Positions 1-24,849 of a DNA stretch of 24,849 bases are shown piece after piece. The DNA lies in the IMG/VR virus record IMGVR_UViG_3300044970_001163, positions 1-24,849 of that record. The stretch is one strand, 5' to 3'. Numbering within the stretch: position 1 is the first letter of the stretch; each line of letters begins with the position of its first letter. Source of the stretch: a virus. The notes beneath the pieces were generated by a model that saw nothing but the letters and a program-made list of their open reading frames with translations, had not been told where the DNA came from and ran no database searches. Made by a program: the position numbers and the translations under genes.

Positions 1-690
1 ATCTTTATCAATAGGCTTTCTACCTGCTACATCTAAATGAGTACTTCGTGGTGTTTTAGGGTGGTCGTGAATCCATTTCTTTTCATACAAATAAACGCTT
101 TCATCTATTTGTAAATCCTTTGCTTTCTCACTTGCCATTAATGTTTCAGTTTTACTTATCATCAATGCTCGTGCCTTTACGTTTATTCTACCCTCTAAAC
201 CACTTCCATTACTCCCTAGTGTATAGCTTTCAATTCTTTTACTTAACTGCCTTGTCGTATCCCCTGCCTCTATTCCATCGGTAAATGCCTTACTTACTAG
301 CTTTCTTGTTGTATCGGTTATATCTTTAATGTGTTGACCTCCGATTGTGTTTAGATACTCCTGCATTTGTGCTTTAAATATATCCGAACCAAAACCAACA
401 GAGATATTAGCACTATTAGGTAAAGACCTCATAAATAACTGATAAGTCTTTTTTGCTGACCTATCGCCTACAATAGAAATAAACTCGTTAAATGCTTGTT
501 GAATCGGTAGCGTAGTGATTAACTCAGTACTCATCGCATTAATTAGAACTATCTGTTGAGTTCCCTCTAACGATGCAAGTATCGGATCTATCTGTTTCTT
601 TAACGCTTTTGAAAATTTAGCATACCCCAATAGATATAATCGAAGTCTAAACGCCTCCCACTCTTTTGTTATTTTTTCTTCTTTAGTCAT
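1..690 (-). CDS. MuF-like phage head morphogenesis (minor head) protein, 3' end cut by window
   Basis: The reading frame opens at ATG 690 and stays open for 230 codons to the window edge, so the C-terminus is missing. The N-terminal part is helical (residues 1-100). The later part has features of the Mu F / SPP1 gp7 minor head family: a conserved stretch ISKTETLMASEKA, then KKWIHDHPKTPRSTH followed by a Gly, the usual W-D-PR-H-G pattern. Proteins of this family sit inside the procapsid near the portal and assist head assembly. Its ATG overlaps the portal stop (ATGACTAA), so the two are translationally coupled. The order terminase, portal, MuF is classical for HK97-like phages. A protease/scaffold and the capsid gene would be expected next, and the capsid gene is at the other end of this window. 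Confidence 0.85.
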   Translation of the reverse strand, partial: MTKEEKITKEWEAFRLRLYLLGYAKFSKALKKQIDPILASLEGTQQIVLINAMSTELITTLPIQQAFNEFISIVGDRSAKKTYQLFMRSLPNSANISVGFGSDIFKAQMQEYLNTIGGQHIKDITDTTRKLVSKAFTDGIEAGDTTRQLSKRIESYTLGSNGSGLEGRINVKARALMISKTETLMASEKAKDLQIDESVYLYEKKWIHDHPKTPRSTHLDVAGRKPIDKD

Positions 691-1975
691 TAGTATAGTC
701 GAAGTTCTTTAGGTTTGCATCCATTGGCACAGAAACTTCATCTAACGGCACATAACTTGTCGGTATATATACTTTATCCATTAACGCATCGGTGCTTACC
801 TCACGTCCCATTTGTGCTAACTTCTGATTAGGAGTAATCCACCAAGCTTTATCTAAAGCATCAACAGTTTCTTTTAAATTCTGTTGCATTTCCTCGAAGT
901 GAGAAATATCATAACCTACATAAATACGAGGGTCTTCGATAATATCGGTGTAAGCATCTGCTAATAAGTTCAACATCGGAGTAATTACATTATTAACTAA
1001 TGATTTACTCGCTTCTTTTTTGTTGTTATACGATGCTGAATCTAAACTAAATAAAATAGGGTCAATACCGAACGCCTTTGCAATCATTTGCTCATCAAAC
1101 TCTATTGATTTTAACACCTCTAAATCTGCTGGGCTTAATCCTATTTGTTGATAGTTTACAAGTCCATTAGTAGCAGTTATTCTATGTGAGTTATTAGTTC
1201 CAGTACTCTTTTGTGCTATCTTCTCGTTTAGGTGGTCTAATTGCTCAACGCTCATAGTCATATCCTTATCAGCACTTGAAATAAGCCCTGATACACCACC
1301 ATTTAAGAACGCTTTAATCTTTGCATTTGTTCCCTCGTTTGATGATTGTACGGTGTTTAGTGCTGCTTGTAGTGGTGCTTGTCCATATAGTTGACTACCT
1401 GAAATATCCCAATTAGGATTAAAATATTTAACGTGGATAATTTCTTCTGGTGCGAATGTAACCTCTTGATTACCTATGATTAACTTGTAACCCTTAATAG
1501 GCTCAAATTGCCCACCTCCGATAATCTGTACATATTGACTAGGTAAAGCGTAAACCCTTGCAGTTTGCCCTTTGTTTGCTCCAGTTTGAAACTTAATTCG
1601 ATAAAGGTATAAATCCCCAGTGATGCTTAACCAACTTGCAGAACCCTCTACAAATTGTTGTTGTCGTTCCATTTCGTTGGGCTTTCTTAATAACTGATTA
1701 GCTGGATGGCTCTTATCTAACTCTACTCGTTTGTCCCCTTGCCACTCATAAGCGTAAAACCTTGCGTTTGCTGCCTTTCCTGAAATTAGCTTAATCGCTG
1801 AATATGCAGAAATATTTTTCTGATAGCCCTCTTTTACATAGCTTTCTTTATTCTGTGTTAGCGTGTAAAACTGCCCATTGAAGAATGAATATACAGCCTT
1901 GTATAGATTATTAGTAACATTGTCGCTATTTGTAAAAGCCTGAAATGCTGCTTTTGTTCTGTTGAGTAAACCCAT
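683..1975 (-). CDS. Phage portal protein (HK97 type)
   Basis: A 430-residue protein with the length and order of features of the HK97-type portal family. The N-terminus MGLLNRTKAAF is followed by a helical clip region containing YSAIKLISGKAA, a WLSITGDLYLYRI segment, a LPSQYVQI turn, EEIIHVKYFNPN, and a C-terminal stem region with FGIDPILFSLDSASYNNKKEA. The portal forms the dodecameric ring at one head vertex through which the terminase pumps DNA. The start is ATG at 1975. It follows an inserted HNH gene with 56 bp between them and overlaps the MuF gene by 8 bp. The length is complete and I see no frameshift. The assignment is firm from sequence pattern and from position between the large terminase and MuF genes. 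Confidence 0.93.
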   Translation of the reverse strand: MGLLNRTKAAFQAFTNSDNVTNNLYKAVYSFFNGQFYTLTQNKESYVKEGYQKNISAYSAIKLISGKAANARFYAYEWQGDKRVELDKSHPANQLLRKPNEMERQQQFVEGSASWLSITGDLYLYRIKFQTGANKGQTARVYALPSQYVQIIGGGQFEPIKGYKLIIGNQEVTFAPEEIIHVKYFNPNWDISGSQLYGQAPLQAALNTVQSSNEGTNAKIKAFLNGGVSGLISSADKDMTMSVEQLDHLNEKIAQKSTGTNNSHRITATNGLVNYQQIGLSPADLEVLKSIEFDEQMIAKAFGIDPILFSLDSASYNNKKEASKSLVNNVITPMLNLLADAYTDIIEDPRIYVGYDISHFEEMQQNLKETVDALDKAWWITPNQKLAQMGREVSTDALMDKVYIPTSYVPLDEVSVPMDANLKNFDYTND

Positions 1976-2031
1976 ATGATTGATAACAATTTAAGCAAAA
2001 ATACTAAAATTATTAGCAATAAACAAACTAC

Positions 2032-2514
2032 CTATACACTATGTATATGAATCCAAGCACGTTTCTTTTTAATATTTAATACTAACCTTTGGGATATATT
2101 AAACTCTTTAGCGATAACTCTTTGTGGTTTATCTGAATTAAATATGTTTATAGCTATACTATCGTTTATTTTATGATTTACAACATTAACCCCATTATAG
2201 ATTATTTTTAGGTTGTTATTAATAGCGTGTATCTGATTTTCTCCATTAGTACACCACTCTAAATTATCTACTCTATTATTACTTTTATCGCAATCTATAT
2301 GATTTACTTGTGGTTTATTATTATGATTTTCTATAAATGCTTGTGATACTAACCTATGTACTGAATAAGTTTTATATCCTAAATCTACTCTATGATAACC
2401 TTTTTTAGTTACCATTGGCTTTAAAATATAATTAGTTCTCAAATTGCGAACTTTACCATAATTACTAACCTCATAGTTAGTATTATCTTTAACGATTGCC
2501 CAAATTTCTTGCAT
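2032..2514 (-). CDS. NUMOD4-HNH free-standing homing endonuclease
   Basis: A 160-residue protein. It starts with a NUMOD4-type module (EIW near residues 3-5, YEVSNYGKVRN at 14-24), then an HNH_3-type nuclease core (VNHID at 70-74, N80, and NLEWCT at 84-89). The C-terminal segment, VIAKEFNISQRLVLNIKKKRAW, looks like a helix-turn-helix for DNA contact. This layout matches phage endonucleases such as I-HmuI and its relatives, which cut DNA and spread their own gene. It stands alone between the large terminase and the portal without interrupting either, as free-standing homing genes do. It has its own promoter-like sequence, and a set of inverted repeats lies just upstream. Both metal-binding and catalytic residues appear intact, so it is probably active. 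Confidence 0.92.
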   Translation of the reverse strand: MQEIWAIVKDNTNYEVSNYGKVRNLRTNYILKPMVTKKGYHRVDLGYKTYSVHRLVSQAFIENHNNKPQVNHIDCDKSNNRVDNLEWCTNGENQIHAINNNLKIIYNGVNVVNHKINDSIAINIFNSDKPQRVIAKEFNISQRLVLNIKKKRAWIHIHSV

Positions 2515-2520
2515 TTTATT

Positions 2521-2548
2521 TGCGTTTAATGTGATGCGTTTAAAGTAA
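2521..2548. repeat. Two tandem 14-bp repeats before the HNH gene
   Basis: TGCGTTTAATGTGA and TGCGTTTAAAGTAA follow one another directly, matching at 12 of 14 positions. On the coding strand each unit contains TAAACGC, and the copy nearest the gene ends 7 nt before the ATG. Both copies are complementary to GCGTTTA in the upstream leader (about 2563-2569), so either could pair with it in RNA. Confidence 0.6.
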
Positions 2549-2612
2549 GTATATGGAAATAGTAAACGCTTCTACTTATCAAGTGGTTAATTACTCCACT
2601 CTATCCATATAC
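2549..2612 (-). other. Inverted-repeat leader upstream of the NUMOD4-HNH gene
   Basis: An outer 8-bp inverted repeat GTATATGG/CCATATAC (2605-2612 and 2549-2556) encloses two smaller hairpins: AGTGG/CCACT (2582-2586 and 2596-2600) and AGTA/TACT (2561-2564 and 2573-2576). This resembles a three-way junction. The 5' arm lies at the downstream edge of the -7 promoter box. A transcript read through from the terminase gene would contain the whole structure, but one started at the local promoter would lack most of the outer arm. The structure is a prediction from base complementarity only. Confidence 0.45.
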
Positions 2613-2642
2613 AAATATACGTTATCTTACTGCAAATTCAAA
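2612..2642 (-). promoter_or_regulatory. Bacteroidota-type promoter for the NUMOD4-HNH gene
   Basis: On the minus strand TTTG (2642-2639) is followed after exactly 19 nt by TATATTTG (2619-2612). This matches the Bacteroidota housekeeping consensus TTTG-N19-TAnnTTTG. The box lies across the end of the terminase gene and would start transcription near 2605, about 90 nt before the HNH start codon. No palindromic site lies upstream, unlike the promoters of the early blocks. Confidence 0.65.
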
Positions 2643-3914
2643 GTTTCTCAACTCAAAATACATCCTCATCATAAGCATATCACTTATGTCTGGAGAACGA
2701 CCTAATTTCTCTTTAACTTTATCCTTTGGCATAATAGCAAGTTTACCATCTTTGTCAGCATTGTGCCTCCAAACGTATTCTAATTCCTCGCTCAATGATT
2801 TTTTAATATTAACATCGTTGCATTGTACATACATTCCTCTATCGTTTATCTTTTCTGATAAAAGGTAATAACACTCTGATTTTAAGTTTACATAATTACC
2901 CTTTATTGCCCTTGCATTATTAATGAAGTTTTTGCAATTAAGTATATCAGCAACACCACCCCCAACACCATCAGAATCCACTACTATTGAACTCATAGGT
3001 ACATTATGCTTTAACGATAGGCTCTTAATCAATTCCGATACTTCTTTTACGTTTAACTTGCTCTTAACTATAACCTCCTCGCACCTATAACCATTCCATA
3101 TCCCTATTACCGTTCTATCTGCTCCGTATCGTGCTATATCGGCAGTTATGTATATTTTACCATCTTGAACGTGGTCGTTTGTATAAATGTCTGAAATTGC
3201 ATCATATTCGATTAATGCTAAATCATTATTGTTATATTCCCAGTTACCAAATAATAAACGCTCTTTGCTTATTCTATCTAAACTCTGTAAGTTCTCAATG
3301 TAGTACTGGCTTATAAATGGGTTATCGGTTACTAATGCCTGAATAAATGCCTTTTCTTTGCTTAATGTACCCTCTTTATTTGGCTTATAAAATTCTTGAT
3401 ATATAAATCCCTTGTCAGGGTTACAAGTACCTAGCATCTTTGGTATTAGGTTATGCTCATCAAGTCTATACCTTATCCTTGACCTTACAATATTCCACGC
3501 TTTCTCTGAAATCTGATTACACTCATCTACAAATGCTCCAGAAATTTCCAATGAGCCTAACTCATCAAAATTAGGGTCTGATGGGTATTGCTCTAAATCT
3601 TTTAATAGAATAACTGACTTATTGTAAAACGTGATTATATTACTTTGTGCATTATAAGTGTAGTGTTCCCCTGCTTTTATCCCCTGATGCGTACATACAT
3701 CAAAAAATGAGTTTAACGTAGTGTCTTTTAAAGTCTTTAATACTGCTCTACCTATTAACCATCTAGTTTTAGGGTAACGTAGGCAGTTCTTTAATACCCA
3801 GTAACAACCGAGAAACGATTTAGCACTTCCAGCACCACCACCGAAAATTATTTGCCTAGTAGTTTCATTCTCTAGGTAGTCTAATGCTATTGTTTGCTTT
3901 TTAGTTAATTTCAC
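2622..3914 (-). CDS. Terminase large subunit (packaging ATPase and nuclease)
   Basis: A 430-residue large terminase. The N-terminal ATPase has a Walker A-like motif GGGAGSAKS (25-33) and a Walker B motif ending in VDE (129-131). The C-terminal nuclease has an RNase H-like fold signature: TADIARYGADRT (Asp259, Asp266), VVDSDG (Asp313, Asp315) and PDISDMLMMRMYFEL near the end. The protein cuts concatemeric DNA and drives it through the portal. The only possible start is GTG at 3914, because an in-frame stop lies a few codons upstream and no early Met exists. It lies 31 bp after the small-terminase gene. Both domains look complete, and the homing endonuclease next door has not split it. Confidence 0.95.
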   Translation of the reverse strand: MKLTKKQTIALDYLENETTRQIIFGGGAGSAKSFLGCYWVLKNCLRYPKTRWLIGRAVLKTLKDTTLNSFFDVCTHQGIKAGEHYTYNAQSNIITFYNKSVILLKDLEQYPSDPNFDELGSLEISGAFVDECNQISEKAWNIVRSRIRYRLDEHNLIPKMLGTCNPDKGFIYQEFYKPNKEGTLSKEKAFIQALVTDNPFISQYYIENLQSLDRISKERLLFGNWEYNNNDLALIEYDAISDIYTNDHVQDGKIYITADIARYGADRTVIGIWNGYRCEEVIVKSKLNVKEVSELIKSLSLKHNVPMSSIVVDSDGVGGGVADILNCKNFINNARAIKGNYVNLKSECYYLLSEKINDRGMYVQCNDVNIKKSLSEELEYVWRHNADKDGKLAIMPKDKVKEKLGRSPDISDMLMMRMYFELRNFEFAVR

Positions 3915-3945
3915 TTGTTTTGTCGGATACGTTTAGAATATTTTA

Positions 3946-4245
3946 CTACTCTTTTGGGTTTTCGTATGTTCTTTCTTCTATCCACTTAATAGATAATTCC
4001 CCTTTTGCATCTAAATTTACATCCTGCCTTGCTAGTTTTGGCTTAACATATTCCAATAATGCTAAATAAGCATCAATGTATTTAGTCGGGTTTTTCTCTG
4101 CTAATGTTTCCATAGCTTCGTTAAAACGACCTATACCACCCTCTATGATGTCCTCACAAAAGGTTTCTAGTATTAATGTCTTTTCAGACTTAATACCTTT
4201 AGGTTTGCCTTTGATGTTTCCACTTTGTCCTTTCTTGAAAGCCAT
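3946..4245 (-). CDS. Probable terminase small subunit (DUF5681-like N-terminus)
   Basis: A 99-residue basic/helical protein. The N-terminus FKKGQSGNIKGKPKGIK matches the pattern found in DUF5681-type phage proteins (Gly-Asn-x-x-Gly-x-Pro-x-Gly), often encoded just before the large terminase. The middle (about residues 26-75) is predicted helical, with a segment EYVKPKLARQ often seen before a DNA-binding or oligomerisation end. The small subunit recognises the packaging site and loads the large subunit. Position directly ahead of the large terminase, and being first after a good promoter, supports the role. The domain match is from memory of the family, so the name is probable and not certain. 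Confidence 0.72.
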   Translation of the reverse strand: MAFKKGQSGNIKGKPKGIKSEKTLILETFCEDIIEGGIGRFNEAMETLAEKNPTKYIDAYLALLEYVKPKLARQDVNLDAKGELSIKWIEERTYENPKE

Positions 4246-4270
4246 TGATTTTTATTGATATTATCAAGCA

Positions 4271-4301
4271 CAAAGGTACATAATTACTTTTATTTAATCA
4301 A
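4271..4301 (-). promoter_or_regulatory. Bacteroidota-type promoter for the packaging operon
   Basis: On the minus strand TTG (4301-4299) is separated by 20 nt from TACCTTTG (4278-4271), which fits TTG-N19/20-TAnnTTTG. Transcription would start about 20 nt before the small-terminase ATG at 4245. It marks a likely switch from the preceding small genes to the packaging and head genes. The 17-bp palindrome found at the early promoters is absent here. Confidence 0.62.
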
Positions 4302-4306
4302 TAAGG

Positions 4307-4423
4307 CTATTTTAAGCGTTCTCTTGCTTGTTTAAGTTTACTTTCATACCATTGTATCAAAATTTGATATGCTTTGTTATATCGCTTTATTTTAAGCCAT
4401 TTTAATGTTTGCTTTCTATTCAT
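4307..4423 (-). CDS. Small basic protein, 38 aa
   Basis: ATG at 4423 overlaps the stop of the upstream 65-aa gene as ATGA, and the frame runs 38 codons to TAG at 4307. The product is very basic and helical (MNRKQTLKWLKIKRYNK, then an IQWYESKLKQARERLK end), with many Lys and Arg. I do not recognise the family. Coupled start, tight packing and lack of any other use for these 117 bp make it a likely gene. It is the last gene before the promoter of the packaging operon. A nucleic-acid-binding role is possible from charge alone. Confidence 0.6.
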   Translation of the reverse strand: MNRKQTLKWLKIKRYNKAYQILIQWYESKLKQARERLK

Positions 4424-4617
4424 AATATATCGTTATTTCTAATCAGCCCTAATTTCTCCACTTTAAGCACAAAAGCGACAAACTCTATCTTATCTTTTGG
4501 GCTAAAGTTTCTTTTTATCCTATTCTCGTATTTCTCAAAGGTAGGGTTTTCTCCTACTATCTCAATGCTTTTAGGTTGTCCATTGACTTTTAGTTTACAT
4601 TCCCAGTAGCTAATCAT
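4420..4617 (-). CDS. Hypothetical protein, 65 aa
   Basis: A 65-residue protein, MISYWECKLKVNGQP at the start, with mixed charge and a likely beta then helix pattern (EFVAFVLKVEKLGLI near the C-terminus). No motif is recognised. It overlaps the upstream lipoprotein gene and the downstream 38-aa gene, both by 4 bp (ATGA), so all three belong to one translationally coupled string. The other long frame over this interval runs on the plus strand and is a shadow. Confidence 0.65.
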   Translation of the reverse strand: MISYWECKLKVNGQPKSIEIVGENPTFEKYENRIKRNFSPKDKIEFVAFVLKVEKLGLIRNNDIL

Positions 4618-4835
4618 TTCAGTACTTGTGTTAATCGGTACATTTTACCTAACTGATATTTACCGTTGTTTCTTGCATATGCAGTTTTTACGCAGGGATA
4701 TGGTCGTTTACAATTATAGTAAATTTCAAAGTAAGCCCATTTTTCATCAATGTCTACGCATTTACCTTTTTCGGTTATTGTTATTGCTCCAGTACGACAC
4801 GAAGCGAATAGTAGGAGTATTGCTATGTATTTCAT
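4614..4835 (-). CDS. Small putative lipoprotein, 73 aa
   Basis: The N-terminus MKYIAILLLFASC is a short hydrophobic signal ending in a lipobox-like FASC, so Cys13 would be the lipidated residue after signal peptidase II cleavage. The remaining 60 residues contain four further Cys and several Tyr/Trp, suggesting a small periplasmic domain. Phage lipoproteins of this size can be outer-membrane spanin subunits or superinfection-exclusion proteins, but nothing here decides between these. It sits between a coiled-coil protein gene and the packaging genes, 3 bp after the former and coupled to the next gene. Confidence 0.68.
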   Translation of the reverse strand: MKYIAILLLFASCRTGAITITEKGKCVDIDEKWAYFEIYYNCKRPYPCVKTAYARNNGKYQLGKMYRLTQVLK

Positions 4836-4838
4836 AAT

Positions 4839-5234
4839 TTATGTATTTTGTCTGGTAATTTCCTGCTCCTTGCGTAAATATGCTATCTTTTGCGTTAATA
4901 CATCTATAAACCCACTCGTAGCAAAGGAATAGTTTTTTAACTCGGTGTACCTTTCATCAAATCTATTTTCGGTTTCTCTAAATTCTTTTATTTCAAGTTC
5001 GGCTCTCATTTGCCTATCCCCCATACTACCATCCCCGTTTATTACCCTATTTGCATATTCTTGTTTCCGTAAAGCGTAGGCATCATTATAGCCCTTGTGT
5101 GCTGCCGTTTGTACTTCTACAAGGTAAGCAAGGTATCCAGCAAGTTTTAGGTTTAAATCAATTAACTGGGCTATTGATTGCGTTTTATTAGCTTCTGCGA
5201 TTGCTAACTTTATTTTCTTTATTACATCGTGCAT
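4839..5234 (-). CDS. Hypothetical helical phage protein, 131 aa
   Basis: A 131-residue protein that is almost wholly helical, with heptad-like patterns (IKKIKLAIAEANKTQSIAQLIDLN at the start, and RAELEIKEFRETENRFDERYTELK near residues 75-100), so a coiled coil is likely. It overlaps the rusA-like gene by 13 bp, with ATG at 5234. No family is recognised. Small coiled-coil proteins between resolvase/HNH genes and terminases are common in phages of this type. A structural or packaging accessory role is conceivable but not shown. Confidence 0.7.
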   Translation of the reverse strand: MHDVIKKIKLAIAEANKTQSIAQLIDLNLKLAGYLAYLVEVQTAAHKGYNDAYALRKQEYANRVINGDGSMGDRQMRAELEIKEFRETENRFDERYTELKNYSFATSGFIDVLTQKIAYLRKEQEITRQNT

Positions 5235-5533
5235 ATTTCAAATTCTATAAAATGGTCTTTTGTAATTACTTTGTTAATACATAACCTCATAACATCTCTA
5301 TCGTTTATACCATACTTTTTCTGTAAAATGTCTAGGAATGGTTTAATGGGGTTATCTATATCAGATAAGGCACTTATACCAAACGTAACATTAATGTCGT
5401 ATGGTGGGCTTAATTTTAGCTTTGGTAGTAAATATAATAATTCAATCTCATACGCTTTGTATTTAGGTGTTTTAAACCTTTTACCCTGCCAACATTCGTT
5501 TACTGATAATGGTTTTATTTTGATTTTTGGCAT
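5222..5533 (-). CDS. rusA: RusA-family Holliday-junction resolvase
   Basis: A 103-residue protein with the RusA signature: SDIDNPIKPFLDIL (Asp58, Asp60, Asn61, Lys64, Asp68), then GINDRDV (Asp78, Asp80). In E. coli RusA the catalytic residues are three aspartates with a similar layout, two close together and one about 20 residues later. The enzyme resolves four-way junctions formed during phage recombination, before DNA is packaged. It is slightly shorter than E. coli RusA (120 aa), which is normal for phage members. It overlaps the HNH gene upstream by 19 bp and the coiled-coil gene downstream by 13 bp. It fits the ERF/nuclease/SSB recombination set encoded upstream. Confidence 0.85.
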   Translation of the reverse strand: MPKIKIKPLSVNECWQGKRFKTPKYKAYEIELLYLLPKLKLSPPYDINVTFGISALSDIDNPIKPFLDILQKKYGINDRDVMRLCINKVITKDHFIEFEICTM

Positions 5534-5763
5534 CTTAAAAATTCTTTAGTATAAACTTCGTTATGTGCTTTATCGTGGCATTCTCTACATAGGGCTATTA
5601 GGTTACTGGCATCATCTTGCTTATCCTTTTCTTTTTTGCCAAAATGCGACCTATAAACGATATGGTGTATATCTACACTTTTAGCACCACAACACTCGCA
5701 AGGTATAAAGTCGGTTACATCGTATCCATAATGTTTAAGGTAGTTTTTTACGTGGTTTTGCAT
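5515..5763 (-). CDS. Small HNH endonuclease, 82 aa
   Basis: A compact HNH nuclease: a Cys-x2-Cys pair (C22, C25), the catalytic DIHHI (31-35), Asn54, and a second zinc pair CRECH (59-63). It consists of little more than the nuclease core, so it is unlike the two homing endonucleases with DNA-recognition modules elsewhere in the window. Small HNH proteins near terminases in other phages (for example HK97 gp74) aid DNA packaging, and this one lies four genes before the small terminase. Bacterial restriction-type HNH proteins of the same size also exist. The start ATG is at 5763, inside the end of a 43-aa gene. Confidence 0.8.
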   Translation of the reverse strand: MQNHVKNYLKHYGYDVTDFIPCECCGAKSVDIHHIVYRSHFGKKEKDKQDDASNLIALCRECHDKAHNEVYTKEFLRCQKSK

Positions 5764-5866
5764 CTCTATATTTCATATACTCTTTAGGAATAGTTACAAT
5801 AGCACAACTTCTACAATAACCCTTTAAAATAGGTTTACCAACTTCGCATCTCTTACAAACTTTCAT
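5735..5866 (-). CDS. Four-cysteine zinc-ribbon-like protein, 43 aa
   Basis: ATG at 5866 lies in the last codons of the preceding gene, and the frame runs 43 codons to TAA at 5735, overlapping the HNH start by 29 bp. The product contains CKRC (4-7) and CRSC (18-21), a classical pair of knuckles for one zinc ion, followed by a basic tail ending KPRKKLP. Such mini zinc ribbons bind nucleic acid or protein. The cysteine pairs and double overlap make this a real gene despite its length. The function is unknown; a role as a transcription factor is only a possibility (see findings). Confidence 0.72.
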   Translation of the reverse strand: MKVCKRCEVGKPILKGYCRSCAIVTIPKEYMKYRDAKPRKKLP

Positions 5867-6509
5867 ACTCTCTCTGTTTTAATCTTAAATACTGCTCAAT
5901 AGATAGCATTTTACCATCCACCTCTAAAAATCCTTGTAAATATCCTACTTTACTCTTAAACTCTGCAATCCACTCATTAACCAGTTTTTGCTCCTCGCTT
6001 AATTCCTTTAACTCCTGAACTTGAAATTGTGCTTTTCTCTTTTCGCTCTGCTTTGCCTTAAACTCTGCAATCATTTTTATTGTCGCTTCGCTCATTGGTT
6101 CTCTTTTCTGCTCTTCTGATTTCACTCGGTTAATACTTGATGCTTCTTGTGTTCTGTTTTCGCAATACGTTTCAAGCATCATAAAGAATGTAGGCATATC
6201 AAAACTACCATAGATTTTACCATACTTACCCATTTTTACGTTCTTCACAAAAAGTAACATATCTTCCCACTTTAAGAAAAAGTAGTCAGCTAAAATGATA
6301 TTAACCACTTCCTTTATTTCCTCATCACTTAAACTCTTATGCTCATCTACTTTATAAACGCTACATACCTCTATGAGTAACGCAGTAAGGTTAAGCACTA
6401 TGTTTGAGTTATCCTCGTTCCGTAGGGTCGCTAAATGCTTCGATTTGGATGTTATTATTCCCTGAACTGATAATCCGTTCGAGTCTGCTAATTTTACTAA
6501 CTTGTCCAT
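5853..6509 (-). CDS. Hypothetical replication-region protein, 218 aa
   Basis: A 218-residue, strongly helical protein. The central part has WEDMLLFVKNVKMGKYGKIY followed by SFDMPTFFMMLETYCENR (about residues 81-120), a pattern I associate with uncharacterised proteins of Bacteroidota phages and mobile elements (DUF6633-like, tentative). The second half is charged and probably coiled coil (QEASSINRVKSEEQKRE onward). The annotated ATG at 6509 creates a 101-bp overlap with the preceding gene. No other Met occurs until residue 84, which falls inside the conserved part, so the long overlap is probably real unless a non-ATG start is used. A helicase-loader or replisome role is possible from position only. 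Confidence 0.65.
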   Translation of the reverse strand: MDKLVKLADSNGLSVQGIITSKSKHLATLRNEDNSNIVLNLTALLIEVCSVYKVDEHKSLSDEEIKEVVNIILADYFFLKWEDMLLFVKNVKMGKYGKIYGSFDMPTFFMMLETYCENRTQEASSINRVKSEEQKREPMSEATIKMIAEFKAKQSEKRKAQFQVQELKELSEEQKLVNEWIAEFKSKVGYLQGFLEVDGKMLSIEQYLRLKQREYESL

Positions 6510-6777
6510 TTTGCTTTAAATATGCTTGTTCTTTTTGTTTACTATCGCTAAAAACTAAACCTTGATAACCCCCTGCTATTGCTTGTTCGATTAATACTTT
6601 TTGATATTCAGGTGCAAACTCTGATAGCTTTTTTATTGCCAGTCTAATTGCAGTTTCTGTTTTATTTTTCCATTTAGGCTCTGCAATTAGCGTAAGCATC
6701 AGTTCTGTTTGTTCTTCGCCTATATTAAAGGCTCTGCAATAAACTCTCACAAAGCCTTTTTTTTGCTCTAATTTCAT
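6409..6777 (-). CDS. Hypothetical protein, 122 aa, possible replication accessory
   Basis: A 122-residue protein. After KLEQKKGFVRVYCRAFN it has a segment AIKKLSEFAPEYQKVLIEQAIAG ending GYQGL, similar in feel to the C-terminal tails of phage replication initiators or helicase loaders that bind ssDNA, but I cannot name a family. The start overlaps the preceding stop as ATGA. Its last 33 codons overlap the next gene in another frame. It lies downstream of the DnaA domain IV-like gene, which supports a replication setting. Confidence 0.6.
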   Translation of the reverse strand: MKLEQKKGFVRVYCRAFNIGEEQTELMLTLIAEPKWKNKTETAIRLAIKKLSEFAPEYQKVLIEQAIAGGYQGLVFSDSKQKEQAYLKQNGQVSKISRLERIISSGNNNIQIEAFSDPTERG

Positions 6778-7079
6778 AACTCAAATAAAAACATTTGTAC
6801 ATACTTTAAATAGTCAATAGTATCAAGTAAGGTTACATCGTCAATCGTACATTCAACACCTACGAAATTATCGTACTTATTTAATCCCTCACGTTTTAAC
6901 CAGTTTAGGAATATATCAGTTTTAAAATGAAACTCATACTCCTCGCCTTGTACATCAAACTCTACATTGATAAAATCAACCTCATCTGTTTCAACTCGAT
7001 GTGCGTTGTAAAGTTCAAAAGATAGCTTACGACCTTGCGTAATCTTATCTATAAATTCTTTTAGTTCTTGCTTGTTCAT
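6774..7079 (-). CDS. Hypothetical protein, 101 aa
   Basis: I choose ATG 7079 (MNKQELKEFIDKITQ), preceded by the A-rich leader CTAAACAAA typical of starts in this phage. A longer frame to 7121 would need a TTG start. The protein looks alpha/beta, with an acidic middle (VETDEVDFINVEFDVQGEEY) and a hydrophobic C-terminal end (LDTIDYLKYVQMFLFEL). No motif is recognised. It is coupled to the following gene by a 4-bp overlap and starts 38 bp after the DnaA-like gene. Confidence 0.65.
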   Translation of the reverse strand: MNKQELKEFIDKITQGRKLSFELYNAHRVETDEVDFINVEFDVQGEEYEFHFKTDIFLNWLKREGLNKYDNFVGVECTIDDVTLLDTIDYLKYVQMFLFEL

Positions 7080-7117
7080 TTTGTTTAGGTTTTGTTTTTT
7101 CAAATATCGGTAATATT

Positions 7118-7549
7118 TCAATTCATATTTAAATTATTTGCTATTTGGAATCGTTCTAAAATATGGCAGTATTTGTTGTAAAACTGCACCTTATACCTCG
7201 AATCTATACTCATCGTGTCTTTTATTCTATCTCGGTAGTAATTAATTGTAGAATGGTCTTTACCAAATACTCGCCTAATTTCACAATCCCTGAAGCCTAA
7301 TAAGTTTAATACATAGGTGCTTTCTGCTCTGGTATCTACTACTATTCGTTTTCGGCAGTTGTTTTTTACTTCTGTAAATGATAATCCATTTATTTGTGCA
7401 ACCTCTGTTATAATGTTTATTATCGTTTCAACAGAGTAATCCTGTACGTTTTTATTCCTAATGTAAAACCTATCATTGATAAGGTTTACTGCTTCTTTAG
7501 TTGGTGTTATTCCTACCAATTTAAAGAGTTCATCTGCGTTTATGTACAT
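7118..7549 (-). CDS. DnaA domain IV-like DNA-binding protein, 143 aa
   Basis: Residues about 58-110 follow the signature of the C-terminal DNA-binding domain of DnaA: CRKRIVVDTRAESTYVL, then EIRRVFGKDHSTINYY, equivalent to the GRDHSTV motif that reads the DnaA box. The N-terminal 55 residues are helical. There is no AAA+ ATPase domain and no room for one, so it is a stand-alone DNA-binding module. In other phages such proteins may bind the replication origin or the host DnaA boxes. Its start overlaps the stop of the HTH_39 gene by 1 bp (TAATG). Assignment of the domain is fairly firm; its role is inferred. Confidence 0.78.
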   Translation of the reverse strand: MYINADELFKLVGITPTKEAVNLINDRFYIRNKNVQDYSVETIINIITEVAQINGLSFTEVKNNCRKRIVVDTRAESTYVLNLLGFRDCEIRRVFGKDHSTINYYRDRIKDTMSIDSRYKVQFYNKYCHILERFQIANNLNMN

Positions 7550-7740
7550 TAGTTTATTTTATAGTTTACAAAATATTTGCCGTTATTTTCTACTCTTTCA
7601 CTTACAATGCTCTTACCCTCATTTCGTAAAACGTGGATATAGTGTGCAAGTCTTGTTATCCTGTAATTTTGTATAGCTTCCCAACTTGTTATATTACCAT
7701 ATATTTCAAGGTGGTTTTTTATTAGTTCTTTCTGTTTCAT
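7549..7740 (-). CDS. HTH_39-type winged-helix protein, 63 aa
   Basis: A 63-residue protein that fits the HTH_39 family of phage helix-turn-helix proteins: KNHLEIYGNITSWEAIQNY (8-26), then ITRLAHYIHVLRNEG (28-42) as recognition helix and wing, with GKYFVNYKI closing the sheet. Members are common in phage recombination/replication modules, where they are thought to bind DNA. The ATG at 7740 follows the A-rich CTCAAACAAA leader, and a G+C-rich hairpin ends 15 nt before it, which may affect its expression. It is coupled to the DnaA-like gene. Confidence 0.78.
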   Translation of the reverse strand: MKQKELIKNHLEIYGNITSWEAIQNYRITRLAHYIHVLRNEGKSIVSERVENNGKYFVNYKIN

Positions 7741-7755
7741 TTTGTTTGAGGTTAT

Positions 7756-7771
7756 GCCCCATTTAAGGGGC
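7756..7771 (-). other. G+C-rich stem-loop ahead of the HTH_39 gene
   Basis: GCCCC-TTAAAT-GGGGC on the minus strand forms a perfect 5-bp G/C stem, striking in such A+T-rich DNA. It lies 9 bp after a stop codon and 15 nt before the next ATG. No T-run follows on either strand, so it is not a standard terminator. It could protect the mRNA end or affect translation. Confidence 0.5.
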
Positions 7772-7780
7772 TTGTGAAAT

Positions 7781-8026
7781 TTAATTAGGTATATTTGAAA
7801 CTTTTACAACTTTATCTACACCATTTGTTAAATTAATATAGTTTATTGCTCTTTGTACTTCATTTCTAACCTCTGAATCATTCTCTAAACAAGAACCCAT
7901 TACTGCATAAAGATTACCAGCAGTATGTAATAATACTTGTTCTTCATCTGCAACTGCAATAAAAAAATTATCACTATTTTCTATAAAACGGATTAACTCG
8001 TTTATGTCTTTTTTTGTTAATTTCAT
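7781..8026 (-). CDS. Hypothetical protein, 81 aa
   Basis: An 81-residue protein: a short helix (TKKDINELIRFIENSDN), a beta strand FFIAVADEEQVLLHT, a central AGNLYAVMGSCLEND and an amphipathic helix NEVQRAINYI. No family is recognised. It lies between the SSB-like gene (23 bp upstream) and the HTH_39 gene, within the recombination module. It starts at ATG 8026 after an A/T-rich leader. Confidence 0.65.
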   Translation of the reverse strand: MKLTKKDINELIRFIENSDNFFIAVADEEQVLLHTAGNLYAVMGSCLENDSEVRNEVQRAINYINLTNGVDKVVKVSNIPN

Positions 8027-8048
8027 AATTTTAAATTTAGTAGTTTAA

Positions 8049-8309
8049 TTAAAAAGGTAGAGAAATATCATCTGCAATATCCTCATTCGCATCGCTAACT
8101 TTTGCCTTTGGCACATAGTCATCGTGGTACAATGTATGAGTATTACCAAACTTATCAGGCTCTTTTAATTCACTCATTGTTACTCGAATGTAACCTTTTT
8201 CATTTGTTGGTAATTTCATTAAATCATCCAGTTTCATAGATAAGTTAAAAAATACTCCGAATTTGCCTTTAATAGCCTTGCTATTGCCAACATACTTTTT
8301 TTCTGCCAT
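8049..8309 (-). CDS. SSB-like single-stranded-DNA-binding protein, 86 aa
   Basis: An 86-residue protein with an OB-fold-like start (KYVGNSKAIKGKFGVFFNLS, MKLDDLMKL, GYIRVTMSELKEP) and an acidic tail ending DDISLPF. The tail resembles the DDDIPF-type tip with which bacterial SSB proteins recruit partner enzymes. It is shorter than E. coli SSB (178 aa), so the fold would be a minimal one. It directly follows the nuclease gene (1 bp between) in an ERF-nuclease-SSB set, the standard layout of a phage recombination module. The acidic tip and context support the call; the OB fold cannot be confirmed by eye. Confidence 0.68.
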   Translation of the reverse strand: MAEKKYVGNSKAIKGKFGVFFNLSMKLDDLMKLPTNEKGYIRVTMSELKEPDKFGNTHTLYHDDYVPKAKVSDANEDIADDISLPF

Positions 8310-8310
8310 T

Positions 8311-8937
8311 TTATATATATTTAATTGTTCCTAATCTTTTTTTTACTTCTGCATCGTATTCCTCTAACCACTCTCGGCACTTAATAACCTTGTCGTATAT
8401 TTCCTGCTCTTTAGCTTCATCTCGCTTAAAAGAGTAAGCACACCATCTTTGGTTATTAGGTACTTTATCGTAGCTTATCTCTACACCATAATTAGCCTCA
8501 CTAGGCGTGTTCATTAGTGCATAGAATAGTATCGCTTCATCACACCCAGTTAATGCCATATATGCCCTTAATTGCCATTCGTAATCTGTGTTAATTCCTT
8601 CACTCGCTTCGATTAATGTTTTTCTATTCCAAGAGCATTTTAAGTCTATTACTTTGTTATCTATAATAACATCGGGAGTGCCTACTAGATAATCATTCGC
8701 AAATATGTTTATGTTTTTATCTGCAATCCCATAGCCTAATTCAGTAGCCATAAAATCAATAGCTTTATCTTCCATTAGAATACCCTTTGTCATATACTTG
8801 CTTTTTATATCCTCGAATGAATCAGAATACCATTCCTGCAAATAAGTCTTACAACCTGCCGATAGTTCGCCTTTTGTTTTTGCATTACTCATCAACTTAC
8901 CTAGAGCAGATGGTCTAGCCTTAAATATACGCTCCAT
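8311..8937 (-). CDS. YqaJ/lambda-exonuclease-like recombination nuclease
   Basis: A 208-residue protein with the PD-(D/E)XK nuclease core: Glu56 in MTKGILMEDKAIDF, then GTPDVI (Asp89), then VIDLKCSW (Asp98, Lys100). A QLRAYMALTG segment follows, the helix that carries a conserved Gln-x-x-x-Tyr in RecB/YqaJ-type nucleases. Such 5'-3' exonucleases generate single strands for the phage annealing protein. The start ATG shares a base with the stop of the ERF gene (TAATG), confirming the pairing. Length is near that of the lambda exonuclease (226 aa). Confidence 0.85.
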   Translation of the reverse strand: MERIFKARPSALGKLMSNAKTKGELSAGCKTYLQEWYSDSFEDIKSKYMTKGILMEDKAIDFMATELGYGIADKNINIFANDYLVGTPDVIIDNKVIDLKCSWNRKTLIEASEGINTDYEWQLRAYMALTGCDEAILFYALMNTPSEANYGVEISYDKVPNNQRWCAYSFKRDEAKEQEIYDKVIKCREWLEEYDAEVKKRLGTIKYI

Positions 8938-9470
8938 TACGCCTCTGTTAATTTAGCTAAAACATCAGGGCTAATATTGTACTTTTCTTGAATAGCTTTT
9001 AATTTTGTTTTATCAGCTAAAAATGCTTTTCTGCAATTAACAAAGTTATCAGAGTTTAACATCAGTTCAGGTTTAACTGCTTTTGCTCCTTGACTTGCTT
9101 TGTTACCATCATCATCTTCATCAATGTTTAGGTTTAAAATAGCACCTATTGCATATCTCCTTTGGTAGGTAATAACACTACCAGCATCTTGTGGGGAATG
9201 TTTTACTGGTTGCATCTCGTAGGTGCTTTGCATATATTCCCCTGATATATGTTGTAACCTCGTAGTTAGCTGATATAAGCCAGTAGGAAACTGAATAATA
9301 ATTAACCCACAATCAGTCAAAGGCTCTGTAATAACGTCTAATATAGTCGCTAATGAAGCGTACTTCGATTTAAAGAAAGGGTTATTATCTGATTTAATAA
9401 TTTTACCTACTTTTTTGTGGAACTCTAAAAGTGCCAATGGTAGTTGTTCTAATTTTTCGCTAGTTTGCAT
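8937..9470 (-). CDS. erf: ERF-family single-strand annealing protein
   Basis: A 177-residue member of the ERF superfamily: LPLALLEFHKKVGKI, then FFKSKYASLATILDVI (34-49) and a conserved tail of the domain DAGSVITYQRRYAIGAIL (95-112) followed by the acidic NIDEDDDGN. ERF proteins form rings on single-stranded DNA and anneal complementary strands, here working with the nuclease encoded next. The gene overlaps a 53-aa gene upstream by 11 bp. Closest known relatives are the P22 Erf group, but this version is at the short end. Confidence 0.9.
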   Translation of the reverse strand: MQTSEKLEQLPLALLEFHKKVGKIIKSDNNPFFKSKYASLATILDVITEPLTDCGLIIIQFPTGLYQLTTRLQHISGEYMQSTYEMQPVKHSPQDAGSVITYQRRYAIGAILNLNIDEDDDGNKASQGAKAVKPELMLNSDNFVNCRKAFLADKTKLKAIQEKYNISPDVLAKLTEA

Positions 9471-9621
9471 TTTTTAATCTGTTTAGATGTTCGTTAAATT
9501 TACTTTGTTCTTTTTCTCTGATTTGGTATTTTAAGTACTCGCCTTGTAATACCTTGTCTGCGTTTCTGTCGGCTCTCGCTTGGTCAGTTAAGCGTGTTAC
9601 CTTTTCTAATCGTTTATTCAT
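9460..9621 (-). CDS. Small charged helical protein, 53 aa
   Basis: ATG at 9621 lies within the end of the preceding gene (ATATGAATAA, 8-bp overlap), and the frame ends with TAG at 9460, overlapping the ERF start by 11 bp. The product is one long charged helix (MNKRLEKVTRLTDQARADRN ... YQIREKEQSKFNEHLNRL), likely a short coiled coil. No family is recognised. Overlaps at both ends, with no gap left, make it a probable gene. Confidence 0.62.
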   Translation of the reverse strand: MNKRLEKVTRLTDQARADRNADKVLQGEYLKYQIREKEQSKFNEHLNRLKNAN

Positions 9622-9844
9622 ATTTAAGTTCGCTTAAAAGTGTGTTAATTCTATTTCTTAACCTTGCTTTAATTAGTGCATAAGTTCCTAAATTCTGTGA
9701 GTGGAATGTTATACCATTATAAAGGTCATTGTGCATATTATGTTCTTGTAGGTATTCAATGCTTACCCTTTGTCTACGAGCAAGGTTTACCAGCATCACT
9801 TCGTAATCATTAAGCAATGCTAGTTTTTTTAGCCTATAATTCAT
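9614..9844 (-). CDS. Hypothetical protein, 76 aa
   Basis: A 76-residue helical protein (NYRLKKLALLNDYEVMLVNLARRQ, VSIEYLQEHNMHNDLYNG, LGTYALIKARLRNRINTLLSEL). No motif is recognised. It overlaps its neighbours by 11 bp upstream and 8 bp downstream, second in the operon that carries the recombination genes. Confidence 0.62.
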   Translation of the reverse strand: MNYRLKKLALLNDYEVMLVNLARRQRVSIEYLQEHNMHNDLYNGITFHSQNLGTYALIKARLRNRINTLLSELKYE

Positions 9845-10085
9845 CTTGTAAAGTTGTTACTAATTCTTGTAAATCGGGATGGTTGTAAAATCTCATTCTA
9901 TCAATAATCGCTAATTTTTGCGATAAGAATGAAGCGTTAAAAAAATCCATTGACATCGTGCGATATAAATGCTCGTTATAATCGCTTATACGAAAATCTA
10001 TTAGTTCGTTATCGCTTCTGCTGAATACTGGAGTTAATACACCTTGTGCATCTACTACCGTTGTTAGTTCTAAATCGTGTATCAT
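9834..10085 (-). CDS. Hypothetical protein, 83 aa, first gene of the recombination operon
   Basis: An 83-residue acidic protein starting MIHDLELTTVVDAQG, with a likely helical second half (YRTMSMDFFNASFLSQKLAII, DLQELVTTLQDEL). No family is recognised. It is the first gene after the palindrome-linked promoter and follows a leader of A-rich repeats (AAACAAAACAAAA) typical of efficient starts in Bacteroidota. Promoter-proximal position suggests high early expression. Confidence 0.62.
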   Translation of the reverse strand: MIHDLELTTVVDAQGVLTPVFSRSDNELIDFRISDYNEHLYRTMSMDFFNASFLSQKLAIIDRMRFYNHPDLQELVTTLQDEL

Positions 10086-10105
10086 TTTTGTTTTGTTTTA
10101 TGATG

Positions 10106-10135
10106 CTAAATTAAGGTTATTTTTGCTCTTGTCAA
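10106..10135 (-). promoter_or_regulatory. Promoter of the recombination operon
   Basis: On the minus strand TTG (10135-10133, in the context ACTTGAC) is separated by 19 nt from TAATTTAG (10113-10106), one mismatch from TAnnTTTG. The palindrome ends exactly 35 nt before this -7 box. Transcription would start around 10100, about 15 nt before ATG 10085. Confidence 0.58.
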
Positions 10136-10148
10136 GTGTTATTTGCAA

Positions 10149-10165
10149 TTTAGAATTAGTCTAAA
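10149..10165. promoter_or_regulatory. 17-bp palindromic site, copy 1
   Basis: TTTAGAATTAGTCTAAA on the plus strand, with perfect 6-bp arms around ATTAG. It abuts the stop codon of the ParB-like gene and lies 35 nt before the -7 box of the next promoter. It is identical to the copy at 14869-14885. The following bases (AAATTGCAAATAA on the minus strand) also resemble those at the 12648 copy (AAATTGTAAATAA). Confidence 0.75.
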
Positions 10166-10708
10166 CTACTCCGATTTATCATTCCAAGCAGTTGAAAATT
10201 CAGTGTTTTGGAATAGTGCTGCAACTCCAGTAATTTGTTTTAATCTCAATAACTCATCTTTATCCATACCGATATGTCGTAATATCCAAGCATCTCCCAT
10301 CCCTGCTTCTGTTAAGTCCGATACGATGTTACTCATCAACTCTATTGAGTGTGACCCTCTTGCTCTATTGTGTCTAATAGTAGATGCCATACGATTAGAT
10401 AAATCTTTTTGTATAACTACTATTGGTAAAAATCCTTGCTCACGTTCATAAATACGCTCACTTGTTTTAAGCGTTGTATATCTATGGTATCCATCCACAA
10501 TCTCATAATGGTCGTGTTCTTCTACATAGTAACATACAATAGGCATCGTATAACCATCTTCCCATATTGATAATTCCAATAACTTCATTTCAGGTGGTGC
10601 TACTGCATTAGGGTTGTATGCGTTTGCTTTAATCTTTGATTCGTGCACTCTTTGAACTCCGTAAACTGGCGAAGTAAATTTTTGTTTTTGTTCTGTAAAT
10701 AGTTCCAT
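10166..10708 (-). CDS. ParB-like nuclease-domain protein (IbrB-like)
   Basis: A 180-residue protein with a ParB/sulfiredoxin-type domain: VHESKIKANAYNPN (strand and loop), an IWEDGYTMPIV strand, the signature EIVDGYHRYTT (Gly73, His75, Arg76), then RHNRARG (111-117), and a helical C-terminal part (IVSDLTEAGMGDAWILRHIG) that looks like the HTH of ParB. It lies 2 bp after a DUF3440 PAPS-reductase-family gene. The pair corresponds to IbrB and IbrA, first described as regulators of immunoglobulin-binding eib genes of E. coli. The ParB fold can bind or hydrolyse CTP or ATP; the role here is unknown. It is the last gene of its operon. Confidence 0.85.
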   Translation of the reverse strand: MELFTEQKQKFTSPVYGVQRVHESKIKANAYNPNAVAPPEMKLLELSIWEDGYTMPIVCYYVEEHDHYEIVDGYHRYTTLKTSERIYEREQGFLPIVVIQKDLSNRMASTIRHNRARGSHSIELMSNIVSDLTEAGMGDAWILRHIGMDKDELLRLKQITGVAALFQNTEFSTAWNDKSE

Positions 10709-10710
10709 TT

Positions 10711-12000
10711 TTATAGGTTTTTATATTTGTCTAATGCTTGTTTTTTTACTCTGTTTTGGTCTTTTGTTCTACTGCATCCCATATATTGAAGTGCGAAATC
10801 GTTTTTCATTATCGTTATACATACTGCTTTCCAACTTGGTATATGTCTAAAATCAAACTTCTTTGTTTCTTCGGGGAAATCGCTTTTAATTTTTACTATC
10901 TCATAGATATTATCTTTAGTACATAGCTTTGAAACCTCTTTAGTATTTTCAACTTCTAATCCTATATCCTGCATATACTTTATAACATCGGGATTTCTAC
11001 CATAACCCTTATCGACCCAACTTTTCTGAAATCTTTCTAAATGAAATTTAAACTTTTTTTTTGTCACTTCGGGTAATGTATCCATAAGGAAATAAGCGTA
11101 CTGCTTCCAAGTAAAATGTTCTGGCTTCGATATTGTTCGCCATCCCATAGCAGAAGTACCACCATAAATACCTCCAAAGTTACAACCATTAACCCTGCCA
11201 ACCATACGACCCCAGTTATTGGGGTCTATTACTCTGTAAAGTTTTAAATTATCCTGCCCTGATAAATGGAATGGGGATGCTACCCTCATTTGGTCTATTG
11301 TTAAACCTGCCTGATAGTATAAATCATAAATCTTATTATAGTCAAATTCATACTTTGCATTACATACCCATATATCCTCTGTTATCCAATCGTAAATTGG
11401 GTAAAAGTTTGTAGTATTTTTGTCCACTATTTTAGAATAGTTTAACCCCTTATGCATATGCTTTCTATGTTGCGAAGTAAAAATAGCACGTCTTGTCAAA
11501 CTTTCTTGTGCTCTAATTCCAATCAATACGGCAGTCTTACCATACTTATCCCCAAACCATTTAGAAAAATGTATCCTTGCATCAAAACCTTTAGTACCTT
11601 TAATAAATTCATAAGGGCAATTATCCTCATTAACTACATAGTCAAATTCAGGCATCGGTCTAACCCATATATCTTTCTTATCCTTATCCCAAGGTATCCA
11701 ACGTGGCTCATACATTGAAACAGAACAAGCAGCCGAAATAGGTAAACATAACCAATATTTACGCTCTACTTCTAAATCTCTAAAGGCTCTTTCTGCGTAC
11801 TCATCAGTATATCTGTATCCTGCTTCGTAATCTTCATAGTAAAATGCAAGTTTATGTAATAAATTATTTTCTTTAGCATACTTATACGCTAAATTTAACA
11901 CAATACCTGAATCTTTACCACACGAAAAGGCTACTAATACATTCTCAAAATCCCTGAAAATAATTTCTAATCTTTTTTGTGTTGCATCGTAAACGTTCAT
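10711..12000 (-). CDS. PAPS reductase-family / DUF3440 protein (IbrA-like)
   Basis: A 429-residue protein. The N-terminal PP-loop ATP-pyrophosphatase domain has FSCGKDS (25-31), the adenylylation loop shared by PAPS reductases, DndC and tRNA thiolases. The middle has IGIRAQESLTRRA, typical of the family, and FYPIYDWITEDIW. The C-terminal part (HIPSWKAVCITIMKNDFALQYMG) is the DUF3440 tail. IbrA of E. coli has this architecture. The chemistry is not settled: PP-loop enzymes activate a carbonyl, phosphate or sulfate group with ATP. Its neighbours are the ParB-domain gene, 2 bp downstream, and a small protein repeating its C-terminal module, coupled upstream (ATGA overlap). A metabolic sulfate-reduction role is less likely, because no other sulfur gene is present. 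Confidence 0.88.
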   Translation of the reverse strand: MNVYDATQKRLEIIFRDFENVLVAFSCGKDSGIVLNLAYKYAKENNLLHKLAFYYEDYEAGYRYTDEYAERAFRDLEVERKYWLCLPISAACSVSMYEPRWIPWDKDKKDIWVRPMPEFDYVVNEDNCPYEFIKGTKGFDARIHFSKWFGDKYGKTAVLIGIRAQESLTRRAIFTSQHRKHMHKGLNYSKIVDKNTTNFYPIYDWITEDIWVCNAKYEFDYNKIYDLYYQAGLTIDQMRVASPFHLSGQDNLKLYRVIDPNNWGRMVGRVNGCNFGGIYGGTSAMGWRTISKPEHFTWKQYAYFLMDTLPEVTKKKFKFHLERFQKSWVDKGYGRNPDVIKYMQDIGLEVENTKEVSKLCTKDNIYEIVKIKSDFPEETKKFDFRHIPSWKAVCITIMKNDFALQYMGCSRTKDQNRVKKQALDKYKNL

Positions 12001-12260
12001 AAGTTTAATTTAAGTTGGTAATTATATTTTTTTCTTTGTGATAGTTCTATTTTTTTGAACTCGTGATATACTGGTATTTTATTTTGTGGTAATCCTAATG
12101 TTTTTAATGAAAAATCATTCTTTAAAATAGCTATACAAATTTGTCTATAAGATGGAACTTTATTTAATTGTTCTAATCTCAAAGGTGCTTCATCAGGTAT
12201 TCCATTGTAATAACACTTGGTTTCCCATTCCTGAATATACTTGTTTATTTTTATTTTCAT
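11997..12260 (-). CDS. Small DUF3440-tail-like protein, 87 aa
   Basis: An 87-residue protein whose centre, VPSYRQICIAILKNDFSLK (about 35-53), aligns with IPSWKAVCITIMKNDFALQ near the C-terminus of the neighbouring PAPS-reductase-family protein, including the PS, ICI/VCI, KNDF and following LG/MG positions. It looks like a free copy of that tail module, preceded by YNGIPDEAPLRLEQLN. It overlaps the big gene by 4 bp (ATGA) and is overlapped by the 135-aa gene by 68 bp. Whether it acts as a second subunit is unknown. The similarity is visible by eye and not proven by alignment score. Confidence 0.68.
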   Translation of the reverse strand: MKIKINKYIQEWETKCYYNGIPDEAPLRLEQLNKVPSYRQICIAILKNDFSLKTLGLPQNKIPVYHEFKKIELSQRKKYNYQLKLNL

Positions 12261-12600
12261 AAATATTTACTATTTTATCTGCTATTAAATTTGCTCTATA
12301 TCTTTGCTCATCTGTTAACATAGCCCAACTTTTTCGAGTAGTTAGTTCGTTATTACCATACAAATAGCAGCAACTTGCTTGACCTATCCACGCTTGTTTA
12401 TTGCAACTATTATTACTTAAATTAATATTAGTAGCAACAACCCAATTAGTAATAACATTAAAAGCAGTTTTGAAAAACATATTTTCATTAGCTAATAATT
12501 CAGCGCCTTTTATAATATCACTATCTATTGGAGTAGTAAGTGTATACATCCCATTTTTATAATCTTCCCACTCTGTATAAGGTGTATATATTTGTTTCAT
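12193..12600 (-). CDS. Hypothetical protein, 135 aa, first gene of the IbrAB-like cassette
   Basis: A 135-residue protein (start ATG 12600; a longer frame would need TTG). It begins QIYTPYTEWEDYKNGMY and contains AFNVITNWVVATNINLSNN, then NKQAWIGQASCCYLYG with a Cys pair, then ELTTRKSWAMLTDEQRYRAN. I recall similar proteins accompanying DUF3440/ParB pairs in phages, but cannot name a domain. Predicted to be mostly helical and cytoplasmic. The -7 box lies only 4 nt before the ATG, so its mRNA may be leaderless. The 68-bp overlap with the next gene is unusually long. Confidence 0.7.
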   Translation of the reverse strand: MKQIYTPYTEWEDYKNGMYTLTTPIDSDIIKGAELLANENMFFKTAFNVITNWVVATNINLSNNSCNKQAWIGQASCCYLYGNNELTTRKSWAMLTDEQRYRANLIADKIVNIYENKNKQVYSGMGNQVLLQWNT

Positions 12601-12604
12601 AAAG

Positions 12605-12634
12605 CGAAAATACAAGTACTTTTTATAAGTAAAG
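12605..12634 (-). promoter_or_regulatory. Promoter of the IbrAB-like cassette
   Basis: TATTTTCG (12612-12605, one mismatch from TAnnTTTG) sits exactly 35 nt after the palindrome on the minus strand. The -33 region reads CTTTAC and is weak. With transcription starting 5-7 nt after the box, the message would begin at or near ATG 12600. Confidence 0.5.
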
Positions 12635-12647
12635 AATTTATTTACAA

Positions 12648-12664
12648 TTTAGAATGATTCTAAA
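12648..12664. promoter_or_regulatory. 17-bp palindromic site, copy 2 (perfect)
   Basis: TTTAGAATGATTCTAAA is a perfect palindrome with two 8-bp arms around one central base, the most symmetric of the four copies. It starts 3 bp after the stop codon of the upstream operon and lies upstream of the IbrAB-like cassette. Confidence 0.78.
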
Positions 12665-12667
12665 TAA

Positions 12668-12865
12668 TTACTTCCTTTTTTGTTTAAAACTATCTACCTG
12701 CTTAAACTTGCTTTTTTGCTTGTCAATTTCATTGGTTATAATAAAGGCTAAATACGATGATAGATTTTTGGCACTAATCCATCTTTTAGTATTCTCATTA
12801 TAATACCAGTTTTCAGACTTTGGTATAATGTAAGGAAATTGCTCTTTTAGTCGTTTTAAATCCAT
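12668..12865 (-). CDS. Hypothetical protein, 65 aa
   Basis: A 65-residue basic protein (MDLKRLKEQFPYIIPKSENWYY, then WISAKNLSSYLAFIITNEID and a Lys-rich end). No family is recognised. It closes the operon that begins with the AP2-like gene, 48 bp after the winged-helix-like gene. Its stop is 3 bp from a palindromic site. Confidence 0.6.
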   Translation of the reverse strand: MDLKRLKEQFPYIIPKSENWYYNENTKRWISAKNLSSYLAFIITNEIDKQKSKFKQVDSFKQKRK

Positions 12866-12913
12866 TTTAAGCCATTTTTAAATATATGTTACTACTAATA
12901 CATCTTATCACTG

Positions 12914-13576
12914 CTAAACTAATAGCTTAATTACAGAACCATCACAAATGAAATTACCTATTTCTAATCTTAATAGTCTATTATCTTCAAATCGGTCGAA
13001 GTTTTTAGAAAAAGATACCTTTCTTTCTATGAATTTTAATTTCGCCCACTTTACTAATAGCTTATAAGCCATCCCTTGTGATACTCCTAATAATTTACTG
13101 ATATGCTTTTGACCTGTTACTATTGATTTATTTACTGATTGAACACTTAAATTGTTATTATAAAAGCGATATTCTGCTTTTCTGATGTATTGCCCAGTTT
13201 CAATCTTATTTTTAATCTTAAAGTATTTGGTCTTTTGCTTTATTTTAAATTCTTGTCGCTTATAATTTGCTCGTGCGATTATGTATAGATTTCTTTCTAC
13301 TAACTCGGTTAAATTGCCAAATTTACAGAAAGAATATTGTTTTATATTTTCGAGTCCAAGAATAGCAAGTATTTTACTATATGGTGCTATTTTAAAGCCA
13401 TTAGGGGTAACTTCTATTAAATTATGATTAATACCATAGTTAATTAGTTTTCGTGCTTTATAATCGCTTATTTTGAGTTTTTTAGATATTTCGTGTTTAG
13501 AACCAATAAGTACAGAATTTACATACTGCCTTTTCGCAGTAAAAGTAAACGATACAAAATTGATTTTATCTAACAT
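12914..13576 (-). CDS. Putative helix-turn-helix DNA-binding protein, 220 aa
   Basis: The ATG at 13576 lies 1 nt past the HNH stop, preceded by GGAG inside that gene's last codons; a longer start at 13588 would need TTG. Two HTH-like segments are seen: HEISKKLKISDYKARKLINYG (near the N-terminus, with a NLIEVTPNGFKI wing) and QKHISKLLGVSQGMAYKLLVKW (C-terminal, with FIERKVSF as wing). The middle is basic (NYKRQEFKIKQKTKYFKIK). Two winged-helix units with a basic linker suggest a phage replication initiator or regulator. I cannot name a family. It is a candidate for the protein that binds the palindrome. Confidence 0.65.
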   Translation of the reverse strand: MLDKINFVSFTFTAKRQYVNSVLIGSKHEISKKLKISDYKARKLINYGINHNLIEVTPNGFKIAPYSKILAILGLENIKQYSFCKFGNLTELVERNLYIIARANYKRQEFKIKQKTKYFKIKNKIETGQYIRKAEYRFYNNNLSVQSVNKSIVTGQKHISKLLGVSQGMAYKLLVKWAKLKFIERKVSFSKNFDRFEDNRLLRLEIGNFICDGSVIKLLV

Positions 13577-13577
13577 A

Positions 13578-14285
13578 TTATTCTCCAAACTCGTTTAAAA
13601 AATCTGTATTTATTTCTTTTGATGACTTTTTAAGTTTACTTTCTTTTGGTAGTTCCTCTTTTAAGTCTATTATTTTATTTTTATTGTAGATAATACCAAC
13701 TTGTTTAAGAAATTCAGATGGTAATAAACTCCCTTTCATTCTATTACAAATCATACAAGATGCTACTAAATTAGCAAAAGTATTTTTACCTCCTCTAGAT
13801 AATGGTATATAATGGTCTAACTCCCATTTCCTTACGTGTAAACTACAATTACAATATACACAACTAAAATCTGAAAATTTTAGAATAGTTAATACTTGTA
13901 ATTCTGTTATTTGGCTGTTATCTCTAGAATTAGCACTTTGTGCTTTTTGTTTACATTGATACCTAACTAAAAATTCATTATCCTTTTTAGATACAAATTT
14001 ATTTGTAGTAAAAGGGACTACTGAAATATTTGAATAAGGTAATCTATCATTTACAATTTTATAAGTTATATTATCTTTTGGGGTAAATTTAATATTAAAA
14101 TATTCAATCATTAGATTTAATAAATCATACTCAATATTATCTATAATATAGGTTATTTTTTGTGCCCTATAATTTACTTTTTTATTTACTCCTATTTGCT
14201 TATGATTATATTCACGAAATATAAATCCATCTTTATGTATAAAGTATGTAGGATGATTTTTAAGTGGTTTTATTTTATTATCCAT
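13578..14285 (-). CDS. HNH endonuclease, probably a homing endonuclease, 235 aa
   Basis: The nuclease core lies at residues 142-184: CVYC (142-145), WELDHYIPLSRGG with the Asp157-His158 pair, KNTFANLVASC, and CMICN (177-181). The N-terminal 100 residues start HPTYFIHKDGFIFREYNHKQIG, which resembles NUMOD4-like DNA-reading modules, so site recognition probably lies there. The C-terminal 45 residues are Lys/Glu-rich. It follows an AP2-like gene in the same operon, a combination common in mobile endonuclease units. Its ATG lies 4 nt past a terminator-like hairpin with a T-run, so it may be expressed only after read-through. The nuclease residues are intact. Confidence 0.85.
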   Translation of the reverse strand: MDNKIKPLKNHPTYFIHKDGFIFREYNHKQIGVNKKVNYRAQKITYIIDNIEYDLLNLMIEYFNIKFTPKDNITYKIVNDRLPYSNISVVPFTTNKFVSKKDNEFLVRYQCKQKAQSANSRDNSQITELQVLTILKFSDFSCVYCNCSLHVRKWELDHYIPLSRGGKNTFANLVASCMICNRMKGSLLPSEFLKQVGIIYNKNKIIDLKEELPKESKLKKSSKEINTDFLNEFGE

Positions 14286-14288
14286 AAT

Positions 14289-14327
14289 GAAAAAGCCTTG
14301 AACTAGTGTCGTAAGAGTATCAAGGCT
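14289..14327 (-). terminator. Terminator-like hairpin just before the HNH gene
   Basis: On the minus strand AGCCTTGA (14327-14320) pairs with TCAAGGCT (14301-14294), an 8-bp stem with an 18-nt loop, followed by a run of five T. It ends next to the HNH ATG (14285). The loop contains CTTACGAC, complementary to the loop of the hairpin at 14360-14381. Either a terminator of the AP2-like gene or a regulated attenuator. Confidence 0.65.
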
Positions 14328-14359
14328 GTAGATATTTGGATAATATTTTTGCAGAATCT

Positions 14360-14381
14360 TAAACGCTTACGACTTCGTTTA
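14360..14381 (-). other. Hairpin with a loop complementary to the terminator loop
   Basis: TAAACG-AAGTCGTAAG-CGTTTA on the minus strand, a 6-bp stem and 10-nt loop. Eight loop bases, GTCGTAAG, are perfectly complementary to CTTACGAC in the loop of the downstream terminator-like hairpin (14308-14315). The two could form a kissing-loop contact in the RNA between the AP2-like and HNH genes. Prediction by complementarity only. Confidence 0.5.
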
Positions 14382-14402
14382 CACAAAATTACGCTTTTAC
14401 TT

Positions 14403-14648
14403 TTACATTTCAAAATTTATTTTCTTTAATGTATTATTCACTTGTGGCTTACCTGCTTTGATAAATTCCATATCTATCTTTTTCGCTGCCTCTTTTGGTG
14501 TTTCAAAGTAATAGCAAGTATCTTTTCCGTTTAGCCTTATTTTAGCTTCGTAGCATTTAACACCTGACCGATTAATAATAGCGTAAACGTATTTATAACC
14601 AGTATCTTCTTTTATCCTTGTGGCTGTTTTTCTTTGTCCGTAATTCAT
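14403..14648 (-). CDS. AP2-domain-like DNA-binding protein, 81 aa
   Basis: An 81-residue basic protein with an AP2-like layout: strands YKYVYAIINRSG and CYEAKIRLNGKDTCYYFET followed by a helix TPKEAAKKIDMEFIKAG, similar to the 'three strands, then EAA..D helix' of AP2/ERF-type domains. In phages these domains accompany HNH nucleases and read the target DNA; here the domain is its own gene two steps upstream of an HNH protein. ATG 14648 follows a long structured leader. It has few strong sequence signatures, so other small DNA-binding folds are possible. Confidence 0.65.
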   Translation of the reverse strand: MNYGQRKTATRIKEDTGYKYVYAIINRSGVKCYEAKIRLNGKDTCYYFETPKEAAKKIDMEFIKAGKPQVNNTLKKINFEM

Positions 14649-14825
14649 AATTTTAGTTTAATGGGGGACTTTTCAAAGTGCCTACAACAACATTATTTAA
14701 TTTGTCCCCCGATAAATTGATAATAACACCTTGAATTTTCAAGACTATGTTATTCAAACCCTTAACAAACAATAAAAATTAGTTAAAATCTTTTTGGGTA
14801 TAAAGAACGCTCCTTGTCGGGAATC
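14649..14825 (-). other. Structured non-coding leader upstream of the AP2-like gene
   Basis: No ORF fits this interval. On the minus strand it contains a nested hairpin (AATAACA/TGTTATT, 14722-14728 with 14748-14754, enclosing CTTGAA-AA-TTCAAG, 14730-14743) and then a 7-bp all-purine/pyrimidine pair GGGGGAC/GTCCCCC (14704-14710 with 14663-14669) across a 34-nt loop. The latter stem ends 14 nt before the ATG. With transcription from the -7 box at 14826-14833, the 5' leader would be about 170 nt, unusual in this compact genome. The role (riboregulation or origin) is unknown. Confidence 0.5.
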
Positions 14826-14833
14826 CAAAAGTA
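14826..14833 (-). promoter_or_regulatory. -7 promoter box for the AP2/HNH operon
   Basis: TACTTTTG on the minus strand matches TAnnTTTG fully, and lies exactly 35 nt after the palindrome ending at 14869. The -33 region is a run of T (no clear TTG). Initiation would be near 14820. Confidence 0.58.
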
Positions 14834-14868
14834 TAAAATTATTTGATTGCTTTATAAAAAAAGTGATA

Positions 14869-14885
14869 TTTAGAATTAGTCTAAA
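14869..14885. promoter_or_regulatory. 17-bp palindromic site, copy 3
   Basis: TTTAGAATTAGTCTAAA, identical to the copy at 10149-10165, although the two loci share little else. It sits directly after the T-run of the spanin-gene terminator and upstream of the AP2/HNH operon promoter. Confidence 0.75.
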
Positions 14886-14886
14886 C

Positions 14887-14912
14887 AAAAAGGTAGCATT
14901 TCTACTACCTTT
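14887..14912 (-). terminator. Rho-independent terminator after the spanin-like gene
   Basis: On the minus strand AAAGGTAG-TAGAAATG-CTACCTTT forms a stem of 6 bp plus two A-T pairs, followed by further T to give a T5 run. It lies 38 bp after the stop at 14951 and ends the operon that starts at 17359. Confidence 0.78.
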
Positions 14913-14950
14913 CCGACCTAAACAAAACTATATGAAAACACCCAAAAATA

Positions 14951-15343
14951 CTACTTTCTTATCAAAAATCCAATTATTCCACCAAATATAAGTAATACCC
15001 ACCAAAAACGATTTAAAGACTTTATAGGCTCTTTAACCACCTCTTTGGTATCTTTGCTAACTTTTATATCTTTCGTGCCCTGTAGCGTCTTATTTTGGCT
15101 TTCTACGGCTATTATTCGCTTGATATTGGTTATGTACTCTTTTCTGATAGTATCGTAGATAGTTTCATACTCGAAAATCGTTTCATTTCTTACGCTATCC
15201 TTAATCGAGTAAACCTCTTTAACCACGCTATCTATTCGTTGCTCTGTAACGTGCTTTGTTTTGCATCCACATAATACCATTAAGTAGATAATTGCTATGT
15301 AAATAAGTAGAAGTCTATCTATTGCTTTTAGTTTCATATTCAT
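14951..15343 (-). CDS. Putative u-spanin (unimolecular spanin), 130 aa
   Basis: The N-terminus carries a hydrophobic signal (LLLIYIAIIYLMVLCGC, 11-27) ending in a lipobox-like LCGC, so Cys27 would be lipidated. A periplasmic, charged/coiled region follows (residues 30-110), and the C-terminus is a transmembrane segment FWWVLLIFGGIIGFLI (113-128). A lipoprotein end in the outer membrane plus a C-terminal inner-membrane anchor is the topology of u-spanins such as T1 gp11, which fuse inner and outer membranes in the last step of lysis. It may start at M3 (15337). It overlaps the DUF3310 gene by 29 bp and lies apart from the holin-endolysin cluster. Topology supports the call; sequence does not name it. 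Confidence 0.72.
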   Translation of the reverse strand: MNMKLKAIDRLLLIYIAIIYLMVLCGCKTKHVTEQRIDSVVKEVYSIKDSVRNETIFEYETIYDTIRKEYITNIKRIIAVESQNKTLQGTKDIKVSKDTKEVVKEPIKSLNRFWWVLLIFGGIIGFLIRK

Positions 15344-15710
15344 CTATTAAAAAATCTATGTATTGCTTTGCTTTTTTTAAGTCCTCTACTCCGTTTTTCT
15401 CTTTGTATCGGCAAATGTATTTTATTACGTTGCCCTCGTTATACCCAAGTTTATTTTTAGTGATAAACTCAATAGGCTGGATGGCTAACTTTGAGTAGTG
15501 AGTAGGGTTAATATTGTCGTTTACTTCTAATGTAGTGCTTATGTTATTAAATATATCTTCAAAGTATTTTAAATCAAGTACAGCATCATAACCATCTTCT
15601 GCTTTAAATTTAACTGAATTACCAATTAATATAGCATCATATATTATCCCCTCTCTTGTAAATGGTAGTATAGTATAATTTGCTTTCAATTTTACTTTTT
15701 TTGTTTCCAT
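15315..15710 (-). CDS. DUF3310 family protein, 131 aa
   Basis: The C-terminal half matches DUF3310: NPTHYSKLAIQPIEFI (about 68-83), GYNEGNVIKYICRYKEKNG (90-107), then EDLKKAKQYIDFLIDEY (109-125), with the conserved PxHY, GNxxKYxxR and EDLKKA motifs. Members are common in tailed phages, sometimes annotated as nucleotide kinase-like, with no proven function. The N-terminal 65 residues are not part of the family and look beta-rich (TILPFTREGIIYDAILIGNSV). It is coupled to both neighbours by overlaps of 19 and 29 bp. Confidence 0.85.
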   Translation of the reverse strand: METKKVKLKANYTILPFTREGIIYDAILIGNSVKFKAEDGYDAVLDLKYFEDIFNNISTTLEVNDNINPTHYSKLAIQPIEFITKNKLGYNEGNVIKYICRYKEKNGVEDLKKAKQYIDFLIDEYETKSNR

Positions 15711-15808
15711 TTTTCTGCTTGTTTAGTTCTTATTAGTTTTTTTTTACTTTCAATTTGTTTGTACAAATCTTTTATTTCCTCTATTAGTTTTTCGATTTCA
15801 TTCGTCAT
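15692..15808 (-). CDS. Small coiled-coil protein, 38 aa
   Basis: ATG at 15808 overlaps the end of the preceding acidic gene (11 bp), and the frame ends at TAA 15692, 19 bp into the DUF3310 gene. The product is a single Lys/Glu-rich helix, MTNEIEKLIEEIKDLYKQIE then SKKKLIRTKQAEKWKQKK, with heptad-spaced Leu/Ile. Overlap at both ends in a packed operon supports a gene. No family is recognised. Confidence 0.62.
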   Translation of the reverse strand: MTNEIEKLIEEIKDLYKQIESKKKLIRTKQAEKWKQKK

Positions 15809-16004
15809 CTTCAAATTTAAAAAATTCAAGTCGTTGTTTAATTAGGTCTATTAGTGTTCGTTGCATTTCTTGGCTTTCATTAGGGTAAAGATTAAATTTT
15901 TGGTCTTCTAATTTCATTGCCATATCAAAGAATAATTCAAGTTCCACTAGGGTTTGTGAATCTTCAATTTCCTCAATGTTGTCTATATTTGTTTCATCAG
16001 CCAT
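15798..16004 (-). CDS. Acidic protein, 68 aa
   Basis: A 68-residue, strongly acidic protein (MADETNIDNIEEIEDSQTLVE, then FFDMAMKLEDQKFNLYPNES and a helix to FKFEDDE). No family is recognised. It lies 30 bp after the phosphoesterase gene and is overlapped by the 38-aa gene at its end. Acidic phage proteins of this size can mimic DNA or bind partner proteins, but this is not supported further. Confidence 0.62.
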   Translation of the reverse strand: MADETNIDNIEEIEDSQTLVELELFFDMAMKLEDQKFNLYPNESQEMQRTLIDLIKQRLEFFKFEDDE

Positions 16005-16034
16005 ACTACAAATTTACGATTTTATAGCCACCTA

Positions 16035-17225
16035 TTAAAATATGTTTGTAATTCGTGCTATTTGTCCTTGCTCTTTGTGGTGGATAAACGCTTCAATAGC
16101 TTTAGGTGCGTGTTGATATCCGTTTCTGTGATGCCAACTATCTGTACCTGATGGACTTCTAAAACTCTCTACACATACGCTTCCGTAATCCTTTGCTTTC
16201 TTATGATGGATATGAGAAATATAAACGTATCTATGTTTTGATGTATGCCAATGCTCTGATGCCTCTTGTGCCATCAGTAAAGGTAAATCAGTTTCTTTTG
16301 CACCATCGCCGTGAGTAGTGCCAATTAAATTGCTACCATACTGGAAATATTTTCTATGCTGAATACCTACGTTAAACGTAATGTTTTTGCAATTTCTAAA
16401 CCAAGCGTTTATAGTTTGTGCTAAAAAGAATCCATTTGTATAATCGTGATTAGAACTATCAAACTGAATGTGTATAGGTGCTATTTGCATAAGCATTTCA
16501 ATAACTTCAATGTATAGCTTTTGAGCAAGTAAGAAGTTATCAAACCACATACCATCGGTATCTTGTGGAGTTCCACTCGTTGTCGTTCTTTTAGTGTTAT
16601 CAACGTGTAAAATATCATTTCCTATAACGAATAATATCTTATCAATATTAAACCCTTTAGACTTCTCTAAAATGCCTAAAATACCATCCTTAACTCGTTT
16701 AATAATTAAGTCGTTATTATGTGCATCGTTTGTTTCAAACTCACTCGCTAATTTCCCTATATGGATATCAGCAGGATTAATTACTAAAAGGTTTGCATCC
16801 TTTAGTTTTGGATACTTAATCGCAGGGTATTGTATTTTCTTTTTGTCAATGTAAGTAAATAACTCTTTTTCAAACAAATCAAAAGGTTTAGTTTTATTAC
16901 CTACGAATAGAGAAAAATGCTCACTCTTAAACCAATAGTGTTTTACCTCATCTTTTGGTATTCCTTTTTCTTCACACTCTTTCACAAGTGCATCGTGCTT
17001 ATCTCTATACTCGTTAATGATTGCTAACTCATCTAAAGTAACTGGAATTGTTTTCGTTTCAAGTGTTTCGTTATCTCTTAAATAATCCCTTACTGATTGT
17101 CTAGCACTTTCTGTACTTTTGAATATATTAGGGTATTTAGATTTTAGATACTTTGCGTATCCTGCCTGACTTTTGTCTTTATTGAAAACATCTATATTAG
17201 TTTCAATAATTTCTTTTCGTGTCAT
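16035..17225 (-). CDS. Calcineurin-like metallophosphoesterase, 396 aa
   Basis: I choose ATG 17225 because it overlaps the stop of a 45-aa gene as ATGA; a longer frame would start at 17333. The C-terminal 250 residues carry the metallophosphoesterase motifs in order: PADIHIGK (Asp153, His155), IGNDILH (Gly-Asn-Asp 202-204), SNHD (258-261), GTTHGDG (His305) and ISHIHHKK (His338, His340). This is the dinuclear metal site of the SbcD/Mre11-like and related enzymes. The N-terminal part (TRKEIIETNIDVFNKDKSQAG ... SARQSVRDYLR) may be a DNA-binding helical segment. Probably a nuclease or phosphodiesterase; substrate unknown. No SbcC partner is present. Confidence 0.85.
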   Translation of the reverse strand: MTRKEIIETNIDVFNKDKSQAGYAKYLKSKYPNIFKSTESARQSVRDYLRDNETLETKTIPVTLDELAIINEYRDKHDALVKECEEKGIPKDEVKHYWFKSEHFSLFVGNKTKPFDLFEKELFTYIDKKKIQYPAIKYPKLKDANLLVINPADIHIGKLASEFETNDAHNNDLIIKRVKDGILGILEKSKGFNIDKILFVIGNDILHVDNTKRTTTSGTPQDTDGMWFDNFLLAQKLYIEVIEMLMQIAPIHIQFDSSNHDYTNGFFLAQTINAWFRNCKNITFNVGIQHRKYFQYGSNLIGTTHGDGAKETDLPLLMAQEASEHWHTSKHRYVYISHIHHKKAKDYGSVCVESFRSPSGTDSWHHRNGYQHAPKAIEAFIHHKEQGQIARITNIF

Positions 17226-17359
17226 AAGTTTCGTGAATAAAGTGAGATTTCTATATCGTTTGCTAGTGTGATTTCGTCTTCTGATACGATGCCCTTGATA
17301 ATAGCGTAATACGTTATTAGCCCGTTCCAGCATATTATATCCATATTGTCGAACTGCAT
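17222..17359 (-). CDS. Small protein, 45 aa, first gene of its operon
   Basis: ATG at 17359 opens a 45-codon frame ending in TGA, which overlaps the ATG of the phosphoesterase gene. The product MQFDNMDIICWNGLITYYAI then IKGIVSEDEITLANDIEISL looks like a compact helical protein with one hydrophobic stretch. No family is recognised. The 4-bp coupling and the palindrome-linked promoter just upstream support expression. A competing frame for this interval is the 5' extension of the phosphoesterase. Confidence 0.62.
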   Translation of the reverse strand: MQFDNMDIICWNGLITYYAIIKGIVSEDEITLANDIEISLYSRNL

Positions 17360-17364
17360 CGGTG

Positions 17365-17394
17365 CAATTTACAAACGAAAAACTACTTAAACAA
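17365..17394 (-). promoter_or_regulatory. Probable promoter of the phosphoesterase/spanin operon
   Basis: TTG (17394-17392) stands 14-16 nt after the palindrome, the same register as in the 10149 copy, and a TAAATTG (17371-17365) lies where the other copies have their -7 box. The -7 match is poor (one T short), so this promoter is the weakest of the four on sequence. An alternative box TTCGTTTG lies a few nt upstream. Confidence 0.35.
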
Positions 17395-17407
17395 GTATTT
17401 TATTACA

Positions 17408-17424
17408 TTTAGAATTGTTCTAAA
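17408..17424. promoter_or_regulatory. 17-bp palindromic site, copy 4
   Basis: TTTAGAATTGTTCTAAA, with perfect 7-bp arms around three bases. It lies 16 bp after the endolysin stop and upstream of the operon starting with the 45-aa gene. Confidence 0.75.
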
Positions 17425-17440
17425 TTGCAAAATGATAGAG

Positions 17441-17893
17441 TTAGTTACTATAATACAATTCTGCTTCGGCTTTTCTTCTTCTCGTAAGCCCAGAGATTTC
17501 TTTTCCACCTGCTTTATTCCATCGTAAAAATTGATTAAATATAGCTTCTGATGTTGGCATAGCCTTGACAAGTTTTAATAGCGTAGAAGTCTTTAAATTG
17601 CCTAATCCACAATTATAAGCGAATGATACCAAAGCATCAAATTGATTTTGATTGAGTTTAGTTTTTCCTATTAACTCGTTTACTCCTTTTTCAAACTTCT
17701 GTAAATCGTGCATTAAATATTCCTTTGCTTGTTCTAATGTTATTGGTTTGTCGGTCATTGAAACCTTTACTCCGTTTGGGTAAATCGTTGTTCCTACTCC
17801 GATTGTCGCAACATTCGCAGAGCATAGATAAGGCTTTGTTCTTATACCCTCAAAAGCAATGATAAACTCAATACCTTTTTTACTTATCTTCAT
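17441..17893 (-). CDS. Endolysin, GH24 (T4-lysozyme-like), 150 aa
   Basis: A 150-residue GH24 muramidase: GIEFIIAFEGIRTKPYL with catalytic Glu15, then ATIGVGTT with Thr30, the DAL-x-SFAYNCG helix motif (around 87-96), and FLRWNKAGGKEISGLTRRR (122-140). At the position of the catalytic Asp (T4 Asp20) it has Cys24; the spacing Glu15-Cys24-Thr30 equals that of T4 Glu11-Asp20-Thr26. No signal peptide is visible, so export needs a holin. Its start overlaps the 69-aa membrane protein gene by 4 bp. The enzyme cleaves the glycan backbone of peptidoglycan at lysis. Confidence 0.93.
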   Translation of the reverse strand: MKISKKGIEFIIAFEGIRTKPYLCSANVATIGVGTTIYPNGVKVSMTDKPITLEQAKEYLMHDLQKFEKGVNELIGKTKLNQNQFDALVSFAYNCGLGNLKTSTLLKLVKAMPTSEAIFNQFLRWNKAGGKEISGLTRRRKAEAELYYSN

Positions 17894-18099
17894 TTGCTAT
17901 GTACTGATTTTGTGTTTGTCCAAAATTTAATGCCAACTAATAGCACAGTAAAAATAAACGTAACCCAATATTTAGGTTTATCACTTATCGGCATAGAATC
18001 CAACATCGGCTGAATAGCCACTAATAGTACTAGGGCAAAGTCGCCAACTTGTCGCCAATACTTCGGCGTAGGTTCTGAATATCTTTTCTGTAAACTCAT
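17890..18099 (-). CDS. Putative holin, two-TM, 69 aa
   Basis: Two hydrophobic segments, FALVLLVAIQPML (about 21-33) and WVTFIFTVLLVGIKFW (45-60), joined by a short turn PISDKPK, with basic residues at both ends: class II holin topology. It is directly followed by the endolysin gene with a 4-bp overlap and preceded by another small membrane protein gene. Holins time lysis by making lesions in the inner membrane that release the endolysin. The sequence names no family, so the role is inferred from topology and position. Confidence 0.75.
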   Translation of the reverse strand: MSLQKRYSEPTPKYWRQVGDFALVLLVAIQPMLDSMPISDKPKYWVTFIFTVLLVGIKFWTNTKSVHSK

Positions 18100-18347
18100 T
18101 TTAAATAGTCTTTAATTATTGGTAAAATTTTAGAACCTAATGGGATAGTACCACAAGACAATATCCCCACAAGCATCCACATATACTTTTCTAATTTAAA
18201 TAATTTCTTTTCAAGATTACTCAAACGAGTTATTACACCAGCACCAGTCAAATCAGTATCAACTAAAGTATTGTATAAACCATCTACTTTATGTAGCACC
18301 TCTGTCATTTGAGCATTTAGCCGTATTAGTTCATCCCTTTCGCTCAT
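18096..18347 (-). CDS. Membrane protein with coiled coil, holin-like, 83 aa
   Basis: The first 50 residues form a helical coiled-coil-like stretch (ERDELIRLNAQMTEVLHKVDG, then ITRLSNLEKKLFKLEKY), then one membrane segment MWMLVGILSCGTIPLG (about 56-71) and a short tail. A cytoplasmic coiled coil before one TM is the layout of XhlA-type lysis proteins, which partner a two-TM holin, here encoded next (4-bp overlap). Could be a second holin, an antiholin or a regulator of the first. It is coupled to the lipase gene upstream. Confidence 0.7.
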   Translation of the reverse strand: MSERDELIRLNAQMTEVLHKVDGLYNTLVDTDLTGAGVITRLSNLEKKLFKLEKYMWMLVGILSCGTIPLGSKILPIIKDYLK

Positions 18348-18967
18348 AACTTATTAATATATTCATCTATATCGTGGTCGTAAAATGGATTGAACTTTTG
18401 TCCTTTACTCCACGCCTTTAAATGTGATTTTATCCTATCAAAAAATTTAATACTACTATGTTTTTTACCATCGTAATCTAAATAAACTAATTCTCCAAAA
18501 TGCTTATAACCTAAACTTGGTAACTGCGTAACGATGTCGTTATTGTTTCTTACTCGTGTATGGTTTACTTTTACTTTAGCGTGTTTATCCATTACCATTG
18601 GGCATCCATAAGTAACACTCGTACCCTCAATGTATAACCCTGAAATAAATGCCAAAGCACCTCCGTAAGAATGTCCAGTAAAATAAATAGGTTTATTAGG
18701 TAAGTTATCTCTTAACTCCCTTGCTATTAAATCCCACGACTTTTTAAACCCCTTGTGCATCTTACCGTAAACCGTATCAGTAAAACCTGCTTGGAGATTA
18801 TATGCCCAGTCTTTAGGCTCATCAGAACCTCTAAAAACGACTACACACGCTTCGCCAACTTCAAGAATATAAGCCTGAACTCCACGCTTGTTAATAGTGT
18901 GTAAGACTTTATAATCAAACACACCACTATAAGCCCCTTTCGATATACTAGCTAATTGCTTCAGCAC
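18344..18967 (-). CDS. Class 3 lipase-family hydrolase in the lysis cassette
   Basis: A 207-residue alpha/beta hydrolase with the lipase_3 pattern: CVVVFRGSDEPKDWAYNLQ (41-59), HKGFKKSW (71-78), the nucleophile elbow GHSYGGA (98-104, Ser100), then NNNDIVTQLP (141-150, Asp144) and DHDIDEYI (197-204, His198). A Ser-Asp-His triad of this layout fits lipases and phospholipases. The start is GTG 18967, because a stop codon lies immediately upstream and no early ATG exists. There is no signal peptide. It is coupled (ATGA) to the holin/endolysin genes, so it may attack membrane lipids during lysis. Substrate is unknown. Confidence 0.88.
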   Translation of the reverse strand: MLKQLASISKGAYSGVFDYKVLHTINKRGVQAYILEVGEACVVVFRGSDEPKDWAYNLQAGFTDTVYGKMHKGFKKSWDLIARELRDNLPNKPIYFTGHSYGGALAFISGLYIEGTSVTYGCPMVMDKHAKVKVNHTRVRNNNDIVTQLPSLGYKHFGELVYLDYDGKKHSSIKFFDRIKSHLKAWSKGQKFNPFYDHDIDEYINKL

Positions 18968-19154
18968 CTAAACTAGATAAAACAACCTCAAATAAATTTT
19001 CTTCTGTAATGCTTCCATCTGTTGCCATTTGCCCACTTCCTACTTCTTCTTCGGTAGCATCAAACAACTGATAAGTAATTACATTTTCTTTTAATTGTGC
19101 ATCAACAAAACAAACCTCGTTGTTTGCGATTACCTTACTCTGAATCTTTACCAT
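18948..19154 (-). CDS. Hypothetical protein, 68 aa
   Basis: A 68-residue acidic protein with a beta-rich first half (VKIQSKVIANNEVCFVDAQL, VITYQLFDATEEEVGSGQM) and a helical end (EENLFEVVLSSLGAEAI). No family is recognised. It lies between a 51-aa gene and the lipase gene with overlaps of 20 bp at each end. Perhaps a minor virion component, given the block it lies in, but that is not shown. Confidence 0.65.
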   Translation of the reverse strand: MVKIQSKVIANNEVCFVDAQLKENVITYQLFDATEEEVGSGQMATDGSITEENLFEVVLSSLGAEAIS

Positions 19155-19290
19155 TTGTTAATTCGTTAATTTCGTTTGTTAAATTTTGCAATGCGACTGC
19201 AATAGTTGCTGAATCACTTAATGTATAAGCCCCTGCTTTGTTAGCGATTTCCAACGCTTGTGCGATTGTTTGTAAATTTTCTGTTATCAT
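19135..19290 (-). CDS. Small protein after the fibre gene, 51 aa
   Basis: ATG 19290 starts 2 bp after the fibre stop; the frame runs 51 codons to TAA 19135 and overlaps the next gene by 20 bp. The product, MITENLQTIAQALEIANKAG then AYTLSDSATIAVALQNLTNEI, is a helical protein with a pattern I recall from small ORFs next to phage fibre genes in Bacteroidota (ALxxANxxGAYxLxDA). It could be a chaperone or trimerisation partner for the fibre. The function is unknown. Confidence 0.65.
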   Translation of the reverse strand: MITENLQTIAQALEIANKAGAYTLSDSATIAVALQNLTNEINELTNGKDSE

Positions 19291-19292
19291 AA

Positions 19293-20738
19293 TTATACGT
19301 TTGTTGCTAATAAATAATATGTTACCCCACCAATAACGATTGTTACTTTATGTGTGCTTGGTGTTGCTACTGATGCAGCTACTGTATTACCGATTGCTAA
19401 TGCACCCGTAACCCTTGCAGTTCCAGTTACTTGTAATTTTTCTGCCCCTGCTAATGGTGTTGAACTACCTATTTGCAAATTTCCATTTAAAAAACTTGCA
19501 GCAGTACCATTCATATATAAATTCCAATTAGTAGATGCCGATGGTAAATTACCATAGAACCCATAATTATTCGTACCTCCTACAATAGAACTATCTGCAA
19601 TGTACCCAAATTGATTTGTAACCGTAGACCCTGCACCAAACGACGAAACAGATGCTTTAAAATGATATAAATTTGTAAGAGTGAATGCAGTTGCTTGTGT
19701 TGATGCTAATGATTCAAAGTATCCAACATTTGCGGTTACATCACTTTGAATTTGCCCTTGTGAGAAAATATTAGAAACAGTTGTTGAACCCGTTATACTT
19801 CTATTAACCCTTAAATTAAATCCAGTTAGTGAAGATGTACCTATCCCTAATTTATCAAATTGTGGTGCTGAACTTGTCGCAATACTTTGTGGCAAACTCA
19901 ATGTAATACTCCCTGATGCGTTTGTAACTGTAATTTGATTTGCAGTTCCAGTTAGTGCAGCAGCTACATAGTTAGTCCCGTTTCCAATCGGTAAAAATCC
20001 ATTGCTTGGTGTTGTTGTTATCCCTAATCCTCCATTGCCAACTGCTAATGTTCCTGAAATATGAGTAGTTAACCCTATTTTGCCCCAACTTGGAGCAGCC
20101 CCAACACCTCCCGAAATTAATGAGTTACCAGTTGCAACACCTGCTAATTTACTCAAAGCAGAACTCGTAGAAGCGTATAAAATATCCCCTATTGCGTAAC
20201 TTGATTGTCCAGTACCTCCATTAGGTGCAGTCAAGGCAGCCGTTAAACTTAAAGCAGCAAATGTAGGACTTGAAGTTGTAGCTAAACTTTGTGGCAAAGC
20301 TAATGTAATACCACCAACCGAATGAGTAACTGTTACTTGGTTTGTAGTACCTGCTAATGTTTTATATTCTTGTGCTGTTGCAGCATTATTCATTCCTAAT
20401 AATTGGTTTGCAGTTCCTTTGGCTAAATTTACCCAATTAGTACCATTATACACAAAAATATCCCCTTGTGCAACGCTTGTTAAAACAACATCAGTTAACC
20501 CATCTAAATTAAAATTGGCATTTACCCATTTAAAAGTAACCGTATCCCATTGTAAAACTTGTTTATCTTGAATAGTAGTAATTACTACATCCTGCAACTC
20601 CTCTAATGATAATGTTTCGGCTATTACTATCCGTAAATCATCTATTGAGATTTCTCCATATTCGGCAGTAGTCCCAACTAAAACTATCGTTGGCTTGTTT
20701 ATTGAAGTAAATAACGTACCATCATCGTATCTTGGCAT
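19293..20738 (-). CDS. Phage tail-fibre or surface protein with repeats, 481 aa
   Basis: A low-complexity, Ser/Thr/Gly/Asn-rich structural protein. The N-terminus has a pair of repeats of the form L-x-DV-x-x-T ... WVN (48-73 and 81-105). The central region has two copies of a longer unit, GTTNQVTVTHSVGGITLALP at 130-149 and GTANQITVTNASGSITLSLP at 264-283, each followed by Q-S-hydrophobic-A-T. GGTGQSSYAIGDILYAS is characteristic of phage fibre proteins. The C-terminal half is a beta-rich region ending KVTIVIGGVTYYLLATNV, possibly the tip. It probably makes an elongated trimer. Receptor unknown; it could equally be a neck fibre. Confidence 0.82.
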   Translation of the reverse strand: MPRYDDGTLFTSINKPTIVLVGTTAEYGEISIDDLRIVIAETLSLEELQDVVITTIQDKQVLQWDTVTFKWVNANFNLDGLTDVVLTSVAQGDIFVYNGTNWVNLAKGTANQLLGMNNAATAQEYKTLAGTTNQVTVTHSVGGITLALPQSLATTSSPTFAALSLTAALTAPNGGTGQSSYAIGDILYASTSSALSKLAGVATGNSLISGGVGAAPSWGKIGLTTHISGTLAVGNGGLGITTTPSNGFLPIGNGTNYVAAALTGTANQITVTNASGSITLSLPQSIATSSAPQFDKLGIGTSSLTGFNLRVNRSITGSTTVSNIFSQGQIQSDVTANVGYFESLASTQATAFTLTNLYHFKASVSSFGAGSTVTNQFGYIADSSIVGGTNNYGFYGNLPSASTNWNLYMNGTAASFLNGNLQIGSSTPLAGAEKLQVTGTARVTGALAIGNTVAASVATPSTHKVTIVIGGVTYYLLATNV

Positions 20739-20749
20739 ATCTTTATAAA

Positions 20750-21139
20750 TTAAGTGTATAACATATCATTGTTTTCATCTGTTATAGGCTCAAAGTTTTC
20801 ATCGTATATAATAGAATCTCTTGCATCTTCTTCTGCTATTATCTTGAAATATTTTCTTCTTTCGTGGATAATTTGGTAAGCGTGGATAATCATTGTTCTA
20901 TTTTCAAATTGTATTCTGTTTTTTTTGCTTAATGGTTTATAATCTTCCCATCTTATTATAACCTCGTAAACTTGGTTTAATGTAATTTGCGAACCATCCA
21001 CACCCCTCGAACCACTTAATGGCGTAACCTTTGCCCATAACGTAATATCAGTACGCTCTGTTGCATCAGTTCCACCTGCTCCATCCGATACTGTAGAGTA
21101 GTTTATTAAACTTATTTGGTCACGTAGTTTACCTATCAT
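20750..21139 (-). CDS. Head closure protein (SPP1 gp16 / HK97 gp7-like head-tail adaptor)
   Basis: A 129-residue protein starting MIGKLRDQISLINYSTVSDG, followed by LWAKVTPLSGSR, YEVIIRWEDYKPLSKKNRIQ and HAYQIIHERRKYFKIIAEE. This is the beta-barrel pattern of the phage head-tail adaptor family (SPP1 gp16): an N-terminal L-R/D-x-I strand, W-A-x-V, then a R-W/Y strand. The protein caps the portal-connector channel and seals the filled head. It overlaps the gp6-like connector gene by 4 bp, the standard order. The C-terminal 20 residues (YDENFEPITDENND) are extra. Confidence 0.85.
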   Translation of the reverse strand: MIGKLRDQISLINYSTVSDGAGGTDATERTDITLWAKVTPLSGSRGVDGSQITLNQVYEVIIRWEDYKPLSKKNRIQFENRTMIIHAYQIIHERRKYFKIIAEEDARDSIIYDENFEPITDENNDMLYT

Positions 21140-21651
21140 ATTCCTAATAATGTATTTCGTGAATAACTTTGTGCCATTCTTTTAGCATCATTCGATAACT
21201 CGTTAAATGTACCTTCTATATAAAAGTTTTCTCTGTTCTCGTAGCTTGTTGCAACCTCTTTTAAAATTGCCACTTTTAAAGCCTTTGGTAGCGTTGTAAA
21301 TCCTGCCGTATATGTTATTGTAACCCCAGTAGAGTTAACGCACCATAGGTACTTATATTCAAGTCCTTTGGTATCGTAGCTTAAAGTATCCCCTGCATCG
21401 TTTATACAAGCACTCACAACTGCATTAGGTTGGTAAGGAATTTCAGCCCACCCATCTAATACATCCCATCTGCATTTTAAAGTCTTTGCACCAAATGAAA
21501 GGTTTGTAAACTTTTCTAATCGCTCCCTTGCATCGGTTATTAATTCGCCTATTAAAGTATCTTCTGCCGTTGTGGTTATTCTTAAATAATCCCTCGCCTC
21601 TGCTACTGTAACTGGTTCACTCGCTAAATCTGTAATTATCTTTACTTCCAT
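21136..21651 (-). CDS. gp6-like head-tail connector protein, 171 aa
   Basis: A 171-residue protein with the pattern of the HK97 gp6 / PhiE125 gp8 connector group: EPVTVAEARDYLRI (12-25), DTLIGELITDARERLEKFTN (31-50), then WDVLDGWAEIPYQPNAVVS and a late helix ALKVAILKEVATSYENREN. It forms a ring below the portal. Its stop overlaps the head-closure start by 4 bp and its ATG shares one base with the stop of the LamG-like gene. Its size is larger than HK97 gp6 (about 110 aa), similar to the gp8-type members. Confidence 0.88.
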   Translation of the reverse strand: MEVKIITDLASEPVTVAEARDYLRITTTAEDTLIGELITDARERLEKFTNLSFGAKTLKCRWDVLDGWAEIPYQPNAVVSACINDAGDTLSYDTKGLEYKYLWCVNSTGVTITYTAGFTTLPKALKVAILKEVATSYENRENFYIEGTFNELSNDAKRMAQSYSRNTLLGI

Positions 21652-22928
21652 TATTGTACCGTTAATGCTGTTAAATCTGTATCGCTTAATTGGTCTGCAA
21701 AATACATCTGACCTATTATTCTATTATCTACGCTTGGCAAGGTTTCATACAAACTGCCTAAATCAAATCTACTTAATGCCACAGGTGGATTATTAGTTTG
21801 TGCAGCGTTTGCCCTTTTTAATACTCCGTTAATTGCTATATTTACCTTATTATTAACTCCAGTGAAATCATACCCAATAGCTATCGAATAAATCCCATCA
21901 CTCGCTAAAGAGTAATTATAACTATTAGTATCTATTGCACCACCCATTGTTGTTATAAAAATTGACCTACTCGCATTAGTAGAACAAGTAATATAGTCAT
22001 CTAAAGTTTCATCATTTAAACTAAACAAGGTATCAACCTTTGTATAAGTACTTGAAAATATCCTTGCACGAATAAAAATAGTACCCTTTAATCCGTAAGC
22101 TATTGTAGTGTTATACGCTTTGTCTTGTGGTCGTGTTACACTAGCAGTTGTCGTTGGAATGTATGAAGTTGCATAATACCCTAACTCGTTTTGAAATCCC
22201 CAAAAAGTATTTACTCCTTGTGCTGCTGCACTTGTCGTTGTTCCATTTGAAGAAATCGCAGGATATACATAGTAAGTACTCGATGTACCACTTGCAAAAG
22301 AATAAGTAATCTTTACTCTATAATAATCTCCTACACTTTCAAACTTACAACTAACTAAAGTAGCAGTTCCAACAGTCGAAGTTACTGCCGTACCATTGTA
22401 GTTATTGATAATCGCACGAACATAGTTCGCACCTGAAACGATATCAATACCACTATAAAAAGTTGGTGTAGATGTTGCTTTCTTAATATAATAAGACCTT
22501 GTGTAAACCGTTGCAGCACTTATAGTAACCGTTTGTGCAAAGTATAAAAACGCAACTGCACTATTATCAGTCATTGCAAACGCAGTACTTGTTCCATCAG
22601 GTGCAACCTCTGTACTAGATGTTGTTACTGCCGTTTTTGTCCAAGTAGCATTGGTAATCGTTTGGCTTTGCTTATCTATGTTTGTGCTTTCTTTTTCTAT
22701 GATTAATTCAGGGCAAGTATTAGTGTAGTCTACTCGTGGAGTACCACTTGCGACAAGTTCCATTACCCCCTCTTGGTTTGTTCTATAAGCACTCAAAGCC
22801 CTACTCCACACGAAGTTACCCCCGTTGTTTGTAGGTTTTAAAGCGTACAATTCCCCAACACCAACTCCGTTTTTCTTTGTCAGTCCTAAAAATTGTAAAC
22901 TATCTTGATATGCCTCTGTTTTTGTCAT
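21651..22928 (-). CDS. LamG/ConA-like lectin-domain structural protein, 425 aa
   Basis: A beta-rich 425-residue protein with many Ser/Thr/Asn. The middle (about 130-245) contains TVYTRSYYIKKATST, YYRVKITYSFASGTSSTYYVYP and WGFQNELGYYATSYIPTTTA, the pattern of phage capsid-decorating or fibre-associated carbohydrate-binding modules. The C-terminal third (GTIFIRARIFSSTYTKVDTLF ... INGVLKRANA ... GQMYFADQLSD) looks like a concanavalin-like jelly roll ending with a typical LSDTDLTALT helix. It may bind host or environmental glycans on the virion surface. Its position between the capsid and connector genes is odd for a tail fibre and suggests a head fibre or decoration protein. Coupled to both neighbours. 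Confidence 0.75.
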   Translation of the reverse strand: MTKTEAYQDSLQFLGLTKKNGVGVGELYALKPTNNGGNFVWSRALSAYRTNQEGVMELVASGTPRVDYTNTCPELIIEKESTNIDKQSQTITNATWTKTAVTTSSTEVAPDGTSTAFAMTDNSAVAFLYFAQTVTISAATVYTRSYYIKKATSTPTFYSGIDIVSGANYVRAIINNYNGTAVTSTVGTATLVSCKFESVGDYYRVKITYSFASGTSSTYYVYPAISSNGTTTSAAAQGVNTFWGFQNELGYYATSYIPTTTASVTRPQDKAYNTTIAYGLKGTIFIRARIFSSTYTKVDTLFSLNDETLDDYITCSTNASRSIFITTMGGAIDTNSYNYSLASDGIYSIAIGYDFTGVNNKVNIAINGVLKRANAAQTNNPPVALSRFDLGSLYETLPSVDNRIIGQMYFADQLSDTDLTALTVQ

Positions 22929-23119
22929 TTGGTTTTCTTATTGCCTTTAAACTCTTTGGTTTTTACTACTTCTTTGGCTTCCTTTACTTCGATGCACTCT
23001 TTTAAGTAGCCTACCTTAATAAATTCAAGTATTTTAGGTGTTGATTTTACTTCGTATTCAAACCCTCTTCTGAACCTATCCCCCTCGTGAATAAAGTCCA
23101 TTTTAGATATAACTTTCAT
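22925..23119 (-). CDS. Small protein downstream of the capsid gene, 64 aa
   Basis: I use ATG 23119 (MKVISKMDFIHEGDRFRRG); a longer frame needs a TTG start. The product has a small beta-rich start and an Lys-rich tail (EVVKTKEFKGNKKTK). Proteins of this shape frequently follow capsid genes in HK97-like phages and may be head-decoration or connector-accessory proteins, but I cannot name a family. It overlaps the LamG-like gene by 4 bp. A TATATTTG box lies only 4 nt before the ATG. Confidence 0.62.
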   Translation of the reverse strand: MKVISKMDFIHEGDRFRRGFEYEVKSTPKILEFIKVGYLKECIEVKEAKEVVKTKEFKGNKKTK

Positions 23120-23140
23120 AATACAAATATACAAATTTTT

Positions 23141-23155
23141 GCTAAAAGTTTTAGC
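23141..23155. repeat. 15-bp palindrome overlapping the GIY-YIG stop
   Basis: GCTAAAAGTTTTAGC, two 7-bp arms around one base. It overlaps the last codon and the stop of the GIY-YIG gene and lies upstream of the 64-aa gene. It differs from the 17-bp promoter-linked palindrome and is not followed by a T-run, so its role, if any, is unclear. Confidence 0.5.
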
Positions 23156-23768
23156 ATTCTTTGCGATACCTTTTTAATTGGGATATTGACATCTTTAGTC
23201 GTGTTTCTTCGCTTATTGGGTTCTTAATTACTTTTTTAGCAGATTCAGACATTTTACGCTTTGTTTCTTCAGTTCGTTTAGTCCCTAATCGTTTAGCACG
23301 TTGTTTGTCTTTAGTTTCTTGTGAGTATGTTTTACCTATATTATTTTGTCTATGTTTCTCTTTTGTAGCTTCTAATATTACTCTATTTTTATTGGATTCA
23401 ATTAATGCCATTCTTGTATTCTCGTGAATTGACTTACCCCTTAACCCATCGCTAATCTTCTTTTTACTTTCTTCGCTATGCCTACCATTAAAATGCTCTG
23501 ATTTTACATAAAGTAAGTTTAGCCCAGTTTCTACTGAATTAAAATACTCTTGGTAATATCTTTCTTGATTATTTAACTGCTCTTGTGTACATTCTTCAAT
23601 GACCTCGAATTTATGAGCATCTACACCATATTTACATAGCGAGTTGTATAGTTTAGGTTGTTGTTTACATTTAAGATTATAATACTTCCTAAATCTTTTA
23701 TTTATATCAATACTTTGACCGATATAGATTCTATCACTTGGAGAAGTGATTTTATATATTCCTATCAT
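23151..23768 (-). CDS. GIY-YIG homing endonuclease with NUMOD3 repeats
   Basis: A 205-residue free-standing homing endonuclease. The catalytic domain starts with GIY (3-5) and YIG (15-17), has Arg25/Arg27 in NKRFRKYY and the conserved Glu in NNQERYYQEYF. The C-terminal half contains three NUMOD3-type DNA-binding repeats with the form (H/S)xExxxKKxSxxxxG: FNGRHSEESKKKISDG, GKTYSQETKDKQRAK, and TKRTEETKRKMSES followed by NPISEETRLKMSIS. It lies alone between the capsid gene and a small structural gene, with a terminator upstream and its own promoter-like box. All catalytic features appear present. Confidence 0.92.
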   Translation of the reverse strand: MIGIYKITSPSDRIYIGQSIDINKRFRKYYNLKCKQQPKLYNSLCKYGVDAHKFEVIEECTQEQLNNQERYYQEYFNSVETGLNLLYVKSEHFNGRHSEESKKKISDGLRGKSIHENTRMALIESNKNRVILEATKEKHRQNNIGKTYSQETKDKQRAKRLGTKRTEETKRKMSESAKKVIKNPISEETRLKMSISQLKRYRKEC

Positions 23769-23789
23769 ATTTAATTAATTAAAGCATTA

Positions 23790-23797
23790 CAAAAATA
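23790..23797 (-). promoter_or_regulatory. -7 promoter box for the GIY-YIG gene
   Basis: TATTTTTG on the minus strand is a full match to TAnnTTTG, with TTTT about 19 nt upstream as a weak -33. It lies just after the T-run of the capsid terminator and about 20 nt before ATG 23768, so the inserted gene would have independent expression. Confidence 0.5.
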
Positions 23798-23811
23798 CGC
23801 ATTATATTGCA

Positions 23812-23846
23812 ATAAAAAAAGGGTAGATGTACTTAAACACCTACCC
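23812..23846 (-). terminator. Strong rho-independent terminator after the capsid gene
   Basis: On the minus strand GGGTAGGTGT-TTAAGT-ACATCTACCC gives a 10-bp stem (one G-T pair) with a 6-nt loop, followed by seven T. It lies 38 bp after the capsid stop and is the clearest terminator in the window. Confidence 0.88.
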
Positions 23847-23884
23847 AATCTTTGCTTTAACTAATTGATAGTCAATTATTTAAC

Positions 23885-24849
23885 TTATACATTACCCAAA
23901 TCAGCAAAAATTGCTGATGATGGCATCATTAGGTTAATGTTTTCGTAACATTCTACCCTTGCAGTTACGAGATTTTGAACAAAATTTGTTCCATTCTCGT
24001 AAGAGAAAGTAACATTTAATCCTTCAACTTCAACTCTTTCGATGAAGTCTCTATCAATGATTAACACTTTGTCATCAGTAACCCAAGAAGCCTCTAATAC
24101 TGGAGTACCCCAAATTGTAACACCACCTGCACCATTTAAGATAATAGCACCTGCACCTGCGTAGTAACCTTTAGCAAATGTAGCGATAATTAATCGTGCC
24201 ATTTGTGATGGGCTTACTAAAGCAAATGAAGCGTTGTAGTTAGCGTTTTTAGTGTTTGCAATTAATTGTACAATTTCTTCTACATCATTAGTTGCAGTAA
24301 CGGTTGTAACACCAGTTGCAGCACCTGAAACGGTAGAGAAGAATGAAGCATTTTCTGCTTTGAAGAAATCTCTTAACAACATTCTTGACAATGTACCTTG
24401 CATAAAAGGTAATGATTTAGCGAATTGTTTAGAGTAAGTTGCGTAACCTGCAATGTATGCGTTTACGGTCTTAACCTCTGTTAAATCGTAGTCAATTTGT
24501 GATTTAGAAGAACCCTCTGTTTGAGCAGCGATTGAACCCTCTGAACCAGTTTCACGATATTGAACGTATGTACCAGTTGCACTAGATACCGATGGAACTA
24601 AATCTCTAAAGTTCAACGCTTGTGCAGGTAAAATTGCTTGTCTTTGTGAGTAACTTGCTACTGAATCCCCAGTTAATGAAGATGAAAGCAACATATTACC
24701 AACTGCTTTTAATTGGATTGTGTGAGAACCACCTTGCGACTTCAAAGCCTTTTCGATGTTACCCATTTCGTTATCAGCAGCATCTGCTAATGCTTCGCCA
24801 AATGATTTAGCTTGTACTTTATCATTTGCTTTTTTAGAGATAAGAGTAT
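23885..24849 (-). CDS. Major capsid protein (HK97 fold), 5' end cut by window
   Basis: The frame is open to the right edge of the window, 321 full codons, so the start lies outside; the ATG at 24766 is internal, as the residues before it (ending GEALADAADNE) read as capsid sequence. The visible protein has the HK97-type pattern: a short delta/scaffold end, LNFRDLVPSVSSATGTYVQYRE (N-arm/E-loop), NAYIAGYATYSKQFAKSLPF, MLLRDFFKAENASFFSTVSG (spine helix), FALVSPSQMARLI, VTIWGTPVLEASW and FVQNLVTARVECYENINLMMP. It forms the icosahedral head shell. A maturation protease gene would be expected just outside. The gene is followed by a strong terminator. Confidence 0.93.
   Translation of the reverse strand, partial: TLISKKANDKVQAKSFGEALADAADNEMGNIEKALKSQGGSHTIQLKAVGNMLLSSSLTGDSVASYSQRQAILPAQALNFRDLVPSVSSATGTYVQYRETGSEGSIAAQTEGSSKSQIDYDLTEVKTVNAYIAGYATYSKQFAKSLPFMQGTLSRMLLRDFFKAENASFFSTVSGAATGVTTVTATNDVEEIVQLIANTKNANYNASFALVSPSQMARLIIATFAKGYYAGAGAIILNGAGGVTIWGTPVLEASWVTDDKVLIIDRDFIERVEVEGLNVTFSYENGTNFVQNLVTARVECYENINLMMPSSAIFADLGNV

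Follow-up and report, generated by a model that had tools for sequence, protein, structure and literature searches.

The DNA analysed here (the window, 24,849 nt) comes from a virus of Flavobacteria-like bacteria, and it raises the question of why one short palindrome recurs at the starts of several operons and which protein reads it. An earlier note had placed copies at 10149, 12648, 14869 and 17408, and exact 17-bp dyads lie at these four coordinates. The pattern TTTAGA-N5-TCTAAA occurs on average 0.007 times, and at most once, per shuffled window (300 dinucleotide shuffles), and no same-arm 6-5-6 palindrome of any kind exceeded three copies in any of the 300 shuffles. The copies at 10149 and 14869 are identical and the copy at 12648 has perfect 8-bp arms, as had been described. 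All genes after the dyads are on the minus strand, and when read in this direction of transcription the exact dyads are asymmetric: the core TTTAGAnnnATTCTAAA is present at the four sites, and with one mismatch at a fifth, while the left inner bases vary. This fifth dyad (7144-7160; plus strand TTTGGAATCGTTCTAAA) falls within the final codons of the DnaA-C-like ORF 7118-7549. The view that the window holds no further copy is thus incorrect, and the statement that the palindromes are exclusively intergenic applies to the four exact copies only, of which the one at 10149 adjoins the stop codon of ORF 10166-10708. Between 17441 and 24766, where the lysis, tail and capsid genes lie, there is no dyad. 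In transcription order, the sites are as follows:

17408-17424, minus strand: Fur-box-like dyad TTTAGAACAATTCTAAA, site 1 in transcription order, kept in related loci L006-L013, L016 and L041
14869-14885, minus strand: Fur-box-like dyad TTTAGACTAATTCTAAA, from the sequence
12648-12664, minus strand: Fur-box-like dyad TTTAGAATCATTCTAAA, perfect 8-1-8, from the sequence
10149-10165, minus strand: Fur-box-like dyad TTTAGACTAATTCTAAA, adjoining the stop codon of the ParB-like gene, from the sequence
7144-7160, minus strand: fifth dyad TTTAGAACGATTCCAAA, one mismatch, at the 3′ end of ORF 7118-7549, from the sequence and relatives

We searched downstream of each dyad for a Bacteroidota sigma-A promoter, taken as a -7 box TAnnTTTG with a -33 TTG about 19-20 bp upstream. 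At four of the five sites TAnnTTTG, with at most one mismatch, begins 35 bp 3′ of the dyad, and the remaining site, 17408, carries TAAATTGC at 36 bp. The latter reads TAnnTTGC and is of the TAnnTTGY type, which is the Flavobacterium psychrophilum promoter motif SM5 and occupies -12 to -5 as TAnnTTTG does (PMC9723704). A -33 TTG is present at two of the five sites only, 10149 (TTGACA) and 17408. A sigma-70 consensus scan gave no enrichment, as is expected for Bacteroidota. The promoter boxes are:

17364-17371, minus strand: -7 box TAAATTGC, 36 bp 3′ of dyad 17408, with TTG at 17392-17394 (about -33)
14826-14833, minus strand: -7 box TACTTTTG, 35 bp 3′ of dyad 14869
12605-12612, minus strand: -7 box TATTTTCG, 35 bp 3′ of dyad 12648
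10130-10135, minus strand: -33 element TTGACA of the site-10149 promoter
10106-10113, minus strand: -7 box TAATTTAG, 35 bp 3′ of dyad 10149
7101-7108, minus strand: -7 box GATATTTG, 35 bp 3′ of the fifth dyad; relative L009 has TAAATTTG

The distance from dyad to -7 box played no part in choosing the window dyads, and since the 90-bp stretches behind the five dyads contain only a handful of other TAnnTTTG matches at this tolerance (one mismatch or fewer), four boxes at one distance are not a chance result. The fixed distance means that the dyad belongs to the promoter: its midpoint is near -56, 5′ of the -33 element, and where the window has a -33 TTG the dyad ends about 13 bp before it, leaving both promoter boxes uncovered. 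The earlier note did not mention this spacing.

The same geometry bears on whether the palindromes could instead mark the ends of operons, as transcription terminators or RNA hairpins. The dyads do sit after stop codons and as RNA they are able to fold (-3.7 to -9.1 kcal/mol), however, their arms are A+T-rich with no T run after them, and they lie upstream of a promoter at a fixed distance, as do the host copies described below. We consider this explanation extremely improbable. When terminator-like matches with a G+C-rich stem and a T run were collected, none of them was a dyad, and no Rfam match was found at the dyads.

The operons served by these promoters begin with non-structural genes: a repair exonuclease, an HNH endonuclease, an IbrAB-like pair, an Erf/exonuclease group and small genes. 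Their main members are:

17222-17359, minus strand: 45-codon ORF, first of the site-17408 operon, kept in relatives
16035-17333, minus strand: DNA repair exonuclease / metallophosphatase of the site-17408 operon (PHROG 704)
13578-14285, minus strand: HNH endonuclease of the site-14869 operon, with ORFs of 81, 224 and 65 aa
10711-12000, minus strand: PAPS-reductase-like and DUF3440 protein (IbrA-like) of the site-12648 operon
10166-10708, minus strand: ParB-like protein (IbrB-like), last gene of the site-12648 operon
8311-10085, minus strand: site-10149 operon, with small ORFs, an Erf-like annealing protein (8937-9470) and an exonuclease (8311-8937)
6774-7079, minus strand: first ORF (101 aa) past the fifth promoter

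The stop of the 45-codon ORF overlaps MTRKEII..., which is likely the true start of the exonuclease gene 16035-17333. ORF 6774-7079 is followed by small ORFs and then by the terminase (2622-3914) and portal (683-1975) genes, into which the fifth-promoter operon may extend.

The earlier note had proposed a motif search of relatives, and this search showed that the dyads are conserved. Among 115 related viral loci, retrieved with two window proteins, the real arms occurred exactly 34 times, compared with 0-6 times for each of 59 other permutations of the arms. The fifth dyad is kept in relatives as well, and dyad-promoter units persist even where adjoining genes have been replaced. The dyad is a real, conserved promoter element. 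Exchange of neighbouring genes could also mean that the block of dyad, promoter and leader is kept mainly as an island of homology for phage gene exchange. Two observations fit this idea, that the window and L010 have different genes upstream of the same promoter, and that the same promoter leader stands ahead of different genes in L012, L148 and L152. We regard it as very unlikely, since unrelated phages differ in their spacers yet keep the dyad and -7 box, and since it leaves unexplained both the Fur-box match and the dyads at haem and Fe-S genes of unrelated hosts that are presented below.

Beyond the relatives, the arrangement dyad-N34-36-TAnnTTTG was found in at least 119 stretches of viral_contigs, as opposed to 2 for a control with permuted arms, and at least 119 times in genome_contigs, where the matches listed are mostly from Bacteroidota. 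The units of unrelated phages have the consensus tTATTTAGAaTnATTCTAAATt...TAtaTTTG. The first 120 matches of a dyad-only scan of viral sequences were mostly in other kinds of phage and showed no peak at 34-36; the spacing test therefore used opposite-side and non-index dyads of phages instead. Because the three phages with the nearest terminases, Flavobacterium phage 11b, Cellulophaga phi10:1 and Polaribacter P12002L, have no exact dyads, the trait is not linked to terminase kinship. The identical 17-mer is also present in phages that are not Bacteroidota-like, e.g. Pelagibacter phages, where an Irr-like regulator is conceivable, and for this reason the sequence alone cannot name the binding protein.

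These distributions narrow down which protein reads the dyads. The earlier description of a phage regulon holds in that one operator is common to several operon starts, however, the operator is not private to this phage group, as the unit also stands in unrelated phages and in host chromosomes. That both dyad and spacing are shared in this way argues against a phage-encoded regulator, for which HTH proteins such as the 224-aa ORF 12914-13588 and the DnaA-C-like ORF 7118-7549, or the ParB/IbrB-like protein, would be candidates. Several sites at the operon starts of a single phage are what such a regulator would produce, and Polaribacter phages encode a Fur-type protein next to their own dyads; in the window, by contrast, no FUR-like protein was found, and overall we judge a phage-encoded reader to be quite unlikely. 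For the IbrB-like ParB in particular, 75 loci with ParB relatives (L046-L120, at most 83% identical) contained only one exact dyad, and this candidate was rejected. The window, which may not be the complete phage genome, does encode other proteins of HTH type.

The sequence of the dyad points to a host protein of the Fur family, which the earlier note had named as its alternative. The phage dyad is the same sequence as the published Fur box of Riemerella anatipestifer, ATTTAGAATTATTCTAAAT, to which binding was demonstrated by gel shift on R. anatipestifer promoters (PMC5609570). The window sites also fit the 19-bp Flavobacteriales-type Fur-box dyad ATTTAGAATnATTCTAAAT, and its outer A...T pair, which formed no part of our search pattern, is enriched at phage and host sites alike. 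The genes behind host dyad-promoter units encode NuoB, CcoS, NrfH, NqrA, HemA and a MauG-like cytochrome, and exact host dyads collected irrespective of spacing precede hemA, sufS, an ApbC-like Fe-S carrier gene, nrfH, a ferredoxin gene and a SPOR-domain gene, so that dyads do stand ahead of iron-related host genes, including haem, Fe-S and respiratory genes. Host genomes contain few exact 8-1-8 dyads (roughly one in 17 Mb), and most host boxes are degenerate. A degenerate Fur-box search of 41 Flavobacteriaceae genomes exceeded its reversed control in most of them. It returned TonB receptors, imelysin and DUF4856/DUF6607 genes on the side of iron acquisition, and SdhC-like, NqrA, ferredoxin and multihaem cytochrome c genes on the side of iron use.

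Each of the ten host genomes examined carries a single canonical Fur, and in six of them it is the only FUR-family protein. No FUR-family protein was found in any of 31 dyad-bearing phage records (the window and 30 others), which makes a host regulator the most likely reader. When about 22,000 viral ORFs were searched with a custom profile, FUR-like proteins turned up in two Polaribacter phages only. These isolated phages, Freya_1 (43,978 bp) and Danklef_2 (47,302 bp), each carry a gene annotated as ferric uptake regulator together with two exact copies of the 23-bp dyad and a near copy, which ties the dyad and the Fur family together within one phage and offers a cultivable system. Their protein passed the PF01475 cut-off over its DNA-binding half only, and when it is aligned with host Fur it shares RVSRAT and is missing the HDH-type metal ligands. 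No relatives of the Freya gene were found in viral_contigs.

We conclude that the dyads are probably Fur-box-type operators set into Bacteroidota housekeeping-sigma promoters, bound by host Fur (or another host Fur-family protein) and activating in effect, a reading drawn from sequence. We infer both the identity of the binding protein in this host as Fur and its activating, not repressing, effect on the phage promoters. The competing possibility keeps the same Fur-box operators with Fur as a repressor, so that iron starvation or depletion of Fur during infection would open the promoters. Fur represses uptake genes in R. anatipestifer, many dyads of other phages lie 15-17 bp from a -7 box and thus over the -33 region, and those of Freya and Danklef lie 4-17 bp from it. 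The window dyads, however, end about 13 bp short of the -33 TTG with both boxes free, and among host genes the upstream gaps (34 bp or more) belong to iron-using genes whereas short gaps belong to genes of acquisition type. For the window we therefore consider repression unlikely.

The host comparison was made with sites gathered irrespective of a -7 box, and gaps were read where an exact -7 box was present. The gap was 37-58 bp at iron-using genes compared with 0-29 bp at acquisition-type genes (12 vs 9 sites, Fisher 3e-6; 4 vs 4 families, p = 0.029), a difference to be read as a modest test only, because we labelled the gene classes ourselves from Pfam and translations, set the threshold after the data had been seen and included orthologous sites that are not independent. 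The phage gap of 35 bp is near the iron-using class. A SPOR gene that is divergent from a cytochrome operon has gaps of 34-47, and in the unselected host set a gap of 33-34 occurs at the SPOR gene only. Iron restriction lowers sdh, nuoG, cco and nrf transcripts in an R. anatipestifer fur mutant too, so that in this species the response of iron-using genes to iron does not simply depend on Fur.

Phages use a second geometry as well. On the sides of phage dyads that had not been used for selection, a -7 box lies at 15-17 bp on 11 of 92 opposite sides, against a background of 0.0013 per position. Several phage dyads are flanked by two divergent promoters, one -7 box lying at 35 bp and the opposite one at 15-17 bp. 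At a gap of 15 bp the dyad overlies the -33 region, so this arrangement looks repressive, and one protein may activate one promoter while repressing the other. As a tentative extension, to which we give somewhat less than even confidence, Fur in Flavobacteriia may follow a position code in which boxes at 34-58 bp (in steps of about 11 bp: 35, 46, 57) activate and boxes at 29 bp or less repress. Many phage families would then have adopted the activating position as an iron gate, divergent dyads would act as a switch run by the host, and the Fur-type genes of a few phages, apparently lacking the metal-binding half, could compete for the same boxes.

We propose that a Fur-box-type operator is built into each of the five phage promoters at a fixed position, where a dimer of host Fur, or possibly of another host Fur-family protein, would bind and leave the -33 and -7 boxes uncovered. 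The bound dimer would contact RNA polymerase and raise transcription, and the phage operons would be strongest when Fur is active, in iron-replete, respiring cells. The promoter architecture suggests that the virus may time or gate its genes by the iron status of the host. What stands out is the repetition of Fur boxes on core operons, their fixed spacing and their breadth across Bacteroidota phages. If the proposal is true, the infection programme of many such phages is coupled to host iron status, and, as iron is scarce in many waters where these phages occur, there would be a simple link between iron and phage productivity. For Bacteroidota genetics there would be two further gains, a rule relating the position of Fur to its effect and a defined promoter of the activator type.

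Among known systems, the stoperators of L5-like mycobacteriophages, which bind the phage's own repressor and lie mostly within transcription units, resemble the dyads as a short operator repeated across a phage genome. The earlier note had drawn this likeness, but the window copies are promoter parts at a fixed distance from the -7 box, not scattered silencer sites, and no phage repressor gene is known to match them. The stx1 promoter of Shiga-toxin prophages is a phage-borne promoter under host Fur, where one cargo toxin gene is repressed. The action of host Fur on a phage promoter is what we propose here; in the window, in contrast, the box is positioned upstream, and on several non-structural phage operons as opposed to one cargo toxin. 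Irr and its iron control element (ICE) in Alphaproteobacteria show a Fur-family protein that activates or represses according to site position (PMC7762939); the likeness lies in a Fur-family dimer, a dyad whose position sets the sign, and haem and iron-protein targets, in a phylum other than that of the Bacteroidota hosts. The closest match is the R. anatipestifer Fur box, with the same dyad sequence and length, to which the window dyads fit with few changes, in a bacterium of the order Flavobacteriales, as are many of the dyad-bearing host genomes. The published R. anatipestifer boxes were described as lying no more than 100 bp from the ATG of iron genes and as serving repression (PMC5609570), whereas the boxes here are carried by a phage in five copies, each at a fixed 35-36 bp from a -7 box.

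Dyad-bearing promoter-leader blocks, each carrying the 17-bp Fur-box-like palindrome, are near-identical across phages while the genes behind them differ (compared loci L012, L148 and L152; also L122, L147, L149, L165 and L173), as if the blocks serve as exchange boundaries. Genes that follow the dyads in the window read from the minus strand, and the features considered here are:

10166-12000, a ParB-like (IbrB-like) gene and a PAPS-reductase-like gene with DUF3440 (IbrA-like), together an IbrA/IbrB-like pair
14649-14825, long leader of ~180 nt, from the site-14869 promoter to the first ORF
17222-17359, conserved, previously unlisted 45-codon ORF (MQFDNMDI...) ahead of the exonuclease gene

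The leader contains a stem, CGGGGGAC...GTCCCCC; an Rfam search returned no match within the window. The exonuclease gene probably has its true start at 17225. In some phages, the annotation of the IbrA/IbrB-like pair is that of a co-activator for the expression of prophage genes.

The isolated Polaribacter phages Freya_1 and Danklef_2 have a gene that matches the Fur DNA-binding half (PF01475, 32 bits; L632:4082-4510 and L634:44922-45350), apparently without the metal-ligand half. These same phages carry 23-bp dyads separated from -7 boxes by 4-17 bp.

In host Flavobacteriaceae genomes, a small gene with a SPOR domain and a multihaem cytochrome c gene, likely of the alternative complex III operon, are transcribed divergently with one Fur-box-like dyad between them (L639, L640, L641, L659, L664, L699). 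The dyad is also found in the gap that separates hemA from a divergently oriented gene, whose ~297-aa product looks like an AraC-type regulator (L362, L372, L383, L635 and others); no exact -7 box occurs at 34-36 bp from these hemA dyads.

The exact dyad TTTAGAATNATTCTAAA is also present in phages of non-Bacteroidota appearance (L390-L506, and the isolated Pelagibacter phages HTVC033P and HTVC309P), frequently with CTAG...CTAG flanks. There it may be an Irr/ICE-type site (Irr being a Fur-family regulator, and ICE the iron control element, of Alphaproteobacteria).

Follow-up and report, generated by a model that had tools for sequence, protein, structure and literature searches.

Genes of the lipase locus

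The window, meaning the whole stretch of DNA analysed here, is a virus record of 24,849 bases (IMGVR_UViG_3300044970_001163) with 33% G+C. A Megablast search of cultured phages with the entire window returned no match, and the window's portal protein was nearest to those of Flavobacterium and Cellulophaga phages, at approximately 26% identity. The virus is a low-GC siphovirus, probably with a host in the Bacteroidota. G057, a relative of 30,831 bases, carries a tape measure protein gene and head genes in a stretch that is missing from the window, indicating that the genome is of the siphovirus type and that the window is a fragment of such a genome. The idea of a tail-less or short-tailed virus, raised by the lack of tail tube and tape measure genes in the window, was rejected because the G057 tape measure gene lies in that missing stretch. 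Elsewhere in the window, an HNH endonuclease gene (2032-2514) lies between the terminase and portal genes, a phosphoadenosine phosphosulfate reductase-like gene (10711-12000; phrog_2302, E 2.7e-95) adjoins a ParB-like gene, and a GIY-YIG homing endonuclease gene (23151-23768) lies downstream of the major head gene.

The locus under study is read from the minus strand. It begins with the head-tail adaptor (21136-21651; phrog_442, E 6.8e-20) and the head closure protein Hc1 (20750-21139; phrog_25, E 1.4e-11), followed by a 481-aa tail fibre or appendage protein (19293-20738; phrog_31660 tail fiber, E 0.0025) in which no enzymatic domain was found. Two small ORFs with no assigned function come next. 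Homologues of the 51-aa ORF (19135-19290) also precede the lipase in L002-L006, L008, and L023, and a distant copy of the 68-aa ORF (18948-19154) is present in L116, a relative that lacks the lipase. The lipase gene itself (18344-18967, 207 aa) is followed by genes for an 83-aa coiled-coil protein, a 69-aa holin-like protein, and an endolysin. The 83-aa protein (18096-18347) is conserved, with orthologues in a sister clade, and is encoded by the first gene of the lysis cassette; it has one C-terminal transmembrane segment (hydrophobic at residues ~57-78) and a weak match to DUF7201 (PF23831, E 0.0011) that falls below the cut-off. The 69-aa protein (17890-18099) has two hydrophobic segments, where hydropathy peaks around residues 18-32 and 46-60, and matched no family in Pfam or PHROGs; its place immediately ahead of the endolysin is retained in both clades described below. 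The endolysin (17441-17893, 150 aa) is of the T4 type and, as the earlier note had proposed, belongs to GH24 (PF00959, E 7.9e-43; phrog_7, E 4.9e-55).

The lipase, the coiled-coil protein, the two-segment membrane protein, and the endolysin had been described as overlapping successively by 4 bp, and both the coordinates and the three ATGA overlaps are real. The accompanying claim, that these overlaps couple the lipase to the holin and endolysin, found no local support: overlaps of 4 bp occur at 9 of the 46 gene junctions in the window, where they are the commonest overlap type, and the coiled-coil and membrane protein genes occur without a lipase in relatives. Runs of at least three such overlaps arose in 20.5% of shuffles, so the overlap alone is unremarkable. 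Moreover, the lipase start overlaps the upstream 68-aa ORF by 20 bp, and the overlapping chain thus begins before the lipase.

Approximately 2 kb downstream of the endolysin, a minus-strand ORF (14951-15343) encodes a 130-aa lipoprotein that combines an N-terminal lipobox (LCGC) and a C-terminal transmembrane segment on one small protein, which is the architecture of a unimolecular spanin. It had no informative family match, and a similar lipoprotein/transmembrane architecture is found in L152 of the sister clade. Because of this candidate spanin, the ordinary holin-endolysin-spanin set appears complete without the lipase. The lipase had been put forward as an activity beyond the usual set; it still fits as an extra, but one that the set does not seem to need.

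The lipase and its family

The identification of the product as a lipase held up. It matched Lipase_3 (PF01764) with an E-value of 8.8e-18 and 65 bits, above the curated cut-off of 22, and the PHROG esterase/lipase family 21992 (phrog_21992) over residues 37-165. The proposed triad is intact: Ser100 (in GHSYG), Asp144, and His198 occupy the expected positions and are invariant in 65 relatives. The AF2 model had a pLDDT of 91.6, and the best Foldseek match in the PDB was 6qpp (E 4.9e-13, TMq 0.69). In structure the model most resembled fungal class 3 lipases and feruloyl esterase, with plant phospholipase A1 next. Profile match, GxSxG/Asp/His triad, and alpha/beta-hydrolase fold of the fungal lipase type thus all place the protein among the class 3 lipases. 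Compared with the fungal enzymes, which have ~260-270 aa, it is shorter and lacks a secretion signal. Confidence in the model was lowest for residues 51-60, after the FRGS motif; this block aligns with what we take to be the lid of the Thermomyces lipase. The matches in PHROGs, Pfam, NCBIfam, and the PDB were to class 3 lipases or, weakly, to general hydrolases, with none to the LysB family or to cutinase-like proteins.

The gene starts with GTG directly after an in-frame stop codon, and relatives have ATG at the same spot. The protein showed neither a hydrophobic nor a signal segment, in agreement with the earlier description of a lipase without a signal peptide. Against its relatives the lipase showed dN/dS values of 0.11-0.32, with dS near saturation in the more distant pairs. 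Given the triad, the predicted fold, and these dN/dS values, the protein is very likely an active enzyme maintained by selection. Decay of the active site was considered and rejected on the basis of dN/dS and the conserved triad.

Lipase neighbourhoods in close and distant relatives

Close relatives were collected via the head-tail adaptor and fell into clade A (adaptor 80-100% identical) and clade B (60-64%). In nine clade A contigs, a fibre gene or Hc1 is followed by the lipase, coiled-coil, membrane protein, and GH24 genes; in L007 the lipase comes immediately after Hc1, with no fibre between them. In three other clade A relatives (L107, L116, and L121), the coiled-coil and membrane protein pair follows the fibre locus without a lipase. 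No Lipase_3 match was found in the records of these three, one of which is 30.8 kb and the other two short fragments. GH24 is kept in two of them, and in L116 a DUF5675 protein follows the membrane protein instead. Because the bases AAGAAGTTATGA ahead of the coiled-coil gene of L107 match the last codons of the L002 lipase, the L107 sequence suggests that this lineage once had a lipase that was lost or swapped out.

Clade B comprises sister siphoviruses whose lipases are 60-63% identical to that of the window. Here the lipase lies in the tail operon between a fibre-base gene and a neck gene, which it overlaps by 4 bp, and it is followed by the tail terminator, the major tail proteins, and the tape measure. 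An orthologous cassette of coiled-coil protein (35-42% identical), membrane protein, and GH24 (57%) lies ~7 kb past the lipase and contains no lipase of its own. The upstream neighbours of the lipase (Hc1/head closure and fibre) are retained in both clades; the lipase thus stays with these neighbours, and the lysis cassette forms a separate unit. The clade A tape measure is instead placed ahead of the head genes, which brings the lipase and the lysis cassette into contact. As the gene orders read, the contact in the window accompanies another position of the tail module and is not conserved. A lipase beside the lysis cassette was found in the nine clade A contigs, but not in the three lipase-less relatives or in clade B. 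Judged from gene content, the lipase is an optional accessory in this virus group.

The cassettes of the lipase-less and related contigs vary in other respects. An ORF resembling a GIY-YIG homing endonuclease by eye (L107:4525-5268) lies between the holin-like gene and the endolysin gene of L107, whose endolysin is 89% identical to that of the window. At L116:3900-4837 and L118:248-1074, the holin-like gene (94% and 87% identical) is followed by a gene for a DUF5675 protein (PF18925, tested in L116) in place of GH24, and in both cases a small membrane-anchored protein is encoded next. The DUF5675 protein may serve as an endolysin.

The distant set comprised the best 80 of more than 500 phage relatives from a profile scan, and the neighbours of 88 loci were clustered. 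The lipases of these distant metagenomic phages were 30-38% identical to the window lipase. Recurrent neighbours at the 88 loci were Rz-like spanins (PHROG 812, 739, and 1152), a GTA_holin_3TM holin, DUF7201 coiled-coil/transmembrane proteins, and GH24. In 12 of the 18 records with a spanin pair, the pair lay no more than 1.5 kb from the lipase (20,000 random placements gave a mean of 3.7 records and a maximum of 10), although the records are not independent; among records longer than 30 kb, which are likewise not independent, the count was 6 of 11 against 0.8 at random. Spanin proximity is therefore above chance, and the wider phage lipase family is associated with lysis genes. GH24 lies immediately ahead of the lipase in five loci (L033, L034, L079, L091, and L094). 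In L091 and L094, GH24 and the lipase are followed by a membrane protein and an Rz/Rz1-like spanin pair; these metagenomic phages, which are only distant relatives of the window, thus have a predicted lysis cassette with the lipase inside it. In another group the GTA_holin_3TM holin lies one or two genes downstream of the lipase, and spanins are upstream of it in some lineages and downstream in others. Across the lipase tree, the lysis-neighbour label switches at least 8-12 times, indicating that adjacency of lipase and lysis genes repeatedly arose or was lost.

At 40 of the 75 loci with readable context, no recognised lysis neighbour was present. Among cultured phages the lipase had only distant matches, in giant and cyanobacterial phages, and none of these lay in a recognisable lysis cassette: the related gene of cyanophage P-SSM2 is found among tRNA ligase, primase, and nrdA genes, and that of Cylindrospermopsis phages adjoins a dCTP deaminase gene. 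A scan of bacterial genomes with the lipase returned relatives of only 29-36% identity. As a separate observation, L088:5740-6039 and ~28 similar loci encode a small protein that has a hydrophobic N-terminus and a coiled coil and matches no family; it immediately follows the lipase in 24 of the 29.

Role of the lipase

We tentatively favour, at somewhat less than even probability, a late, soluble, and unexported class 3 lipase/esterase that serves as an optional accessory and acts when the cell opens at lysis. Late expression is inferred from the position of the gene. The lipase would accumulate in the cytoplasm and meet its substrate only once holin and endolysin have opened the cell. The freed enzyme would then hydrolyse acyl esters of envelope (phospho)lipids and weaken membrane remnants, which may help the release or dispersal of progeny, and it would stand outside the core lysis machinery. 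The invariant triad, the predicted fold, purifying selection, the lack of an export signal, and the lysis-gene neighbours in distant phages all speak for such a late lipase. Points against it are the three lipase-less relatives and the separate clade B cassette, the conservation of Hc1 and the fibre as neighbours instead of lysis genes, the P-SSM2 and Cylindrospermopsis relatives that lie away from recognised lysis genes, and the candidate spanin that would already cover disruption of the outer membrane. A late, soluble lipase of this kind fits the clade A, clade B, and distant-phage contexts alike. Of the original proposal of a lysis activity, the recurrence of distant relatives beside GH24, holin, and spanin genes remains in favour, whereas a conserved local tie to the cassette is missing.

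The main rival, which we consider unlikely, is a surface esterase of the fibre locus. According to this explanation, the lipase forms part of the receptor-binding locus and deacylates polymers of the cell surface or lipids of the outer membrane; it would be mounted on the tail or, like a depolymerase, set free at lysis. The lipase does come after the fibre locus in both clades, its fold also covers feruloyl esterase, which is active on polysaccharide esters, and virions of cyanophage S-CREM1 contain a predicted lipase (PMC9964418). Among the lipase-less relatives, the L107 fibre carries a beta-helix and K1-lyase_C (PF24146, E 6.6e-16) and the 914-aa L116 fibre (L116:359-3103) a GDPD domain (PF03009, E 2.9e-20), whereas the fibres tested from lipase-bearing relatives (L002, L008, L119, and L023) showed no enzyme domain. 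However, three lipase-less relatives are too few for a test, and the fibre of the third, L121, has no recognised enzyme; a subtilisin-like domain suspected there by eye was unsupported by Pfam or PHROGs. The lipase also lacks a binding, trimerisation, or virion-docking domain, it follows Hc1 without an intervening fibre in L007, and its more distant relatives group with spanins and GH24, not with fibres.

A metabolic or host-takeover gene, whose intracellular product would release fatty acids or remodel lipids in the infected cell and would have no special tie to lysis or the virion, is improbable. The P-SSM2 and Cylindrospermopsis gene contexts and the loci without a recognised lysis neighbour would suit it, but the lipase lies in the late structural block in both clades and the spanin association in distant phages is above chance. 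A dedicated lysis protein, translationally coupled to holin and endolysin and required for full lysis, is quite improbable and less likely than either a late accessory or a surface esterase. It would account for the 4-bp overlaps and gene order in the nine clade A contigs and for the endolysin-lipase-spanin order in distant phages. On the other hand, three relatives have lysis genes without an adjoining lipase, the 30.8-kb record among them has no Lipase_3 at all, and the clade B lipase shows the same 4-bp overlap with a neck gene ~7 kb from the cassette; such overlaps are, moreover, common in the window.

Several known systems resemble parts of this arrangement and, as precedents, speak for the favoured reading. 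LysB of mycobacteriophages Ms6 and D29, the loss of which is tolerated but costly, is likewise a serine lipolytic enzyme of the alpha/beta fold and is encoded in the lysis region (PMC6116114). LysB, however, is cutinase-like and cleaves the mycolic acid-arabinogalactan ester, whereas no mycolata host is indicated for the window and the adjacency of the window lipase to lysis genes is not conserved. In phages of Pseudomonas syringae pv. actinidiae, a GDSL lipase gene lies upstream of holin and endolysin genes, as the lipase gene does in the window, and esterase activity was shown in a chimera (PMC12173070); that lipase differs in having a carbohydrate-binding module and in coming from a family that is not related to the class 3 lipases. 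In phage WO, a proposed patatin cassette also places a lipolytic enzyme next to a small transmembrane/coiled-coil holin-like protein and beside the tail module (PMC9203015). There, however, the enzyme is a patatin proposed to replace the endolysin in a Wolbachia host, while the window has a GH24 endolysin.

Lysis cassettes with a lipolytic enzyme inside or nearby are thus already known or proposed, and phage class 3 lipases are an established PHROG family (21992), with which, as with Pfam Lipase_3 and its fungal-type lipases, the window lipase shares family match, triad, and fold. No description of a class 3 lipase as a phage lysis protein was found in the literature searched, which comprised open-licence papers. 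The usual account of lysis in Gram-negative hosts invokes only holin, endolysin, and spanin. It is possible, if on the unlikely side, that class 3 lipases are widespread, unrecognised lysis or dispersal enzymes in Gram-negative phages that act beside spanins on membranes opened by holin and endolysin, with the window lineage as an optional carrier. If this were true, the lipases recurring near lysis genes would add an enzymatic membrane step to lysis. The recurrent association in distant phages is a more interesting lead than the window itself. The window case cautions against inferring function from overlapping genes, since comparison of its relatives indicates that the contact goes with a rearrangement of modules.
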